Source: Acidocella aromatica
GTDB lineage: Bacteria; Pseudomonadota; Alphaproteobacteria; Acetobacterales; Acetobacteraceae
NCBI RefSeq assembly: GCF_014201825.1
Contig: NZ_JACHFJ010000009.1
Location: 1-64,000 of the forward strand
Direction of reading: 5' to 3'
DNA length: 64,000 nt
Below the pieces are notes generated by a model. It was not told where the DNA came from and did not search any database. It worked only from the letters and a program-made list of their open reading frames with translations. Every line of letters begins with the position of its first letter. The stretch's first letter is position 1. Both the position numbers and the translations under genes were made by a program. Shown here piece after piece: positions 1 through 64,000 of the stretch.

Positions 1-189
1 GCCTTGTACGAGCACCGCATCTTCACCGAGGCCGCCATCTGGAACATCAACGCTTTCGACCAATGGGGCGTCGAGTTGGGTAAGGAACTGGCGACCCAGC
101 TGAGTCCGGTGGTGGCGGGCAAGGTGGATGCCAGCGGGCAGGATTCGTCCACGGTGGCCATCATTAATTTTATGCAATCGGTGCGCTAG
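1..189 (+). CDS. pgi: Glucose-6-phosphate isomerase, C-terminal end (5' truncated by window)
   Basis: The reading frame is open from the first base and ends at TAG 187-189, giving the last 62 residues of a longer protein. The tail contains the LYEHRIF and [10 protein letters not shown] signatures typical of the C-terminal part of phosphoglucose isomerase, which interconverts glucose 6-phosphate and fructose 6-phosphate in the cytosol. The rest of the gene lies upstream of the window, so length, active-site glutamate and start cannot be judged. An imperfect terminator-like hairpin follows. Confidence 0.93.
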
Positions 190-206
190 CTCTTCCATTG
201 CTTCCC

Positions 207-232
207 ACCGAAGGGAATTTAGAACCTTCGGT
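207..232 (+). terminator. Weak terminator-like hairpin after pgi
   Basis: An 8-bp perfect stem (ACCGAAGG at 207-214 with CCTTCGGT at 225-232) and a 10-nt AT-rich loop lie 17 bases after the pgi stop. No T-run follows, so this is at best a weak intrinsic terminator or an mRNA 3' stabiliser. Confidence 0.35.
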
Positions 233-262
233 AGAATGTAGAGTAATGGGGAGATTGCGTAG

Positions 263-943
263 ATGCCGCCGGATGTATCAGGTCAACCCGATCCTCTGGC
301 ACGGTTTGCCGGGCATGTCGCGCATGACCTCAACAATCTCCTCACGGCCATTCTCGGTAATTTGGAGCTTCTGCAAAGCCGCGCCCGGCGCAACGGCGTT
401 TCGGAGTTCGATGGTTTTATCGAGAGTGCGAACCGCGCTGGAGGCCGCGCCGTGCAATTGGTGCATCGTCTGACGGTATTCTCCGGCGGCGATGCGCAGG
501 AACCGTCACTGCAATTCCTTGGGCAGCTGATCCAAGGGCTGGAGGAACACGCGCGTAGCGGGAACATCAAAGTCACGTTCCGGGTCGCCAATACGGATGC
601 GCTCCTCCTGTGTGATCCTGCCCGGGCTAATATTGCCTTGGTGGAACTGCTCAACAATGCCGCCGATGCGATTGCCGAGGGAGGAGAGATTTCCGTCGAG
701 GCCGGCGCGCCGGATGGGCTGGTCTTCATCCGCGTGCGGGATACGGGCCGTGGCATGGCGCCTGAGACGCTGGCCAAAGCAGGGGAGGTGTTTTTCACCA
801 CCCAGCCCAGCCGGGCCGGCAGAGGGCTGGGGCTGCCGATCGTCGCGCGATTCGCGGCGGAGACCGGGGGCAGGATGGAGATTGCGAGTGAGCTTGGCCG
901 GGGTTGTCAGGTAACGCTTAGCTTGCCGCGGGCGGGCGCGTAA
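263..943 (+). CDS. Short soluble histidine kinase (HisKA-like + HATPase_c)
   Basis: This 226-residue protein has no predicted membrane segment or sensory domain. An H-box-like segment HDLNNLLTAILGN (about residues 19-31) is followed by an HATPase_c domain with an N-box (ELLNNAADAI), a G1 box (DTGRGM) and a G2 box (GRGLGLPI) before residue 205. The H-box resembles those of hybrid kinases. The partner response regulator is not adjacent, so the input and output are unknown. It probably needs a partner protein for sensing, or is a remnant kinase core, although all catalytic boxes look intact. It is far shorter than usual histidine kinases (350 residues or more). The start ATG at 263 gives the first full H-box frame. 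Confidence 0.75.
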   Translation: MPPDVSGQPDPLARFAGHVAHDLNNLLTAILGNLELLQSRARRNGVSEFDGFIESANRAGGRAVQLVHRLTVFSGGDAQEPSLQFLGQLIQGLEEHARSGNIKVTFRVANTDALLLCDPARANIALVELLNNAADAIAEGGEISVEAGAPDGLVFIRVRDTGRGMAPETLAKAGEVFFTTQPSRAGRGLGLPIVARFAAETGGRMEIASELGRGCQVTLSLPRAGA

Positions 944-946
944 ATT

Positions 947-1021
947 TGGCTGGGACGGGAGGATTCGAACCTCCGTATGGCGGAATCAAAATCCGCTGCC
1001 TTACCGCTTGGCGACGTCCCA
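947..1021 (-). tRNA. tRNA-Gln (anticodon UUG)
   Basis: The minus strand folds into a 75-nt cloverleaf. The acceptor TGGGACG (1021-1015) pairs with CGTCCCA (957-951). The anticodon stem GCGGA/TCCGC encloses loop TTTTGAT with anticodon TTG, the T-arm carries GGTTCGAATCC, and an encoded CCA end lies at 949-947. TTG reads CAA, so the tRNA carries glutamine. Confidence 0.96.
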
Positions 1022-1035
1022 AAACGCTGGCGCAC

Positions 1036-1881
1036 TCATAGGTCCGGTTGGGTCTGCTCGTAAAGCCCCCCACCCCAGCGCCACCAGCCGGGATGGCTGA
1101 TTACCGCCGCAGCCGCAGCAGCTTCGGCCGGGGTGGCGAAGATGGCGAAGCAGGTGGCGCCCGAGCCGCTCATGCGGGCGAGCTTGGCGCCGGGCAGGGC
1201 GGTCAGCGTGTCCAGCACCTCGCCGATGACCGGCTGGATGCCGATCGCCGCCGTTTGGAGGTCGTTGGTGCAGTTCAGTAGGTCGGTCACCATGGCGTCC
1301 ACGCTGGTCCAGGCCTTGGGCAGGTTGGCTGCGGGGGTGAAGCCGCCCTGGCGGGCCTTGAATACGGCGGGGGTTGGCACCGCCACGCCCGGATTGACCA
1401 GCACCATGCCGAATTCCGGCAGGCGCGGCACCGTGGCCAGGATCTCGCCGATGCCCTGCATGCGCGCGGGGCGGGAGGCGAGGCAGACGGGCACGTCGGC
1501 CCCCAGTTGCAGCGCCAAGGGCGGCAGCTCGGCGTTCAGGGCCCAAAGCTGGCTCAAGGCGCGCAGCGCCGCCGCGGCATCCGCCGAGCCGCCGCCGATG
1601 CCGGAGGCGACGGGCAGGTTTTTTTCCAGATGCAGCGCCGCTCCCCGCCCCGGCGCCAGAAGCCTGGCGGCGCGTAGCAGCAGATTGTCTGCTTCGGCTT
1701 GCAGCACGGCGCCGAACGGGCCGGAAATCTCCAGTGACAATGCGGCGGCGTCCTCGACCCGCACATTGTCTCCCACGGCGGGGAACACGGCTAGGCTGTC
1801 GAGCAGATGGTAGCCGTCTTCCCGTTTGGCGGTGACGTGCAGGTACAGATTGACCTTGGCCGGCGCGAACAGGCTGATCAT
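1036..1881 (-). CDS. ispE: 4-diphosphocytidyl-2-C-methyl-D-erythritol kinase
   Basis: This GHMP-family kinase of the non-mevalonate (MEP) isoprenoid pathway phosphorylates CDP-methylerythritol. The N-terminus FAPAKVNLYLHV, the ATP-binding glycine-rich loop PVASGIGGGSADAAA (mid-protein) and the C-terminal MSGSGATCFAIF motif are all present. It has 281 residues, the family norm. I chose the ATG at 1881 rather than an earlier in-frame start because the protein family begins just before the APAKVN motif, and because this ATG overlaps the stop of the upstream TPR lipoprotein gene (TGATG), implying translational coupling. Confidence 0.95.
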   Translation of the reverse strand: MISLFAPAKVNLYLHVTAKREDGYHLLDSLAVFPAVGDNVRVEDAAALSLEISGPFGAVLQAEADNLLLRAARLLAPGRGAALHLEKNLPVASGIGGGSADAAAALRALSQLWALNAELPPLALQLGADVPVCLASRPARMQGIGEILATVPRLPEFGMVLVNPGVAVPTPAVFKARQGGFTPAANLPKAWTSVDAMVTDLLNCTNDLQTAAIGIQPVIGEVLDTLTALPGAKLARMSGSGATCFAIFATPAEAAAAAAVISHPGWWRWGGGLYEQTQPDL

Positions 1882-3572
1882 CAGGGCGTGGTTCCGAAAT
1901 GCTGCTGGATCTTGGCGTTCAGCTCGGCGGCGAGCTTGTCGTCCGGGTGCAGGGAAAGTGCCCGTTGCCACTGATAGGCCGCCTGCAACGGCTGGCCGTT
2001 CTGCCAGAAGGCGTCGCCCAGATGCCCGTTCACTTCCGGGTCATCGGCGGAGAGCTGCACGGCCTTGAGCAGCAGGGCCAGCGCGTCCTTGGTGTTGCCT
2101 TGCTTGAGTTCGATATAGCCGAGCGAGTCGATCAGCGCGCCGTCATTCGGGTCCAGGCTGAGGGCGCGTTGCAGCATCGCCTTGGCTTCGGGCAGCTTCT
2201 CGTTGTTCAGGGCCCAGCTATAGCCGACGTAATTCAGCACATAAGGCTGGTTGGGCGAGAGTTTCAGCGCCTGCAGCATGTCCGGCTCGGCGGAGGCCCA
2301 GCCGCTGGTTTCGTCTTCGCAGATGCCGCGGTCAAAGAACAAGCTCCAGGCGTCCGTTGGGGCTGGCTGGCCGACGGCGTTCAGTGCCTGATTGTAATAG
2401 GTCATCGCCGCCGGACATTGATCGGCGTTGCGCAGAATGTCGCCGGTGGCGCCGAGCAGTCCGGGATTACCGGGATTGGCTGCGATCAGCCCTTGCATCA
2501 GCGCCACGGCCTGGTCCGGCTGTTTGAGGGAGGAGAGCAGCGCCGCTTCCTGCACGGTCGCCGGGCCGTAGAGGGGATCGGTTTTCTGGATTGGCTGCAG
2601 CGTCGTCAGGGCGTTCCGCATCTGCACGGGTGTGGGGGTGAAGCTGGGATCGTCGCTGCCAGTCTGCGTGTTGGCCAGCAGCAGCCGGGCGGCGGCGAGG
2701 TCCGGGCGCAGTTGCAGGGCGAAGCGCAGCAGGATGGTGCGTAGGAAGGCCTCCTGCGGCTGGTTCAGCGAGCCGGCGAGGGTGAGGTATGCCTCGGCCA
2801 TGCCATCGGCCGCCGTGGTGATAACGGGCTTGGAGATCTGCGCTTGGAGCTGCGGCAGGGCGATCTGCAAATCGGGGTGCGCCGAGATCAGCGTGTTCAG
2901 CGTGGTGTTGGCCTGGGCGAGTTGCCCCTGCCGCGCCTGCCAGCTGGCCAGGATCTGCGCGAGGCGCAGGTTCGGCTGCGAGGTATCGACATTAGCGTAA
3001 AGCTGGGCGGCGGATTTGGTGTCGCCCGCCGCATCGGCGATCAGCGCCGCGTTGAGCACATAGACCGGGCCGAAGGCGGGGTCGGTGAAATAGCCGCCGA
3101 GGCCGGTCAGCGCGGCCTGCTCGTTCCCTTCCCCCAGTTGGGCCCAGGCATAGAGCAGCGGCTTGATCAGCCCGGCCAGATTGTCCTGCGGCAGGGCGTG
3201 AAAAAGCTGCTTGGCCTGGTCGAAATTGCCCGAGAGCGCCGCCTGGTTGGCGAGCAGCAGCGTGGCCAATGTGTTGTTCGGCAGCTTCGGGGCGAGTTGG
3301 ACGGCTTCGGGGTTGCCGGCGAGGAGGCCGGCGAGGAAGCCCTCGGCGATCAGTTCCTGGTTGTTGCCCTGATCCTGCAGGGCGCGGGCATAGAATTTGG
3401 AGGCCGAGGCAGGGTCGCTCTGCGCCGCGGCGTAGCGCGCGGCCAGAAAAGCGCCGTAGGTGCTGTTCACATCCGGGGAGTCGGTGGCGCCGCTTGGTCC
3501 GGCGGCGCAGGCCGAGAGCATAATGCACACGGCGACGGCGCCACGGCGGCCAAACAGCGAGGTCATCTTCAT
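1881..3572 (-). CDS. TPR-repeat lipoprotein
   Basis: This is a 563-residue tetratricopeptide-repeat protein. From the chosen ATG at 3572 (a second ATG lies at 3566) a signal peptide ends in the lipobox LSAC, so it is probably lipid-anchored on the periplasmic side. TPR-like helical repeats continue to the C-terminus, with clear units such as PNQPYVLNYVGYSWALN and GALIDSLGYIELKQGN. TPR lipoproteins of this kind usually act as scaffolds in the envelope, but the partner is unknown. The stop overlaps the ispE start by one base, so the two genes are probably cotranscribed. An upstream in-frame ATG at 3710 would add 46 residues ahead of the signal peptide and is rejected. Confidence 0.85.
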   Translation of the reverse strand: MKMTSLFGRRGAVAVCIMLSACAAGPSGATDSPDVNSTYGAFLAARYAAAQSDPASASKFYARALQDQGNNQELIAEGFLAGLLAGNPEAVQLAPKLPNNTLATLLLANQAALSGNFDQAKQLFHALPQDNLAGLIKPLLYAWAQLGEGNEQAALTGLGGYFTDPAFGPVYVLNAALIADAAGDTKSAAQLYANVDTSQPNLRLAQILASWQARQGQLAQANTTLNTLISAHPDLQIALPQLQAQISKPVITTAADGMAEAYLTLAGSLNQPQEAFLRTILLRFALQLRPDLAAARLLLANTQTGSDDPSFTPTPVQMRNALTTLQPIQKTDPLYGPATVQEAALLSSLKQPDQAVALMQGLIAANPGNPGLLGATGDILRNADQCPAAMTYYNQALNAVGQPAPTDAWSLFFDRGICEDETSGWASAEPDMLQALKLSPNQPYVLNYVGYSWALNNEKLPEAKAMLQRALSLDPNDGALIDSLGYIELKQGNTKDALALLLKAVQLSADDPEVNGHLGDAFWQNGQPLQAAYQWQRALSLHPDDKLAAELNAKIQQHFGTTP

Positions 3573-3672
3573 GCCTACCGTGTAGCAGCGCGTTTCAACC
3601 TCGGCAAAACCCAAAATTGGCCTTGCCCGGATGCGCTTGTGGCCCCTGCGGGGCTGCGTTACGCTCAGCCTT

Positions 3673-4077
3673 ATGCGCCCAGGCTTTATGGCAACCACCC
3701 ATGACATCACGGTTGAGGTCCAGGTTTTCTACCTGGCCGATCAATCCAAGCCGGATTCGGGCGAGTTCTTCTGGGCGTATCAGATCACTATCGTCAATAA
3801 CGGCCGCTTCGCCGTGCAGCTTCTGCGCCGCAGCTGGCGGATTACCGACGCGCATGGCCGCCTGCAAACCGTGCATGGCGAGGGCGTGGTGGGCGAGCAG
3901 CCGGTGATTCAGCCAGGGGAGGCGTTTGAGTACACCTCCGGCGTGCCGCTTTCCACGCCGTCGGGCTTCATGGCCGGGCAGTACCATATGCGGGCCATAC
4001 CGTCCGGCGCGCAGTTCGATATCGAGATTCCGGCCTTCAGCCTCGACAGCCCGTACCAGAACACAAGGCTGCATTAA
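3673..4077 (+). CDS. apaG: ApaG family protein
   Basis: The protein has the single ApaG (DUF525) beta-sandwich domain, recognised from HDITVEVQVFYL, the YQITIVNNG strand, LLRRSWRITDA and the G-rich loop GEGVVGEQPVIQPGE. It is about 134 residues, as in the family. ApaG is a conserved small protein of uncertain biochemical role, historically linked to Co2+/Mg2+ effects and diadenosine tetraphosphate metabolism. The start is ambiguous: ATG 3673 or ATG 3688 (beginning MATTHDI), and neither has a strong Shine-Dalgarno. Confidence 0.9.
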   Translation: MRPGFMATTHDITVEVQVFYLADQSKPDSGEFFWAYQITIVNNGRFAVQLLRRSWRITDAHGRLQTVHGEGVVGEQPVIQPGEAFEYTSGVPLSTPSGFMAGQYHMRAIPSGAQFDIEIPAFSLDSPYQNTRLH

Positions 4078-4152
4078 TTTTCTGAAAGGTTGCGGCGCGC
4101 GCCGCGTCACCCATATCAACCCGAAACAAGCCGCTTTGCCACGGAGACCGCT

Positions 4153-4794
4153 TTGAACGTTCACACCCCCGCCGACAAGCTCGCCAAGACCGAGAGCGGC
4201 CCCGAGAAGCCCAGCCGCGCCGAGGCCGAGGCCGCGATCCGCACCCTGCTGCTGTGGGCGGGCGAGGACCCGGAGCGCGAAGGGCTGAAGGATACCCCGG
4301 CCCGCGTCGCCCGCGCGTATGAGGAGTTCTTCAAGGGCTATGCCGAGGACCCGGTGGCGCTGCTGACCCGCACCTTCGAGGAGATCGAGGGTTATGACGA
4401 GATGGTGGTGCTGCGCGATATCCGAATCGAGAGCCATTGCGAGCATCACATGGTGCCCATCATCGGCCGGGCGCATGTGGCCTATCTGCCGGGCACGCGC
4501 GTCGTCGGCATCTCCAAGCTGGCCCGGGTGGTGGACGCCTATGCGCGGCGATTCCAGATCCAGGAGAAGCTGACCGCGCAGATCGCCAACACCATTCAGG
4601 ACGTGCTGCAGCCGCGCGGCGTGGCGGTGGTCATCGAGGCCAACCACCAGTGCATGTCCACCCGCGGCGTGCATAAGCCCGGTGCCAGCATGGTGACGAG
4701 CCGCATGCTTGGCGCGTTCCGCGATGATCCCTCCACCCGTAAGGAGTTCCTGGCGATCATCTCGCCGCGCAATTGCGGCCCGGTCGAGGCGTGA
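4153..4794 (+). CDS. folE: GTP cyclohydrolase I
   Basis: FolE converts GTP to dihydroneopterin triphosphate, the first step of folate biosynthesis (and a source of 7-deazaguanines). Zinc ligands and active-site motifs are visible: [29 protein letters not shown] and HQCMSTRGV. From TTG 4153 the protein has 213 residues, the usual length. I prefer this TTG start because GGAG at 4143-4146 sits 6 nt upstream; an in-frame ATG at 4090 would add 21 residues of unconserved, arginine-rich sequence. The stop overlaps the next gene (GTGA at 4791-4794). Confidence 0.93.
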
Positions 4795-5270
4795 GCGCAC
4801 ACGACGATTTCATGCGCCGGGCTATTGCCCTGGCGCGCCAGGGCATGGCGGGCGGGCATGGCGGGCCGTTCGGCGCGGTGATCGTGCGCGAGGGCAGGAT
4901 CGTCGGCGAGGGGCATAACCGCGTGCTCTCCGCCTGCGACCCCACGGCCCATGCCGAGGTAACGGCGATCCGCGATGCGGCGGGCAAGGAGCAGACATTC
5001 GATCTCTCCGGCACCACGATCTACGTGAACGGCATGCCCTGCCCGATGTGCATGGCCGCGATTTTCTGGGCCCGCATCGACTGCGTGTACTATGCCTGCG
5101 GCCCGGAAGACGCCGAGGCGATTGGCTTCGATGACGATGAATTCTACCGCCAGCTGGCGAAGCCGCCCGGGGAGCGCTCGGTTCCGGCGATCCAGATGCC
5201 CGAATTCGTCGAGGAGGCGCGGGGCGCCTATGCCGCCTGGGCCGCGCTGCCGGCAAAGGTTCCTTACTGA
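4791..5270 (+). CDS. Nucleoside/guanine deaminase (cytidine-deaminase fold)
   Basis: This 159-residue zinc hydrolase carries the deaminase motifs [13 protein letters not shown] (His and catalytic Glu) and PCPMCMAAI (two Cys zinc ligands). The pattern and the C-terminal extension are closest to the guanine deaminase (GuaD) branch rather than tRNA adenosine deaminase TadA. The start GTG 4791 overlaps the folE stop, so it is translationally coupled with folE. Both act on guanine-derived substrates, which hints at purine salvage next to folate synthesis. The exact substrate cannot be settled from the sequence. Confidence 0.82.
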
Positions 5271-5328
5271 GGGCGCTCTGGTGATTTTGCCCCAGCCGCT
5301 ATATCCCCTCGGGCGATAGGAGCCAAAA

Positions 5329-6360
5329 ATGCCGCAAAACACCGCTGCCAGCCCGCAGAACCGCAAGCTTGTCGCCACTTGGCTGTTTGTCCTGGCCGGG
5401 ATGATCTGGGTCATGGTCGGCATTGGCGGCTATACGCGTGATTCCGGCTCGGGGCTGTCCATCATGGATTGGGACCCGATCATCGGCGCGCTGCCGCCGA
5501 TGTCGGCCGATGCCTGGAACAAGCTGTTCGCGCTTTATAAGACCATCCCGCAATACCAGCTCCTGCACCAGGGCATGGACCTTGACGGGTTCAAGCAGCT
5601 TTTCTGGCCGGAATATATCCACCGGCTCTGGGGGCGGCTGATGGGCCTCGTGCTGCTGCTGCCGCTGGTTGGCTTCGCTCTCACCGGGCGCATTGAGAAG
5701 CGGCTGATCCCCTGGCTGGCGCTGCTTTTCGCGCTCGGCGGGCTGCAAGGGTTCATTGGCTGGTTCATGGTCTCCTCCGGCTTCTTCCCTAACTCCACCG
5801 CCGTGGAGCCGTGGCGCCTCAGCTTGCATTTCTTCGCCGCCATGTTCCTGCTCGGCGCGGTGCTGTGGACGGCTCTGACCGTGCAGGCCCCGGAACCGGC
5901 GCGCCCGGCTGGCTGCAAGGGGCTGAAGCGCCTGACGTTGGCAGCCTTCGTGCTGCTGCTGCTGGCCATGTTCGGTGGCACCTTCGTGTCGGGCATCCAC
6001 GGCATCACGGCGTTCGATCCGGCGAATGGCATCGGCACCGGGCAGCCGCCCGCGGGCTGGCCGATGAGCGGCATCTTCACCGACACCGCGACCATCATCT
6101 TCGACCACCAGCTCCTGGCCACGCTGGCCACCATCGCCATCCTGGCCGTCACGGTGCAGACCATCCGCCACGAGCCCCCCGCCCCGGTGCGGGACGCGGC
6201 GGCGCTGATCGGGCTGCTGGTGATCCTGCAATTCGTGCTGGGAGTGACGGCGCTGGTCTCGCAAATGATCGACATTGGCGTCATCCACCAGATGAACGCG
6301 GTGCTGCTGCTGGGCGGGCTGCTCAACCTGCTGCACCGGCTGCGCGGGGCGACCGCATGA
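5329..6360 (+). CDS. ctaA: Heme A synthase, COX15/CtaA family
   Basis: This 343-residue integral membrane protein with about eight hydrophobic segments belongs to the COX15/CtaA family, which oxidises heme O to heme A for aa3/ba3-type terminal oxidases. Four conserved histidines expected to bind heme are present: H98 (EYIHRLWGR), H167 (LSLHFF), H260 (FDHQLLAT) and H320 (VIHQMNAV). The N-terminal GGYTRDSGSGLSIMDW segment matches the family's GG-TR-SGLSM pattern. It overlaps the next paralogous gene by ATGA at 6357-6360. The start ATG 5329 follows AGGAGCC at 5320-5326. Confidence 0.92.
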   Translation: MPQNTAASPQNRKLVATWLFVLAGMIWVMVGIGGYTRDSGSGLSIMDWDPIIGALPPMSADAWNKLFALYKTIPQYQLLHQGMDLDGFKQLFWPEYIHRLWGRLMGLVLLLPLVGFALTGRIEKRLIPWLALLFALGGLQGFIGWFMVSSGFFPNSTAVEPWRLSLHFFAAMFLLGAVLWTALTVQAPEPARPAGCKGLKRLTLAAFVLLLLAMFGGTFVSGIHGITAFDPANGIGTGQPPAGWPMSGIFTDTATIIFDHQLLATLATIAILAVTVQTIRHEPPAPVRDAAALIGLLVILQFVLGVTALVSQMIDIGVIHQMNAVLLLGGLLNLLHRLRGATA

Positions 6361-7409
6361 AGCCAGACAAGGCGCTCGGCACCTGGGTTCTCATCCTCGC
6401 CTGCATGGTGTTCGGCATGACGGTGGGGGGCGGACATGCCCGCACCATCGGGGCCGGGTTCACCATTCAGGTCTGGAAGCCGTTCACCGGCTGGATACCC
6501 CCGCACAGCGCCGCCGACTGGGCCTATCTCTTCGGCCTGTTCCAGAAGACCGCGCTCTACCAATCCCACCCGATCAGCCTGGACCAATACAAGGCCCTGT
6601 TCTGGCCGATGTTCCTCGACCGCTGCTGGGGGCGGTTGATGGCGCTGGTGTTCCTTATCCCCTTCACGGTGTTCCTCATCCAGGGGCGGCTGCGGGGGAA
6701 AAAGGCGCTGTGGATGGGGTTCATCTTCCTTTGCGGCGCGGGGCAGGCAGCCTTTGGCTGGTACATGGTGCAGACCGGCATGCAGCCGGGCGTGCTCTCG
6801 CCGCCGCCGCTCTGGGGTGGGCCGCATCTGGCCACCGCCATGCTCATCTTCGCCCTGCTGGTCTGGACCGGGCTGACCTTCCGCACACCCGAGCCTGTTG
6901 CCGTGCCGGGGGCGGCGCATCTGCGGAGCCTCGCCACCGCGAGCGTGGGGCTGATCTGGCTGACCATGGGCTTTGGCGCGCTGGTCGCCACCTCCAACGC
7001 CATCACCGTGTTCAACAGCTTTCCCACCATGGATGGCGCCTGGGTGCCGCCGGGGATGTTGGACCTGCACCCGCTGGCGCTGAACTTCGTGCAGAACAAG
7101 GCGACCGTGCAGTTCTGCCACCGCCTGCTGGCCACGGTGACGGCGCTGACCGTGCTGGCCACCGCCGCGACGGGCCTGCGCATGAAGCTCTCTCCCGCCT
7201 TACGAGATAATTTTCTGCTGCTCGCCGGTTTCGTGGCGTTGCAATACCTGCTGGGCATAACCACCATCGTGTTGGGCAGCGCCAATCTCGGCTATGTGCA
7301 CGAGTTGAACGCCGTGCTGCTGTTTGCCACTGCCCTGGCGGCGCGGCACAAGCTGCGCGGCGCTTTGCCCGCGCCGGGGGCGCAGAGTCTACCCGCCGCG
7401 GCGGAATGA
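6357..7409 (+). CDS. Second COX15/CtaA-like membrane protein, divergent paralogue
   Basis: This 350-residue multi-pass protein is clearly homologous to the preceding gene: shared GG-R-GAGF near residue 24, WKPFTGWIPP, WGRLMALVF, and H157, H255 and H315 in matching places. The first heme-ligand histidine is replaced: HRLWGR of the neighbour is DRCWGR here (D88). It therefore looks like a duplicated heme A synthase that may have lost one heme site, or a partner subunit of the first. The ATG at 6357 overlaps the upstream stop, so it is translated in coupling. It could alternatively act on heme trafficking; no direct evidence. Confidence 0.85.
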   Translation: MKPDKALGTWVLILACMVFGMTVGGGHARTIGAGFTIQVWKPFTGWIPPHSAADWAYLFGLFQKTALYQSHPISLDQYKALFWPMFLDRCWGRLMALVFLIPFTVFLIQGRLRGKKALWMGFIFLCGAGQAAFGWYMVQTGMQPGVLSPPPLWGGPHLATAMLIFALLVWTGLTFRTPEPVAVPGAAHLRSLATASVGLIWLTMGFGALVATSNAITVFNSFPTMDGAWVPPGMLDLHPLALNFVQNKATVQFCHRLLATVTALTVLATAATGLRMKLSPALRDNFLLLAGFVALQYLLGITTIVLGSANLGYVHELNAVLLFATALAARHKLRGALPAPGAQSLPAAAE

Positions 7410-7422
7410 GGAGATGAGAGAG

Positions 7423-8859
7423 ATGACCGAGGCTTTGCAGACCGCCAGCACGCTGTTCCATGGCGCCGAGGGCCTCGACCCGGATACCGCCGTGCGGCTG
7501 ATGAGCCCGGCGCTGGACGGCACCGATGATGGCGAGCTGTTCCTGGAATATCGCGAGTCCGAGTCCGTCTCGCTCGATGACGGGCGCATCCGTGCCGCGA
7601 GCTTCGACACGCGCCGGGGCTTCGGCCTACGCGCCGTACTGGGCGAGGCGGCGTATTTCGCCCACGCCGGGGAGATTTCCGAGCCTGCTCTGGCCCGTGC
7701 GGCCGAGACCATCCGCGCCGCCAAGGCGTTGGAGCATTCCCTGACCGCCGCCGGCCCCGCCGTGGCGAGCAAGCCGCTTTACGCCGGGCTGAACCCGCTG
7801 GCCGAAGCGCCCTTCGCCGCGCGCGCCGAGCTGTTGCAGCAGATCGACGCCTTCGCCCGCGCCGCCGACCCGCGCGTGGTGCAGGTGATGGCGAGCATCG
7901 CCGGGGAGTGGCAGGTGATCGAGATCATCCGCGCCGATGGCTCCCGCGTGGCGGATCTGCGCCCGCTGGTGCGGCTGAATGTGTCGGTGGTGATGGAGCA
8001 GAATGGCCGCCGCGAGTCCGGTGGGCATGGCGCGGGCGGGCGTACGGGTTACGGGCCCATCGTCGCGTCGGAGTTCTGGCAGGCGGCGGTGCGCGAGGCG
8101 ATCCGCCAAGCCGAGGTAAATCTGGAGAGCATCCCCGCCCCGGCGGGTGAGATGGAAGTAGTGCTGGGGCCGGGCTGGCCGGGTATTCTTCTGCATGAGG
8201 CGATCGGCCACGGGTTGGAAGGTGATTTCAACCGCAAGCAGACTTCCGCTTTCGCGGGGTTGATGGGCAGCCGCGTCGCGGCGAAGGGTGTTACCGTGGT
8301 CGATGACGGTACCATCCCCAATCGCCGTGGCTCGCTCACAATCGACGACGAGGGCACGCCAACCTCACGCACGACACTCATTGAGGATGGCATCCTCGTT
8401 GGTTTTCTGCAGGACCGGCAGAACGCGCGGCTGATGAACATGCGCGCGACCGGCAATGGCCGCCGCCAATCCTATGCCCACGCGCCGATGCCGCGCATGA
8501 CCAATACCATTATGCTGGGCGGCGAGGCCTCGAAGGAGGACATGATCCGCTCGGTGAAGCGCGGGCTGTATGCGGTGAATTTCGGCGGCGGGCAGGTGGA
8601 TATCACCTCCGGCAAGTTCGTCTTCACCGCCGCCGAGGCTTACCTGATCGAGGATGGCAAGGTCACCGCGCCGGTGAAGGGCGCGACGTTGATCGGCAAC
8701 GGGCCGGATGCGCTGACCAAGGTGGAGATGATCGGCAATGATCTGGAACTTGACCCCGGCATCGGCACCTGTGGCAAGAACGGGCAAGGCGTGCCGGTGG
8801 GCGTCGGCCAGCCGACGATCAAGCTGTCCAGCCTGACCATCGGCGGGACTGCGGCGTAA
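7423..8859 (+). CDS. tldD: Metalloprotease TldD
   Basis: TldD pairs with TldE/PmbA to form a zinc metallopeptidase that trims unfolded peptides and processes some modified peptides. The zinc motif HEAIGHGLEGD and the following DDGTIPNRRGSLTIDDEG block, typical of TldD (not of TldE, which lacks the histidines), are present. It has 478 residues, a normal length. ATG 7423 is chosen because AGGAG at 7409-7413 has a 9-nt spacing; ATG 7414 is too close to it. No tldE partner is seen in the window. A strong hairpin follows. Confidence 0.95.
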   Translation: MTEALQTASTLFHGAEGLDPDTAVRLMSPALDGTDDGELFLEYRESESVSLDDGRIRAASFDTRRGFGLRAVLGEAAYFAHAGEISEPALARAAETIRAAKALEHSLTAAGPAVASKPLYAGLNPLAEAPFAARAELLQQIDAFARAADPRVVQVMASIAGEWQVIEIIRADGSRVADLRPLVRLNVSVVMEQNGRRESGGHGAGGRTGYGPIVASEFWQAAVREAIRQAEVNLESIPAPAGEMEVVLGPGWPGILLHEAIGHGLEGDFNRKQTSAFAGLMGSRVAAKGVTVVDDGTIPNRRGSLTIDDEGTPTSRTTLIEDGILVGFLQDRQNARLMNMRATGNGRRQSYAHAPMPRMTNTIMLGGEASKEDMIRSVKRGLYAVNFGGGQVDITSGKFVFTAAEAYLIEDGKVTAPVKGATLIGNGPDALTKVEMIGNDLELDPGIGTCGKNGQGVPVGVGQPTIKLSSLTIGGTAA

Positions 8860-8873
8860 CCGCACAAAAGGAA

Positions 8874-8899
8874 TGCCGCCTTTTTGGAAAAAGGCGGCA
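8874..8899. terminator. Bidirectional intrinsic terminator between tldD and carD
   Basis: A near-perfect inverted repeat (TGCCGCCTTTTT / AAAAAGGCGGCA) lies 15 bases after tldD and 35 bases after the convergent carD stop. The A/T tracts at the stem tip provide poly-U-like runs on both strands. Confidence 0.75.
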
Positions 8900-8933
8900 C
8901 CCAAAAACGTTTAAAACGTGAGATCCGGGTAGG

Positions 8934-9659
8934 TTACTCGGACTTGAGGTGCGCGATGAGGCGCTCGATGGCGGTCGCCTTGTCGATCTGTTCGAGCGCC
9001 GCGTATTCCGCCGCCAGGCGGTCCAGGGCGGATTCATAGATCTGCCGCTCGGAGAAGCTCTGGTCGGGCTGGCCGGCATTGCGGTGCAGGTCGCGCACCA
9101 CCTCGGCGATGGCCGCCGGGTCGCCGGAGTTGATCTTCGCCTCGTATTCCTGGGCGCGGCGGGACCACATGGTGCGCTTGATGCGCGCACGGCCCTTGAG
9201 CACGGCGAGCACGTCGTCGAACTGCTTCTTCGAGGCGAGTTTGCGCAGACCGGCGGTGCGGGCCTTGTTGGTCGGCACGCGCAGGGTCATGCGGTTTTCG
9301 TCGAAGGTGATGTGGATCAGTTCCAGCGTATGGCCCGCGATCTCCTCGACCGCGATGCGCTCCACCTTGCCCACTCCGTGGGTCGGGTAAACGACATAGT
9401 CGCCCTGCTGGAAGTTCTCCGCTTTGGCCGGGGCGCGGGGCGGGGAGAGCGGGCGGATCGGCCCGGCGGGGACGCCGCCATGCATCACCGGCGCGGGGGC
9501 TGCGGGGGCGGTTGCGGGTTCAACCTGCTCTTCACCTTCCGCGCGCTTGGGCTTTGGCGCTTTGTCGGTGGCTTTGGCCGTCAGGTTCGTCTCGTCTGCC
9601 GCCTCGGCCGCAGACTTGGCCGGCTTCTTCGCCACAACGGATTTCTGCTTCTCGCTCAT
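8934..9659 (-). CDS. CarD family transcriptional regulator
   Basis: This 241-residue protein has a lysine/alanine-rich, probably disordered N-terminus (about residues 1-80) followed by a CarD/TRCF-interaction domain: QGDYVVYPTHGVGKVERI, then FDENRMTLRVPTNKA, then a helical C-terminus with RRAQEYEAKINSGD. CarD-type proteins bind the RNA polymerase beta subunit and stabilise open promoter complexes, often at rRNA promoters. ATG 9659 (MSEKQKS) is preferred over an upstream in-frame ATG that adds 17 residues. It lies downstream of fdxA in the same direction, an arrangement I recall as common in Alphaproteobacteria. Confidence 0.93.
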   Translation of the reverse strand: MSEKQKSVVAKKPAKSAAEAADETNLTAKATDKAPKPKRAEGEEQVEPATAPAAPAPVMHGGVPAGPIRPLSPPRAPAKAENFQQGDYVVYPTHGVGKVERIAVEEIAGHTLELIHITFDENRMTLRVPTNKARTAGLRKLASKKQFDDVLAVLKGRARIKRTMWSRRAQEYEAKINSGDPAAIAEVVRDLHRNAGQPDQSFSERQIYESALDRLAAEYAALEQIDKATAIERLIAHLKSE

Positions 9660-9764
9660 CGCCACTCCAACCACCAAAAACCGGGTGCGGTCGATCCGCC
9701 CCCGGCTCATATAGGTGCTCTGTAACAGATTTTTCGCCCCCCGTCACCCAGGGGGCGGCCCAGC

Positions 9765-10097
9765 TCAGGGCTGGCCCGGCTCCAGGGAGAGCAGCGACTC
9801 CTTGCCGGGCTTGCCCTTCCACTCCTCGGCGTCGGCCGGCGGGGTACCCTTGCGGGTGATGTTCGGCCAGGACTTGGCGAGGTCGCGGTTGCGCTCGGCC
9901 CAGGCGGCGGCGCGGTCGTCGCTATCCGGGAAGATGGCTTCCGCCGGGCATTCCGGCTCGCAGACGCCGCAATCGATGCACTCGTCCGGGTTGATCACCA
10001 GAAAGTTCTCGCCAACATAGAAGCAGTCCACCGGGCAGACTTCCACGCAGTCCATAAATTTGCACTTGATGCAGTTTTCGGTGACCACGTAGGTCAT
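9765..10097 (-). CDS. fdxA: 7Fe ferredoxin
   Basis: This 110-residue FdxA-type ferredoxin carries a [3Fe-4S] and a [4Fe-4S] cluster. The cysteine pattern is [17 protein letters not shown] in the N-terminal 30 residues and [12 protein letters not shown] around residues 39-50, followed by the long C-terminal tail typical of seven-iron ferredoxins. It is a cytosolic electron carrier whose partner is unknown. It sits between the S4-domain gene (69-bp gap) and carD (105-bp gap). Confidence 0.95.
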
Positions 10098-10166
10098 CAG
10101 GCACTCCTAGATAAACAAGGCTGGATTCTTAGTTTCCCTATGCGCGCAAGGGCGAGTTTGTGCAAG

Positions 10167-10445
10167 TTATCCGGTACCGATCTCCCGGTAAAACGCTTGA
10201 GCTTCGGGCGCGGGGCCGCGTTTTGCGGGCAGGCCCAGAACCTCCACCACCCTTACCCCGCCGGATAAGGCGAGTGTCAGCACATCGCCAGGATGCAGCT
10301 TGGCGTGGGGCTTGTCCGTGCTCTGGCGGTTAATGCGCACGGCGCCTTTTTCCACCAGGGCGGTGGCGACTGAGCGGGTTTTGCAGAAACGCGCGAAGAC
10401 GAGGAACTTATCCAGCCGCAGCCAGTCCTGCTCCTCGTCCGCCAT
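10167..10445 (-). CDS. S4-domain RNA-binding protein (Hsp15-like)
   Basis: This 92-residue protein consists almost entirely of an S4 RNA-binding fold: RLDKFLVFARFCKTRSVA, then EKGAVRINRQ, then HPGDVLTL. The family includes Hsp15/HslR, which recycles stalled 50S subunits that still carry peptidyl-tRNA. The stop of the SUV3-like helicase gene lies 3 bases before its ATG, so the two RNA-related genes are cotranscribed. Confidence 0.9.
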   Translation of the reverse strand: MADEEQDWLRLDKFLVFARFCKTRSVATALVEKGAVRINRQSTDKPHAKLHPGDVLTLALSGGVRVVEVLGLPAKRGPAPEAQAFYREIGTG

Positions 10446-10448
10446 GCG

Positions 10449-12968
10449 TCAGCGGCGCGCGGTTTTCTTCAGCGCTGCCAGGGCGGCGAAGGGGCTGTCC
10501 GCCAGCGCTGCGGGTTCCGGCTCCGGCGCCTGGGCGGCGGGGGCGTGGTGCGGGCGGTGCGGCTCCATCTTGCGCCGGGCCAGCATGGCGGGCGCTGCCG
10601 GGCCGTAATGCTTGGGCCCGAGCGTGCCAGTGGGGATGAGGCGAAAGCCCAGCACGTGCAGCGTGGGGGCGAGCTGGTCCGGCTTGAGCCCCATGCGCGA
10701 GCCGATATTCGGTGGCAGCAGGATGGGGTGCTTGCGCAGCAGGTAATGCAGCTCGCGGGCGACGCGCTCCACCACGTCCAGGCGGATCATCAGCTCACCG
10801 GCCTGGACCCAGCCCATGACCAGGGCAAAATCCGCCCCCCAGTTCTTGGGCATCGGCGCGCTCACCAACCCGGCGGCGGGCAGCGGGGGCGGGTTGCGGT
10901 CGTGCCAGACGCCCCAGAACAACGCGCGCAACCGGGCAGCGCCGGGCTTGAGGGCCGCGGGCAGGTAGATGGCGAAGCGACCGAGATCGATACCGAAGGT
11001 CTTGGCTTCCTGCCGTAGCTCCTGCGCCACGGGCTCGGGCGGCAGTACGCCGCCGGACTCGCTGAGCCGGTGCACGATGCCGCGCAGTGGGGCGGGTGGG
11101 TTTTCCATCGCCTTCAGCAGCGCGCCAAGGCGCTTTTCCGTCTCGGTGGCGAGCCATGTGGCGAGGCGGGCGCGCAGGCGCTCACGGGCCAGGCCGTCCA
11201 GAAACTCGGAATGGATGATATCCACGGCGGGTTTGAGGAAGGTCTCGCTCTTCTTCAGCTTGGCGATCTTCGCGCCTTCCCACTCGATGAAGCGGTCATC
11301 GGTGAGGGTGAAGGCGTCATCGGCGGCGGTTTCGGCGCGGATGATGCGCCGGGGCATCTCCTGCGCCAAAGCGCGGCGGGCGGCGCGCAGCACCAGCTTC
11401 TTCTCGGACCCCTGGGTTGAAGGATCGGGGTGGAACTGGAACCCCTCCACATGCCCGACCTCATGGCCTTCCACCAGTACTTGGCCGTTATTGGCCACGA
11501 CCGCCTGCAGCTCTGCCGCCTCGGCGTCTTCCAATCGTCTCGTCAAATGTGCTGCCCTCTTATCAACAAACCGCGCCATCAGTTTTACGTGTAGCGTATC
11601 CGAAAGCCTATCCTCCACCGCGCGGGCCCGCATGGCCCAGGTGTCGGCGTCGCGCATCCAATCCGCTCTGGCGGTTATATACGCCCAAACGCGCACATCC
11701 GTCAGCCTTTGCATAAGCGTATCGATATCGCCGTCGATTTTGTCGAGGTTTTCGATCTCGCGGCGGACCCAATCCTCGGGCAGCTTCTCCGCCGCGCGCA
11801 GATGGTTGAACACCCGGCCGCAGAGTTTCACGTGCGCATCGGTGGCGAGCTTGCGGAAATCCGGGATCTGGCAGGCTTCCCAGAGCAGCTTCACCGCGTT
11901 GCGGCCCTGGGCGGCTTTGCGGATCTCGGAATCGTGGTTCAGCGCGGCCAGGGTAAGCACATCCGCCGCGTCCTGCCCGCGCACGAGGCCGGGGCGGTCT
12001 GGCGGCGCAGTCAGGCTGTCGAGCAGCGTGTCCACCGAGCGGAAATCAAGCGCCGCGTTGCGCCAGCAGAGCTGTTCCAGCGGCTCGAACTGGTGCGCTT
12101 CCACGGCCTCGGCCAGCTCTTCGCCCAGAGGTTGGCAATCCGCCGTCACACCAAACGTGCCATCGCGCATGCCGCGCCCCGCGCGCCCGGCGATCTGCCC
12201 GACCTCCGGCGCGTAGAGCAGGCGGGGCTTGTGGCCGTCGAATTTCTGCACCCCGGCGAAGGCGACATGGTTCACATCCATGTTCAGCCCCATGCCGATG
12301 GCGTCCGTTGCCACCAGGAAGTCCACTTCCTTGTCCTGGTACAGGGCCACCTGGGCGTTGCGGGTGCGGGGGCTCAGGCGGCCCATGACCACGGCGCAGC
12401 CGCCACGGCGGCGGCGCACGGCCTCGGCGATGGCATAGACCTCGGCGGCGGAGAAGGCGACGATGGCCGAGCGCGGCGGAAGGCGGGAGAGTTTCACCGG
12501 CCCGGCATAGGTGAGCTGGGAGAGGCGGGGGCGGGTCTCGATTTCCACGCCCGGCACCAGCCGCTTGAGCAGCGGCTTGATCGTTTCGGCCCCCAGGAAC
12601 ATGGTTTCCACCAAGCCGCGCGCGTTGAGCAGACGGTCGGTGAAGATATGGCCGCGATCCGGGTCGGCGCAGAGCTGGATCTCGTCCACGGCGAGGAATT
12701 CCACCTTGCGGTCGAGCGGCATGGCCTCCACCGTGCAGGAGAACCAGCGCGCCCCGGGGGGCACGATCTTCTCCTCGCCGGTGATGAGGGCGACGTTGCG
12801 GATGCCCTTGGCCGCCACCATGCGGTCGTAATTCTCGCGCGCCAGCAGCCGCAGCGGAAAGCCGATGATCCCGGAGGAATGGCTCAGCAGGCGCTCGATG
12901 GCGAGATGGGTTTTGCCCGTGTTGGTGGGGCCGAGAACGGCCTTCACCCGGGGCTGGAATGCTGACAT
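10449..12968 (-). CDS. SUV3/SUPV3L1-like DExH RNA helicase
   Basis: This 839-residue superfamily 2 helicase has motif I GPTNTGKTHLAIERLL near the N-terminus, motif II DEIQ, motif V-like VATDAIGMGLNMDVNHVAF and motif VI QIAGRAGRG in the first 270 residues. The long C-terminal part is helical and ends in an alanine/proline-rich, basic tail. The arrangement matches the mitochondrial degradosome helicase SUV3 and its alphaproteobacterial homologues (annotated as helicase-related proteins). It probably unwinds RNA for decay or ribosome quality control, which suits the downstream S4 gene. It is the first gene of the helicase-S4-fdxA-carD block. Confidence 0.9.
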   Translation of the reverse strand: MSAFQPRVKAVLGPTNTGKTHLAIERLLSHSSGIIGFPLRLLARENYDRMVAAKGIRNVALITGEEKIVPPGARWFSCTVEAMPLDRKVEFLAVDEIQLCADPDRGHIFTDRLLNARGLVETMFLGAETIKPLLKRLVPGVEIETRPRLSQLTYAGPVKLSRLPPRSAIVAFSAAEVYAIAEAVRRRRGGCAVVMGRLSPRTRNAQVALYQDKEVDFLVATDAIGMGLNMDVNHVAFAGVQKFDGHKPRLLYAPEVGQIAGRAGRGMRDGTFGVTADCQPLGEELAEAVEAHQFEPLEQLCWRNAALDFRSVDTLLDSLTAPPDRPGLVRGQDAADVLTLAALNHDSEIRKAAQGRNAVKLLWEACQIPDFRKLATDAHVKLCGRVFNHLRAAEKLPEDWVRREIENLDKIDGDIDTLMQRLTDVRVWAYITARADWMRDADTWAMRARAVEDRLSDTLHVKLMARFVDKRAAHLTRRLEDAEAAELQAVVANNGQVLVEGHEVGHVEGFQFHPDPSTQGSEKKLVLRAARRALAQEMPRRIIRAETAADDAFTLTDDRFIEWEGAKIAKLKKSETFLKPAVDIIHSEFLDGLARERLRARLATWLATETEKRLGALLKAMENPPAPLRGIVHRLSESGGVLPPEPVAQELRQEAKTFGIDLGRFAIYLPAALKPGAARLRALFWGVWHDRNPPPLPAAGLVSAPMPKNWGADFALVMGWVQAGELMIRLDVVERVARELHYLLRKHPILLPPNIGSRMGLKPDQLAPTLHVLGFRLIPTGTLGPKHYGPAAPAMLARRKMEPHRPHHAPAAQAPEPEPAALADSPFAALAALKKTARR

Positions 12969-13000
12969 GCTGCGGACTTAGGTGGGAACCGGCCTGTGCT

Positions 13001-13822
13001 TTACAAGCGCAGTGCCGCCAAAGCGGCGGTATGCAGGGCGGGGTTGGCGGAGGCGACGACGTCCCCCGCGGCGCCCAGGCGCAAAGGCTGCCCGGCCCAG
13101 TCCGTCACCACGCCGCCGGCGGCTTCCACCACCGGGGCCAGGGCGGCCCAGTCCCAGAGCTTGAGGCTGCATTCGGCCACCACGTCGATCTGCCCCAGGG
13201 CGAGCAGCCCGTAGGCATAGGCGTCGCCACCCCAATAGACGCGCTTGGCCGCTGCTTGCAGCTTGGCGAAGCGGGCCGCTTGTTCGGGGGAGAACATCTC
13301 CGGCGCGGTGGATGACAGCTCTGCTTCGGCCAGGGTGACGCTCTGGCGGGTGCCGATTGTGCCGCCGAAACCGCCCTTGAAGCGGGCGGGAACGCCGCGT
13401 CCGCCGATCCAGCGCTCGCCGGTGATCGGCTGGTCGATGAAGCCCAGCACCGGGGCGCCGTCTTCCAGCAGCCCGAGCAGGGTGCAGAAGGTGGTGCGGC
13501 CGGTGATGAAGGCGCGCGTGCCGTCGATGGGGTCGATCACCCAGGTATATTTGGCGTCCGGCCGGTGGGCGGGGAATTCCTCGCCGATGATCCCGAAATC
13601 GGGGAAGGCGGCCAGCAGATGCTCGCGCAGAGTCTCCTCGGCTTGGCGGTCGGCCACCGTGACGGGGCTTTCGTCGGATTTGTCGTCCGCCGAGAGGCCG
13701 ACCCGGAAATGCGGGCGGATGGCGGCACCGGCGGCGTCGAGCGCCGCCTCGGCCGCGGCCACCAGGGCCTCAAGGGAGTTTGGCTGGAGAGTCGGAATTG
13801 TGGTTGAGGTAAGCAATGACAT
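13001..13822 (-). CDS. hisN: Histidinol-phosphatase, inositol monophosphatase type
   Basis: This 273-residue Mg2+-dependent phosphatase of the IMPase superfamily has the metal-binding motifs GEEFP and WVIDPIDGTRAF (about residues 92-103) and the C-terminal LWDWAALAPVVEAAGG. Close alphaproteobacterial homologues are HisN, which dephosphorylates histidinol phosphate; a true inositol monophosphatase cannot be excluded. With ATG 13822, the first 53 bases overlap the end of the upstream cytochrome c gene in another frame. A downstream GTG at about 13762 would avoid the overlap but shorten the first helix. Confidence 0.86.
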   Translation of the reverse strand: MSLLTSTTIPTLQPNSLEALVAAAEAALDAAGAAIRPHFRVGLSADDKSDESPVTVADRQAEETLREHLLAAFPDFGIIGEEFPAHRPDAKYTWVIDPIDGTRAFITGRTTFCTLLGLLEDGAPVLGFIDQPITGERWIGGRGVPARFKGGFGGTIGTRQSVTLAEAELSSTAPEMFSPEQAARFAKLQAAAKRVYWGGDAYAYGLLALGQIDVVAECSLKLWDWAALAPVVEAAGGVVTDWAGQPLRLGAAGDVVASANPALHTAALAALRL

Positions 13823-14738
13823 CAGCCCGTGTCTGGTCGTTCTTGATTCCGGCGAACGACATGGCCGTACCAGATGCGTAGCTGTTAGGCGCTTTCAGCC
13901 AGTCACTCAAGCTATCCGGGGTCCAGGGCTGGCCCGCCTTGGCCTGTACGGCGCTGGAATAGGTGAATCCTGGGGCCGAGAACGCCTTGGCGCCGACGAT
14001 GCCGTACAGATCGGGGCCGACGCCATTGGGCCCACCTTTGGCGATGCTGTGGCAGGCACTGCATTGCTGCTGGAATACCGCCTGGCCCTTGGCTGTGTCC
14101 GCGCTGGCGAACAGGGCGTCGATACCCGGGGCGACAGCGGCGGCGGGGGCGGCAGCCTGGGCCGGCGCGGCGCTTGCGGGGGGCGCGGCGGGGATGGGCA
14201 GCGGGCTGGCGGCCAGGGTGCGCAGATAGGCAAGCACGTCGGCGCGGGTCTGGGGGTTATGGATCCCGGCATAGGACATGCCGGTGCCGGAGGCGAAGCT
14301 GCTAGGCGAGGTCAGCCAGGCGTTCATGCTGGCGTAATCCCAATTGCCTTTGGCCTTGGCCTTCACAGCATCGGAATAGGAGAAGCCGGCATGGGCGAAC
14401 ATCGGTCCGCCCAGAACGCCATAGAGATTGGGGCCGACGCCATTCGCCCCACCTTGGTTAAGGGTATGGCAGGCGGCGCATTGCTGCTGCACGAAGGCTT
14501 GGCCCTTGGCGGCGTCGGCGCTGGCGAGCAGGGGGATGATCGATTCCTGCCCGCCGCTGGGGGCGGCTATGGGGGCGGCGGGGGTTAGCCCGGCAAGTTG
14601 GATGGCCGGTTTTTCCGGCGCTTCGTCGGGGATGAAGATATGGGCGATGCGGTTCGCGCCCCAGAGGATGAGTCCCGCCGTTAACACGCCTGCGGCAATC
14701 TTGTTACCGAGCAGGCTGTCCTTGCCAGATTTGCCCAT
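13770..14738 (-). CDS. Membrane-anchored di-heme cytochrome c
   Basis: A 322-residue protein with one N-terminal transmembrane anchor (about residues 11-30) and two class I cytochrome c domains, each with a heme-attachment motif (CAACH, then CSACH) and a distal Met in MSYAGI and MSFAGI contexts. The domains are about 45% alike by eye and joined by an Ala/Pro linker, so they arose by duplication. It resembles CycM-type membrane cytochromes that feed terminal oxidases, doubled. ATG 14738 (MGKSGKD) is chosen, as in CycM-like proteins; an ATG 15 bases upstream is possible. Divergent from kdsB. Confidence 0.9.
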   Translation of the reverse strand: MGKSGKDSLLGNKIAAGVLTAGLILWGANRIAHIFIPDEAPEKPAIQLAGLTPAAPIAAPSGGQESIIPLLASADAAKGQAFVQQQCAACHTLNQGGANGVGPNLYGVLGGPMFAHAGFSYSDAVKAKAKGNWDYASMNAWLTSPSSFASGTGMSYAGIHNPQTRADVLAYLRTLAASPLPIPAAPPASAAPAQAAAPAAAVAPGIDALFASADTAKGQAVFQQQCSACHSIAKGGPNGVGPDLYGIVGAKAFSAPGFTYSSAVQAKAGQPWTPDSLSDWLKAPNSYASGTAMSFAGIKNDQTRADVIAYLNHNSDSPAKLP

Positions 14739-14828
14739 GGTTCCCCCAAACATCTTTAGTAATGTGATTGCACTGGACCCTAGAGCGTTTTAGGCAGGCG
14801 CGACAAGCAGGATAGAGGTCAGGCTTAC

Positions 14829-15563
14829 GTGACACCGATTATTCTCATCCCCGCCCGGCTCGGTTCCACCCGTTTGCCGGGGAAGGTGCTGGCGGATATC
14901 GCCGGGCAGCCGATGATCGTGCATGTGCTGCGCCGCGCGCAGGAGGCGGCTCTTGGCCCCGTGGCCGTGGCCTGTTGCGAGGCCGAGGTGGCCGAGGCCG
15001 TGGAGCGCGCGGGTGGTATCGCCGTGATGACCGAGCCCGATTTGCCCTCCGGCTCCGACCGTATCCACGCCGCGCTGCATACGCTGGACCCGGCCGGCCG
15101 GCATGATGTGGTGATCAACCTGCAAGGCGATCTGCCGGCGATCGACCCGGCTTATCTCGACAAGGTTCTACGCCCGCTGGAGCTGGGTTATGATATCGGC
15201 ACGCTCGTCGCCCCCGTGACCAGCGCGGAGGAGGCGCTTTCGCCATCCGTGGTCAAATGCGTGTGCGCCTTCCCCGAGGGGGTGGAGGTCGCTCCGGCGC
15301 TGTATTTCTCACGCAACCCGGTGCCTGGAGGCGAGGGGCCGTTGTGGCACCATATTGGCATCTATGCTTACCGGCGCGAGGCACTGGGGCAGTTCGTCTC
15401 GCTGCCGCCCTCGGCGTTGGAGCAGCGCGAGAAGCTGGAGCAGCTCCGCGCCCTGGAGGCGGGGATGCGCATCGGCGTGGTCCGCGTGCCGGGCGCGCCG
15501 TTTGGGGTGGATACGCCCGCCGACCTTGAACATGCCCGCCGCCTGCTGGGAACCACGCCATGA
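14829..15563 (+). CDS. kdsB: 3-deoxy-manno-octulosonate cytidylyltransferase
   Basis: KdsB activates KDO as CMP-KDO for lipopolysaccharide inner-core synthesis. The N-terminal nucleotidyltransferase motif PARLGSTRLPGKVLADI, the SGSDRI region and the NLQGDLPAIDP motif are present. It has 244 residues, the family norm. Translation starts at GTG 14829. The last bases overlap pheA by ATGA (15560-15563). Confidence 0.94.
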   Translation: MTPIILIPARLGSTRLPGKVLADIAGQPMIVHVLRRAQEAALGPVAVACCEAEVAEAVERAGGIAVMTEPDLPSGSDRIHAALHTLDPAGRHDVVINLQGDLPAIDPAYLDKVLRPLELGYDIGTLVAPVTSAEEALSPSVVKCVCAFPEGVEVAPALYFSRNPVPGGEGPLWHHIGIYAYRREALGQFVSLPPSALEQREKLEQLRALEAGMRIGVVRVPGAPFGVDTPADLEHARRLLGTTP

Positions 15564-16411
15564 CGATCATCGCCTTCCAGGGCCAGCCCGGCGCTTATTC
15601 CGACCTTGCCTGCCGCAACGCTTATCCCGGCGCGCAGACCCTGCCTTGCGAGACCTTCGAGGGGGCGATGGAGGCCGTGCGCGAGGGGCGGGCCGATCTG
15701 GCCATGCTGCCGCCGGAGAATTCCATCGCGGGGCGTGTGTCGGACATGCACGCTCTGCTGCCGGAGAGCGGGCTGTCGATCATCGGGGAGAAATTCCTGC
15801 GCATCGAACATTGCCTGCTCGCCCCGCCGGGGGCGACGATCGAGGGCATCAAGCGCATCCACTCCCACCCGGTGGCGCTGGGGCAGGTGCGTAAGCTGAT
15901 CGCCGAACTTGGGGCGACGGCGGTGGTGGAGTACGATACGGCTGGTTCGGCTGAGATCGTCGAGAAGCTGAACAACCCGGAGGATGCGGCGGTGGCGTCG
16001 TCCTTGGCCGGGGAACTGCATCATTTGCAAATCCTGCGCCGCAATGTCGAGGATTTCGAGCACAACACCACGCGCTTCTACGTGATGGCGCGGGAGCCCC
16101 TGCATCTGGCCCCGGACACGCCGGACCTGATGACGACCTTCGTGTTCAATGTGCGCAACGTGCCGGCGGCGCTATACAAGGCGATGGGCGGGTTCGCGAC
16201 CAATGGCGTGAACATGACCAAGCTGGAGAGCTACATGCTCAACGGCAGCTTCACCGCCACGCAGTTTCTGGCCGAGGTGGATGGGCACCCAGACCAGCCC
16301 GCGATGCGCCACGCCTTCGAGGAGCTGGCCTTCTTCTCCACCGAGATCAAGATCCTGGGTACCTATCCGGCGGATCCCTACCGGCTTAAGCAGCGCCGGA
16401 AGAACGGTTAA
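15560..16411 (+). CDS. pheA: Prephenate dehydratase
   Basis: This monofunctional PheA (283 residues) converts prephenate to phenylpyruvate in phenylalanine synthesis. The N-terminus IAFQGQPGAYSDLA, the PPENSIAGRV motif and the catalytic NTTRFYV motif form the dehydratase domain. A C-terminal ACT domain (about residues 195-270, KLESYMLNG region) should mediate feedback inhibition by phenylalanine. Translation is coupled to kdsB by ATGA, and the 3' end overlaps the convergent gene by 4 bases. Confidence 0.95.
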   Translation: MTIIAFQGQPGAYSDLACRNAYPGAQTLPCETFEGAMEAVREGRADLAMLPPENSIAGRVSDMHALLPESGLSIIGEKFLRIEHCLLAPPGATIEGIKRIHSHPVALGQVRKLIAELGATAVVEYDTAGSAEIVEKLNNPEDAAVASSLAGELHHLQILRRNVEDFEHNTTRFYVMAREPLHLAPDTPDLMTTFVFNVRNVPAALYKAMGGFATNGVNMTKLESYMLNGSFTATQFLAEVDGHPDQPAMRHAFEELAFFSTEIKILGTYPADPYRLKQRRKNG

Positions 16412-16884
16412 GCGCTCTCCCGCCGCAGGGCGGCGCCTATGCTGGCGCCGATGATGGAGGCTGCGAGCGTTACGGCGAAGCCCGCCACGTAGCGCAGCCA
16501 CATTTTCTGCCATGCCAGGGCGAGCATGCCATTGACGAAGCCGCTCTGCCCGCCGATGGCGGCGGCGAAGGCGATGAAGCCCAGATAATACAGCACGTAG
16601 AAGCCATAGGGGGTCAAGGCGTTGAGCGTGCCGACCAGCGCGCCACGCCGCCTTGCGATGGCTCCGGCGACGAACCCTGAAACCAGCCCGACAGCCAGCG
16701 CCTTGCCGCCGCCCATCATTGTCAGCGTATGGTATTGGAAGCCCGGTGGTCTGTCCGGCAGGTCCTGGAAGGCCAGGAGCTGGATGAGGTGAAACAGTTT
16801 TACCCCGAGCTGCACCACCAGCCCGGCCAGAACGGCGGCGGTGAGGCGCCAAGCGGTATTTGTAGAGCGTAAATCCTGGGTCAT
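16408..16884 (-). CDS. Hypothetical multi-pass membrane protein
   Basis: A 158-residue protein with about four hydrophobic segments (around residues 13-35, 60-80, 85-110 and 130-152). I do not recognise a family. Its stop overlaps the convergent pheA stop by 4 bases. Coding is supported by length, the membrane pattern and the normal composition. The gene lies 50 bases downstream of rho on the same strand, with the rho terminator in between. Confidence 0.7.
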   Translation of the reverse strand: MTQDLRSTNTAWRLTAAVLAGLVVQLGVKLFHLIQLLAFQDLPDRPPGFQYHTLTMMGGGKALAVGLVSGFVAGAIARRRGALVGTLNALTPYGFYVLYYLGFIAFAAAIGGQSGFVNGMLALAWQKMWLRYVAGFAVTLAASIIGASIGAALRRESA

Positions 16885-16903
16885 GTGTGCGGTATAAACG
16901 CAA

Positions 16904-16927
16904 AGGGCCGGGAAATCTCCCGGCCCT
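16904..16927 (-). terminator. Intrinsic terminator after rho
   Basis: A perfect 10-bp stem (AGGGCCGGGA / TCCCGGCCCT) with a 4-nt loop lies 7 bases after the rho stop. On the minus strand it is followed by TTTGCGTTT, a broken U-tract. Confidence 0.7.
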
Positions 16928-16933
16928 ATCCGA

Positions 16934-18208
16934 TCAGGTGTTCATCGCGTCGAAGAAATCGGCGTTGCTCTTGGAGTATTTCAGCTTGTCCAGCAGGAAC
17001 TCCATGGCGTCGGTCGTGCCCATCGGGTTGAGGATGCGGCGCAGCACCCACATCTTGGAGAGCACGGACTTGTCCACCAGCAGCTCCTCCTTACGGGTGC
17101 CGGACTTGGTGATGTCGATGGCCGGGAAGGTGCGCTTGTCGGAGAGCTTGCGGTCAAGGATCAGCTCGGCATTGCCGGTGCCCTTGAACTCTTCGAAGAT
17201 CACCTCGTCCATGCGGCTGCCGGTATCGATCAGCGCCGTGGCGATGATGGTCAGCGAGCCGCCTTCCTCGATGTTACGCGCGGCGCCGAAGAAGCGCTTG
17301 GGGCGCTGCAGGGCGTTGGCGTCCACACCGCCGGTGAGCACCTTGCCGGACGACGGCACAACAGTGTTGTAGGCGCGGGCGAGGCGGGTGATGGAGTCGA
17401 GCAGGATCACCACGTCGCGCTTATGCTCGACGAGGCGCTTGGCCTTCTCCAGCACCATCTCGGTCACCTGCACATGGCGGGTTGCTGGTTCGTCGAAGGT
17501 GGAAGCCACGACCTCGCCGCGCACGGAGCGGGACATGTCGGTGACTTCCTCGGGGCGCTCGTCGATCAGCAGCACCATCAGGAACACTTCCGGGTGGTTG
17601 GCGGTGATCGAGGCGGCGATGTTCTGGAGCATCACCGTCTTGCCGGTACGCGGCGGGGCGACCACCAGGGCGCGCTGACCCTTGCCGATGGGGGCGACCA
17701 GATCGATGACGCGGGAGGTGTAGTCCTTCTGCTGGCCCTTCACGGTCGGCTCGGCGATCTCCACTTCCATCTTCAGGCGGGAGGTGGGGTAGAGCGGCGT
17801 GAGGTTGTCGAAGTTGATGCGGTGTTTCACCGCCTCGGGGGACTCGAAATTAATCTTGTCGACCATCACGAGGCTGAAATAGCGCTCGCCTTCCTTGGGC
17901 GCGCGGATCTCGCCATCGACCGTGTCGCCCGTGCGCAGGCCGTAGCGGCGCACCTGGGCGGGGGAGACGTAGATGTCCTCGGGGCCGGGGAGGAAGTTGG
18001 CTTCCGGGTTGCGCAGGAAGCCGAAGCCGTCGGGCAGGATTTCGAGCGTGCCATCGCCGTGGATGGCTTGGTCGTTCTCGGCGAAGGCCTTCAGGATGGC
18101 GAACATCATGTCCTGCTTGCGCAGCGAGGACGCGTTCTCAACCTCAAGCTCCTCGGCGAGGTTGAGCAGATCAGTCGGGGTTTTTGCCTTTAATTCGGCG
18201 AGATGCAT
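16934..18208 (-). CDS. rho: Transcription termination factor Rho
   Basis: The hexameric RNA-dependent helicase for Rho-dependent termination. The N-terminal Rho_N helices begin [15 protein letters not shown], followed by the RNA-binding cold-shock-like domain ([16 protein letters not shown]), Walker [13 protein letters not shown], Walker [17 protein letters not shown] and the Q/R-loop region [23 protein letters not shown]. It has 424 residues, normal for Alphaproteobacteria. ATG 18208 is chosen; an in-frame ATG at 18307 would add 33 unconserved residues. A 190-base leader region upstream could hold autoregulatory signals, but I see no distinct one. Confidence 0.97.
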
Positions 18209-18378
18209 GGGGATCCAATCGATGGATTCGCCGCGGCAGAACTGCCGCAACACGGATAGGAGTGTGAGAAAATGCGCCAACCCTGGACGATGGGCGGCAC
18301 TCGGCACGGACGGCCTGACACTCTAATGGTGCTTTCCCTCAAAAACGTCAAGACGGGGTAGGGTTACAGTCAGTAAGG

Positions 18379-18396
18379 GAGGGGGCGTGCCCCCTC
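18379..18396 (-). terminator. GC-rich hairpin after scoB
   Basis: GAGGGGGC / GCCCCCTC inverted repeat starting 3 bases after the scoB stop on the minus strand. There is no clear U-run, so termination is plausible but unproven. Confidence 0.4.
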
Positions 18397-18398
18397 GG

Positions 18399-19040
18399 TT
18401 AGCTGGCGATGATGAACTCCGCTTGGGTCTGTTCGCGGATCTGCTCAATGGTCACATCCGGCGCGTGTTCCACCAGCACGAGGCCTGGTGAGCTGTCCTT
18501 CACCACGTCGAACACGGCGAGGTCGGTGATGATCTTGCTGACCACGCCCTTGCCGGTGAGCGGCAAGGTGCATTGCTTGAGGATTTTCGGCTCGCCCTTG
18601 GCGGTGTGCTCCATAAGCACCACCACGCGCGGCACGCCCGCCACGAGGTCCATGGCGCCGCCCATGCCCTTCACCATCTTGCCCGGAACCATCCAGTTGG
18701 CGAGGTCGCCGTTTTCGGCCACCTGCAGCGCGCCGAGGATGGAGATGTTGATATGCCCGCCGCGGATCATGGCGAAGCTGGCGGCGGAGTCGAAGAAGCT
18801 GGTGGTCGGCAGTTCCGTCACCGTCTGCTTGCCGGCGTTGATGAGGTCGGCATCCTCCTCGCCCTCATAGGGGAAGGGGCCCATGCCCAGCATGCCATTC
18901 TCGGACTGGAGCTGGATGGTCATGCCCGGGGGGATATGGTTGGCCACCAGCGTGGGAATGCCGATGCCGAGATTGACATAGAACCCGTCCTGCAGCTCGG
19001 CGGCGGCCTTGGCGGCCATCTGGTCGCGTGTCCAGGGCAT
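18399..19040 (-). CDS. scoB: 3-oxoacid CoA-transferase subunit B
   Basis: The 213-residue beta subunit of succinyl-CoA:3-ketoacid CoA-transferase, which activates acetoacetate to acetoacetyl-CoA. The catalytic glutamate lies in the [10 protein letters not shown] motif, and GGAMDLV and the [10 protein letters not shown]-terminal motif are present. It follows scoA with a 2-base gap, so both subunits are made from one transcript. Located near the PHB genes, it can return acetoacetate from storage polymer to the thiolase pool. Confidence 0.94.
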
Positions 19041-19042
19041 GA

Positions 19043-19753
19043 TTACGCCTCCTTCTTGCGCACGGTGCGCTGTTCAATGCGTTTCTCGACATGGTCGAGC
19101 TTGACGAGGCGTTTGACGAAGATGCCCGGGGTGATGATGTGATCCGGGTCGATCTCGCCCGGCTCGACCAGATGCTCGACCTCGGCGACCGTCATTTTCG
19201 CGGCGGTGGCCATCATCGGGTTAAAGTTGCGGGCAGTCTTGCGGTAGATCAGGTTGCCCTCGGTATCGGCCTTATAGGCGTGGACGATGGCGAGATCCGC
19301 GAACAGGCCGGTTTCCATCACGTAATGGCGGCCGTTGAACTCGCGGGTCTCCTTGCCCTCGGCGATGGCCGTGCCGTAGCCGGTGGCGGTGAAGAAGGCG
19401 GGGATACCCGCACCACCGGCGCGGATGCGCTCGGCCAGCGTGCCCTGCGGGTTGAACTCGATCTCCAACTCGCCGGAGAGGTATTGCTTGGCGAAGGTGG
19501 CGTTCTCGCCCACATAGGAGGAGATCATCTTGCGGATCTGCCTGGTTTCCAGCAGCACGCCAAGGCCAACGCCGTCGATGCCCGCATTGTTGGAGATGAC
19601 GGTGAGGTCCTTCACGCCGGACTCCCTGATCGCGCCGATCAGCGTCTCGGGGATGCCGCATAGACCAAACCCGCCGGACATGATCGTCATGCCGTCGCGC
19701 AGCAGCCCGGAAAGGGCTGTAGTGGCGTTGGGGTAAACTTTACTTACGGCCAT
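19043..19753 (-). CDS. scoA: 3-oxoacid CoA-transferase subunit A
   Basis: The 236-residue alpha subunit. The coenzyme A transferase motif [13 protein letters not shown] near residues 27-39 and [12 protein letters not shown] are conserved. It forms the heteromeric enzyme with the adjacent scoB. It starts its own transcription unit: an intrinsic terminator of phaA lies about 100 bases upstream. Confidence 0.94.
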
Positions 19754-19851
19754 GTTTCCTCGCTTGTTGCGTGGTTTGCCTCAACGGATCGCCACGGCTT
19801 TCATCCCCGCGAAGGGGTGTGGCTGTCAAGCCGCCGCTACGGCAAAGAAAA

Positions 19852-19879
19852 AGCCCGGAACCGTTGCCGGTTCCGGGCT
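19852..19879 (-). terminator. Intrinsic terminator after phaA
   Basis: An 11-bp perfect stem (AGCCCGGAACC / GGTTCCGGGCT) with a 6-nt loop, followed on the minus strand by TTTTTCTTT. It lies 45 bases downstream of the phaA stop, a textbook Rho-independent terminator. Confidence 0.88.
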
Positions 19880-19924
19880 CAATCAGGCTAGAAGCGGCTT
19901 AGCGCTTAACTAGGCAGGCGAGCG

Positions 19925-21097
19925 TTACCGCTCGACGCACATGGCAACGCCCATGCCGCCGCCGATGCACAGCGTGGCGAGGCCCTTCTTGGCGTCGCGG
20001 CGCTTCATCTCGTGCAGCAGGGTGGTGAGGATGCGCGCGCCCGAGGCGCCGATCGGGTGGCCGATGGCGATGGCGCCGCCGTTCACGTTCACCTTCGCGG
20101 GGTCGAGGCCGAGATCCTTGTTCACGGCGCAGGCCTGGGCGGCGAAGGCCTCGTTGGCCTCGACCAGGTCGAGATCGGCGACCGACCAGCCAGCGCGGGC
20201 CAGGGCCTTCTTGGAGGACGGGATCGGGCCGGAGCCCATCACCGCCGGGTCCACGCCCGCGGTGGCGAAGCTGGCGATGCGGGCCAGCGGGGTGAGGCCG
20301 CGGGCGGCGGCTTCCTTGGCGCTCATCACCAGCAGCACGGCCGCGCCGTCGTTGATGCCGGAGGCGTTGCCGGCGGTCACGGTGCCGTCCTTGGTGAAGG
20401 CGGGCTTGAGCTTGGCCATGGTCTCGGTGGAGGCGTCGTGGCGGATGTACTCGTCCTGGTCCACCACGACATCACCCTTGCGGGTGGTCAGGGTCACCGG
20501 GGCGATCTCGTCCTTGAACTTGCCGGCCTTCTGCGCGGCGGAGGCCTTCTGCTGCGAGGCCAGGGCCAGGGCGTCCTGCTCATCGCGGCTGATCTGCCAG
20601 TGTTTGGCCACGTTCTCGGCGGTGACGCCCATGTGATAGCCGTTGAAAGCGTCCCACAGGCCGTCCTTGATCATGGTGTCGATCAGGTTGGTGTCGCCCA
20701 TCTTGGTGCCGGAGCGCAGATAGGTGGCGTGCGGCGAGAGGCTCATGCTCTCCTGCCCACCGGCGGCGACGATCTTGGACTCGCCGGAGAGCACCTGCTG
20801 GGCCGCCAGCGCCACGGCGCGCAGGCCCGAGCCGCAAACCTGGTTGATGCCGAAGGCGGTCTTGTCGTCCGGGATGCCGGCGAGGCGGGCGGTCTGGCGG
20901 GCGGGGTTCTGGCCCTGGGCGGTGCTCAGCACCTGGCCGAGAATGACTTCGTCGATATCGGCGGGGGAAAGCCCGGCACGCTCGATGGCGGCCTTGAGCG
21001 CGACGCTGCCGAGGACATGCGCGGGGGTGGAGCCGAAGGCGCCGTTGAAGCTGCCGACGGCGGTGCGGGCAGCCGAGACGATGACGATGTCTTCCAT
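19925..21097 (-). CDS. phaA: Acetyl-CoA acetyltransferase (beta-ketothiolase)
   Basis: This 390-residue thiolase condenses two acetyl-CoA into acetoacetyl-CoA. The active-site residues are the nucleophile Cys88 ([10 protein letters not shown]), the GHPIGASG histidine near residue 346 and the second Cys in CIGGGMG near 376. Its position 54 bases downstream of the PHA synthase gene on the same strand indicates a role in polyhydroxybutyrate synthesis, and its product also links to scoAB. A strong terminator follows. Confidence 0.94.
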
Positions 21098-21151
21098 TAT
21101 TTGTTCCTTCTGGTTGGCACTCGTTGCGCGGGCACTCTTTGCGCTAGCGGA

Positions 21152-22342
21152 TCATAGGCTGTGGACCCAGTCAGCGAAAGGTCGCCAGAGTGAAGTTTCC
21201 GATGCGGAGCCCGCGACCATGCCTATATGCCCAGCCTTGGGTTGGAGGATAGTGGCTTGGGGAAGCCGCGCCGCCAAGGCCTGGGCGGAGACGGCGGGAA
21301 CCAGCCTGTCCCGCGCCGGAATGGCGCAAAAGGCGGGCAGGGCGAGCTGGGCAGGGTCCACCACCTGGCCGGCCACGCGCCATTGGTTGCGCACGGTGTT
21401 GTTGGCCACGTACCAGCCGCCAAGCGTCTCGCGCGCCACCGGGGCGGCCAGGGGCACGCCGTCGGCCAGCCAGTCCTCCATGGCCACGAAGCGCTGTGCC
21501 CGGGGCAGGGTTTTGTCCTGCGCGGCGAAGTCCCGGTATTTGTCGCCCACGCCGTAGGGATCGACCATGGCGAACAGGGTGTTCAGGGCGTCGATGGGCA
21601 GGGTGCTGGAGAATTGCAGCATCATCTCGATGGCGGGCATCGCCTCGCTGATGCGCTTGGGCAGGGTGGCGTCGGCGGCGTGGAAATCCCACGGCGTGGC
21701 GAGCAGGGCCAGCGCGCGGACTTTGCCGGTGCCGGATTGCTGGGCGCGGAGCGCCGAGGCCAGGGCCAGCAGCCCGCCCATGCAGTATCCGGCCAGAATG
21801 ACCGGACCGGGAATGGCCGCCAAGGCGCGTTCAAGCCGTCCGGCGATGTAGTCGGTCAGGGAGAACTGGCGCTCGACTTGGCCTGGCCAGCCCCAGTCCA
21901 GCAGATAGGGGTGCAGGTTCTGGGTGCCGAGGAAGCGCAGCATGGAGCCGCCTTCCATCAGGTCCAGGATGTAGGCGCGGTTGATCAGGCTGGGGACGAA
22001 CAGTACGGAGGGGCCTGTGCCGCCGTAATCCAGCAGCTGGGTTTCCTCCTCCTCCCAGATGGCCGGCGGGGGGCGCAGCTCACGCATATAAGGGGCGCTG
22101 CGATACGCGGCGATGCCCGCGATCAGCGCCCGGTCCCGGCGCAGGATCTCCTCAAGAGTTGTCTGCTGGGCCGCCGGGTTGGGGGGATTGTCTGGCCAGG
22201 AATTCGCCCAGACGCTGTTCCAGTTCAGCGACGCGGCGCTTGAGCTGCTCGACCTCATCCACGCCAGGCTGAGATGCAGCATCAGTGGCCGAGGCCCGCG
22301 CCGGCTGAGCGGCGCTGGGGCTTCCGGACGGCGAGTGGTCAT
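21152..22342 (-). CDS. phaC: PHA synthase-like alpha/beta hydrolase (class III PhaC type)
   Basis: A 396-residue alpha/beta-hydrolase of the PHA synthase family. The lipase-like box is GYCMGG with nucleophile Cys187; Asp345 (PARDRLVP) and His372 (AGHIGM) complete the triad. The length (about 40 kDa) matches class III synthases, which polymerise 3-hydroxyacyl-CoA with a PhaE partner. The start is uncertain. From ATG 22342 the N-terminus (RGPRPLMLHLSLAW) resembles, from memory, related Acetobacteraceae hydrolases and overlaps the phaE-like gene by 191 bases in another frame. ATG 22258 or ATG 22087 are alternatives, the last removing 85 residues. Confidence 0.82.
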   Translation of the reverse strand: MTTRRPEAPAPLSRRGPRPLMLHLSLAWMRSSSSSAASLNWNSVWANSWPDNPPNPAAQQTTLEEILRRDRALIAGIAAYRSAPYMRELRPPPAIWEEEETQLLDYGGTGPSVLFVPSLINRAYILDLMEGGSMLRFLGTQNLHPYLLDWGWPGQVERQFSLTDYIAGRLERALAAIPGPVILAGYCMGGLLALASALRAQQSGTGKVRALALLATPWDFHAADATLPKRISEAMPAIEMMLQFSSTLPIDALNTLFAMVDPYGVGDKYRDFAAQDKTLPRAQRFVAMEDWLADGVPLAAPVARETLGGWYVANNTVRNQWRVAGQVVDPAQLALPAFCAIPARDRLVPAVSAQALAARLPQATILQPKAGHIGMVAGSASETSLWRPFADWVHSL

Positions 22343-22490
22343 GCGGCAAATACGCAGCGGCAGCGTTTGCCGCCTGCGCCCATAACGCCAAGGTCGAGGC
22401 CCAGGTCTCGCGCAGTTCCCGGTCCGCCGCCATGGCGGTTAGCTCGCTCTGCCATAGGACTATGAAATCCCTGGCAAGGTTGTCGTCCAT
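22152..22490 (-). CDS. Mini PhaE/PhaR-subunit-like protein
   Basis: A 112-residue protein from ATG 22490 with an N-terminal tryptophan-rich helical part, an Ala/Ser/Pro-rich linker (about residues 50-72) and a C-terminal coiled coil (VEQLKRRVAELEQRLGEF). The C-terminal coiled coil and its position upstream of phaC suggest the PhaE-type accessory subunit of class III synthases, though PhaE is usually some 300 residues or more. No signature residue proves this. Its last 191 bases overlap the phaC frame. Confidence 0.6.
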   Translation of the reverse strand: MDDNLARDFIVLWQSELTAMAADRELRETWASTLALWAQAANAAAAYLPHDHSPSGSPSAAQPARASATDAASQPGVDEVEQLKRRVAELEQRLGEFLARQSPQPGGPADNS

Positions 22491-22573
22491 CGTACATTCG
22501 GCCCCTGCATGCCCGCCGGCGACTCCTAGCGCGGCCTGGAAAAATCCGCCATAAGTGTAATGCGCCAGTACAC

Positions 22574-22587
22574 TGTGCAACGCACAA
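22574..22587. promoter_or_regulatory. Candidate PhaR operator
   Basis: The dyad TGTGCAACGCACA (left and right half-sites TGTGC and GCACA) lies in the 162-bp space between the divergent phaE-like and phaR genes, 84 bases before the phaE-like ATG and 66 bases before phaR. It contains TGCAACGCACAA, which fits every position of the degenerate motif TGCRNYGCASMA that I recall for PhaR of Bradyrhizobium. This suggests repression of the phaC operon and autoregulation of phaR from one site. Confidence 0.6.
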
Positions 22588-22652
22588 ATTTCGTGTTTGA
22601 ATAAAAACGTCTCGCCGCAAACCGGCGAAAATGGGATGGAAGAAAAAAATTC

Positions 22653-23249
22653 ATGACCGAAAGCGCCGATTCCAAGACACAGCCCGTGGTTGTTAAAAAA
22701 TACGCCAATCGGCGGCTCTATAACACCGAAAGTTCAAGCTATATAACCTTGGACAATCTGGCGGAAATGGTCCGCAAGGACCGTGATTTCGTGGTTTACG
22801 ACGCGAAATCCGGCGAGGATATCACCCGCAGCGTGCTGACTCAGATCATCGTGGAAGAAGAGGGTAAGGGCAACGCCCTGATGCCGACGAACTTCCTGCG
22901 CCAGCTGATCGGTGTTTACGGCAGCAACGTTCCCAACATGTTGCCACGCTATTTCGAGCAGGCGATGGAGAACCTCGCCCGCCAGCAGGAGAGCGTGCGC
23001 GCCACGGTGAGCAAGACCTTTGGGCCCTTCATGCCGCCGGGGATCGAGGAAGTCGGCCGCAAGAACATGGAGATGATGGAGCGCGCCATGGCGCTGTTCT
23101 CTCCGTTCTACCGGGAAGGCGAGGCAAAACAGGCCCAAACCCCGGCGGCGAAAGCCCCCCAGGAGGCGCAGGAGGAAATCACCAACCTGCGCGCCGAGGT
23201 GGAGCGGCTGCAGCAGGAATTGGCGGCCCTGCGCGGCCAGAACAAATAA
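22653..23249 (+). CDS. phaR: Polyhydroxyalkanoate synthesis repressor PhaR
   Basis: A 198-residue regulator with the PHB/PHA accumulation regulator DNA-binding domain: VVKKYANRRLYNTESSSYI and LAEMVRKDRDFVVYDAKSG in the first 60 residues, followed by the PHB-binding region (ILTQIIVEEE-like segment, here VLTQIIVEEEGKG). The C-terminus is a coiled coil with ITNLRAEVERLQQEL. PhaR binds DNA and PHB granules and so couples phasin and synthase expression to polymer load. It is divergent from the phaE-phaC-phaA operon. Confidence 0.95.
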   Translation: MTESADSKTQPVVVKKYANRRLYNTESSSYITLDNLAEMVRKDRDFVVYDAKSGEDITRSVLTQIIVEEEGKGNALMPTNFLRQLIGVYGSNVPNMLPRYFEQAMENLARQQESVRATVSKTFGPFMPPGIEEVGRKNMEMMERAMALFSPFYREGEAKQAQTPAAKAPQEAQEEITNLRAEVERLQQELAALRGQNK

Positions 23250-23311
23250 GGTTTACCCTGGCCCCGGGGCCGCATGGACGGCCCTGGGAGCATCGGCTAG
23301 AGAATCTGAGT

Positions 23312-23911
23312 ATGAGACATTTTCGTTCTACGGCCCTCGGTCTGGTCCTGTGTTTGGGGGCCGGACCTGCTTTGGCGCAGATATCGATGGGCGGCGGCGG
23401 CGCGCCTCAGCCGCAGGCTCGCACCCCGGATATCGCGCCCCCCGCAGTGCCGGGTGCCGGTGCCGGAGCGCCTCTGGCCACGGGGCCGAAAATGCAGCAG
23501 CCAGCCTCGGGCGACCCGACGGCCGCGCTGTTCACCGCGATCAACAAGGGCGACTATAGCGGCGCGCAGGATGCGCTGGGCCGTGGCGCGGACCTGAACG
23601 CGAAGAACCAGTTCGGGGAAACGCCGCTTGATCTGTCGATTTCTTTGAATCGTAATACGATCACCTTCCTCTTGCTGCAGACTCGCAACGAGATGGGCGG
23701 GATGTCTGGCCCGGTGGGGCCGACTTGGACCCTAGGCAACCCCGCGCCGGCGCCGGTGCATAAGGGGAAGACGAAGGAAGCGAACCCCGCTCCCGCCCCC
23801 CATGCCGTGGCGCCTAAGCCGGTGCCGCATCATGCGGCTCCCGCCGCGATAGGGAACAAGGGCACGCCCAATCCGCAGGCAGGCTTCCTGGGTTTCGACC
23901 CGAAGAACTGA
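23312..23911 (+). CDS. Secreted ankyrin-repeat-like protein
   Basis: A 199-residue protein with an N-terminal signal peptide (cleavage likely after GPALA, near residue 22), a Gly/Pro/Ala-rich stretch, a short ankyrin-like pair of repeats at about residues 70-125 (LFTAINKGDYSGAQDALGRGADLNAKNQ split as helix, turn, helix, then TPLDLSISLNR), and a Pro/Ala/Lys-rich tail. It is probably periplasmic; the partner and function are unknown. It ends 9 bases from the convergent flhB stop and belongs to the preceding block rather than to the flagellar locus. Confidence 0.72.
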   Translation: MRHFRSTALGLVLCLGAGPALAQISMGGGGAPQPQARTPDIAPPAVPGAGAGAPLATGPKMQQPASGDPTAALFTAINKGDYSGAQDALGRGADLNAKNQFGETPLDLSISLNRNTITFLLLQTRNEMGGMSGPVGPTWTLGNPAPAPVHKGKTKEANPAPAPHAVAPKPVPHHAAPAAIGNKGTPNPQAGFLGFDPKN

Positions 23912-23920
23912 GCCAACGGC

Positions 23921-25039
23921 TCAGCTTTCGGGTGTCCAGCGTGAGACCTCGATTTCGCCTTCCCGTATGGGAGGTGGGGTCGGCTTTGTGCCGCCCTGCG
24001 AGCGCCAGCGCTGCATGCGCCACACATAGGCCAGAACCTCGGCGCAGGCGCGGTACAGCGCCACCGGCACATGCTCGCCGGGTTCCACATGCCGGTACAC
24101 GGCGCGGGCCAGAGGCGGAGCCTCCACCACCGGAATACCTAGCCCCCGGCCGCGTGAGACGATCTCTTGCGCCAGCAGCCCCACGCCCTTGGCAAGCAGC
24201 ATCGGGGCTTTGTCCGACCCTCGGCGGTAGCGGATGGCGCAGGCGTAATGCGTGGGGTTGGTGACGATGACCGACGCCTCGGGGATGCGCTTCATCTGCC
24301 GGGCGCGGGCCATCTTCCGCGCCAGCTGGCGTTGGCGGCCCTTTACATGCGGGTTGCCAGCGGCTTCCTTCATTTCCTCGCGGATCTCGGTGTCCGACAT
24401 CTTCAGCTTTTGCCGGTGCAGCCAGTATTGCAGCCCCAGATCGCCCGCCGCGAACAATGCCAGCACCATGCAGATGGCGGTGATAACCTGTAACGTGATG
24501 CCGATGACCGGCCCGGCATTGGGGAAGGGCAAAAAGCCGAGGCCGACGAAGTCATCCTCACGCAGCCAGATGGACAGCGCTCCCACCCCGCCGATGACAA
24601 CAAATTTGACGATGGATTTGCCGGTTTCGACAAAGCTGGATTTGGAGATGATCTGACCCAGCCCGGTCTGGGGCATGAGCTTCGAGGCGTCGAACTTGAG
24701 CAATTGCAGCGCGAAGACCCAGCCGCCGGAGGCCAGGCTGGTGGCGAGCGCGATGGCGGCGATGAGCGCCAGCAGCGGGAAGATGGCGCTGAACATTTCG
24801 CCGCTCCAGCTGGCGGCGGCGGCGGGGCTGGAGGTGCCGGCACTAGCGAGCCAGGCAGCGCAGTCATCTTGCAGATGCGCGCCGATGTCCGCCGCGGCGC
24901 CCAGTGTCAGCAACGTGATGACGACGACCCCCGCGGCCTTGGGCAGATCCGCTGAGCGGCGGACGTCACCGCGTTCGGCGGCCTGGGCGAGGCGGCGCTC
25001 GGTTGGGGCGTGGTGTTTGTCGCCGCTGTCTTCAGCCAT
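23921..25039 (-). CDS. flhB: Flagellar export substrate-specificity switch protein
   Basis: FlhB is the gate/switch component of the flagellar type III export apparatus. Four membrane segments precede a cytosolic domain with the autocleavage motif NPTH at residues 261-264 and the usual MSDTEIREEMKE-like helix before it. It has 372 residues, normal length, and an extended charged C-terminus. Last gene of the minus-strand arm; its ATG overlaps the fliR stop by 8 bases. Confidence 0.96.
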   Translation of the reverse strand: MAEDSGDKHHAPTERRLAQAAERGDVRRSADLPKAAGVVVITLLTLGAAADIGAHLQDDCAAWLASAGTSSPAAAASWSGEMFSAIFPLLALIAAIALATSLASGGWVFALQLLKFDASKLMPQTGLGQIISKSSFVETGKSIVKFVVIGGVGALSIWLREDDFVGLGFLPFPNAGPVIGITLQVITAICMVLALFAAGDLGLQYWLHRQKLKMSDTEIREEMKEAAGNPHVKGRQRQLARKMARARQMKRIPEASVIVTNPTHYACAIRYRRGSDKAPMLLAKGVGLLAQEIVSRGRGLGIPVVEAPPLARAVYRHVEPGEHVPVALYRACAEVLAYVWRMQRWRSQGGTKPTPPPIREGEIEVSRWTPES

Positions 25040-25799
25040 GGGGCAGCAGCGCGGTCACCGCGTCCATACAGGTGGTGGTGAGGTGCGCCGCCGCCGGGCC
25101 GATGGCCGGAAGGCTGGCGGTGGTGACCCAGAGCCCGGCTAGGATGAGCAGCGGGAAGCCGATGGAGAGCAGATTCATGCTCGGGGCGAAAATGGTGGTG
25201 AGGCCCACGGTGAGGTTGACGCAGAGCGATACAGCCACCACCGGCAGCGCCAGCCCCAGTGCCGCGCTGAACAATGTGCCCCCCAGCCCGGCGAGGCTGG
25301 CCCAGGAGGAGAGCGGCGCCACGCCGATGCCATGTGCGAAGGAATGGGCCAGGGCGGAGAACAGCCAGAGCGGACCACCCGCCGCCATGAAGCCGAGCAG
25401 CCCGGCCCAGAGCATGACGTCGTAAAGGACCGGCGTGATGCCGGAGGATTCGCGGAATTGAAGTTCGGCGAAGGAGAGACCCATGGAGAGGCCAGCGATT
25501 TCGCCCGCGCAGGCGATGGCGGTGACGACGATCTGCATCACCATGCCCAGTAGCGCGCCATAGGCGATCTGTACGATGCCCGCGTAAATTGCGCTGAACG
25601 GATCGGCCGGGAAGGGCGGCAGGTCGGGCAGCCACATGGCCAGAGCAGCGGCATATGCGGCGGCGAGGATGGACTTCACCATGGAGGGAATCATGGCAGA
25701 GCCGTACAGCGGTGCGGTGAGGAACAAGCCAGTGATACGCAAGAACGGCCACAGGAAATGGCCGAGCCAAAGCATGATCTGGGCTTGGTCTAGTACCAT
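25032..25799 (-). CDS. fliR: Flagellar export gate protein FliR
   Basis: A 255-residue membrane protein with about six hydrophobic segments and FliR features such as RITGLFLTAPLYGSAMIP near the N-terminus and MGLSFAELQFRESSGIT in the middle. One copy sits in the FliP5-FliQ4-FliR1 export gate. It overlaps fliQ by 10 bases and flhB by 8 bases, consistent with coupled translation. Confidence 0.94.
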   Translation of the reverse strand: MVLDQAQIMLWLGHFLWPFLRITGLFLTAPLYGSAMIPSMVKSILAAAYAAALAMWLPDLPPFPADPFSAIYAGIVQIAYGALLGMVMQIVVTAIACAGEIAGLSMGLSFAELQFRESSGITPVLYDVMLWAGLLGFMAAGGPLWLFSALAHSFAHGIGVAPLSSWASLAGLGGTLFSAALGLALPVVAVSLCVNLTVGLTTIFAPSMNLLSIGFPLLILAGLWVTTASLPAIGPAAAHLTTTCMDAVTALLPHG

Positions 25800-26065
25800 G
25801 ACTGTCGCACCAGCGTCGGGGCGTGAGTGATGAAAAGCGTAGCCATGGTCTCGAATATATTGAGCGCACCAAAACCGCCGGTGAGTGCGAGGATGATTAA
25901 GGCAAAGGTTTTGGGCAGCAAGGCGAAGGTGGCGTCCTCGATCTGCAACGCGCCTTGCAGCAGCGAGGTGATAAGGCCCACCAACACTAGAATCAGGATG
26001 AGCGGCGCCGTGGCATTGAAGGCGGTGCCCATCGCCTCATGCAGCAGCTTAATGTAGAGCGGCAT
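25790..26065 (-). CDS. fliQ: Flagellar export gate protein FliQ (copy 1)
   Basis: A 91-residue protein with two membrane hairpin segments; LVGLITSLLQGALQIEDATFALLPK, split across residues 28-52, matches the FliQ signature (GL-S-QA-TQI). It lies between fliP and fliR as in canonical clusters. A second FliQ homologue lies upstream of flhA at 43205. Confidence 0.92.
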   Translation of the reverse strand: MPLYIKLLHEAMGTAFNATAPLILILVLVGLITSLLQGALQIEDATFALLPKTFALIILALTGGFGALNIFETMATLFITHAPTLVRQSWY

Positions 26066-26067
26066 GG

Positions 26068-26757
26068 TTAATGCCCTCCCACGAAACTGTTGGCGAGTGT
26101 GCCCAGAACCAGAACCCAGCCATGGATGGAGACGAACATCAGCAGCTTCAGTGGCAGCGAGATTAGGGTCGGCGAGACCATGATCATGCCGAGCGACATG
26201 AGGATGGAGGCAACAGCAAGATCGATGAGGACGAAGGGGATGTAGATGAGGAAGGAAATCTGAAATGCGGTTTCCAGCTCGGAGGTGGCGAAGGCCGGAA
26301 CCAGCACGGTGAACGGAACGGATTTCGGGTCCGCGTAATGCCCACCGGAAAGATCCACGAAAAGATGCAGCGGTGCCTTGCGGGTTTGCGCGAGCATGAA
26401 ATCCTGGATCGGCGGTTCGGCAGCGGTAACAGCCTGGGAGAAGGTGATTTGCCCGGAGAGATAGGGGTTGAGTGCCTTATCCTGCTCCTGCTGAATAACG
26501 CCGCGCATCACGAAGACGGTCATCGCCAGCGCCAGCGCGGCCAACACCATGTTAGGCGGCGTGGTCTGCATCCCCAAGGCCTGACGGAGCACCGAGAGTA
26601 CGATGATGATGCGGGTGAACGAGGTCATCAACAGGATCAGCCCCGGCAGAAAGGCCAGTGTGGTGATGACCAGTAGGCTCTGCACGTTGAGCGAGTAGGA
26701 CTCGCCCCCGTTGGCGGCCAGGGCATTGACGATGGTGAGCGCGGCGGGGCTAGTCAT
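26068..26757 (-). CDS. fliP: Flagellar export gate protein FliP
   Basis: A 229-residue protein with four membrane segments. FliP signatures are LVITTLAFLPGLILLMTSFTR, spanning residues 26-46, and the C-terminal YIPFVLIDLAVASILMSLGM. From ATG 26757 the start overlaps fliO by 8 bases. A long in-frame extension to 26958 is rejected because it runs through fliO in another frame. There is no typical long cleavable signal peptide; the N-terminus before the first membrane segment is short and hydrophilic. Confidence 0.95.
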   Translation of the reverse strand: MTSPAALTIVNALAANGGESYSLNVQSLLVITTLAFLPGLILLMTSFTRIIIVLSVLRQALGMQTTPPNMVLAALALAMTVFVMRGVIQQEQDKALNPYLSGQITFSQAVTAAEPPIQDFMLAQTRKAPLHLFVDLSGGHYADPKSVPFTVLVPAFATSELETAFQISFLIYIPFVLIDLAVASILMSLGMIMVSPTLISLPLKLLMFVSIHGWVLVLGTLANSFVGGH

Positions 26758-27028
26758 GGCCACAGAGTCTCCCGATGGCGGTGATACCGCCGCGGCTGAC
26801 ACCGATGAGGAAGCGCTGCCCTTCGGCTTCGGCGATAACGAGGCTGTGCTGAGCGCCGAGCTGGCGGGTGGCCAGCACGCTGATGGGCTGGGTGGCCGCG
26901 TTGAGTTTTTGCCCCCATGCCGTACCGCGCAGCCGCCGCAGCAGGAACGCAGCCCCAACCAGCACGAAGAGGATGACGAGCAATGCCGCGATGCTGGAGG
27001 CGGCGCTGCTCAGGCTTGCCGTGTCCAT
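26750..27028 (-). CDS. fliO: Flagellar biosynthesis protein FliO
   Basis: A 92-residue protein with one N-terminal transmembrane segment (LLVILFVLVGAAFLLRRL, about residues 15-32) and a small cytosolic beta domain (PISVLATRQLGAQHSLVIAE part). FliO assists assembly of the FliP ring. It is identified mainly by its place before fliP and by the size and pattern. The gap to fliL is 4 bases. Confidence 0.87.
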   Translation of the reverse strand: MDTASLSSAASSIAALLVILFVLVGAAFLLRRLRGTAWGQKLNAATQPISVLATRQLGAQHSLVIAEAEGQRFLIGVSRGGITAIGRLCGHD

Positions 27029-27032
27029 CGGT

Positions 27033-27500
27033 TCAGTTCTGCTCGACCAAGTTGGTGATGTAGGCGGCGGTGAACGGGTTGGGCGGGGTGTAGTTGGCGG
27101 CGCTGTTCAGTACCGTATTGGCAATGTCGAGACAGTTTTTGCTCAACGCGTCATGCGTGCTGGGGTCGGTAAGAGATTTTGCCGTCTGCGACATGAGCAG
27201 GTTGATGACCTGCGCCTTGATGATGGGCTGCAGATTGGTGAAGGTGGTGACGGCATTCTGGTCGAAGGTTGAGAATTGCAGTGTGATCTGGATGTAGCTG
27301 CTGGCCGGATCATTGCTGTCTGCGGGAACGCTTACGACGACATCATTCAACTGAGCGAAATAGATCGGCTTGGGCGGTGCTGGGGCGGCTGGGGTTGCTG
27401 CGTTGTGATGGTGGCCTAGGGTAAGAAAGGCGACCGTGCCGCCAATACCTCCGGCCAGCAACACCACAGCCCCAGCAGCGATGAGGATGATTTTTTTCAT
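27033..27500 (-). CDS. fliL: Flagellar basal body-associated protein FliL
   Basis: A 155-residue single-pass protein: N-terminal membrane segment at residues 4-28, a His/Ala/Pro linker, then the FliL periplasmic domain (PIYFAQLNDVVVSV, SYIQITLQFS, IIKAQVINLLMSQT). FliL rings surround stator units and help torque under load. Located 9 bases after flgK. Confidence 0.9.
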   Translation of the reverse strand: MKKIILIAAGAVVLLAGGIGGTVAFLTLGHHHNAATPAAPAPPKPIYFAQLNDVVVSVPADSNDPASSYIQITLQFSTFDQNAVTTFTNLQPIIKAQVINLLMSQTAKSLTDPSTHDALSKNCLDIANTVLNSAANYTPPNPFTAAYITNLVEQN

Positions 27501-27509
27501 GATGAAACC

Positions 27510-29447
27510 TTAGACGGATTGAAGCAGGGAATCGAACATCGTGCGCGCGGCGCTGATGACCTGGGCCGCGGCTTGGTAGGCTTGCTGGTAATTGGTCAGG
27601 GTTACGGCCTGTTGGTCTGTATTCACCCCGGCCACGGTCTGCAGGTTGGTGGTGGCGGTGGAAACTTGCGTGGAGGTGGCGGTAGCCAGATTCTGCGCGG
27701 CGGAGGCATTGGCGCCTAGCCCAGTGGATAGACCAACAAAGGCCTGCTCCAGCGTACCAGCGGTGGTGGCGCTCGGTGTACTCCAGAGTGTGGCCATGCG
27801 CTGGGCATTGCTGCCGCTGGAGCTGTCGCCGGGGGTAAGGGTAAGGGTGTCGCCGCTGGCGGGCGTGCCGGTGATGGGCAACTGCCAATACTGGCCCGAT
27901 GCCGCGCCGGAGTTGGGGTAGGTGATGGCGATATTGCCGCCATTGCTGCCCAGCGTGCCGCTGGCGATGGCGGGGGTGGTATTGCCAGCGACGCTCACCG
28001 TGTAGCTGGTGGATGAGGTGAAGTTGAGTTGCAGATTCTGCCCGTAATAGCTGGCGGGAATCACTGCTGCGTTGCTGGCCGGGGTGCTGGTTACGGTGTC
28101 GGTGCCGGTGGTGATTGTGCCGGCATTGCTGTTGGTAATCGAGCCATCGCTTTGCAGCACGCCGGTCGTGGGCACATAGGGGTCGGCGGCGGCGATACCG
28201 CCGGCCTGGGTGGCGGCAACGCTGATGCCCGCGGCGGCATTGGGCGAGGGGTTGAGCGTGTATTGGTCGCCATTGGCTGGGGTGCCGGTGATGGTGAGAG
28301 CCATGCCGGCGAGCGTCGGCGGGGTGCCGCTGGCGCTGTAGCTCTGGCCGCTGGCTTGGTCGGTTGCCGCCCAGCCATTGGCCGTGGTGTAGCTGAGCAG
28401 GAAAGGCCCGCCATCGATGGGCAGGGCGCTGCTATCGCTGATGGCGGCGCTGACTGTGGCGGTGCCGGTGTTGCTGCTGCTGGCGGCCACGCTGGGGGCG
28501 GGAACCGAGAACAGCGCCTGGCCTTGCGCGCCGCTGGGCGTAAGGCCCTCGGCCTGCGAGGTGTTCACCTTACCGGCAAAGACGGCCGCCAGCGTGTCCA
28601 GGGATTGCAATGCCGCATTGCCGGACTGGATGTTGCCGATGGCGGCGCCTAGGCTGCCGTCATTTTCGGTGAGGGTGACGGGTACCGCATTGGTGCCGGC
28701 GGTAATGGTGGGCGTGCCGGAGTTTGTGGTGCTGGTGACTAAGGCCTGGGGGCCACTCTGGTCGAGCAGCACCGTGCCGCCGGTGGTGACGATCATCGAA
28801 CCATTGCTTTGCGGCAAGGTAGTCACGGGCAGGAATTGCGAGAGTGAGTTCAGTGCCGATTGCTGCTGGTCGAGCAGGGAGGGATCATGGGGTGTCTGCG
28901 TCAGCCCTTTGTTGATGGTGGCAAGCTTGTTGAGCAGATTGTTGGCCGAGGTGACGCCGGTGGAGAGAGATTCGTTCGCCGATGCGTTGGCGGTGGCGAT
29001 ATTCTGCGCTGCGCTCTGGAAGGAGCTGGTCACGGTTTGGGCGTCGGAGAGTACGGTCTGGCGCTGCGCGGTGCTGGTGGGGTTGGAAGCCAGCGTGCTG
29101 ACATTCTCGAAGAACTGGTTGGTGGCGGCTTGTACGTCGCCGTTATTGGTTAGCGCGTTGGAGAGGCTGGTGAGCGCCGTGGATTGCGACGAGGCGGCGG
29201 CATTGGCGCTGTTGGCGTTGCGCAGCTGCGCCGCGGCAAAGCCGCTGGCGGCGCGCACGATCTGTGCCGTCTGCACGCCGCTGCCCGGCTGATTGGGCGC
29301 GCCCACCGCGGTGGTGGCGTTCAAGCTCTCCGCCGCATAGCCGGAGGTGGTGGAATTGGCGATGTTGTTGGAGACCGTGGAAATGCCGGCCTCGAACAGA
29401 TCGAGTCCCGAAAGGGCGGTGGAGATGGCGCTGTTGATGCCGGTCAT
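27510..29447 (-). CDS. flgK: Hook-filament junction protein FlgK
   Basis: A 645-residue hook-associated protein 1. The N-terminus has the rod/hook motif SALSGLDLFEAGISTVSNNIANS, read over residues 9-31, and the C-terminus has the matching heptad region (TNYQQAYQAAAQVISAARTMF near residues 620-640). The middle is Thr/Ser/Ala-rich with repeated TGTPANGDQYTL and TGTPASGDTLTL units, which look like duplicated surface domains. Its ATG overlaps the flgJ stop. Confidence 0.95.
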   Translation of the reverse strand: MTGINSAISTALSGLDLFEAGISTVSNNIANSTTSGYAAESLNATTAVGAPNQPGSGVQTAQIVRAASGFAAAQLRNANSANAAASSQSTALTSLSNALTNNGDVQAATNQFFENVSTLASNPTSTAQRQTVLSDAQTVTSSFQSAAQNIATANASANESLSTGVTSANNLLNKLATINKGLTQTPHDPSLLDQQQSALNSLSQFLPVTTLPQSNGSMIVTTGGTVLLDQSGPQALVTSTTNSGTPTITAGTNAVPVTLTENDGSLGAAIGNIQSGNAALQSLDTLAAVFAGKVNTSQAEGLTPSGAQGQALFSVPAPSVAASSSNTGTATVSAAISDSSALPIDGGPFLLSYTTANGWAATDQASGQSYSASGTPPTLAGMALTITGTPANGDQYTLNPSPNAAAGISVAATQAGGIAAADPYVPTTGVLQSDGSITNSNAGTITTGTDTVTSTPASNAAVIPASYYGQNLQLNFTSSTSYTVSVAGNTTPAIASGTLGSNGGNIAITYPNSGAASGQYWQLPITGTPASGDTLTLTPGDSSSGSNAQRMATLWSTPSATTAGTLEQAFVGLSTGLGANASAAQNLATATSTQVSTATTNLQTVAGVNTDQQAVTLTNYQQAYQAAAQVISAARTMFDSLLQSV

Positions 29448-30331
29448 GGTTTGCCTGCCGTGCTTGCGATTGAGGAAGTGCCGCCAATGGCTTGCAGAAC
29501 CTGAGCCATGAGCGGGGATTGTGCGATGTTGACGATCTTGGAGGCGTAATTCGTGTCGGTCGCGTAGCCGCCGGATTGCAGCGCCTGGGCGAAGCCGGCG
29601 ACCGTGTTTTGCCCAGTGGCGGTGGAGAAACCGGATTGGATGAGCCCGACATAATCGGAAATACTGTCGGCAAGGTCTGAATAATTACGGAAGCTAGCGG
29701 TTTGCGGTGTCAGCACGCCGTCGATCACCTCATGCGTGGCGCGCATGGTGCCGGACTCGCCACCGCTCGCCTTCACGCCGAAGATGTTGTTGCCCGGCGC
29801 GGCGGCACCCCAGCCGGTTTCCAGCGCCGTTTGCGCCAGCACCGCTACCGGCGGCACGCCCAGAGCCTGCGCCGCCTGGGTGATTTGCGGCCAAACGGAT
29901 TTGGCGAAGTTCTTGGCTTGGGTCACCAGATCCGTGGCGGGCTGTGTGACTTCCGGTGCCGCTTCCAGGGCTTCCGTTTGGATGGTGGCGTTGACCGTTC
30001 CGGTTCCGGCGCTGGGCAGCGCGGTGGCAAGCGGCATGGGTGCGGCGGATACGGTGGCGGGAGCCTCGCTGGCGCCGCCGCCGATCTGGCGCGTGGTGGC
30101 GGTCAGCAGGCCGTTGTCGTATTTGCTGAAATCGTTCTGGGCGAGATTCCATAGGAACATGCTCTGGAAATCGCCACCGCCCGCGCCCAAGGCATCGGGC
30201 GACATGCCGTTCTCGTTCATGGAGGAGAGCATCTCGTACCACAGCATGCCAGCCACATGCTCCACCGTGGTGGAGAAGCTTGGCTTTTGCGGTGTGGCGT
30301 TGCCAAAAGCATGTGGTGCGGAGAGGAGCAT
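29444..30331 (-). CDS. flgJ: Dual-domain flagellar rod cap / peptidoglycan hydrolase FlgJ
   Basis: A 295-residue protein with an N-terminal rod-binding domain (about residues 20-75, VEHVAGMLWYEMLSSMNENG region) and a C-terminal glucosaminidase domain (about residues 140-280) with the catalytic Glu in AQTALETGWG and a downstream NYASKIVNIAQSP. It digests peptidoglycan so that the rod can pass. The fused two-domain form is typical of Beta- and Gammaproteobacteria; most Alphaproteobacteria have only the rod-binding part. Confidence 0.92.
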   Translation of the reverse strand: MLLSAPHAFGNATPQKPSFSTTVEHVAGMLWYEMLSSMNENGMSPDALGAGGGDFQSMFLWNLAQNDFSKYDNGLLTATTRQIGGGASEAPATVSAAPMPLATALPSAGTGTVNATIQTEALEAAPEVTQPATDLVTQAKNFAKSVWPQITQAAQALGVPPVAVLAQTALETGWGAAAPGNNIFGVKASGGESGTMRATHEVIDGVLTPQTASFRNYSDLADSISDYVGLIQSGFSTATGQNTVAGFAQALQSGGYATDTNYASKIVNIAQSPLMAQVLQAIGGTSSIASTAGKP

Positions 30332-30332
30332 C

Positions 30333-31448
30333 TCAGATTACCTTGATGTTGCCGTTGATCGCGCCAGCCTGCTTCAGCGCCTCGATGATGGCGATGAGAT
30401 CGGACGGCGAGGCACCGACCGCGTTCAGTGCCGCCGCCACATCTTGCAGCGTGGCCGCATGCGGTAGGTTGATGACCTGGGCCTTGCCTTGCTTGGCACT
30501 AACCACGGTGTTCTGCACACCAACCGTGACGCCGTTGCTGAACGGCCCAGGCTGGCTCACGGCATTCTGCGTCTGGATGTTCACGGTCAGGTCGCCGTGG
30601 CTGACCACGGCGGGGCCGAGGCTCACGCCTGCGTTCATCACGATGGTGCCGCTCTGGGCATCCACGATGATGGTTGGCGGTTGCTGTGGCGTGGTGATCG
30701 GCAGGGACAGGACATTGGCCATGAAGCGCATAGGGTTTTGGCCATTGGCATTAATATCGACCTCGCCGGGCGAGGCCGCCGAGGCCGCATTGCCACCATA
30801 GGCAGCGTTGATGACATCGCTGATGCGCTGGGCTGTCTCGAAGCTTGGCGTATCCAGCAGCAGGGCCGAGTTGCCGTTGATATTGTAATTTGCCTGTATG
30901 GTATTGGAGAGAATCGCGCCGCCGGGCAGATTGCCTACCGTTGGTACGTTCACGCTGGTGGTATTGCCGCCAGCCGAGGTGGCGAAACCGCTGACCAGAA
31001 GAGGCCCCTGCGCTTGGGCATAGACTTGCCCATTGCCGCCCCGCAACGGCGTGGGCAGCAGCACGCCGCCGGCAATGGAGGTTGCGTTGCCGATGGCGGA
31101 GACCGTGACATCGACATGCTGTCCGGCATGGGCGAAGGCCGGAACCTCGGCCGTGACCATCACCGAGGCAACGTCATAGGGCTGCATGGTGGTCACGTTG
31201 GTCATGGAGATGCCCATGTTGCGCAGCATGTTCAGGATGGTCTGCTGCGTGTACGGCACCTGGGTTGTCTGGTCCCCCGTACCCGCCAGGCCCACGACGA
31301 GACCGTAGCCGTAAAGCTGGTTGGTGGGCGCACCCGCCACGGTGACGAGCTGGCCGATGGTGGTGCTGTCAGCCAAAGCCACTGGTGCCGCCAGGGCCAA
31401 TCCGCAAAACGCCGCTGTGCAGGCAAGGAGGAGAATGTGCGGTTTCAA
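30333..31448 (-). CDS. flgI: Flagellar P-ring protein FlgI
   Basis: A 371-residue periplasmic ring protein with a signal peptide (cleavage near ALA, residue 26). The FlgI signature GYGLVVGLAGTGDQTTQVPYT, read within residues 47-67, and PLGAQ-like ring motifs are seen; the C-terminus AATLQDVAAALNAVGASPSDLIAI is characteristic. It follows flgH with a 4-base overlap (ATGA-type). Confidence 0.96.
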   Translation of the reverse strand: MKPHILLLACTAAFCGLALAAPVALADSTTIGQLVTVAGAPTNQLYGYGLVVGLAGTGDQTTQVPYTQQTILNMLRNMGISMTNVTTMQPYDVASVMVTAEVPAFAHAGQHVDVTVSAIGNATSIAGGVLLPTPLRGGNGQVYAQAQGPLLVSGFATSAGGNTTSVNVPTVGNLPGGAILSNTIQANYNINGNSALLLDTPSFETAQRISDVINAAYGGNAASAASPGEVDINANGQNPMRFMANVLSLPITTPQQPPTIIVDAQSGTIVMNAGVSLGPAVVSHGDLTVNIQTQNAVSQPGPFSNGVTVGVQNTVVSAKQGKAQVINLPHAATLQDVAAALNAVGASPSDLIAIIEALKQAGAINGNIKVI

Positions 31449-32128
31449 AATGGAGAGACCTTATTGAGGATCTGGTGAAGCCAGGGGACGTCGTGCGCAC
31501 CGTTGATCGGCCCATTGCCGACATATTGCACGTTCATGTCGGCCACCTGATTTGAACTGATGGTGGCGTTGGCGGTGATGTCCTCGGGACTGGCATAGCC
31601 GGTGACGACAATGCTGATGACATTGCCATTGATGTTCACATTGGTCCTGCCCGAAAGCGCGAGTGTGCCGTTGGGATCAACCTGGGTGATGACGGCTTCC
31701 ACTTGGCCGCTGATGTTGTTGGCGGCTGTGTTGGTCCCGGCACCGGTATATTCCTGGTCGGAATTGGCGTTGACCTCGGGCTCCAGGCTGCCGCCGTTGA
31801 TATGGCCGAAGCTCATAGGCACGCCCATGAAGCTGGTCATGGAATCGGCGAGTTTGCCGGTGCGCTTCAGCGCGGCGTCATCAACATTATTGGCGGTACT
31901 GCTGGTGACGATGTTGATGGTGACGAGATTACCCACTCGCCAGTCGCGCCGGGGTTCGTAGAGCGAACCGGAGGTGGCGACCGGGAAAACCGACCCGTCG
32001 GTAACCTGCTGTTGTGGCTGTACGTCCACGGGGAACGAGGCCGGGGCCACCAGCGCTGGCGGACCCGGCGGCTTGGTGGCACAGGCGGCAAGTGCCAGCA
32101 GGGCGACGAGGGTGGGCAGGGGCTTCAT
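31445..32128 (-). CDS. flgH: Flagellar L-ring lipoprotein FlgH
   Basis: A 227-residue outer-membrane ring protein. The signal peptide ends in lipobox LAAC (Cys16), typical of FlgH. Family motifs include GSLYEPRRDWRVGNLVTINI, over residues 54-73, and the C-terminal DMNVQYVGNGPINGA. Its start overlaps the flgG stop by 4 bases. Confidence 0.95.
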   Translation of the reverse strand: MKPLPTLVALLALAACATKPPGPPALVAPASFPVDVQPQQQVTDGSVFPVATSGSLYEPRRDWRVGNLVTINIVTSSTANNVDDAALKRTGKLADSMTSFMGVPMSFGHINGGSLEPEVNANSDQEYTGAGTNTAANNISGQVEAVITQVDPNGTLALSGRTNVNINGNVISIVVTGYASPEDITANATISSNQVADMNVQYVGNGPINGAHDVPWLHQILNKVSPF

Positions 32129-32919
32129 GCGCCGGCGGCGGCCTGAGCCAGGTAGTTGAGCTGGTTGTCGATGGCGCTGGCGGCCTGCGTGCCAAGCTGA
32201 TAGGCGCGCTCGGCCGAGATCATGTTCACCATGCTCTGTACCACGTCCACATTCGAGGATTCGAGATAGCTCTGGTTGACGGAGCCCAGCCCGTTGCTCT
32301 GCGGCGAACCGGTGATGGCGTTGCCGGAGGAGGTGGTGTAGGCGAACAGATTGCCGCCCAACGGTTGCAGGCCCTGCGGATTAACGAAGCTGGCGAGCTG
32401 GATCTGGCCGATCTGTGTAGCGGTGGAGGAGCCCGGCGTGGTGACGGAGACCGTGCCGTCGGTACCGATGGTGACCGAGGTGGCGTTGGATGGGACGGTA
32501 ACGCCGGGGATAACCTGATAGCCAGAGGAGGTGACGAGCTGGCCGGACTGGTTGAGCTGGAAGGAGCCGTCGCGCGTATAGGCCGTCTGGCCATTGGGCT
32601 GTAGCACCTGGAAATAGCCGGTGCCGTTGATGGCGAGGTCCAGCGGGTTGCCGGTGCTGGTGAGCGTGCCCTGGGTCAGCGTGTCCTTGATCGAGGCGAC
32701 CTTCACGCCGGTGCCGAGTTCCAGCCCCGAGGGATAAACGGTCTGGCTGGTGGAGTTGGCGCCGGGCTGGATTCCGTCCTGGTACAGCAGGGTCTGGAAT
32801 TCCGGTGTCTCGGACTTGAAGCCCGTGGTGTTCACGTTCGAGAGGTTGTCGGCGATCGTGTCCATCATCGTCTGGCTCGCGGTCAGGCCGGTGGCGATCG
32901 TATCCAGCGCGTGGTTCAT
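32125..32919 (-). CDS. flgG: Distal rod protein FlgG
   Basis: A 264-residue rod protein with N-terminal LSNVNTTGFKSETPEFQ and the characteristic GTGYFQV and C-terminal SNVDVVQSMVNMI motifs. The length fits FlgG, the distal rod. Upstream flgF is 40 bases away. Confidence 0.96.
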   Translation of the reverse strand: MNHALDTIATGLTASQTMMDTIADNLSNVNTTGFKSETPEFQTLLYQDGIQPGANSTSQTVYPSGLELGTGVKVASIKDTLTQGTLTSTGNPLDLAINGTGYFQVLQPNGQTAYTRDGSFQLNQSGQLVTSSGYQVIPGVTVPSNATSVTIGTDGTVSVTTPGSSTATQIGQIQLASFVNPQGLQPLGGNLFAYTTSSGNAITGSPQSNGLGSVNQSYLESSNVDVVQSMVNMISAERAYQLGTQAASAIDNQLNYLAQAAAGA

Positions 32920-32959
32920 GCGGTTGCTCCGTTGGCAAAGATGGCGGGCATGGTTTTGG

Positions 32960-33703
32960 TCATCCCTGCGCCAGCAAGGTGTTCAGTCCTTGGGCTGCGC
33001 TGGACTGGGTTTTCATCATGTCCGTTTGCAGCTGGTAGGAGCGGCTAGAGTCGATCATTTCGATCATGCTCTGCGTTGGGTCGGCGTTGCTGTCGTTCAG
33101 ATAGCCCTGATGCAGGGTACCGTTGGTCGAGGGCGTGAGCGTGACACCTGCGGGCGGGCTGTAGAGTGAGCCTGAGAGTGGGGTGAGCGTGCCGGACGGC
33201 GTGGAGACCAAGCCGATCTGCCCGTAAGTCTGCGCTGGGCCGGAGGGGTTGGAGAGCGGTACGCCGGACACGGTGCCATCCATGCCGATCTCCAGCTTGG
33301 AGAGTTGCGGTAGGCTGATGGGTTGCCCGCCGGTGCTAAGGATCGGGTTACCGGCGGAGTCGGTCAGGATACCGTCGGACGAGACTTGCATCGTGCCGTT
33401 GCGTGTCAGCGCCGTGCCGTTGCCGGTTTGCACCTGCAGCCAGGAATCGCCGCTGAGCGCCACGTTCATGGGGTCGCCTGTGCGGTTTAGTGCGCCTTGG
33501 GTGAGGTCTGGTCCGGGGGTGAGGGCGGTGGCGTCCCCGCCCGCCGGGGCATTTGTCCCCTGGTAGAGAGAGGCCTCCGTCATCGCCTGCACCGCGGCGT
33601 AACCGGGGGTTTGCGCGTTGGCCAGGTTGCTGGCCATCGCCTGCATGCGCGCGGTGATGGATTGCAGCCCGGCCATGCCGGTGTAGAGGGAGTCCGTCTG
33701 CAT
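32960..33703 (-). CDS. flgF: Proximal rod protein FlgF
   Basis: A 247-residue rod protein of the FlgF/G family: SNLANAQTPGYAAVQ near residue 26, DPMNVALSGDSWLQVQ in the middle and DPTQSMIEMIDSSRSYQLQ near the C-terminus. Assigned FlgF rather than FlgG by size and position between flgE and flgG. Three bases separate it from flgE. Confidence 0.93.
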   Translation of the reverse strand: MQTDSLYTGMAGLQSITARMQAMASNLANAQTPGYAAVQAMTEASLYQGTNAPAGGDATALTPGPDLTQGALNRTGDPMNVALSGDSWLQVQTGNGTALTRNGTMQVSSDGILTDSAGNPILSTGGQPISLPQLSKLEIGMDGTVSGVPLSNPSGPAQTYGQIGLVSTPSGTLTPLSGSLYSPPAGVTLTPSTNGTLHQGYLNDSNADPTQSMIEMIDSSRSYQLQTDMMKTQSSAAQGLNTLLAQG

Positions 33704-33706
33704 GGG

Positions 33707-34912
33707 TTAGATCTGCACCAGGCGCTGGGCGTCGCTCTGCTCGGTCTGGATAACCGAGGTATTGGCCTGGTACGCCTGCTGATACTGGATGAGAGACACG
33801 AGCAGCGAGGAGGTGGAGGCGTTGGAGGATTCCAACTCGCCGCCGGCAAGTGTGCCAGCCAGCCCGGTGCCCGGCGTGTTGACCACGGGCTGCCCCGAGG
33901 TGGAGGACGCCGTATACAGATTGCCGGTGGCCGGGGTCAGGCCCTCGGCATTGATGAAATTGGCGAGGGCCAGCTTGCCTGCACTCACCGTCTGGCCGTT
34001 GGAGTAGGTGGATTTGATCGAGCCGTTGCTGGAGATGGTGGTGCCGCTGTAGCTGCCGGCGGCGTAGCCGTCATTGGTCAGGCCGGCCACCGAGAAGCTT
34101 TGCGCCGCCAGCGTACTGCCAGTGAAGTTCATGTTGACGTTGGAGGCGGCGGAACCATTGCCCCAGTTCGCGCTGAGTGTCGCCGGGCTGCCGGAGGATA
34201 GCGCACCGGATGAGGTGAAGTTCAGGGTTGTCAGCGTCTGCGGTGTGCCAACACTGGTGCCGTTGGCCAGTTGGGGCTGAGCGTATACCGTCCACTGGTT
34301 GGAGCCGTTGTTTGCGAAATAAAGCTGCGTCTTGTTGGCGTTGCCGAGTGAGTCATATGTGACCACCGAAGTGGTTTCGTTATAGCTCGACGGGTCCGAC
34401 GCGCTGAAGGGTGTGGTTGTGGGCGTGGTGTCCCCGGAGTTGAGGCTGAGCGTGACGCCCAGATTGCTCGTGGCGTTAGCGGCCATCGAGCCGGTGTTGA
34501 TGGTGACGGGGCCCAGTGTGCCGGAAAGCGCACCGCCGGTGGTGGCGGCATAACCCTGCACGGTGGCGCCGTTCAGCGTCTCCAGCGTGCCGTTGGAGCT
34601 GAGCTGGAATGCACCGTCACGCGTGTATTGCTGCGTGCCGTTATTACTGACGATGAAATAACCATTGCCCTGGATCGCCGCATCCAGCGAGTTGCCAGTG
34701 GCGGTGAGATTGCCCTGGGTTAGGTCGGAGGAGATACCCTCGGTGGCAGTGCCGATGCCCGGCATGTTGGTGGCATTGGCGGGGTATACGTCCTCGAATA
34801 GAGCCGTCTGGCTCTTGAACGCGGTGGTGCTGGCATTGGCAAGGTCGTTGGAAACGGTGTTGAGGCCGGTTTGCGCGCCAAGCAGACCTGACAGGGCGGT
34901 TTGCATAGTCAT
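33707..34912 (-). CDS. flgE: Flagellar hook protein FlgE
   Basis: A 401-residue hook subunit. The N-terminus MQTALSGLLGAQTGLNTVSN and SNDLANASTTAFKSQ carries the hook/rod motif; QGNGYFIV follows and the C-terminus has a SLIQYQQAYQANTSVIQT helix. ATG 34912 overlaps the flgD stop as ATGA, and another ATG lies 6 bases inside. A long upstream in-frame extension runs through flgD in another frame and is rejected. Confidence 0.95.
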   Translation of the reverse strand: MTMQTALSGLLGAQTGLNTVSNDLANASTTAFKSQTALFEDVYPANATNMPGIGTATEGISSDLTQGNLTATGNSLDAAIQGNGYFIVSNNGTQQYTRDGAFQLSSNGTLETLNGATVQGYAATTGGALSGTLGPVTINTGSMAANATSNLGVTLSLNSGDTTPTTTPFSASDPSSYNETTSVVTYDSLGNANKTQLYFANNGSNQWTVYAQPQLANGTSVGTPQTLTTLNFTSSGALSSGSPATLSANWGNGSAASNVNMNFTGSTLAAQSFSVAGLTNDGYAAGSYSGTTISSNGSIKSTYSNGQTVSAGKLALANFINAEGLTPATGNLYTASSTSGQPVVNTPGTGLAGTLAGGELESSNASTSSLLVSLIQYQQAYQANTSVIQTEQSDAQRLVQI

Positions 34913-35589
34913 GAGGAGGCTCCAAGAACGGTTTGAACAGAGGAAACGGGAATGGTGGTCGCGGAACCAGCCACGTTGAGCGTGGGCGAGGTGCTGGAGA
35001 GATTCACGCCCTGCACGGTGTAAACAGTATATGGCGTGGTGGTGACGGCGGCGCCGGTGCTGTCTGATGCCGTAACATTGTAGGTATAGCTGGTGCCAGC
35101 CGTGCCGCCGCTCCAAGAGAAATCCTGCTGTCCGGCGGAGAGCGCGCCAAGGTTCAGCGTGGTGGCGATGCTGCCATCGGAATTCATGATTGTGACGGTG
35201 GTGTTCTTGGTGGCGCCGGCTAGGTTGAACGCACCGTCGGCGGTACCATTCGTTCCGGAAATGAGTGTGTTGCCCGTAACCGCCACCTGTTTGCCCACCA
35301 GCGATGAGGCCTGCGCGATTTGGGCAGCGCCCGTGCTGGTGGAGAGGTTGGAAAGTTTGGTATTGAGCGAGTCGATGCCGTTGACCGTGGAGATGGCTGC
35401 GAATTCGGAGGCCATCTGCGTCGGGTCCGCCGGGGATGTGGGGGATTGATACTTCAACTGCGCAGTCAGCAATTGCAGGAAATCCGATTGCGTCAGGCTG
35501 GCCGCGGAGCCGGAGTTGGATGTGGAGGCGGTGGTTGAGGCTGCGACCGAAGCCGTTGTGGTAGCATTGGTTGTAGACAGATTGGTCAT
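34909..35589 (-). CDS. flgD: Hook capping protein FlgD
   Basis: A 226-residue hook scaffold. The Ser/Thr/Ala-rich N-terminus leads into LTQSDFLQLLTAQLKYQSP and DPTQMASEFAAISTVN, the conserved FlgD domain that caps the hook. The C-terminal FlgD_ig-like part (FSWSGGTAGTSYTYNV) completes it. Two-base spacing from flgC. Confidence 0.94.
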   Translation of the reverse strand: MTNLSTTNATTTASVAASTTASTSNSGSAASLTQSDFLQLLTAQLKYQSPTSPADPTQMASEFAAISTVNGIDSLNTKLSNLSTSTGAAQIAQASSLVGKQVAVTGNTLISGTNGTADGAFNLAGATKNTTVTIMNSDGSIATTLNLGALSAGQQDFSWSGGTAGTSYTYNVTASDSTGAAVTTTPYTVYTVQGVNLSSTSPTLNVAGSATTIPVSSVQTVLGASS

Positions 35590-35590
35590 G

Positions 35591-36043
35591 TCACGACACC
35601 TGGAAGCTGGAGATCATTTGCTGGTCGATGCGGCTGGTTTGCTCCAGCATGGCTACCGAGGCTGAATAGGAGTTTGTGCTGTCGATCAGGTTGACCATTT
35701 CATCAACCTGCGAAACATTTGAGCCGGTGACGTAGCCTTGCGCATTTGCATACGGATTGCCGGGATCGTATTTCTGCACGGGGTTGGCGTTGCTCTGCAC
35801 TGTGTTTGCCACCTGTACGCCGAGATCGGCGCTATCTGTTCCTTCGGCAAGGTCGGTGCCGGTGCCGTTATAGTCGCTACCTGCCAAGGGGGCGGCGGAG
35901 AATACCAGCTCGTGTGCGCGATAGGGCTGCTGCCCGGGCGGGGTGATGGAGTCGACATTGGCCAGGTTGGACGCAATGGCCCCCATGCGCATGTTCTGGG
36001 CATCAAGGGCGCTGCCGACGATGCTGAAAATATCTGAGCTCAT
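35591..36043 (-). CDS. flgC: Proximal rod protein FlgC
   Basis: A 150-residue rod protein with the N-terminal MRMGAIASNLANVDS motif, YRAHELVFSA and C-terminal NVSQVDEMVNLIDSTNSYSA, as in FlgC. It follows flgB by 19 bases. Confidence 0.95.
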   Translation of the reverse strand: MSSDIFSIVGSALDAQNMRMGAIASNLANVDSITPPGQQPYRAHELVFSAAPLAGSDYNGTGTDLAEGTDSADLGVQVANTVQSNANPVQKYDPGNPYANAQGYVTGSNVSQVDEMVNLIDSTNSYSASVAMLEQTSRIDQQMISSFQVS

Positions 36044-36062
36044 GCGTTATGCCTTTGCGCGT

Positions 36063-36416
36063 TCAGATGCCGGAGGGGTTGGGGCGCAGCGCCATCACCA
36101 AGTCGGCTGTGGATTGGTGGAGAAAAGTGGAGGACGCCTGCATTGCCTCGCCATTGGCGGCGGCTTCAACACGTTCCGTATCCAGAGAGACATCGTTACC
36201 GTTCATCCCGACTACGCCATCTGTCCGGTATTGCGGGGCTGTGCTGTTGTCCTCGTGTCCCAGTTCGGCGTTCAGCGCTGAGTCGAAGGGAACGTCCACG
36301 GCCAGATAGTTCGGCGTGTCCGCATTGGCGATGTTATTGGCGATCAAATCTGAGCGCTCCTGCCGGACATTCAGTACGCCGCTGTAGAAATCCAGAAATC
36401 CGATCTGCATGACCAC
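36063..36416 (-). CDS. flgB: Proximal rod protein FlgB
   Basis: A 117-residue rod protein, first gene of the minus-strand arm. Motifs: RSDLIANNIANADTPNYLAVDV near residues 21-42 and a short C-terminal helix. ATG 36416 or ATG 36410 (second Met) may be used. The promoter must lie in the 493-bp spacer upstream. Confidence 0.94.
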   Translation of the reverse strand: MVMQIGFLDFYSGVLNVRQERSDLIANNIANADTPNYLAVDVPFDSALNAELGHEDNSTAPQYRTDGVVGMNGNDVSLDTERVEAAANGEAMQASSTFLHQSTADLVMALRPNPSGI

Positions 36417-36909
36417 TCTACGCCTCTCGCTGCGGTCCCAGCCGCATTGTTTACATGTGGAGGTTGTAGAGTAGCGATGTTAAAAACTCGTAAATGAAAA
36501 CATGAATAACTCGGCGGGAGTGGGAGAATTAAATTCATGCTTTTTGGCAGATTCTCAAGGGTTTCGACGGTGCCGCTGAGATGGAAGCTGATTAAAAACA
36601 AGTTCTAAGAGAAGTATTTTTACCACGCATTAACCATGTCGGATGTGAGGATATCTTTAAAAATGGACGCCAAAACTTAAGAGCTGCAATGTCGCGGTGA
36701 TATCAAGAAAAGACAAGAATACCAACGCATATGAGCCCGGATACGTGGCGTATCGCGGGCTTGTGTACGGCGGTGTTATGGAAGCGCAGTTATAAGCGGT
36801 GTGGAACTTTAATTCTGCCTGCGCCTGATGGCGTCATCGTGCAGCTTGCCTTGTTCATCGCTCGTATAAAGCCAAGTCCGGTAAGGCAAGGAGCTTATCG
36901 ATCCGCCTT
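36417..36909. other. 493-bp AT-richer spacer between flgB and the receiver gene
   Basis: The spacer separates the flgB start from the 3' end of the response regulator gene. It is clearly richer in A+T than the coding DNA (runs such as TTAAAAACTCGTAAATG around 36480). It should hold the promoter of the flgB-flhB arm. I looked for sigma-54 (GG-N10-GC) and sigma-28 (TAAA...GCCGATAA) patterns on the minus strand and found no convincing match. The only long frame in it (36731-37204) is antisense to the receiver gene over much of its length and is not supported. Confidence 0.5.
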
Positions 36910-37278
36910 CTACCGGGGGCAGAGTTGTTTGACGACGGAGAGAAGCTGGTTGGGCTCAGCCGGCTTGGTCAGCCAGCCGGAGGCGCCAGCGGCACGAGCC
37001 TCGTCGCGCTTGCGACCGCTGGCTTCCGTGGTGAGCACAATGATCGGTGTAGAGCGCATGGCAGGGATTTTACGGGCCTCCTTGATAAAGCCGATACCAT
37101 CCAGCTCTGGCATGTTAAGGTCGGTGAGAACGACGGAAGGCTTCACGCCATCGGTTAGTTTGGTGATGCCCTCCCGGCCATTCGCACCAGTTTCGACGTC
37201 GTAGCCAGCGCCTTTCAGGACAAGCGACAGACTCATGACCATTGTGGGTGAGTCGTCGAGAACAAGGATGGTCGGCAT
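36910..37278 (-). CDS. Single-domain response regulator (CheY-like)
   Basis: A 122-residue receiver domain only. Acidic pocket residues are in VLDDSPTM near the N-terminus, the phospho-acceptor Asp is in VLTDLNMPELDG (about residue 52), and the switch Thr and Lys are in VLTTEAS and LTKPAE. No DNA-binding output domain is present. It sits alone between the two flagellar arms, with AT-rich spacers on both sides, so it is likely to act on the flagellar motor or its expression. No kinase is linked. Confidence 0.92.
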   Translation of the reverse strand: MPTILVLDDSPTMVMSLSLVLKGAGYDVETGANGREGITKLTDGVKPSVVLTDLNMPELDGIGFIKEARKIPAMRSTPIIVLTTEASGRKRDEARAAGASGWLTKPAEPNQLLSVVKQLCPR

Positions 37279-37659
37279 TTATACAGGCTCCATTCGGCTA
37301 ATTTTTGCGCGGGCTTCCTCTATGGTGCCGGGTAAAAGTTGAAATATGGTTAAAGTGACAAGATGGAGAGTATATCTCAACGATTTCCAGGGAGCGATTC
37401 TCATTTAATATATTAACATTGCGCCGCCCCCTGTCCGTTTTTAATGATTTGTTAGAGGCTGCCGCGTTATTCGTGGCTCATGCCGGAAGTTTTCCTCTGG
37501 CCGTAAGTTTTTTGAATTTTTTGTCCGAAAGCAAGGTACGGCGGCCTGTTTGGTAAACGGCATTAAAACTTTATTAACGGATGAATGGCAAATGAAAATG
37601 AGTCTGGTTGGAGGCGCAAAGTGTGAAAGCAGAAGCGCCGTGTTAATGGATACATCGGT
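37279..37659. other. 381-bp AT-rich spacer upstream of fliE
   Basis: This non-coding stretch lies between the divergent receiver gene and fliE. It is rich in A+T and contains repeated TTAA/TTAAC words (for example near 37410, 37569 and 37662). It should hold the promoters for the fliE arm (plus) and the receiver gene (minus). I could not identify a specific sigma-54 or sigma-28 promoter. Confidence 0.5.
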
Positions 37660-37971
37660 ATGTTAACGAATATGGCGGTGCAAGCGGCTGGTGTGGCTGC
37701 TGGCGCGGTGGTTGGCGCTGGGAATGCTTCTGCGACAACCGCGCCGAAAAGCAATTTTCTGGACTTGGTTAATACCGCTTTGCAGGGTGTCAGCGCTACG
37801 CAGAGCAGTGCCACCGCGGCCGAGGCCGGATATGCGGCTGGCGCGCCGGGTGCCACGCTGGGCAAGGCTCTGGTGGCGAGTGACAGGGCAGAAGTGGCGT
37901 GGAACGCAACCGTGGCTGTGCGTAACGAGGTTGTCTCGGCGTATCAGTCGATCATGAACATGCAGTTCTAA
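37660..37971 (+). CDS. fliE: Basal-body protein FliE
   Basis: A 103-residue protein. The C-terminal half (TLGKALVASDRAEVAWNATV and RNEVVSAYQSIMNMQF) is the conserved FliE domain linking the MS ring to the rod. ATG 37660 is used; ATG 37672 is an alternative. One base separates its stop from fliF. First gene of the plus-strand arm. Confidence 0.94.
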   Translation: MLTNMAVQAAGVAAGAVVGAGNASATTAPKSNFLDLVNTALQGVSATQSSATAAEAGYAAGAPGATLGKALVASDRAEVAWNATVAVRNEVVSAYQSIMNMQF

Positions 37972-37972
37972 G

Positions 37973-39499
37973 ATGCAGGACTGGCGGCAACATCTGGCCC
38001 GGCTGCGAGAGTGGGCGGCAAAGCTGCCCAAGATTCTTTGGGTGGCGGCGGCGGTTATCCTGGTTTCGCTCGGGGCGGTGTTGTGGCTGGAAATGTCCGG
38101 CCCGCCTTATGCCGTGCTGAGCGAAGGACTTTCTCCCGCCGATGGCGGCAAGGTGATCGCGCAGCTGCAGAAGCTCGGCATACCGTATCAGCTCCAGGCG
38201 GCGGGCAACATCATTCTCGTGCCCGCTCCGCAGCTGGCGCAGGCGAGGCTGCAACTGGGCCAAGCGCAGGTGCCGGGTTCGGATGTGCAGACTGCGTGGT
38301 CGCAGCTTGAGAACGCACCGATGACGGCGTCCGATTTGGCGCAGTCCACCATGGCGATGCAGGCGCTGCAATTATCATTGCAGCAATCCATACAAAGCAT
38401 GAGCGGTATCCGCAGCGCCCAGGTGTTTCTCGCCATGCCGCCGGATACCCCCTTCCTGGCCGATCAGCCGAAACCCACCGGGTCTGTGGTTATCGACGCC
38501 GATGCAGCGACGGCGCAGGCCCAGGGGGAAGCCATCGCCAATCTTGTGGCGGGGGCCGTGCCCGGCTTGGCTGCCAATAGCGTGACGGTCGAGACAACCT
38601 CCGGCGTTACGGTATTCCCGGTGAGTGGCGCCATGGCCACTGGTGCACAGCTTGCGACCCAGGCACAGGTGGAGGCTCAGGCGACGGCACGTATCGCTGG
38701 TTTGCTGATTCCGTTGGTGGGCGCTGGTAATTTTCAGGCGAATGTGTCCGCGAACCTGGATTTCACCCAGGAGCATATTCACCAGATCGCCTATGGGCCG
38801 GGACATCTCGTCGAGCACCAGACGAGTTCGCAATCCACGCAATATGGCAGCCACAATGCCGCCATCGGGATTCCCGGCGCATTGTCGAACGAACCGCCGT
38901 CTCCCACCACGGCATCGGCCAGCGCCGCGCCGGCGCAACCCACCACGGGCTCCAGCACAGGCGGTAGTTCTCCCTCCGCGCCGCAGCAGCCCTCGCAGAG
39001 TAACTCCAACCTCGACCAGAGCTATGTTGTCGACCAGAGCGAGAATGACATCACGAATCCAGATTGGTCCGTGAAGTCCGTCGCCGTTTCGGTGGTGGTG
39101 AACAAGGCGGCGCTGGGAAATGCGGTAACTGTCGATCAGGTGAAGGCGGCTATCGCTGGGGCGTTCGCCTATCCCAACGTGACCGTGAACGTGCTTGAAG
39201 CCTCGTTCCAGAAACCGGCGACAGGCATCGCCAGTGCGCCCTTAGTCGCGGCGGCCAATCCGCTGACTCGTGCACTGCTTGAGGTAATGGCAGCCGCAGC
39301 CTTGCTCTTTGGTTTGGCGCTGCCCGTGGGTAGGCGGTTGGCGAATGTGAATATCCAGGAACTCCTGCCGCCGCCGCCCCCGCGCCCGATACCGGTGGTG
39401 CTGCCTCCGCGGGACTTCTCGGAGCTGCGTGATCAGGCGGCCGAAAACATCCCTGGTGTGGCTCGTTTGCTCCAGAGCTGGGTTGAAGAAAATGAGTGA
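37973..39499 (+). CDS. fliF: MS-ring protein FliF
   Basis: A 508-residue MS-ring subunit, slightly shorter than usual (about 550). A transmembrane segment near residues 22-40 is followed by the periplasmic ring-building motifs (LSEGLSPADGGKVIAQLQKLGIPYQL within residues 45-70 and the SGIRSAQVFLAMP region), a Ser/Pro/Gln-rich insert (about residues 300-345), a second membrane segment (about 425-445) and the short C-terminal FliG-binding tail ending VARLLQSWVEENE. It overlaps fliG by 8 bases. Confidence 0.95.
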   Translation: MQDWRQHLARLREWAAKLPKILWVAAAVILVSLGAVLWLEMSGPPYAVLSEGLSPADGGKVIAQLQKLGIPYQLQAAGNIILVPAPQLAQARLQLGQAQVPGSDVQTAWSQLENAPMTASDLAQSTMAMQALQLSLQQSIQSMSGIRSAQVFLAMPPDTPFLADQPKPTGSVVIDADAATAQAQGEAIANLVAGAVPGLAANSVTVETTSGVTVFPVSGAMATGAQLATQAQVEAQATARIAGLLIPLVGAGNFQANVSANLDFTQEHIHQIAYGPGHLVEHQTSSQSTQYGSHNAAIGIPGALSNEPPSPTTASASAAPAQPTTGSSTGGSSPSAPQQPSQSNSNLDQSYVVDQSENDITNPDWSVKSVAVSVVVNKAALGNAVTVDQVKAAIAGAFAYPNVTVNVLEASFQKPATGIASAPLVAAANPLTRALLEVMAAAALLFGLALPVGRRLANVNIQELLPPPPPRPIPVVLPPRDFSELRDQAAENIPGVARLLQSWVEENE

Positions 39500-40523
39500 G
39501 ACGCAGAAGCAATTGCCAGCACCTGGTACGGGGCAGCTGAGCGGACCGGAACGGGCGGCGATGGTGCTGCGCGAACTGGGCGAGGAAACCGCTGCCGCCG
39601 TGCTGCGGGAGATGGATGAAGCCACCGTCAACCGTGTTTCGGCGGCGATGACCGCACTCAAAATCGTGCCGCCACAGGTGCGCGAGGATGTGATGCTGTC
39701 CTTCGCCAGCGACCTGGGGCTGACCGGCATTGGTGGTGACAGCATAAAATTCCTCAACCGCGTGCTGGTCTCGGCACTGGGCGAGACGCAGGCGAAGGAG
39801 ATCCTCGATCGGCTGACCCGTGTGGAGCGCCGCTCGGCTTTTCAACTCCCGCCCAATACCGATGCCCGCACCCTGGCCATGCAGATGGCCAATGAGCGGC
39901 CACAAACCATTGCGCTGCTGCTGGCGCATATCCCGCACGAGCTGGGGGCGAATATGTTGACTTTTCTGCCTGAGACACTGGCGACCGAGGCGCTGTACCG
40001 CTTCTCCACGCTCGATGTTGTTTCACCCAATGTGGTAACCGAGCTGCGCGACATGCTGGAGGAAATGACCAGCGCCACCGGTACCACCGTGCGGCGTGTA
40101 ACCAATCTTGGTGGCGCGAAGCAGGCAGCTGATATTCTCAACCATTTTCAGACTGGCATGTCCGATACGGTTCTCAGCGCGATCGATACGCGGGACGCCA
40201 AGACGGCGGAGAAAATCCGCGAGAATCTCTTCACCTTTATCGATCTGGGCAAGCTCACCGACCGCTCTCTGCAGATACTGCTGCGCGAGGTGCCGGGCGA
40301 GAAGCTGGCCCCGGCGCTGCGCCTGGTGGACGAAACGCTGCGCAACAGGTTCTTCCAGAACCTCTCCGCGCGGCAGGTGGAAATCCTCAAGGAGGAGCTA
40401 CGTTCAGGCCCGCCTATTCGCCGTGCCGACGCGTTGGTGGCCCAGAGCGATATCGTCGATGTGGCGCTCAAGCTCTCCGGCGAAGGACGGATCACAATCA
40501 GCGCGACAGAGGAGATGGTCTGA
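39492..40523 (+). CDS. fliG: Motor switch protein FliG
   Basis: A 343-residue rotor protein. FliG_N contains SGPERAAMVLRELGEETAAAVL; the middle domain has ERPQTIALLLAHIPHE (EHPQ motif with Arg for His); the C-terminal torque domain has LREVPGEKLAPALRLVDETLRNRFFQ split over about residues 265-290. ATG 39492 is inside the fliF 3' end, and the stop overlaps fliK (TGATG). Confidence 0.95.
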   Translation: MSETQKQLPAPGTGQLSGPERAAMVLRELGEETAAAVLREMDEATVNRVSAAMTALKIVPPQVREDVMLSFASDLGLTGIGGDSIKFLNRVLVSALGETQAKEILDRLTRVERRSAFQLPPNTDARTLAMQMANERPQTIALLLAHIPHELGANMLTFLPETLATEALYRFSTLDVVSPNVVTELRDMLEEMTSATGTTVRRVTNLGGAKQAADILNHFQTGMSDTVLSAIDTRDAKTAEKIRENLFTFIDLGKLTDRSLQILLREVPGEKLAPALRLVDETLRNRFFQNLSARQVEILKEELRSGPPIRRADALVAQSDIVDVALKLSGEGRITISATEEMV

Positions 40524-41953
40524 TGGCCCTTTCCGTAATCACTTCTGTTACGCAGGCGACCACTCCGAAAGCTAACAGCACCACGCAGCCCGATCCGGCG
40601 ACATGGTCCAGCGCTATGGCCGCGGCCGATGCCCCGCCCCAGGCTCAGCAGATCAACGCGCCAGCCAGCGCCAAGACGGACGCCAGCGTTACTGACACGG
40701 GCGTGGCGTCCAACGCCACCAGCCAGGACAGCACCACCGCCGATACCACCACAGGAACATCGGCGGAGAAAAAGCCCGTAAAGCGCACGGGCTTGGTCGA
40801 CGCTTCGCAGAGTGATGATGCGCCGCAGGCAGACGGCACCGGCAACAGCCAACAGAACGTAAGCCCGTTTGCCGCCATGCTGCTGAGTCAAGCCGCCAAG
40901 CCGGACCAAGCTGCGCCAGTCGTCACCACAGCTGGATCGGCACAGCTCGATACCCAGACGGGGAAAACTGCCAAGGCGCAAACGGTGACCAATGCCGTAC
41001 CGGAGCCAACCAAGCCGCAGGTGGTGGCGATAGCCGCCGCTCAGCCCGCAACCGCGGATATTACCGCGACACCAGAGAGTTCGGCCGCGAATGGCGCTGC
41101 CACGGTCTCGGCCACCAGCATTAAAGCCAAGGCAACGGAAGCAGCCAGCACGCAGGACGCGGCGACATCAGTAGCGCCATCAGCCACCGCCCCGGCGCAG
41201 GTGGCAGGCATTACTATCCAGCCTGCCCAGGCTGAGGTAACTGGCACAGCCTCAGCCGCCAACAATGCCACCCAGGGCACGCAGGCATCGGCGGCGGTCG
41301 CGGCCTCGGGGGCTCCCGCATCGTCCAAAGCTACGTCCAGCACGGCGGCAAGCCTGCTGGCGCGCAACGCCGCGCAACAGGCTGTGGCGACGGAGGCCGG
41401 TAACGGCAGCAATAACACACGGGCTTCGCAACAGATTGATGTCTCGTCGATCAGCGCTGTTGCGCAGGTGAGTGCTGCCGCGCCAGCCAGCACCACGGCA
41501 CCGGAGGCTTCCACGGGCACAGTGGCGGCAACGCCCGGTACGGTGGATAGCGGCAGCGTGACGGCCTGCTCGGCTTCGGCCCTGGCTGCTACCGTCACGG
41601 CCATGCATCAGGCTGGGCAGAGCGGCGCGGTGCTGCGGCTCGATCCGCCAGGGCTGGGCAATCTCTCGGTGCATGTGGGGCTGGGTCCGCAAGGCCAAGT
41701 GAATGTGTTGTTCGTGCCGGATTCGTCGCTTGGCGCGCAGGCGTTGCAATCCGGGCTGAGCGGGTTGTCGCAGGCCATGGCGCAGTCCGGGCTCACGCTA
41801 GGCCAGGCGCAGGTGGGCGGGCAGTTCGGCCATGGCGCCGGGCGGGGCGGCCAGCACTCCCAGGGCTGGAGCGGCGGCGGCACGAGCACGCCGCAGCGCA
41901 ACACAACGGAAACCTTGCGCCAGGATAATAGCGGGGTGAGCGCTTATGCTTGA
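40523..41953 (+). CDS. fliK: Flagellar hook-length control protein FliK
   Basis: A 476-residue protein with a long low-complexity Ala/Thr/Ser/Gln-rich N-terminal three-quarters and a conserved C-terminal Flg_hook domain: GAVLRLDPPGLGNLSVHVGL, within residues 368-388, and LQSGLSGLSQAMAQSGL. FliK is the molecular ruler that triggers the FlhB switch. The gene sits between fliG and fliM/N, overlapping both. Confidence 0.9.
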   Translation: MALSVITSVTQATTPKANSTTQPDPATWSSAMAAADAPPQAQQINAPASAKTDASVTDTGVASNATSQDSTTADTTTGTSAEKKPVKRTGLVDASQSDDAPQADGTGNSQQNVSPFAAMLLSQAAKPDQAAPVVTTAGSAQLDTQTGKTAKAQTVTNAVPEPTKPQVVAIAAAQPATADITATPESSAANGAATVSATSIKAKATEAASTQDAATSVAPSATAPAQVAGITIQPAQAEVTGTASAANNATQGTQASAAVAASGAPASSKATSSTAASLLARNAAQQAVATEAGNGSNNTRASQQIDVSSISAVAQVSAAAPASTTAPEASTGTVAATPGTVDSGSVTACSASALAATVTAMHQAGQSGAVLRLDPPGLGNLSVHVGLGPQGQVNVLFVPDSSLGAQALQSGLSGLSQAMAQSGLTLGQAQVGGQFGHGAGRGGQHSQGWSGGGTSTPQRNTTETLRQDNSGVSAYA

Positions 41954-43208
41954 GGACCAGATGGAAGCGGAGGCACTTGACCTGCTCGACCCCATGCGCG
42001 CGCCCCAGCTGCGGTCGTTGCTCATGGAGAATCTGTCTGACCGCTTCATGCGGCAGATCGCCTTTGCGCTGTTCCAGCGTATGCGGCATTCAGTGCAGTT
42101 GCTCTCCTGCATTAACAACGTCATCAGCCACGAGGCCGCGATGTCCTCGCTGCCGGAGGTGATGCTGGCCGGTATTTCCGAGCTTGCCCCCTTGCGCGGG
42201 CGCATGTTGCTGGCCATCGACGGCGATCTCATCGGCGCGGTGGTGGATGCGCTGTGCGGCGCCACGACGGCGCAGCCATTCGAGCGCTACGAGCTTTCGA
42301 TGCTGGAGACGCGCATCGGCAAGCAGATGATCGATCTCTCGCTCTCCACCATCGCCGAGACGCTGAATCCGCTGGCACAGCTCGATCTCACGCCCATCGC
42401 CTATGAGAACGCCACCGGCATGCTCGCCATCGCCGATGGCCAGGACTGGATGATCGCCGTTACCGGTATTTTCGAAACCGCGCTCGGCTCTGGCACCATC
42501 AAGCTCATCGCGCCTTATGCGGGGTTCGAGCCGCTGGAAGCCAAGGTTGCCTCGCAATCGGGCCTGCTCGGCGGGCGCGGCGAGGATACGGGCTGGATCA
42601 CCGCCATCGAGTCCCTGGCCGAGACGACGCAGGTGGATCTGCGTTTCGAGGTCGCGCGCGCCGTGGTGCCGCTGGCGGTGTTCGAGGGCGTGACAACGGG
42701 CAGCATCCTGCCCCTGTCGCTATGGCCGGAGGCCGTGGCTGTTTCTGGCGAAGTGGATTTGTTCTGGGCCGATTACGGCCAGGACAGCGGTCATGTCTGC
42801 TGCCGTGTGAAGGCAATGGACGAGGAAGGAGATGCAAGCATGTCTGAACAGAAAACCCGCATCGGCGTGGCCGATAGGCTGGCGGAGCCGGAGCGCATCG
42901 AGCTGGAGCGCATCCAGGGCCAGCCGCGTGGCGTGCCGGTTCTCACAGCCCGTAATGTGCTGGACAAGGTGCAGGTCGCACTCTCGGTGGAGCTGGGCCG
43001 CACACAGATCGCCGTGAAAGACCTGCGCGCTTTGCGCCACGGGCAGATCCTGGCGCTGGACCAGGCGGTGGGCGATCCGCTGACCATCTTCGCCAATGGC
43101 CAGAAGATGGCCTATGGCGAAGTGGTGGCCGTGGCCAATGACCGTTACGGCGTGCGCGTGACGGCGCTGGTGGAGGATGCCGAACAGGAATCCGGAGGTG
43201 CCGCATGA
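41946..43208 (+). CDS. FliM-FliN fusion (C-ring switch protein)
   Basis: One continuous 420-residue frame. Residues about 30-230 are the FliM middle domain, with RGRMLLAIDGDLIGAVVDALCG and ENATGMLAIADGQDWMIAV segments. About 235-292 is the FliM SpoA domain (DLRFEVARAVVPLAVFEGV). Residues 299-420 match FliN, whose SpoA domain spans about 335-412 (LDKVQVALSVELGRTQIAV, ALDQAVGDPLTIFANG). The N-terminal CheY-binding motif of FliM (EIDALL) is not conserved; EAEALDLL is the nearest. There is no other fliN in the window. An internal ribosome site at 42826 may yield free FliN. Assigned by similarity recalled from memory. Confidence 0.9.
   Translation: MLEDQMEAEALDLLDPMRAPQLRSLLMENLSDRFMRQIAFALFQRMRHSVQLLSCINNVISHEAAMSSLPEVMLAGISELAPLRGRMLLAIDGDLIGAVVDALCGATTAQPFERYELSMLETRIGKQMIDLSLSTIAETLNPLAQLDLTPIAYENATGMLAIADGQDWMIAVTGIFETALGSGTIKLIAPYAGFEPLEAKVASQSGLLGGRGEDTGWITAIESLAETTQVDLRFEVARAVVPLAVFEGVTTGSILPLSLWPEAVAVSGEVDLFWADYGQDSGHVCCRVKAMDEEGDASMSEQKTRIGVADRLAEPERIELERIQGQPRGVPVLTARNVLDKVQVALSVELGRTQIAVKDLRALRHGQILALDQAVGDPLTIFANGQKMAYGEVVAVANDRYGVRVTALVEDAEQESGGAA
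42826..42842 (+). promoter_or_regulatory. Internal ribosome-binding site and start for free FliN
   Basis: AAGGAG at 42826-42831 lies 8 bases before ATG 42840-42842, in frame with the fusion. Translation from here gives a 122-residue protein starting MSEQKTRIG, close to normal FliN length. Type III secretion SctQ proteins (SpaO, YscQ) make such C-terminal products by internal initiation, so the same may occur here. Confidence 0.65.
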
Positions 43209-43468
43209 GTCCGGCTGGGGTGAGCGTGGGCGCCTGGGTGGCGTTTGCCGAGCTCGCCGCGCCGGTCATGCTGCTCATGTTGGTCATCGGCCTGGCTGTT
43301 GGCATTTTGCAAACAGCCACGCAGGTGAAGGAAGCGTCCATCCCCTTCGTGCTGAAGCTGGCTGGGCTGGCGGCGCTCAGCACCGCCGCCGGGCGGCTGA
43401 TGCTGGGCGGGGTGGAAAGCTACGCCACGCGCCTGTTCCTGGCCATTCCGGGGTTGATTCATGGCTGA
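43205..43468 (+). CDS. Second FliQ-like export gate protein
   Basis: An 87-residue protein with two membrane segments. LMLVIGLAVGILQTATQVKEASIPFV, read within residues 24-49, fits the FliQ pattern G-Q--TQ-E--L-F. It differs strongly from the FliQ at 25790. ATGA overlap with the FliM/N stop and 8-base overlap with flhA make it part of the fliE arm. It may be a subunit of a mixed gate or a functional substitute. Confidence 0.8.
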   Translation: MSPAGVSVGAWVAFAELAAPVMLLMLVIGLAVGILQTATQVKEASIPFVLKLAGLAALSTAAGRLMLGGVESYATRLFLAIPGLIHG

Positions 43469-45560
43469 AGCCGCCGCCTTGCCGCGCCCCGGCGCGCTCA
43501 GCCTCACGCAGCTCTCTGGCCCTATCGTCATCCTGCTGGTGTTGGTGATGCTGGTTATGCCGCTTCCCCCGGCATGCATCTCCTTTCTGTTCGCGCTCAA
43601 CATCTCCGCCGGGCTCGTGATTCTTGGAGCGTCGCTCTACATCCCTTCACCGGCCGAGTTCTCCTCCTTTCCCTCTGTGCTGCTGGCCACCACGCTCATG
43701 CGTCTGGCTCTCAACGTCGCCACCGCGCGCGCCATTCTGCTCAACGGCTATGCCGGACCGGGAGCGGCGGGCAAGGTCATCGAATCCTTTGGCCAGTTCG
43801 CGGTTGGCGGCAATTATGTTGTCGGCGGCATCATCTTCGTTATCCTCATCATCATCAACTTCGTGGTGGTGACGAAGGGCGCCTCCCGCGTGGCCGAGGT
43901 GTCCGCGCGCTTCATGCTGGACAGTTTGCCAGGGCGGCAGATGGCTATTGATGCCGAGATCAATGCCGGCATCCTCTCGCCCCAGGCGGCGGAGCGGCGG
44001 CGCGACATGCTCCGGCGCGAGGCGGATTTTTTTGGCGCCATGGATGGTGCTTCCAAATTCGTGCGCGGCGACGTGGTGGCGGCGATGATCATCCTCGTTG
44101 TCAACATGCTGGGTGGGCTCATCATCGGCACGCTGCAATACGGCCTGCCGCTGGCCGATGCCGCGCGCACCTACACGCTGCTCACGGTGGGCGACGGTCT
44201 GGCCGCGCAGATCCCCTCGCTCACCATCTCCGTCGCCGCCGGTCTGGTGGTGACGCGCGTGGCCACGGGCGAGGATATCGGCGGGCAGATCAAGTCCCAG
44301 CTCTCCAAATATCCGCAGGCGCTGGCCATTGCCGCTGGGCTGACCGGTGCCATCGGGCTGATCCCCGAGATGGCGCATATCCCCTTCCTCGTGCTGGCTG
44401 CCGCGATGGGCACGGCTGCCTGGCGGCTCTCCCGTGCCGCCAACGCGTCCGAGGCCGCCACCGAGGCTGGCAAGGTAGCCGGAGCCGAGGGCAAGCCCGC
44501 CGAGCCGAAAGTGGATTCGCTGGTGGATGTCACCGGCGTCGATCCGCTGGGCATGAATATCGGCTTTGCCCTCACGCCGCTGGTGGGGGCAGGCGAGGGG
44601 CGTCTGCTCAACCGCCTGACAGCCGTGCGCCAGCGCTATGGCCGAGCCATGGGATTTCTGGTGCCCGCTGTGCATATCCGCGATTCATCGGAGCTGAGCG
44701 CCCATGGCTACCGCTTTACCCTGCGCGGAGCGGCCATTGGCGGCGGCGAGGCTTGGCCCGGCCAATGGCTTGCGATCGAGGGGCCCATGGTGGCCGAAAA
44801 GCTGACCGTGGGCCGGGCGGTGAAGGACCCTGCCTTCGGCCAGGCGGCGGTGTGGATTCCGCAGGGCGCGATCCCGGCCGCCGAGGAACTGGGCTACACG
44901 GTGGTGGACGCTCCCTCGGCCATTGCCACGCATTTTGCCGAGATCCTCAAGCGCCACGGCGCCGAGTTGCTTGGCCGCCCGCAGGTGGAGGGGTTGATGA
45001 CCCGTCTGGCCGAGACCACGCCGCGTCTGGCCGAGGATCTGCGTACGAATCTGTCTATTGGGTTGGTGCGCCAGGTGTTGCAGGGGCTGCTGGCCGAGGA
45101 AGTCCCAATCCGCGACTTTGAGCGGATCGCCGAGGCGCTGGTGGAATCGGCCGATGGCGGCGTGAAGGACCCGGAGAAGCTGCTCGCCGCCACCCGTCTG
45201 CGGCTGGGGCGCTTTATCGTTAGCCAGCTTGTGGGCACTGAATCGACGCTGCGCGTGGCCGTGCTGCCGCCCAAGCTGGAGGAGTTGGTCGGCAAGTCCC
45301 TGCGCACCGCCAAGGATGGCGGCATCGGCGCCGAGGTGGAGGCCGAGACGGCGCAGCATCTGCGCGACGCGGCGGTACAGGCGGCGCGGACCATGCGCGC
45401 GAAGGGGGCAAAGCCGGTGCTGGTGGTGCAAGCCGCCATGCGCCGCGCCGTGGCACGCACCGTGCCGGGGATCATTCCAGTGATCGCGCTGGAGGAAATC
45501 CCGGAGACCACGCCGCTGCAAGTCATCACAACCGCCGAGCCGGGAGCCGCCAATGCTTGA
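43461..45560 (+). CDS. flhA: Flagellar export protein FlhA
   Basis: A 699-residue export-gate channel and docking protein. The N-terminal half has about eight membrane segments and the FHIPEP-family motif LMRLALNVATARAILLNGYAG, within residues 76-96, plus GDGLAAQIPSLTISVAAGL. The cytosolic C-terminal half contains the chaperone/substrate platform (PAVHIRDSSELSAHGYRF). Length is normal for the family. Overlaps fliA by 8 bases. Confidence 0.96.
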   Translation: MAEAAALPRPGALSLTQLSGPIVILLVLVMLVMPLPPACISFLFALNISAGLVILGASLYIPSPAEFSSFPSVLLATTLMRLALNVATARAILLNGYAGPGAAGKVIESFGQFAVGGNYVVGGIIFVILIIINFVVVTKGASRVAEVSARFMLDSLPGRQMAIDAEINAGILSPQAAERRRDMLRREADFFGAMDGASKFVRGDVVAAMIILVVNMLGGLIIGTLQYGLPLADAARTYTLLTVGDGLAAQIPSLTISVAAGLVVTRVATGEDIGGQIKSQLSKYPQALAIAAGLTGAIGLIPEMAHIPFLVLAAAMGTAAWRLSRAANASEAATEAGKVAGAEGKPAEPKVDSLVDVTGVDPLGMNIGFALTPLVGAGEGRLLNRLTAVRQRYGRAMGFLVPAVHIRDSSELSAHGYRFTLRGAAIGGGEAWPGQWLAIEGPMVAEKLTVGRAVKDPAFGQAAVWIPQGAIPAAEELGYTVVDAPSAIATHFAEILKRHGAELLGRPQVEGLMTRLAETTPRLAEDLRTNLSIGLVRQVLQGLLAEEVPIRDFERIAEALVESADGGVKDPEKLLAATRLRLGRFIVSQLVGTESTLRVAVLPPKLEELVGKSLRTAKDGGIGAEVEAETAQHLRDAAVQAARTMRAKGAKPVLVVQAAMRRAVARTVPGIIPVIALEEIPETTPLQVITTAEPGAANA

Positions 45561-46119
45561 GGTTGCCTCCCGCACCGATGACGCATCCCTGACCGCGCTC
45601 TATGGCAACTGGATCAAGCGCATGGCGCTGCTGCTTAGGGCGCGCATGCCATGGGCCGAGCTGGACGAGCTGCTGCAATGGGGCGCGATCGGCATGATGG
45701 AGGCGACACAGCGCTTCGACCCGAGCCTGGGGGTGGAGTTCCAGGCCTTCGCATCCCGGCGCATCCGCGGCGCGATGATCGACGGACTGCGGCGCGACGG
45801 TGCGCGCCGCCGGGGCGAGGCCTCGTTCGAGCCCGAGGACGTGGAGGTGGCGGCCCTGGAAAGCGGTCTCGCGCCCGAAGATCCGCTGGCAGTATTGCAG
45901 CGCGAGGATAACCGCACTCTTCTAGTGGCGGCGCTAAAAACCCTGCCGCAGCAGGAATACCAAGTGCTGGCCATGCATTTCTTCAACGACATGAATAATC
46001 GTGAGATCGCCGCGGTGCTGGAGATCAGCGAAGGGTATGCCTCGCGTATCCGCAAGCGCGCGTTGGAGAGCCTCGCCATCTACATCAAAACCGCAGCCAA
46101 GGGAGAAACAGTGCCATGA
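45553..46119 (+). CDS. fliA: Short flagellar sigma factor FliA (sigma-28 type)
   Basis: A 188-residue sigma-70-family factor. Region 2 spans about residues 15-83 (LLQWGAIGMMEATQRFDPSLG, ASRRIRGAMIDGLRRDG), and region 4 about 118-178 (LKTLPQQEYQVLAMHFF, REIAAVLEISEGYASRIRKRAL). Only some 34 residues lie between, far less than the 80 or so in typical FliA (about 240 residues in E. coli), so region 3 appears missing. FlgM, its anti-sigma factor, is encoded downstream at 59242. It probably transcribes fliC and other late genes. Confidence 0.85.
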   Translation: MLEVASRTDDASLTALYGNWIKRMALLLRARMPWAELDELLQWGAIGMMEATQRFDPSLGVEFQAFASRRIRGAMIDGLRRDGARRRGEASFEPEDVEVAALESGLAPEDPLAVLQREDNRTLLVAALKTLPQQEYQVLAMHFFNDMNNREIAAVLEISEGYASRIRKRALESLAIYIKTAAKGETVP

Positions 46120-46919
46120 CGAGTGTATTGGGCCTGGTGGCCGGGTTTCTGTGCATCATCGGTGGCGCGTTGGCGGATCATGTGCCGCTCAGTTCTCTAG
46201 TGAACCTCACCGCCTTCATCATCGTGCTGTGCGGGTCGTTCTCCGCCGTCACGCTGCAGTTTGGTTTGGGTAACATGGTCGCTGGCCTCAAGGCGTTCAT
46301 GTGGTTGCTCAAGCCGCCTTCCATCGACCTGCATAAGTTTATCGATCAGGTCACCGAATGGTCGTCCCTGGCGCGCAGCCAGGGAACGCTGGCGCTGGAG
46401 AGCGTGCTGCCCGATGTCGCAGATCCGTTCCAGAAGCAGGGCCTGCAGATGATCGTGGACAATACCTCGCCCGAGGATTTCGCCATCATCTTGAGCGCCT
46501 CTGCCGAAAGCGCGGTACACCACCAGCATGTTCCGTCGGAGGTGTGGGAGGCGATCGGCGGTTATTCCCCCACCATTGGCGTGATGGGTGCGGTGCTGGG
46601 GTTGATCCATGTGATGATGCGGCTCGATCATCCAGATGAGCTTGGTGAAGGCATTGCCACCGCCTTTATTGCCACCGTGTATGGCGTGGGCTTCGCCAAT
46701 CTCGTGGCGCTGCCCCTGGGCAACCGGCTGAAGCAGCTGGCCAAGCAGATGGAGCGCGAGCGCGACGTGGTGATGCAGGGCTTCTTGCTGCTGGCCGAGG
46801 GTAAGCCCGGTATCATAATTAGGCAGAATCTCAGCTCCTTCCTCGATGACCATGGCAAGAAGAAGAGCAAAGGCGGGGCCGAAGCCGAGCCGGCTGGCGC
46901 CACCGCCGTGGCGGAATAG
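46116..46919 (+). CDS. motA: Flagellar stator protein MotA
   Basis: A 267-residue stator subunit with four membrane segments. The TM3-TM4 region has GGYSPTIGVMGAVLGLIHVM and ATVYGVGFANLVALPLGNRL, each conserved in the MotA/PomA family, and the cytosolic loop has LALESV-type charged residues for FliG contact. Its start overlaps fliA (ATGA). Confidence 0.94.
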   Translation: MTSVLGLVAGFLCIIGGALADHVPLSSLVNLTAFIIVLCGSFSAVTLQFGLGNMVAGLKAFMWLLKPPSIDLHKFIDQVTEWSSLARSQGTLALESVLPDVADPFQKQGLQMIVDNTSPEDFAIILSASAESAVHHQHVPSEVWEAIGGYSPTIGVMGAVLGLIHVMMRLDHPDELGEGIATAFIATVYGVGFANLVALPLGNRLKQLAKQMERERDVVMQGFLLLAEGKPGIIIRQNLSSFLDDHGKKKSKGGAEAEPAGATAVAE

Positions 46920-46924
46920 AAAAC

Positions 46925-47722
46925 ATGGCAACCCTGCCGAAGAAAAAACCAAAGCCGCATAAGCCGGAGAACCATGAGCGCTGGGTTATCTCTTATGCCG
47001 ACTTGCTGACCTTGCTGCTGGCCACCTTCGTGGTCCTGTACGCGTCATCGCAGCATGACAGGCACAAGGAGGACGAGGTCGCCCAGTCCTTCATCAAGGC
47101 TTTTCACGGTATGCCACCGCAGGTCATGACGCCCACGCCCACAGGCTCGCGAGGCGTGTTGCAGCATCAGGATTCCGCCGTGCCCAAGCCGGAGGAAACG
47201 CCTGCCGCCTCCAAATTGCCCAAGAGCATGGCGCACCAGCTCTCCGATTCGATGCAGACCCTGCAGGCGATGCAGCTGAAATTGTCCGCACTGTTTCAGC
47301 CGATGATCGAGAAGCACCAGGTAACGGTGACGAGTGAGCCGCTGACCCTCATCGTGCAGCTCGATGCTTCGGTGCTGTTCCCCTCGGGTGAGGCGGATTT
47401 GAAGCCGGAAGGTGCCGCGTTGCTGAAACAGGTGGCTGCGGGCTTCGTCAATCTGCCTGCAGGCTTCCGTATTGTGGTGCAGGGCTATACCGACAACCAG
47501 CCAATAGCCACGGCGCAATTCCCGTCTAACTGGTCGCTGTCGGCCGAACGCGCGGTTACGGTTGTTGCATTGTTTGTTTCGTCGGGCGTTGCGGGTAAGC
47601 AGCTTGCGGCTGAAGGCTTCGGCGAGTTCTCGCCACTGGCTGATAACGGTACTGATGCCGGACGCGCCCAGAACCGCCGCGTGGTTGTGGTGGTGCATGC
47701 ACCGGATCCATCACAGAAATAA
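46925..47722 (+). CDS. motB: Flagellar stator protein MotB
   Basis: A 265-residue stator subunit. A basic N-terminus precedes one transmembrane segment with the ion-binding aspartate (SYADLLTLLLATFVV, Asp26), a plug/linker region, and a C-terminal OmpA-like peptidoglycan domain (about 150-255: IVVQGYTDNQPI, NWSLSAERAVTVV, GRAQNRRVVVVV). The stator ion is not decided by the sequence; proton use is usual. Confidence 0.95.
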   Translation: MATLPKKKPKPHKPENHERWVISYADLLTLLLATFVVLYASSQHDRHKEDEVAQSFIKAFHGMPPQVMTPTPTGSRGVLQHQDSAVPKPEETPAASKLPKSMAHQLSDSMQTLQAMQLKLSALFQPMIEKHQVTVTSEPLTLIVQLDASVLFPSGEADLKPEGAALLKQVAAGFVNLPAGFRIVVQGYTDNQPIATAQFPSNWSLSAERAVTVVALFVSSGVAGKQLAAEGFGEFSPLADNGTDAGRAQNRRVVVVVHAPDPSQK

Positions 47723-47734
47723 GGAGGGCGGTTA

Positions 47735-47989
47735 ATGGCCAAAGCGGGAAAGACGCAGAAACTTCTCAAGCCAACGATGGTGACCATTGCCGCGGCGGCG
47801 GCCTGGGCGGCCACGCATGAGCCTGAGTCGTTAACTCCCGCCAGTGCTGGCGTGTGGGGGTTGGAGGTTCTGGCCGTGGCGCTGCTGGTGCGGGCCGTGC
47901 TGGCCCTGTTTACCCCGGCGGTTGCGCTGGGTATCGTGCTGCTCCGCGCCGCCATGCAGCAGGCGAGCGGCAAGGAAGCTGAATCGTGA
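47735..47989 (+). CDS. Small membrane protein between motB and fliH
   Basis: An 84-residue protein with a basic N-terminus, an Ala-rich segment (about 16-30) and one or two hydrophobic stretches (about 42-75). No family recognised. AAGGAGGGC at 47721-47729 precedes its ATG, and its stop overlaps fliH (GTGA), so it is a real coding gene within the flagellar operon. Function unknown; a stator or export accessory role is speculative. Confidence 0.72.
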   Translation: MAKAGKTQKLLKPTMVTIAAAAAWAATHEPESLTPASAGVWGLEVLAVALLVRAVLALFTPAVALGIVLLRAAMQQASGKEAES

Positions 47990-48639
47990 GCTTTGTTACG
48001 GTTTCGGACGTTCGTAACAAGGCGTTCGTGCAAACGGTACTGGCCCAGGATACGGCCGATCTGGCGGCGCAGGAAGCCGAGATCGCCCGCCGGGTGCGCC
48101 AGGAAGTCACCAAGCTGCGCGAGAAGGCCGAGGTTGAGGCCCGCGAGGCGGGGCTGCTGGCGGCCCGCGCGGAAATGGCCCCGCTCAAGGATGCACTGGC
48201 CTCCGCCGAGACCGCATTGCAAACCGCCGCTGCTCAGCTGTCCGAGCCGTTGGCAAAGAAAGAGCGCGATCTGGCCGGGCTGGTAACGGAGCTGGCCTTT
48301 CTGCTGGCCCGGCACATCATCGGCGCCGAGGCGGGCAGCAATATAGAGGGCCTGCACATACTGGTGACCACGCTGCTGGAGGAAGCCGCCGCCGAGCGCG
48401 GTCCACGCCAAACTCTGCAACTGCGGCTCAATCCCGCTGACCACGCCCAGATCGCGCCGCTCATCGAGACACAGACCGTGCAGCTGATCGCGGACGAGAA
48501 GATTGCCCCTGGCGGTGCCGTGGCCGAACTCAGCAGCCCCGAAGGCGATCCGCTGAACAAGATCGAGTGGGACGCCACGCTACAGGGCCGGGCGGACGCC
48601 ATCCGCGACGCGCTCGGCCTGCCCGAGGACATGCCGTGA
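47986..48639 (+). CDS. fliH: Flagellar export ATPase regulator FliH
   Basis: A 217-residue protein with a long N-terminal coiled coil rich in Ala, Glu and Lys (about 25-95) and a C-terminal FliH/HrpE globular domain (LHILVTTLLEEAAAE, LQLRLNPADHAQIAPLIE). FliH holds the FliI ATPase at the export gate. Starts with GTG 47986 and overlaps fliI (GTGA). Confidence 0.88.
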   Translation: MSFVTVSDVRNKAFVQTVLAQDTADLAAQEAEIARRVRQEVTKLREKAEVEAREAGLLAARAEMAPLKDALASAETALQTAAAQLSEPLAKKERDLAGLVTELAFLLARHIIGAEAGSNIEGLHILVTTLLEEAAAERGPRQTLQLRLNPADHAQIAPLIETQTVQLIADEKIAPGGAVAELSSPEGDPLNKIEWDATLQGRADAIRDALGLPEDMP

Positions 48640-49976
48640 TCGACATGGACAATATCCGCGCCCAGGCGCGCGAGCGTGTCCGTGGCGCGTTGGCGGTGGA
48701 CCCAGTGCGCCGCTTCGGTCGCATTGTGCGCACCAGCGGCGATGTGCTGCACGCCAGCGGCATACGTGCGCCCATCGGTGCGCGTTGCCTTATCGACATG
48801 GAGGATGCCGCCCCGCTGCCCGCTGAAATTGTAGGGTTCCAAGAGGGCGGATTGCTGCTGATGCCCGAACAAGGCGCACGCGGCGTGATGCGCGGTGCGC
48901 GCGTGCATGTGGAGGGCGGTACGCATGCCCCTCTGGTGGGGCCGGAACTGCTCGGCCGCGTGCTGGACGCACGGGGCGCGCCGCTCGACGGTCTGCCCCA
49001 GCCCGGGCTGTCGCAGTCCTGGCCGCTGATGGGCGTGAGCGTGAACCCTATGACCCGCGCCCGGCTGGAGCAGCCGTTTGACGTGGGCGTGCGCGCCATC
49101 AATGCCCTGGCCACGTTCGGGCGTGGCATGCGCGTGGGGCTGTTCGCGGGCTCGGGCGTGGGCAAGACCACGCTGATGGGCATGCTCTCCCGCCACGTCC
49201 AGGCCGATGTGGTGGTGGTGGCGATGATCGGCGAGCGCGGGCGCGAGATCCGCGAGTTCATCGAGGATCATCTGGGCCATGCCCGCGCGCGCAGCGTGGT
49301 GGTGGCCTCCCCTGCCGATGACACGGCCCTGAGCCGGGTGCACGGGGCCTACCGGGCGGCGGCCATTGCCGAATATTTCCGTGACCAGGGCAAGCATGTG
49401 CTGCTGGTGGTGGACAGCCTCACCCGCCTGGCCATGGCGCTGCGCGAGATCGGTCTGGCCGTGGGCGAGCCGCCCGCCACCAAGGGTTATCCGCCTTCGG
49501 TGTTCGGGGCCATCGCCGCCTATGTGGAGCGCGCGGGCAATGGCGCGGAAGGGCAGGGGAGCATCACCGCGCTCTACACCGTGCTGGTGGAGGGGGACGA
49601 CCATGTGGGTGACCCGGTGGGCGACACCGCGCGCTCGGTGCTCGATGGCCATATCGTGCTCTCCCGCGCCTTGGTCGAGGCCGCCATCTACCCGCCCATC
49701 GACATCACCGCCTCGCTCTCCCGCCCCATGCCGGGGTTGGTGAACCCTGAGCATATGCGTCTGGCCTCGCGCTTCCGGGCGCTTTGGGCGCGTAAGCAGG
49801 AGAAGCAGGATTTCATCGATCTGGGCGCCTATGCCCCAGGGCGGGACAAGCTGCTGGACGAAGCCATCCAGCGCGCCCCGGCCATGGAGGCGCTACTACG
49901 CCAGGACAAGGATGCAGGCGTGACACTGGCCGAGAGCGTGGCGGCCCTTCGCGCGGCGTTGGGTGAGGCCGTGTGA
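48636..49976 (+). CDS. fliI: Flagellum-specific ATPase FliI
   Basis: A 446-residue F1-like ATPase that dissociates chaperone-cargo complexes. Walker A GLFAGSGVGKTTLMG (about residues 168-182), Walker B HVLLVVDSLTRLAMALREIG, and GEPPATKGYPPSVF are clear. It starts at GTG 48636 in the fliH stop; a Met codon at 48645 is a possible start. Overlaps fliJ by GTGA. Confidence 0.96.
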   Translation: MIDMDNIRAQARERVRGALAVDPVRRFGRIVRTSGDVLHASGIRAPIGARCLIDMEDAAPLPAEIVGFQEGGLLLMPEQGARGVMRGARVHVEGGTHAPLVGPELLGRVLDARGAPLDGLPQPGLSQSWPLMGVSVNPMTRARLEQPFDVGVRAINALATFGRGMRVGLFAGSGVGKTTLMGMLSRHVQADVVVVAMIGERGREIREFIEDHLGHARARSVVVASPADDTALSRVHGAYRAAAIAEYFRDQGKHVLLVVDSLTRLAMALREIGLAVGEPPATKGYPPSVFGAIAAYVERAGNGAEGQGSITALYTVLVEGDDHVGDPVGDTARSVLDGHIVLSRALVEAAIYPPIDITASLSRPMPGLVNPEHMRLASRFRALWARKQEKQDFIDLGAYAPGRDKLLDEAIQRAPAMEALLRQDKDAGVTLAESVAALRAALGEAV

Positions 49977-50398
49977 AGCCTGAGACGCTCGCCCGGCTGG
50001 ACCTGCTGGCGGCGCAGCGCGAGACCAAGCTGCTGGAAACCATACGCCGCCAGAACGCGGCCTTGGAGCAGGCGGCCTATCAACGCGGCATGCTGCTCTC
50101 GTACCGGGATCGTCTGGCCGCAAGCTGGCAGAGCGGCGTGGTGGTGAGTGCCGCGCAGGCGAGCCGGGCGGGGCAATTCGCCGCCGGGGCGCTGGGGGCG
50201 GAGAGCCAGATCGTCGAAACCGAAGCCCGGGCCAAGGAACAGCTGGAGTCGGCCATTTCCGATCTGGCCCGCCTCAAGGCGCACCGGCGCAAATTGGCGG
50301 AGCGGTTGCGCGTGACGCGGCGCCGTGCCCAGGCGACGGCGGAGCTGAAGGCAGCGCAGGATCTGCCCTGGCGCCGCCTTGTTAGCGACGTTTCGTAA
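49973..50398 (+). CDS. fliJ: FliJ-like flagellar export chaperone
   Basis: A 141-residue all-helical coiled-coil protein directly after fliI, starting at GTG 49973 inside the fliI stop. Sequence is Ala/Arg/Leu/Glu-rich (AQRETKLLETIRRQNAALEQ, ARAKEQLESAISDLARLKA), as expected for FliJ, which inserts into the FliI ring. Assigned by position and form; no diagnostic residues. Confidence 0.78.
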   Translation: MKPETLARLDLLAAQRETKLLETIRRQNAALEQAAYQRGMLLSYRDRLAASWQSGVVVSAAQASRAGQFAAGALGAESQIVETEARAKEQLESAISDLARLKAHRRKLAERLRVTRRRAQATAELKAAQDLPWRRLVSDVS

Positions 50399-50445
50399 TC
50401 AAACGCTAAGATTTACCCCGCCATATGGTCTGAAAGGAGGCCAAA

Positions 50446-51651
50446 ATGGACTTGTCGCTTTTTACCAGCTTCACCAACTCGCTTGCCGCGCAGGAAGCGC
50501 AGATCAACCAGCTGCAGCAGCAGATTTCCACCGGCCTGGCGGTGCAGACGCCGGATCAGAACCCTGCCGCTTACGAGACCGGTGTGCTGGGCACCAACAT
50601 GGTGAACCAGTTGAATAACGACAACACCACCCAGGCCCAGGTCCAGACCCAGCTCGGCAGCGTGAGTAGCGCCTATACCTCGATGAGCACGTTGTTCGAT
50701 AATGTGCAGAGTATCGTCGAACAGGCGCTGAATGGCACCACCAGTGCTGCGAACATGAATGCCCTGGCCGGGCAGGTTAAGTCGGCATCGCAACAATTGC
50801 TCAGTATCGGCAACACCACGGCCTCGAACGGCACGTATTTGTTCGGCGGTTCGCGCGGGGGGCTGACGCCGTTCCAGGCCAATGCCAATGGCGATATCGT
50901 CTATTTCGGCGATGGCGGAAATTCCCAGGCGACCATTGCTCCGGGCCAGACGGCCAGCACCATCGCCAATGGCGATGTGTTCGTTTCCAGCCTGAGCGGC
51001 GACGGCATTTCCAATGTCACCGCCAGTACCAGCAACACCGGCAGCGGGCAGATCCTGCAACAGGGCGTGGTCAACGCCGCCACAGCCAATGCATTCCAGC
51101 AGGGGAGTTCGGCCATCACCGTCAGCTTCGGCACCGGCAACACCTATACTGCCACGCAGGGGGGCAGCACCATCGCCAGCGGCACGCTGTCCACCAGTAG
51201 CAGCGGCACTTCGCTTCAGCTTGCCGGGGTGGATTACCAGATCACCGGCAGCCCGGCGAATGGCGACAGCTTCACCATCTCTCCCGCGCGTCCGCAATCG
51301 GCCTTTGCACTGCTGCAGAACGTCTATAACGCCCTGGCCAATGCCAACAGCACGCCCTCGCAGGTGGCGCAGACCAACCAGATCCTCAACCAGAGTCTCG
51401 CGGGTTTGGCGCAGTACCAGCAGGCCACTCTGACCGCGCAGGCCCAGAACGGCGTGACCTTGCAGGCCATTTCCGCCGCCTCGACCAGCAACACCGGCCA
51501 AGCCACCGAGGCGCAGACCAATGTGGACAACGCCACTGCCGTGAACACGCCGGTGGCCATCGCCAGCCTGACCCAGACCATGACCGCCTTGCAGGCCGCG
51601 ATGAAAACTTTCGGTACCGTGCAGAGCCTCAGCCTGTTCAACTATCTCTAA
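50446..51651 (+). CDS. flgL: Hook-filament junction protein FlgL
   Basis: A 401-residue hook-associated protein 3. Flagellin-like N-terminus (INQLQQQISTGLAVQTPDQN, within residues 20-40) and C-terminal helices (NTPVAIASLTQTMTALQAAMKTF) flank a variable Thr/Ser-rich centre with a SPANGDSFTI unit like those in flgK. Strong ribosome site AAAGGAGG at 50431-50438. Confidence 0.93.
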   Translation: MDLSLFTSFTNSLAAQEAQINQLQQQISTGLAVQTPDQNPAAYETGVLGTNMVNQLNNDNTTQAQVQTQLGSVSSAYTSMSTLFDNVQSIVEQALNGTTSAANMNALAGQVKSASQQLLSIGNTTASNGTYLFGGSRGGLTPFQANANGDIVYFGDGGNSQATIAPGQTASTIANGDVFVSSLSGDGISNVTASTSNTGSGQILQQGVVNAATANAFQQGSSAITVSFGTGNTYTATQGGSTIASGTLSTSSSGTSLQLAGVDYQITGSPANGDSFTISPARPQSAFALLQNVYNALANANSTPSQVAQTNQILNQSLAGLAQYQQATLTAQAQNGVTLQAISAASTSNTGQATEAQTNVDNATAVNTPVAIASLTQTMTALQAAMKTFGTVQSLSLFNYL

Positions 51652-51661
51652 GGACGCCGCA

Positions 51662-54600
51662 ATGTCGGATACGATTTTCATCGTCGGTTATTACCGCAGC
51701 GGCACTTCGGCGCTTTCCGGCGCCCTGACCCGCGCGGGTGTAAAATTTTATAACGATGCCGACCCAAATGAGCATAACCCGCTAGGCTTCTACGAGATTC
51801 CAGAACTGATCCAGTACGACGTGGATTTGTTCGCGCGCCTGGGCGTGGATTGGACGGATGTGCGCGGCCTGCCCCCGGGCTGGACGGAGCGCGCCGATCT
51901 CAGCGCCTATTGGTCACGGCTGGAGGAAATCATCCGCCGCCGCTTTACCCAGGCGGATAAGCTCTGGGGCCTGAAGCACCCGCATTTGTGCCGTACCTTG
52001 CCAGCCTATGAGCGTGCCGCCCGCCAAGCCGGGCACAAGCCGCATGTGGTGCATATCTTCCGCGACCCATGGACAGCCGCCGCCAGCCAACAGCGCAAGA
52101 ACGGGCTGAGCCGCGCTCACGCCTTGCTGTTGTGGATGACCTACGCCACCTCCGGCGAGCGATTGGCGCGGCATCTGCCGCGCAGTTGGACCACCTACCA
52201 GGATTTGCTGGGCGAACCCGAGGCGCAGCTGCGCCGGATCGTCGAGGAGCTGGACCTGCCCATCGCCGAGCGCGGGCTGAAGGATGCCGCAGGCTACCTC
52301 ACCACCCAGCTCAACCGCAGCGAGCCGCTGCCGCGAGAAGGGCTGTGCCGCCCGCTGGACGACCTGGTCTCCCGCACCTGGGAGGCGATCTTGGCGCGGG
52401 ATTTCTTGCCCGAAATCTGGGACGGTTTTGCCGAAAAGGCGGCGGATCTGGTTGGTTTCCTCACCGAGATCGGCGCCAGCCGTGGGCGGGCCTTCCCCGC
52501 CATGGGCGGCTCCTTCACCCAGGTGGTCGGGCAGGCCAAGGCTGGTGGGAGCGTTACCGCGCTCCGTCCGCCCGAACGCAGCGATGATGGCGCGCGGATC
52601 CGCCTCCAAAGCTTGAAGGAGGCGGCTGGTACATTGCCGCGTCTGGCCGTGGTTATCGCCGCGCCAAGCGGCCGCGCCCATGCGGTGAACGACACGCTGG
52701 CGGCGCTGGACGAACAATGGGAAAAGCCTGCCAGCATCGTCATTCTAGCCGCCGAGACGCTGGAGCTTGAGGGCCGCAGTGTGACCGCCGTGGCCCAGGA
52801 GCCGGAGGCGATGACCCGCGCCATCTGCGCCGCGTTGAACGAGGCGGCGGCCGATTACGTCGCCGTGCTCAATGCGGGTGATACAATCTCCCCCGATGCC
52901 TGCCTGCGCTTCGCCCTGCACGCCGCCGCCACGGGGGCGGAGATGCTGTATTGCGATGAGATCGTGCCCCGCGAGAACGGCCATTGGGTACGGCACAAGC
53001 CCAGCTGGGACATCACGCGCCTGCGTCAGGCCGCTTATCTGGGCGATTGGGTGTGGTACGGCGCCCGTACGGTGCAGCGCCTGGGCGGGTTCGACCCGGC
53101 GCGTGCCGGGGCGGAGGAGTTCGACTTCCAGCTCCGCATCGCCGAGGCCGGCGCCAAGGTGGAGCGCGTGCCGGAAGCCCTGTTCACCCGCAGTCCGCAG
53201 AGCCGGCGCGACGATATCCGCGCCGATGTGTTCTGCGCCCGCGCGGCCGCGGCGGTGCAGGAGCATCTGCAGCGCGCCGGGCTGCCTGCCGAGGTGCAGA
53301 ACCGCCAGCATATGGGGCTGTTCCATCACATGCGCATGGTGGCCGACCCTGGCACCAGCATCATCATGCTGTGTGATGATGGAGAGATCCCGGCGCTCGA
53401 CCGCTGGCTCACAACGCTGCTCAGCGGCCAGCCGCTCACCGGCCCGGTGATCCTAGCCGGAGCGGCGCTGAGTACCGGGCTGCAAACCTACCTCACCGAG
53501 GTATCCCGCCAGACCGAGGCGCTGGAGGGCAAGGTGCTGGCGGTGCCGCCCGTGCCCGGCCTCACCCAGGCCGAGGCGCTGCGCCAAGCTCTGGCCCTGG
53601 TGACCACGCCCCATGTGGCGGTGCTGGATGTGCGGGCAGAGACGGCAATGCCGCATTGGTTGTCGGCGTTGCGCATGCGTCTGGCCGACCCCGGCGTGGC
53701 GCTGGTGGCGGCGCGCTCGCTGATGCCGCTGGAGGGGGGAAATAAAGCCTTCGCCATGGTGCAGGGCCCCATCGTCATCGGCGCCGATACGCGGCTCGGT
53801 ACCGGGCATATGGCGGAAGATCTGGGCCCTGGCGGTTGGCTGTTGGTGGACCAGGAGGCGAGCGCGCTCGCTCCGCCCGGCCTGCTGGTTCGCACCGCCG
53901 CTCTGGCTGCTTGTGAGTTTCCGGCCCTGAACGGCGATGCGCTGTGGATCGATCTTGGCGCACAGCTCCGCGCTCAGGGGGCGCGGCTGGTATGGACGCC
54001 TGATGTCTCCTTCGTCATGCCCACCGGCACGGTGCATGTGGATGCGGCATCGCAATTCCGCCAGGGCTCGGAGGTGGCGCGGGCGCTGCCCTGGGCCGAC
54101 CCGTATCACCATCCGGCGCTCTCTCTGCATGGCGATCTGCTGGCCGATGAAGCCCGTGCCGGTCTGGTGCCCGCCACCCCCGCCGATCCGCTGGACCTGC
54201 TGGTGACCGGCGAGCCAGGGCCGGGTGCCGCGGTGCTGAATACGGCGCGGACGCTGCGGCGGGATGGCATGTGCTCGGCCGATTGGGCGCCCGAGCGGCC
54301 CAATGCCGCCGAGCTTGGCCGTCGTGCCCCAGCCGCCTGGGTGCGGGTGAACCCGGCCGTGCCGGCGGCCATTCATAGCCAAGCCTATACCGCGCTCTAC
54401 ACCGCCATGCCCGCGGATCTGGAAGCGGCAAGGCCGGTTCTGGCCGAAGCCGCTGGTGTTTATGCCACCTCTCCGGCGCTGGTGGCGCAGTTGCGCAGCC
54501 TGGGCCGCCCCGGTCAAACCGTGGAATTGTGGCGTCCGGCCTTGTCGCGCCATGTTTGGTCCGGCCTGCAACCCGCCACGGGCCTGAACACCAAGCCGCG

Positions 54601-55102
54601 CGTGCTGTGGGTGGATGAGGGCAACACCCCGCAATGGTTCCAGGAGCTGATTTCTTCCACGCTAGAGAACGCATCCTGGATCGTGGTCGAGCGCCCTGGC
54701 GAAACCTATGCCGGTGCCATGGCACGCCTGACACCGCCGGAAACCGAAGCCGCCTGGGCGAATGCCATGGTCGAGCTGGGACCGCAGATCATGGTCCGCC
54801 CGGCCAATACGGAGGCTTATGCCGACCATTATCCCGTACTGCTGGCGGCGGCGGCGGGATGCCATGTTCTGGCGGACGAGCGCTTCGACATTCCGCCCAG
54901 CCTCGGGGCGGCGCGGCTGAAGAACCGTCTGTCGGCGTGGAAGGAGGCGTTGAGTGGCGCCATTGCCGACCTGACGGCTACTCTGGAGCATGGCCGCAAG
55001 GCCCGCCAAGCGGCTTTGGCTCTTCCCGCGAGCGAGGATGCTCTGCCCCCCTGGGTGGATTTCAGCGCGGGCCTCCCTGAGCTGCGGAGTGCGGCGGAAT
55101 GA
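51662..55102 (+). CDS. Sulfotransferase-glycosyltransferase multidomain protein in the flagellar operon
   Basis: An 1146-residue cytosolic protein. Residues 1-290 look like a PAPS-dependent sulfotransferase: a phosphate-binding loop GYYRSGTSALS (9-19) and a second-site motif HIFRDPWTAAASQ (about 131-143). Residues about 325-560 look like a GT2 domain (LNAGDTISPDA, MLYCDEIVP, GGFDPARAGAEEFDFQLRIAEAG read in parts). Residues about 590-820 resemble a second GT2 domain with a degenerate catalytic DxD region (VLDVRAE). About 840-1146 may be GT4-like. It lies between flgL and flgA, overlaps flgA by ATGA, and flagellin follows, so flagellar glycan assembly is likely. Substrate and catalytic activity are inferred. 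Confidence 0.72.
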   Translation: MSDTIFIVGYYRSGTSALSGALTRAGVKFYNDADPNEHNPLGFYEIPELIQYDVDLFARLGVDWTDVRGLPPGWTERADLSAYWSRLEEIIRRRFTQADKLWGLKHPHLCRTLPAYERAARQAGHKPHVVHIFRDPWTAAASQQRKNGLSRAHALLLWMTYATSGERLARHLPRSWTTYQDLLGEPEAQLRRIVEELDLPIAERGLKDAAGYLTTQLNRSEPLPREGLCRPLDDLVSRTWEAILARDFLPEIWDGFAEKAADLVGFLTEIGASRGRAFPAMGGSFTQVVGQAKAGGSVTALRPPERSDDGARIRLQSLKEAAGTLPRLAVVIAAPSGRAHAVNDTLAALDEQWEKPASIVILAAETLELEGRSVTAVAQEPEAMTRAICAALNEAAADYVAVLNAGDTISPDACLRFALHAAATGAEMLYCDEIVPRENGHWVRHKPSWDITRLRQAAYLGDWVWYGARTVQRLGGFDPARAGAEEFDFQLRIAEAGAKVERVPEALFTRSPQSRRDDIRADVFCARAAAAVQEHLQRAGLPAEVQNRQHMGLFHHMRMVADPGTSIIMLCDDGEIPALDRWLTTLLSGQPLTGPVILAGAALSTGLQTYLTEVSRQTEALEGKVLAVPPVPGLTQAEALRQALALVTTPHVAVLDVRAETAMPHWLSALRMRLADPGVALVAARSLMPLEGGNKAFAMVQGPIVIGADTRLGTGHMAEDLGPGGWLLVDQEASALAPPGLLVRTAALAACEFPALNGDALWIDLGAQLRAQGARLVWTPDVSFVMPTGTVHVDAASQFRQGSEVARALPWADPYHHPALSLHGDLLADEARAGLVPATPADPLDLLVTGEPGPGAAVLNTARTLRRDGMCSADWAPERPNAAELGRRAPAAWVRVNPAVPAAIHSQAYTALYTAMPADLEAARPVLAEAAGVYATSPALVAQLRSLGRPGQTVELWRPALSRHVWSGLQPATGLNTKPRVLWVDEGNTPQWFQELISSTLENASWIVVERPGETYAGAMARLTPPETEAAWANAMVELGPQIMVRPANTEAYADHYPVLLAAAAGCHVLADERFDIPPSLGAARLKNRLSAWKEALSGAIADLTATLEHGRKARQAALALPASEDALPPWVDFSAGLPELRSAAE

Positions 55103-55791
55103 GCCGCCCGGCGCGCCGCGCCATGGTTTGCGTGCTAGCCGCCTGGCCCGGTTTGGCTTTGCCGGGTTGGGCCTGGGCCGGGCAGGACCCGGATGCGGTA
55201 AGCGCCGCGGTGCGTCAGGCGGCGCAAATGGTAACGCCGCCCGACGCCACGATCAGCTTGGGGCCGGTGAACGGGGCGAAATACATGCAGGCCTGCACCG
55301 CTCCGCTTGGCGTGAACATCAGCGGTGTGGCCCCCTATGAGCAGGCGGCGGTGCATTGTCCCGCGCCGGGCTGGACGCTCTATGTCTCCGTCACCGTGGC
55401 GCAGAGCGAGGCTGTGGTGGTGACGGCGCATCCGGTGGTGGCGGGGCAAACCCTGGCCGCCGGAGACCTCGTCATGCGGCGCGAGCCGGTGCAACTCTTC
55501 GCCGGGCGGCAGATCTACGCGGACCCGGCCCAACTCGTGGGCGCCAGTGTGATGATGTCTCTGGCCGCGGGCATGGTCATCACCCAGGATTCGGTACAGG
55601 CTCCGCTCGTCATCAAGGCCGGGCAGACCGTGACGGTGCAGGTTATCAGCGGCGGCGTGCTGCTGTCCGTCAACGCCGTGGCGCAGCAAGCCGGGCGCAT
55701 TGGCGATACGGTTCTGCTTACCAACCCCTCCTCCGGGCGGCGCTTCTCCGCTGAGGTTACGGCACATGGGCCGGTGGTGCAGCTGCAGTAA
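55099..55791 (+). CDS. flgA: P-ring assembly chaperone FlgA
   Basis: A 230-residue periplasmic chaperone with a signal peptide (cleavage near GWAWA, residue 27) and a C-terminal SAF-like/FlgA domain: HPVVAGQTLAAGDLVMRREP, within residues 113-132, and LVIKAGQTVTVQVISGGVLL. It overlaps the glycosyltransferase gene by ATGA. It is unusual for flgA to be in the fliE arm away from flgI. Confidence 0.92.
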   Translation: MSRPARRAMVCVLAAWPGLALPGWAWAGQDPDAVSAAVRQAAQMVTPPDATISLGPVNGAKYMQACTAPLGVNISGVAPYEQAAVHCPAPGWTLYVSVTVAQSEAVVVTAHPVVAGQTLAAGDLVMRREPVQLFAGRQIYADPAQLVGASVMMSLAAGMVITQDSVQAPLVIKAGQTVTVQVISGGVLLSVNAVAQQAGRIGDTVLLTNPSSGRRFSAEVTAHGPVVQLQ

Positions 55792-55800
55792 GGTGACATG

Positions 55801-55899
55801 ATTTTTCGTGGTCTAAAATTTAAAGTTGCAAAAACAGGAAAACTTAGCGCGGCGGACGCGAATTAAGGGGTACGGCAACCCCAACCCAAGGAGATCACC
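55801..55899 (+). promoter_or_regulatory. Candidate flagellin promoter and leader
   Basis: An AT-rich block (55801-55845) contains TAAAATTT (55814) and TAAAGTTG (55821), each a 7/8 match to the sigma-28 -35 element TAAAGTTT. No good GCCGATAA -10 lies 11 bases downstream of either. A strong ribosome site AAGGAG sits 7 bases before the fliC ATG. The promoter assignment is tentative. Confidence 0.4.
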
Positions 55900-57396
55900 A
55901 TGTCGGCCGTAGGTTCCATTATGACCAATACCGGTGCACTGTCCGCGCTCAACTCCATCTCGAACACCACCACGACCAACAACAACCTGGAAAGCCAGCT
56001 TTCCAGCGGCCTGTCCATCAACTCTCCGTCTAACAACCCGGCCGGCTACATCACCGCGCAGGGCTTCACCTCCCAGCTGAACGGCCTGACGCAGGCTGTG
56101 TCCAACGCCAACCAGGGCGTCTCCCTGCTACAGACGGCGCAGGGCGCCATCACCCAGCAGGTCAGCGTTGTGCAGCAGCTCAACTCCATTTCCGTGCAGG
56201 CCGCCAACGGCACGCAGACCGCCGCTGAATCGCAGTCCCTGCAGACCCTGGCCAGCCAGCTGACCAGCCAAGTCTCCACCATCGCCAAGCAGACGCAGTT
56301 CAACAATATCAGCCTGCTCGACGGCTCTTTCCAGGGTGTGCAGTTCCAGGTTGGCGCCAATGAGGGGCAGACGATGAGCCTCTCTATTTCCAACACCAAT
56401 GCCAGCGCCATCGGCATGTGGCATTCCTCGGCCGGTGCCAATTACAAGGGCACCAATGGCACGGCCACGAATGGTAAGACGGGCAGCGCCGCCATCACGC
56501 TGGGGGCGCCGGCTTCCACGCTGGGGGCTTTTACGGCGGGTACCGCCACCATCACCGGCGCCAATGGCCAGACCGAGGCGGTGACCTCCAAGGCTGGTGA
56601 ATCCGCCGCGTCTTTGGCTTCGGCGATCAACAACCTGTCCAGCCAGGCTGGTGTGCAGGCTCAGGCTCATACCCAGGCCACCTTCCAGCTGAAAGCAGGC
56701 GGCAGCGGCCAGTATAAGTTCAGCATCCAGGCCGCGAGCAGCGGCGCCACCACGATCGGCGGCAAGCAGAACATCGTTGCCTCCTCGGCGGCGGGTGTGG
56801 TGTCCGAGATCAACAGCCAGTCCTCGACCAGCGGTATCGCCGCCTCGCTCGACAAGAACGGCAACCTCGTGCTGACTCAGTCCGCTGGCGAGAACATCAA
56901 CATCACTGGCGCCAGCTCCGGCTCGCTGACGGCGGTGGATTCCACCGGCACCGCCACGGGTGCGGTGATCAAGACTGGCGCTGCTTCCGCGGTTATCCAG
57001 GGCCAGCTGCAGCTGCAGTCCTCTGGTGCGTTCTCGGTCACCAGTGGTTCGGCCATTGGTGTGAAGGGCACTTCGAGCCTCGCAGATCTGGGCGATATCA
57101 ACGTGTCCAGCACCAGCGGCGCCAATGCCGCGATCAATGTCGTGAAGTACGCGCTGGCCACGCTGAACAACCAGGGCGGCACGCTGGGTGCCGTGCAGCA
57201 GAGCCTTACCGCCAACATTAACAACATGAACACCACCAGCCAGAATCTCACCACCGCCCTGGGCGTGGTGCAGGATGCCAACATCCCGGCTGTCAGCACT
57301 CAGCTGACCCAGTCGCAGATCCAGGCGCAGGCTGGTGTTGCGGCGCTCAAGGCTTCCACCCAGCTGCAGCAGTCGTACACCTCGCTGCTGCCGTAA
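55900..57396 (+). CDS. fliC: Flagellin
   Basis: A 498-residue filament protein. N-terminal D0/D1 helices (residues 10-150: LESQLSSGLSINSPSNNPAG, QGVSLLQTAQGAITQQVSVV) and the C-terminal helix (TQSQIQAQAGVAALKASTQL, near 472-492) are conserved and lack Cys. The centre (about 170-400) is a Ser/Thr/Ala/Gly-rich, variable surface region suited to O-glycosylation. It has its own likely promoter and a terminator. Confidence 0.97.
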   Translation: MSAVGSIMTNTGALSALNSISNTTTTNNNLESQLSSGLSINSPSNNPAGYITAQGFTSQLNGLTQAVSNANQGVSLLQTAQGAITQQVSVVQQLNSISVQAANGTQTAAESQSLQTLASQLTSQVSTIAKQTQFNNISLLDGSFQGVQFQVGANEGQTMSLSISNTNASAIGMWHSSAGANYKGTNGTATNGKTGSAAITLGAPASTLGAFTAGTATITGANGQTEAVTSKAGESAASLASAINNLSSQAGVQAQAHTQATFQLKAGGSGQYKFSIQAASSGATTIGGKQNIVASSAAGVVSEINSQSSTSGIAASLDKNGNLVLTQSAGENINITGASSGSLTAVDSTGTATGAVIKTGAASAVIQGQLQLQSSGAFSVTSGSAIGVKGTSSLADLGDINVSSTSGANAAINVVKYALATLNNQGGTLGAVQQSLTANINNMNTTSQNLTTALGVVQDANIPAVSTQLTQSQIQAQAGVAALKASTQLQQSYTSLLP

Positions 57397-57407
57397 ATTC
57401 AACCATG

Positions 57408-57432
57408 AGGCCGGAGCATCAAGCTCCGGCCT
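57408..57432 (+). terminator. Intrinsic terminator after flagellin
   Basis: A 10-bp perfect stem (AGGCCGGAGC / GCTCCGGCCT) with loop ATCAA, 11 bases after the fliC stop, followed by TTCCC. The U-tract is short, so some read-through into fliD is likely. Confidence 0.75.
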
Positions 57433-57461
57433 TCCCATTCCGTCTTTGCAATAGGTGATCC

Positions 57462-58856
57462 ATGACGTCCTCGGTTAGCTCGCTCAGTTCATCGGCTATT
57501 TCTTCCGAGATCAGCACCTATGCGACCAAGCTGCAGGCGCCGATCACTCCGTTGCAGTCCCAGGTTACGACCGAAAAGGCCCAGATTTCCGCCTGGGGCA
57601 GTATCAGCGGCGCGATCTCGACGCTGTCGCAATCGCTGTCGAACATCAAAGACCTGAGCACCATCAACAACAAAAGCACCAACAGCTCGGACAAGTCCGT
57701 GGCCACCATCACTGCCAGTAATTCGGCATCGTCGGGAACATATAATCTTACTAATGTCCAGTTGGCGAAACCGCAGGAAATCTATTCCTCTCTGCTTGGC
57801 TCTGGCAATTCTACGCTCTCGGGCGGCAAGGGTTCTCTTGTATTCACGCTGGGAGGCGGCAAAAGCGAGACTGTCTCCATCGGCTCCGGTAGCCTGACGC
57901 TGAACGATGTCGCGGCGGCCATTAATAAGGAGGCCGGCGGTGTTCAGGCCAGTGTCATCGGTACATCAGCCGGCGCCCGCCTGGTGCTGGAAAGCAGCGG
58001 GACCGGAAGTTCCGCGGCGTTCACGGTGTCAGGTACCGGCGCTCTGTCCCAGTTCGATTTCAACCCAAGTTCCAGCACGGCCAATAGCGGAGAAATCTTG
58101 GCGCAAACGGCAAAGGATGCCTCTTTCACACTCAATGGCGTGCCGATCGTCAGTGCCTCCAATACCCTTGCCAGTACCATCTCCGGCGTCACGATCACTC
58201 TTGCCGGTTCTGGCACAACATCGCTCTCGGTCAGCTCTTCCCCGGCTAATCTGTCCACTTCCGTGCAAGGCGTGGCCACAAGTCTTAATGCCGCCATTTC
58301 GGCAATTGCCGCGCAAACAAAATATGTTCCGGCCAGCTCAGCCGGTGGGTCCGCTCAGGCTGGTGTGCTGCTGGGGAATTTCTCAGCCACGGAGCTAAAG
58401 AGCGAGCTGATGACATCGGTCAGCAGCCTCGTCGCCAGCGGTGTGAGTGCGGGAGCCGCTGGCTTGTCCATTAGCAGCTCTGGTGTGATCAGCTTCAATT
58501 CAACCAGTTTTGCCAGCGAATATGCCAAGAACCCGACCGCCGTCGAAAAGCTGGTCGGCAACCTCTATCAAAAGCTCCATACAGTTTCCGTTGGTGCGAT
58601 TGGCGGCTCCGCCAGTTCGGCGGCAAGCTCCGGGGGCACGGAAAAGACAACTGGCTTTATCTCGGCGCAGACAACGTCTCTTAACGGCATCATTACCTCG
58701 ATCGACAGCCAGATCACGCAGTTCACCAAGCAAGGTTCGGCAGCGTTGAAGCGCATGGAAGCGCTTTATACAACGGCTGAAACCAAGGCCAGCTCGGCGT
58801 CGATTACCCAGTCCTACCTGAGCATCTTCAACAACTCATCCTCTTCAAGTAGCTAA
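57462..58856 (+). CDS. fliD: Filament cap protein FliD
   Basis: A 464-residue cap protein. The N-terminal FliD_N region (ISTYATKLQAPITPLQSQVT, within residues 13-32, then KAQISAWGSISGAISTLSQS) and the C-terminal FliD_C with the ITQFTKQGSAALKRMEALYTT helix are recognisable. Ser/Ala/Thr-rich throughout. It starts 30 bases after the fliC terminator. Confidence 0.93.
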   Translation: MTSSVSSLSSSAISSEISTYATKLQAPITPLQSQVTTEKAQISAWGSISGAISTLSQSLSNIKDLSTINNKSTNSSDKSVATITASNSASSGTYNLTNVQLAKPQEIYSSLLGSGNSTLSGGKGSLVFTLGGGKSETVSIGSGSLTLNDVAAAINKEAGGVQASVIGTSAGARLVLESSGTGSSAAFTVSGTGALSQFDFNPSSSTANSGEILAQTAKDASFTLNGVPIVSASNTLASTISGVTITLAGSGTTSLSVSSSPANLSTSVQGVATSLNAAISAIAAQTKYVPASSAGGSAQAGVLLGNFSATELKSELMTSVSSLVASGVSAGAAGLSISSSGVISFNSTSFASEYAKNPTAVEKLVGNLYQKLHTVSVGAIGGSASSAASSGGTEKTTGFISAQTTSLNGIITSIDSQITQFTKQGSAALKRMEALYTTAETKASSASITQSYLSIFNNSSSSSS

Positions 58857-58870
58857 CCGGAAACGACGTT

Positions 58871-59245
58871 ATGGATATGATCAACGAATACCGGGCATCG
58901 ATCTTCGACGGTAAGGCGGATGTGAATTGGCTGCATCACGGATGGCGCGGGCTTCGTTTGTACGGCCGTAGGGCTAAAGCCGCCATTGAGGCCGAGGATA
59001 TGGCCACCAAGGCCATAATGCTTGCCCGTGCGGACGAGCTGCTGACCCTGATGAGCGGGATTCTCGATACCAGCGATGGCAGCAAGCTCGGTCCGGCGCT
59101 CATGACCATCTACTCCGCCTTGCGTTTTACGCTGCTCCGGGCCAATACGGAGAACAGCAAACCGGCGCTCGACGATTTCGAAGCGGCGCTAGCGATTCTG
59201 GATCGCGACATGGCTAAAGTGTCTGAAGGTGCGTTAGTGGCATGA
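58871..59245 (+). CDS. fliS: Flagellin chaperone FliS
   Basis: A 124-residue all-helical protein downstream of fliD. The pattern LYGRRAKAAIEAEDMATKAIM then ADELLTLMSGILDTSDG fits FliS, which binds the flagellin C-terminus before export. It is divergent from enteric FliS but the size and position agree. Overlaps flgM (ATGA). Confidence 0.82.
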   Translation: MDMINEYRASIFDGKADVNWLHHGWRGLRLYGRRAKAAIEAEDMATKAIMLARADELLTLMSGILDTSDGSKLGPALMTIYSALRFTLLRANTENSKPALDDFEAALAILDRDMAKVSEGALVA

Positions 59246-59547
59246 CCAACACCATCCCCTCCCTGCCGACGGTATCTTCATCGGCTGTCATGAATGACTC
59301 TTCAACCGCGCCCACGAGCACCAAGCCGAATGCCGCGGCTGAGACCGCGCCACAAACCGAGGCCGTGACATTGAGCGACGCCGCACAGACCACCACCAAG
59401 CTGCTCTCCGCCGCACAGCAGTCGAACGGGGTGGACCAGACGACAGTTGCCCGCATTCGCAATGCGCTTGCCTCGGGCAGTTATAATGTGGCGCCGGAGG
59501 ATTTGGCGCAGGCGATGGCCACAGTACTGAAGGCGACGGGCAAATGA
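59242..59547 (+). CDS. flgM: Anti-sigma-28 factor FlgM
   Basis: A 101-residue protein, Thr/Ser/Ala-rich in the first half and with the conserved FlgM C-terminus: VTLSDAAQTTTKLLSAAQQS and VDQTTVARIRNALASGSYNV, followed by EDLAQAMATVL. It should hold the short FliA at 45553 inactive until export. It overlaps fliS and the following FlgN-like gene. Confidence 0.88.
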   Translation: MTNTIPSLPTVSSSAVMNDSSTAPTSTKPNAAAETAPQTEAVTLSDAAQTTTKLLSAAQQSNGVDQTTVARIRNALASGSYNVAPEDLAQAMATVLKATGK

Positions 59548-60008
59548 GCATCACCGGCCAATTCCGTTCCCTGGATATTAAGCTGGAAGCGCAGCCGATT
59601 TCTGACATGCTGGCCCATGGCCTGGAACTGGCCGAGAACCTTGGCCGCAAGCTTCATAACCTTGACGATTTGATGCTCACTGGCAGGCCAAATGAAATCT
59701 CGGATGCCGCCGCCGCAGTGGAGTGGGCGCTCAAGGATGCTTCTCCCACCTTTGCGGAGATCGCCGAAACCGTGAGCAGGCTCGGTGCCTCCAACTTGAT
59801 GACAGCGGCGGAACAGCTGCGGAGGATCCAGGAAGAGGATGCCGCCGGGCTGGCCGAGGCGCTGCGCGGCGCACTGGCCCGGTTCGCCAAGCGGTCGTTC
59901 AGCGCCAATAAGCGGGCGCAGCAATTCAACAGGGGGTTGAGTGCCGCGCTTCAATCCCTCCAGGCACTTGGCATGCAGGAGGGCGGCAGGCTGATCGCGG
60001 AAGCCTGA
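59544..60008 (+). CDS. FlgN-like export chaperone
   Basis: A 154-residue all-helical, Ala/Leu-rich protein starting in the flgM stop (ATGA). Position immediately after flgM, size and helical form fit FlgN, the chaperone for FlgK and FlgL. No sequence motif proves it, so flgN is a placement-based suggestion. The C-terminus has AQQFNRGLSAALQSLQALGM, which resembles the FlgN C-terminal substrate-binding helix. Confidence 0.55.
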   Translation: MSITGQFRSLDIKLEAQPISDMLAHGLELAENLGRKLHNLDDLMLTGRPNEISDAAAAVEWALKDASPTFAEIAETVSRLGASNLMTAAEQLRRIQEEDAAGLAEALRGALARFAKRSFSANKRAQQFNRGLSAALQSLQALGMQEGGRLIAEA

Positions 60009-60182
60009 AAAGCTCTGCTGCGCCGCACAAAACCATTTCAGGGCAGGCAAAATCCCTCCTGAACAGACGAGGGCATTGCATTATGCTGCTTGTTTGTCTT
60101 ATGGACAGCATCTCGGCTGTTGATAATATTCATCAGCATCATGTCGCCGGACAAAAAAGTATAAAACCTGAAGGGTTAAAAC

Positions 60183-61601
60183 ATGACTGCAATCACCCGG
60201 AGCGGAGAACGCCTCCAGAGGGATAGCCTCGGCCTCTCTCAGATCGTCGCCGCCACGCTGGCCAACATTGCGCCGGCCATGAGCTTCTTCTTTGGTTTTG
60301 GTCTCATCGCCTCGGGTGCTGGCGTCGGTGCGCCGCTCACCATTCTCACGGCGATGGTGGTTGTGCTCTTCCTCACGAACACCCTGGCGGAATTTTCCAA
60401 GTACCGCCCCAGCACGGGTTCCTTCGTGACCTTCATTGGCATGGGTTTCGGGCCGTCGGCCGGTGCTGCCGCCTCGCTCTTCGTTGTCACCGGCTACTGC
60501 ATCGCCGCTGCCTCCGTGGTGGTCATTTCCGGTGGTTGGGCCGCGAGCACGCTGCAGATTTTCCTGGGCATCAATATCCCCTGGCAGGTGCTGAGCGTCG
60601 CCGTCACCGTCATCGTTGGCGTTCTGGTGTCACGCGGCATCAGCCTGTCCACCACCTGGGCGGCGATTTTCTTCTATTTCGAGTTGGGTCTGCTGCTCAT
60701 CGGCGCCGTGATCATGCTCGTGGTTAATCGGCATGATATCTCCATGGCCCCGCTGATGCTTTCCAGCGTCACCGGCGGCTGGAAGGGCATCGGCCTTGGC
60801 TTCCCGCTGGCCATCTACCTCTTCATCGGCTGGGAAAACTCTGCGATGCTGGCTGAGGAAACCACCAACCCGCGCCGCAACGTTCCCCGCGCGCTTGTGA
60901 TTGGCACTCTCTCTATCGGTATTCTCTACATGTTCCTGGCCTTCGCCACGGAAACCGCGTTCCACAACAATCTGCAGGCGATCACCTCGTCCTCCATCCC
61001 GTTTGTCGACGCGTTCAAGGTTTCCGCCGCGGGCCTGCTGCTCATCGCCTATCTTGCCGGTGTCACCAGCATTTTCTCCTCGCTCATCGGTCTGACGAAT
61101 GCGCAAGCGCGCATCCTGTTCAGCTCCTCGCGCGAGGGCCTGCTGCCGCCGTTCTTTGGCAAGATCCATCCGCAGCACAAGACGCCGCATGCCGCGATGT
61201 GGGTTTACATCCTGGCCGCGCTCGCGATCGTCCTGGTGTTCGGCTACATCTACGACATCGACCCGGTGACCTTGTTCGGTGACACGGGCACCCTGGGCAC
61301 CATCCCGGTCGTGGTGACGTACCTCCTCACCAACCTCGCGCTGCCTATCTACATGTACCGCTACCACCGTGAGGATTTCAGCGCTGTGCGCCATTTCATC
61401 GTGCCGCTGGTTGGTACAGGCCTGATGCTGTTCCCGCTCTGGGGCCTGGTTGAGCCCGGTCAGCCCTATCCGTTCAGCCTGTATCCTAAGCTGGCCATTG
61501 GTCTGTTCGTGTTCTCGCTGGTTTACGGCATCATCCTGGCCAAGCGTAACCCGGATCTGGTGCACCGCATCGGCTCCTACGTGGCCGACGAAGAGTACTA
61601 A
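60183..61601 (+). CDS. APC-family amino acid permease
   Basis: A 472-residue permease with about twelve membrane segments of the amino acid-polyamine-organocation superfamily. Conserved features are the TM1 region ATLANIAPAMSFFFGFGLIA, within residues 24-43, and the TM6 WENSAMLAEETTNPRRNVPRA motif. The substrate is not decided. It has its own 174-bp upstream region and a strong terminator, so it is independent of the flagellar arm. Confidence 0.9.
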   Translation: MTAITRSGERLQRDSLGLSQIVAATLANIAPAMSFFFGFGLIASGAGVGAPLTILTAMVVVLFLTNTLAEFSKYRPSTGSFVTFIGMGFGPSAGAAASLFVVTGYCIAAASVVVISGGWAASTLQIFLGINIPWQVLSVAVTVIVGVLVSRGISLSTTWAAIFFYFELGLLLIGAVIMLVVNRHDISMAPLMLSSVTGGWKGIGLGFPLAIYLFIGWENSAMLAEETTNPRRNVPRALVIGTLSIGILYMFLAFATETAFHNNLQAITSSSIPFVDAFKVSAAGLLLIAYLAGVTSIFSSLIGLTNAQARILFSSSREGLLPPFFGKIHPQHKTPHAAMWVYILAALAIVLVFGYIYDIDPVTLFGDTGTLGTIPVVVTYLLTNLALPIYMYRYHREDFSAVRHFIVPLVGTGLMLFPLWGLVEPGQPYPFSLYPKLAIGLFVFSLVYGIILAKRNPDLVHRIGSYVADEEY

Positions 61602-61611
61602 GCCAAAACAG

Positions 61612-61639
61612 CAAGGGCGGCACTCCGGTGCCGCCCTTG
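61612..61639. terminator. Terminator between the APC permease and the 2Fe-2S gene
   Basis: A 12-bp perfect stem (CAAGGGCGGCAC / GTGCCGCCCTTG) with a 4-nt loop TCCG, 10 bases after the permease stop and 6 bases from the convergent gene's stop. It can serve both directions, although the U-tracts are short. Confidence 0.75.
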
Positions 61640-61645
61640 GTCGTT

Positions 61646-61981
61646 TCAGGGGAGCATCAGCTCCTTCACCCGCCCTCCGGCCTGGATGTGCTTTTCCAGC
61701 ACTTCATCCACGGCCTCAAACGAATCCAGCTTGTACCACACCCCCTCGGGGTACAGCACGGCGCAGGGGCCAAGCTCGCAGCGGTCCAGGCACCCGGCCT
61801 GATTCACCCGCACGCCCTCGATGCCCAGTTCCTTCACCCGCGCCTTCATGTAGTCGCGGATCTTCTCGCTGCCCTTGCTGGCGCAGCATCCGCGCTGATG
61901 CCCCTCAGGCCGCCGGTTTCCGCACACAAACACATGGGTGGAAAAATAAAGCGCCGGATCGTCGTCGTGCCTCGTGCCCAA
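61646..61981 (-). CDS. 2Fe-2S thioredoxin-like ferredoxin
   Basis: A 111-residue protein. HVFVCGNRRPEGHQRGCC near the N-terminus, and CLDRCELGPCAVLYPEGVWY in the centre, match (2Fe-2S) ferredoxin-domain proteins of the thioredoxin-like fold, with Cys ligands in both parts. TTG 61981 is the preferred start because AAGGAG lies 8 bases upstream on the minus strand; longer frames upstream run antisense through the next gene. Electron partner unknown. Confidence 0.85.
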   Translation of the reverse strand: MGTRHDDDPALYFSTHVFVCGNRRPEGHQRGCCASKGSEKIRDYMKARVKELGIEGVRVNQAGCLDRCELGPCAVLYPEGVWYKLDSFEAVDEVLEKHIQAGGRVKELMLP

Positions 61982-62038
61982 GTCTGTTGCTCCTTGCCGT
62001 TTGTGCCTATCTAAGCTGCAAACTGGGGAGCAGGCAAA

Positions 62039-64000
<1,962 letters not shown>

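Follow-up and report, generated by a model that had tools for sequence, protein, structure and literature searches.

The window analysed here is a stretch of 64,000 nucleotides from Acidocella aromatica, part of contig 9 of a 2.88-Mb genome (G000). Between flgL and flgA it carries a single large gene, here called ST-GT, whose product combines a sulfotransferase-like domain with three glycosyltransferase (GT)-like domains. The features that the argument requires are as follows, with the borders of both GT-A domains taken from model and alignment.

43461..45560, + strand: flhA, marker for the flagellar system type
50446..51651, + strand: flgL, adjoining the ST-GT gene upstream in all copies examined (Pfam and NCBIfam)
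51662..55102, + strand: four-domain sulfotransferase/glycosyltransferase-like (ST-GT) gene, 1146 aa, with orthologs in other genomes
51662..52501, + strand: sulfotransferase domain, residues 1-280
51683..51715, + strand: 5'-phosphosulfate-binding (PSB) loop VGYYRSGTSAL, residues 8-18 (Y10-S16 and L18 invariant in 20/20 rows)
51974..51985, + strand: KHPH, residues 105-108 (invariant in 20/20 rows)
52061..52087, + strand: 3'-phosphate-binding segment R134...S142 (R134, P136, A140 and S142 invariant in 20/20 rows)
52637..53341, + strand: first GT-A (GT2-like) domain, residues ~326-560, with motifs AGD (405-407), DE (432-433) and G.EE (483-486)
53342..54181, + strand: second GT-A-like domain, residues ~561-840, acidic motif not conserved
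54182..55081, + strand: GT-B (GT4 fold) region, residues ~841-1140
55099..55791, + strand: flgA, adjoining the ST-GT gene downstream in all copies examined (Pfam and NCBIfam)
55900..57396, + strand: flagellin gene fliC, candidate acceptor (charged residues 5.0%, Arg absent)

The ST-GT gene starts 10 nt after the end of flgL, and the start of flgA overlaps its end by 4 nt, confirming an earlier note on this DNA that had described an 1146-codon gene between flgL and flgA, translationally coupled to the latter. No NCBIfam model matches the protein. A chance frame or annotation artefact is ruled out by the 1146-aa frame, by the orthologs and by purifying selection, which acts on all four domains: in comparison with the ortholog L004, dN/dS is 0.079 for the sulfotransferase, 0.166 for the first GT-A, 0.148 for the second GT-A and 0.123 for the GT-B region (FlgL 0.082, FliC 0.131). 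The sulfotransferase has the lowest dN/dS of the domains in two of three comparisons (in the more distant pair, with L007, it has 0.286 and the second GT-A 0.271) and the highest identity of the four domains in 17 of 19 rows. Further downstream, a 154-aa frame at 59544-60008 directly follows flgM; it matches no family above cut-off in Pfam or NCBIfam, adjoins flgM in many Acidocella clusters and is absent from the G316 and G1036 stretches examined. Its position suggests a FlgN-like export chaperone.

With probes taken from the flagellar proteins of the window, the order flgL, ST-GT, flgA was found in 31/31 copies with both flanks present, from four genera in two families (the window; L003, L004, L005, L006, L010, L068, L069, L082; L141, L147, L148; L165, L166; L205-L219, L223, L224; the repeats L081, L220 and L221 were not recounted). 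These neighbourhoods in related genomes strongly support the tie to flagella drawn earlier, and the gene does not lie mainly away from flagellar loci. Copies with one flank (L007, L222, L142) agree with the slot, as do G019, G002 and G023, examined on the flgA side, where flgA is adjacent; G026 and G031 were left out of the survey. The genes flgK, flgL, ST-GT and flgA are consecutive in G316, G706, G1036 and G1009, and in three of these (G316, G1036, G1009) the slot is still kept with fliC elsewhere in the cluster. The slot is also kept in rearranged clusters and in genomes with two clusters: G061 (A. facilis; L081, L082) and G004 (L147, L148) have two type-A clusters apiece, and an ST-GT copy sits in every one of them. 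The constant neighbours are flgL and flgA, whereas fliC can be elsewhere. A lone insertion in one genome is ruled out by the same slot across genomes. In L215 (G025) and L148 (G004), unlike most Acidocella clusters, no fliC was seen in the stretch past flgA.

Within the genus, the gene is present in 31 of 38 genomes (30 of 37 when matches with 55% identity or more are counted, and in addition G061), cut by contig ends in G026, G027, G031 and G036; the copy of G002 (L022) contains one in-frame TAA. Among the seven genomes without the gene, G029 (98% complete) and G020 (77%) carry FlhA of the other type, the slot falls at the end of a contig in G016 and G030, where flgA-fliC is of this type, and neither FlhA nor flgA was found in G005, G008 and G028 (73-82% complete). 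The sets above the genus are samples, and the order, class and phylum searches scored no more than two candidates in any genome. In the order sample (299 genomes) the gene was found in 17, namely 15 members of the genus plus G331 and G316. In the genus of G316 itself, 3 of 13 genomes are positive, one of these copies being cut. In the class sample (385 genomes) the whole gene occurs in the own genome only and 14 others match the sulfotransferase part only, while in the phylum sample (398 genomes) it occurs in three, the own genome plus G1036 and G1009 from a second family, with 15 others matching only the sulfotransferase part. The gene is present in four genera, three of one family and one of another.

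Searching the window's FlhA in the same 299 order genomes gave matches in 236. Sixteen of these share 57-100% identity with it and have E values of 6.6e-229 or better, the next match has E 3.8e-134, and the distant FlhA proteins are at most 42% identical among the matches listed. The gene occurs in 16/16 genomes with close FlhA and in 0/220 with only distant FlhA; G032 has the gene on a contig that begins at motB, and its FlhA was not found. No ST-GT gene lies within the 20-35 kb examined at the type-B clusters of G029, G207 and G129. The FlhA types separate at 100/100 support, subject to a long-branch warning, in a tree that includes G1036 (G030, its slot cut by a contig end, was set apart). 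The gene and FlgL trees have 10 of 12 splits in common, the remaining splits having support of at most 56, and at E 1e-6 the FlgL of G316 has relatives only in G316, G706 and G331 among 28 chosen genomes. Two Acidocella genomes, G029 (L149; FlhA 36% identical) and G020 (L123), carry the other flagellar type, an apparent replacement of the whole flagellum within the genus. Both lack the gene, which follows flagellum type and not species. The ST-GT gene is inherited with one flagellar system type.

This co-inheritance, which extends to two clusters in one genome, argues against a surface-polysaccharide enzyme that is co-regulated in the flagellar operon, for instance one that couples capsule or LPS sulfation to motility. 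Such an enzyme would be in keeping with the ST-GT2-GT2 proteins that lack flagellar neighbours in other genomes, and with the nearest own-genome relative, a GT2-GT2 paralog of 842 aa on contig 8, elsewhere than the flagellar locus, but we regard it as improbable. The preferred reading is a modification enzyme dedicated to the one flagellar system type.

For the sulfotransferase domain, the PAPS-type loop noticed earlier at the N-terminus is borne out by Pfam Sulfotransfer_3 (PF13469; 31.9 bits with the window's protein, cut-off 27), by the predicted fold and by a loop invariant in 20/20 rows. Sulfotransfer_3 scores 32.8 with the G331 ortholog, above the cut-off, and 20.7 with that of G316, below it. 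The motif alignment comprises 20 rows with identity down to 32%, in all of which YYRSGTS, KHPH, R134-P136-A140-S142-Q143 and K146-N147-L149-RAHA154 are invariant; the predicted 5' and 3' PAPS-binding motifs are intact in every aligned row. This domain was modelled separately, because the 50 whole-model matches listed all concerned the GT-B region, and a PAPS sulfotransferase fold was found in the predicted model. Sequence searches against solved structures returned only unrelated Golgi proteins for the full protein (E 0.65 and above), one designed peptide for profile A2 (E 0.35), and SULT7A1 for alignment profile A3, with the loop and R...S segments aligned, each weakly. Since this search peaked at SULT7A1 with E 0.034, predicted models are the basis of the fold claims.

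The best fold match of the domain is to TPST1/2 (identity 13-18%). Because the model is closest to protein-tyrosine sulfotransferases, direct, TPST-like sulfation of Tyr (or Ser/Thr) on FlgL or another axial protein is counted as a rival to sulfation of a sugar. The three GT-like domains would then be recognition modules only. We consider direct sulfation possible, though on the unlikely side.

The first GT-A domain retains AGD407, DE433, R444-KP447, GDWVWY466 and G483-EE486 in all 20 rows. Two GT2 Pfam models score below cut-off (22.5 vs 27 and 15.1 vs 23.3 bits), and a GT-A fold was found (Foldseek: K4CP, E 3.3e-13 over 589 columns; 6p61, TM 0.75), a match assigned to this domain through Pfam and the paralog alignment, without a query range. 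The TM-scores of the match to two-GT-A polymerases are low, which, like the GT2 scores below cut-off, counts against the preferred reading. In the alignment with the GT2-GT2 paralog, D407 pairs with the last Asp of DHDD and E485-E486 with QD; the acid aligned with the Asp that binds the nucleotide in GT2 enzymes is not plainly conserved in four of the 20 rows, the most distant ones. Neither the second GT-A domain nor the GT-B region retains a standard acidic pair, which in GT4 enzymes is the EX7E motif. In the second GT-A domain, DxD-type and ED motifs were not found, LDxRA and WxDL vary among rows, and the alignment with the paralog is uncertain. The C-terminal region has a predicted GT-B (GT4) fold, with no invariant Glu pair before G1066; the residues that are invariant there are D1055 and Y1057. 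Of the three GT-like domains, two (second GT-A and GT-B) look catalytically dead. The four-domain layout of the earlier note, with a GT2-like domain, a second one with a degenerate catalytic region and a C-terminal GT-like region, is supported by these folds, as fold prediction and family searches gave sulfotransferase, GT-A and GT-B folds with GT2 profiles below cut-off.

The contrast between conserved and degenerate domains bears on two further rivals. A pseudo-enzyme with a chaperone-like role, binding FlgL or flagellin during export or while the junction is assembled, would suit the degenerate look of two GT domains and the position beside flgL and flgA, but the intact PAPS site and the conserved GT-A core make such a purely structural role unlikely. 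With its invariant core, the GT-A domain might instead glycosylate flagellin or hook-associated proteins by itself, the sulfotransferase being inactive or using another donor; GT genes in flagellin islands, GT2 and GT4 types included, are well known (PMC5109656). The intact PAPS-binding motifs and the ranks of the sulfotransferase in identity and dN/dS speak against such a sugar-only enzyme, to which we give little credence. The preferred enzyme remains one that modifies its flagellar system by both steps.

Regarding the donors, the own genome contains an APS kinase domain, and PAPS should therefore be available. An APS kinase match was obtained in 36 of 38 genus genomes, weak in G012 and G028, and none was found in the other two, G010 and G019 (82-83% complete). 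G010, G019 and G012 carry the ST-GT gene despite the absent or weak match, which counts against the preferred reading. No nucleotide-sugar gene was recognised among ten window proteins scanned, which also counts against it.

Regarding the acceptors, Ser and Thr make up 25-33% of FliC, FlgL, FliD and FlgK. Charged residues account for 3.0-5.5% of eleven type-A flagellins. In flagellins of relatives with the other flagellum type they account for 4.9-6.5% (seven g51 and G029) or 4.4-7.9% (G080, G091, G102, G145, G320), and they are more frequent, at 11-20%, in those of G273, G190 and G188. Flagellin charge as a distinguishing feature is ruled out by the eight other-type flagellins of the first of these sets, and since charge-poor flagellins occur in other-type relatives without the gene, charge alone does not explain it. 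Charge-poor flagellins occur in many members of the window's family. G1036 (L165, L195) has several flagellins, one charge-poor and of type A (5.1% charged) and another ordinary (14.4%), suggesting more than one flagellar system; despite the further flagellins, one gene copy was found there, with two candidates scored. The habitat of Acidocella is acidic, and an acid-stable ionised sulfate would fit charge-poor filaments.

We propose that ST-GT is a dedicated modification enzyme for one flagellar system type, acting by sugar-then-sulfate steps, a reading to which we give an even chance. The protein would be cytoplasmic and act before export on axial proteins (FliC, FlgL or other hook-filament proteins). 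The first GT-A domain would use a nucleotide-sugar to attach a sugar to an axial protein rich in Ser/Thr, and the sulfotransferase domain would then transfer sulfate from PAPS to that sugar, while the second GT-A and GT-B domains, lacking the textbook catalytic residues, may hold the acceptor or a chaperone-bound subunit. The sulfate ester would be negative in acid where carboxylates are not, and might keep charge-poor filaments soluble and apart. Of the two steps, that of the sulfotransferase has the better support and the sugar step is less sure; combined glycosylation and sulfation of flagellin, as first proposed, is plausible. The most defensible claim is that of a conserved, type-specific flagellar sulfotransferase candidate. 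Because the candidate gene is a fixed part of one flagellar type and not a strain-variable island, the question is directly testable in a culturable acidophile. The gene also suggests that charge may be why filaments are modified at low pH, and it serves as a genomic marker for distinguishing flagellar system types among these bacteria.

Bacterial flagella are modified with many sugars. Among the open-access papers surveyed, whose silence is weak proof of absence, no bacterial flagellar sulfotransferase was found, and the earlier note knew of no flagellar sulfotransferase-GT fusion; sulfated filaments are reported in those papers only for archaea. The strings 'sulfotransferase' and 'sulfat' have 0 occurrences in the main text of two island surveys (PMC4875605, PMC5109656). 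The flagellin islands of Geobacillus, Enterobacteriaceae and Clostridium resemble the present locus in having GT genes of GT2/GT4 types at a flagellar locus (PMC5109656), but they are variable and multi-gene, whereas ST-GT is a single conserved fused gene at flgL-flgA.

With PAPS sulfotransferases (Sulfotransfer_3; TPST1/2 by fold), ST-GT shares the fold, the PSB loop and the 3'-phosphate segment, and it differs in its three fused GT-like domains and its flagellar tie. The tandem GT-A polymerases K4CP (2z86) and PmHS2 (8vh8) likewise have two GT-A domains in one chain, but TM-scores are low, the second GT-A of ST-GT lacks a conserved acidic motif, and a sulfotransferase and a GT-B domain are added. 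Fusions of a sulfotransferase to GT domains also occur elsewhere. Outside flagellar loci, ST-GT2-GT2 proteins (L102, L103, L104, L108) and an ST-GT2-GT4 protein (L109) have an N-terminal sulfotransferase-like region followed by GT domains; their GT domains exceed Pfam cut-offs by a wide margin, their sulfotransferase is below cut-off or unseen by Pfam, and probing 19-20 kb at these loci with flagellar proteins of the window revealed no flagellar neighbours. Together with L072, these large non-flagellar fusions join a sulfotransferase-like N-terminus to GT2-GT2, GT2/GT4 or WbsX/GT4/GT2 domains.

The closest parallel in kind is the archaellum of Halobacterium, where the N-glycans on archaellins are sulfated by two distinct enzymes, VNG1056C and VNG1057C, with little effect of sulfate loss on motility (PMC11980604). 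If exported filament or hook-filament junction proteins are sulfated in the cytoplasm, on glycan or tyrosine, by one fused enzyme that belongs to the system, this flagellar system would be the first in bacteria to match the sulfated archaellum, and the sulfate might give its filament an acid-proof charge, a prospect that we see as evenly poised. The likeness lies in a sulfated glycan on a swimming filament, which is a proposal for the bacterial case; the difference is that the Halobacterium system is archaeal, with two separate sulfotransferases, an N-glycan pathway and an unrelated filament.
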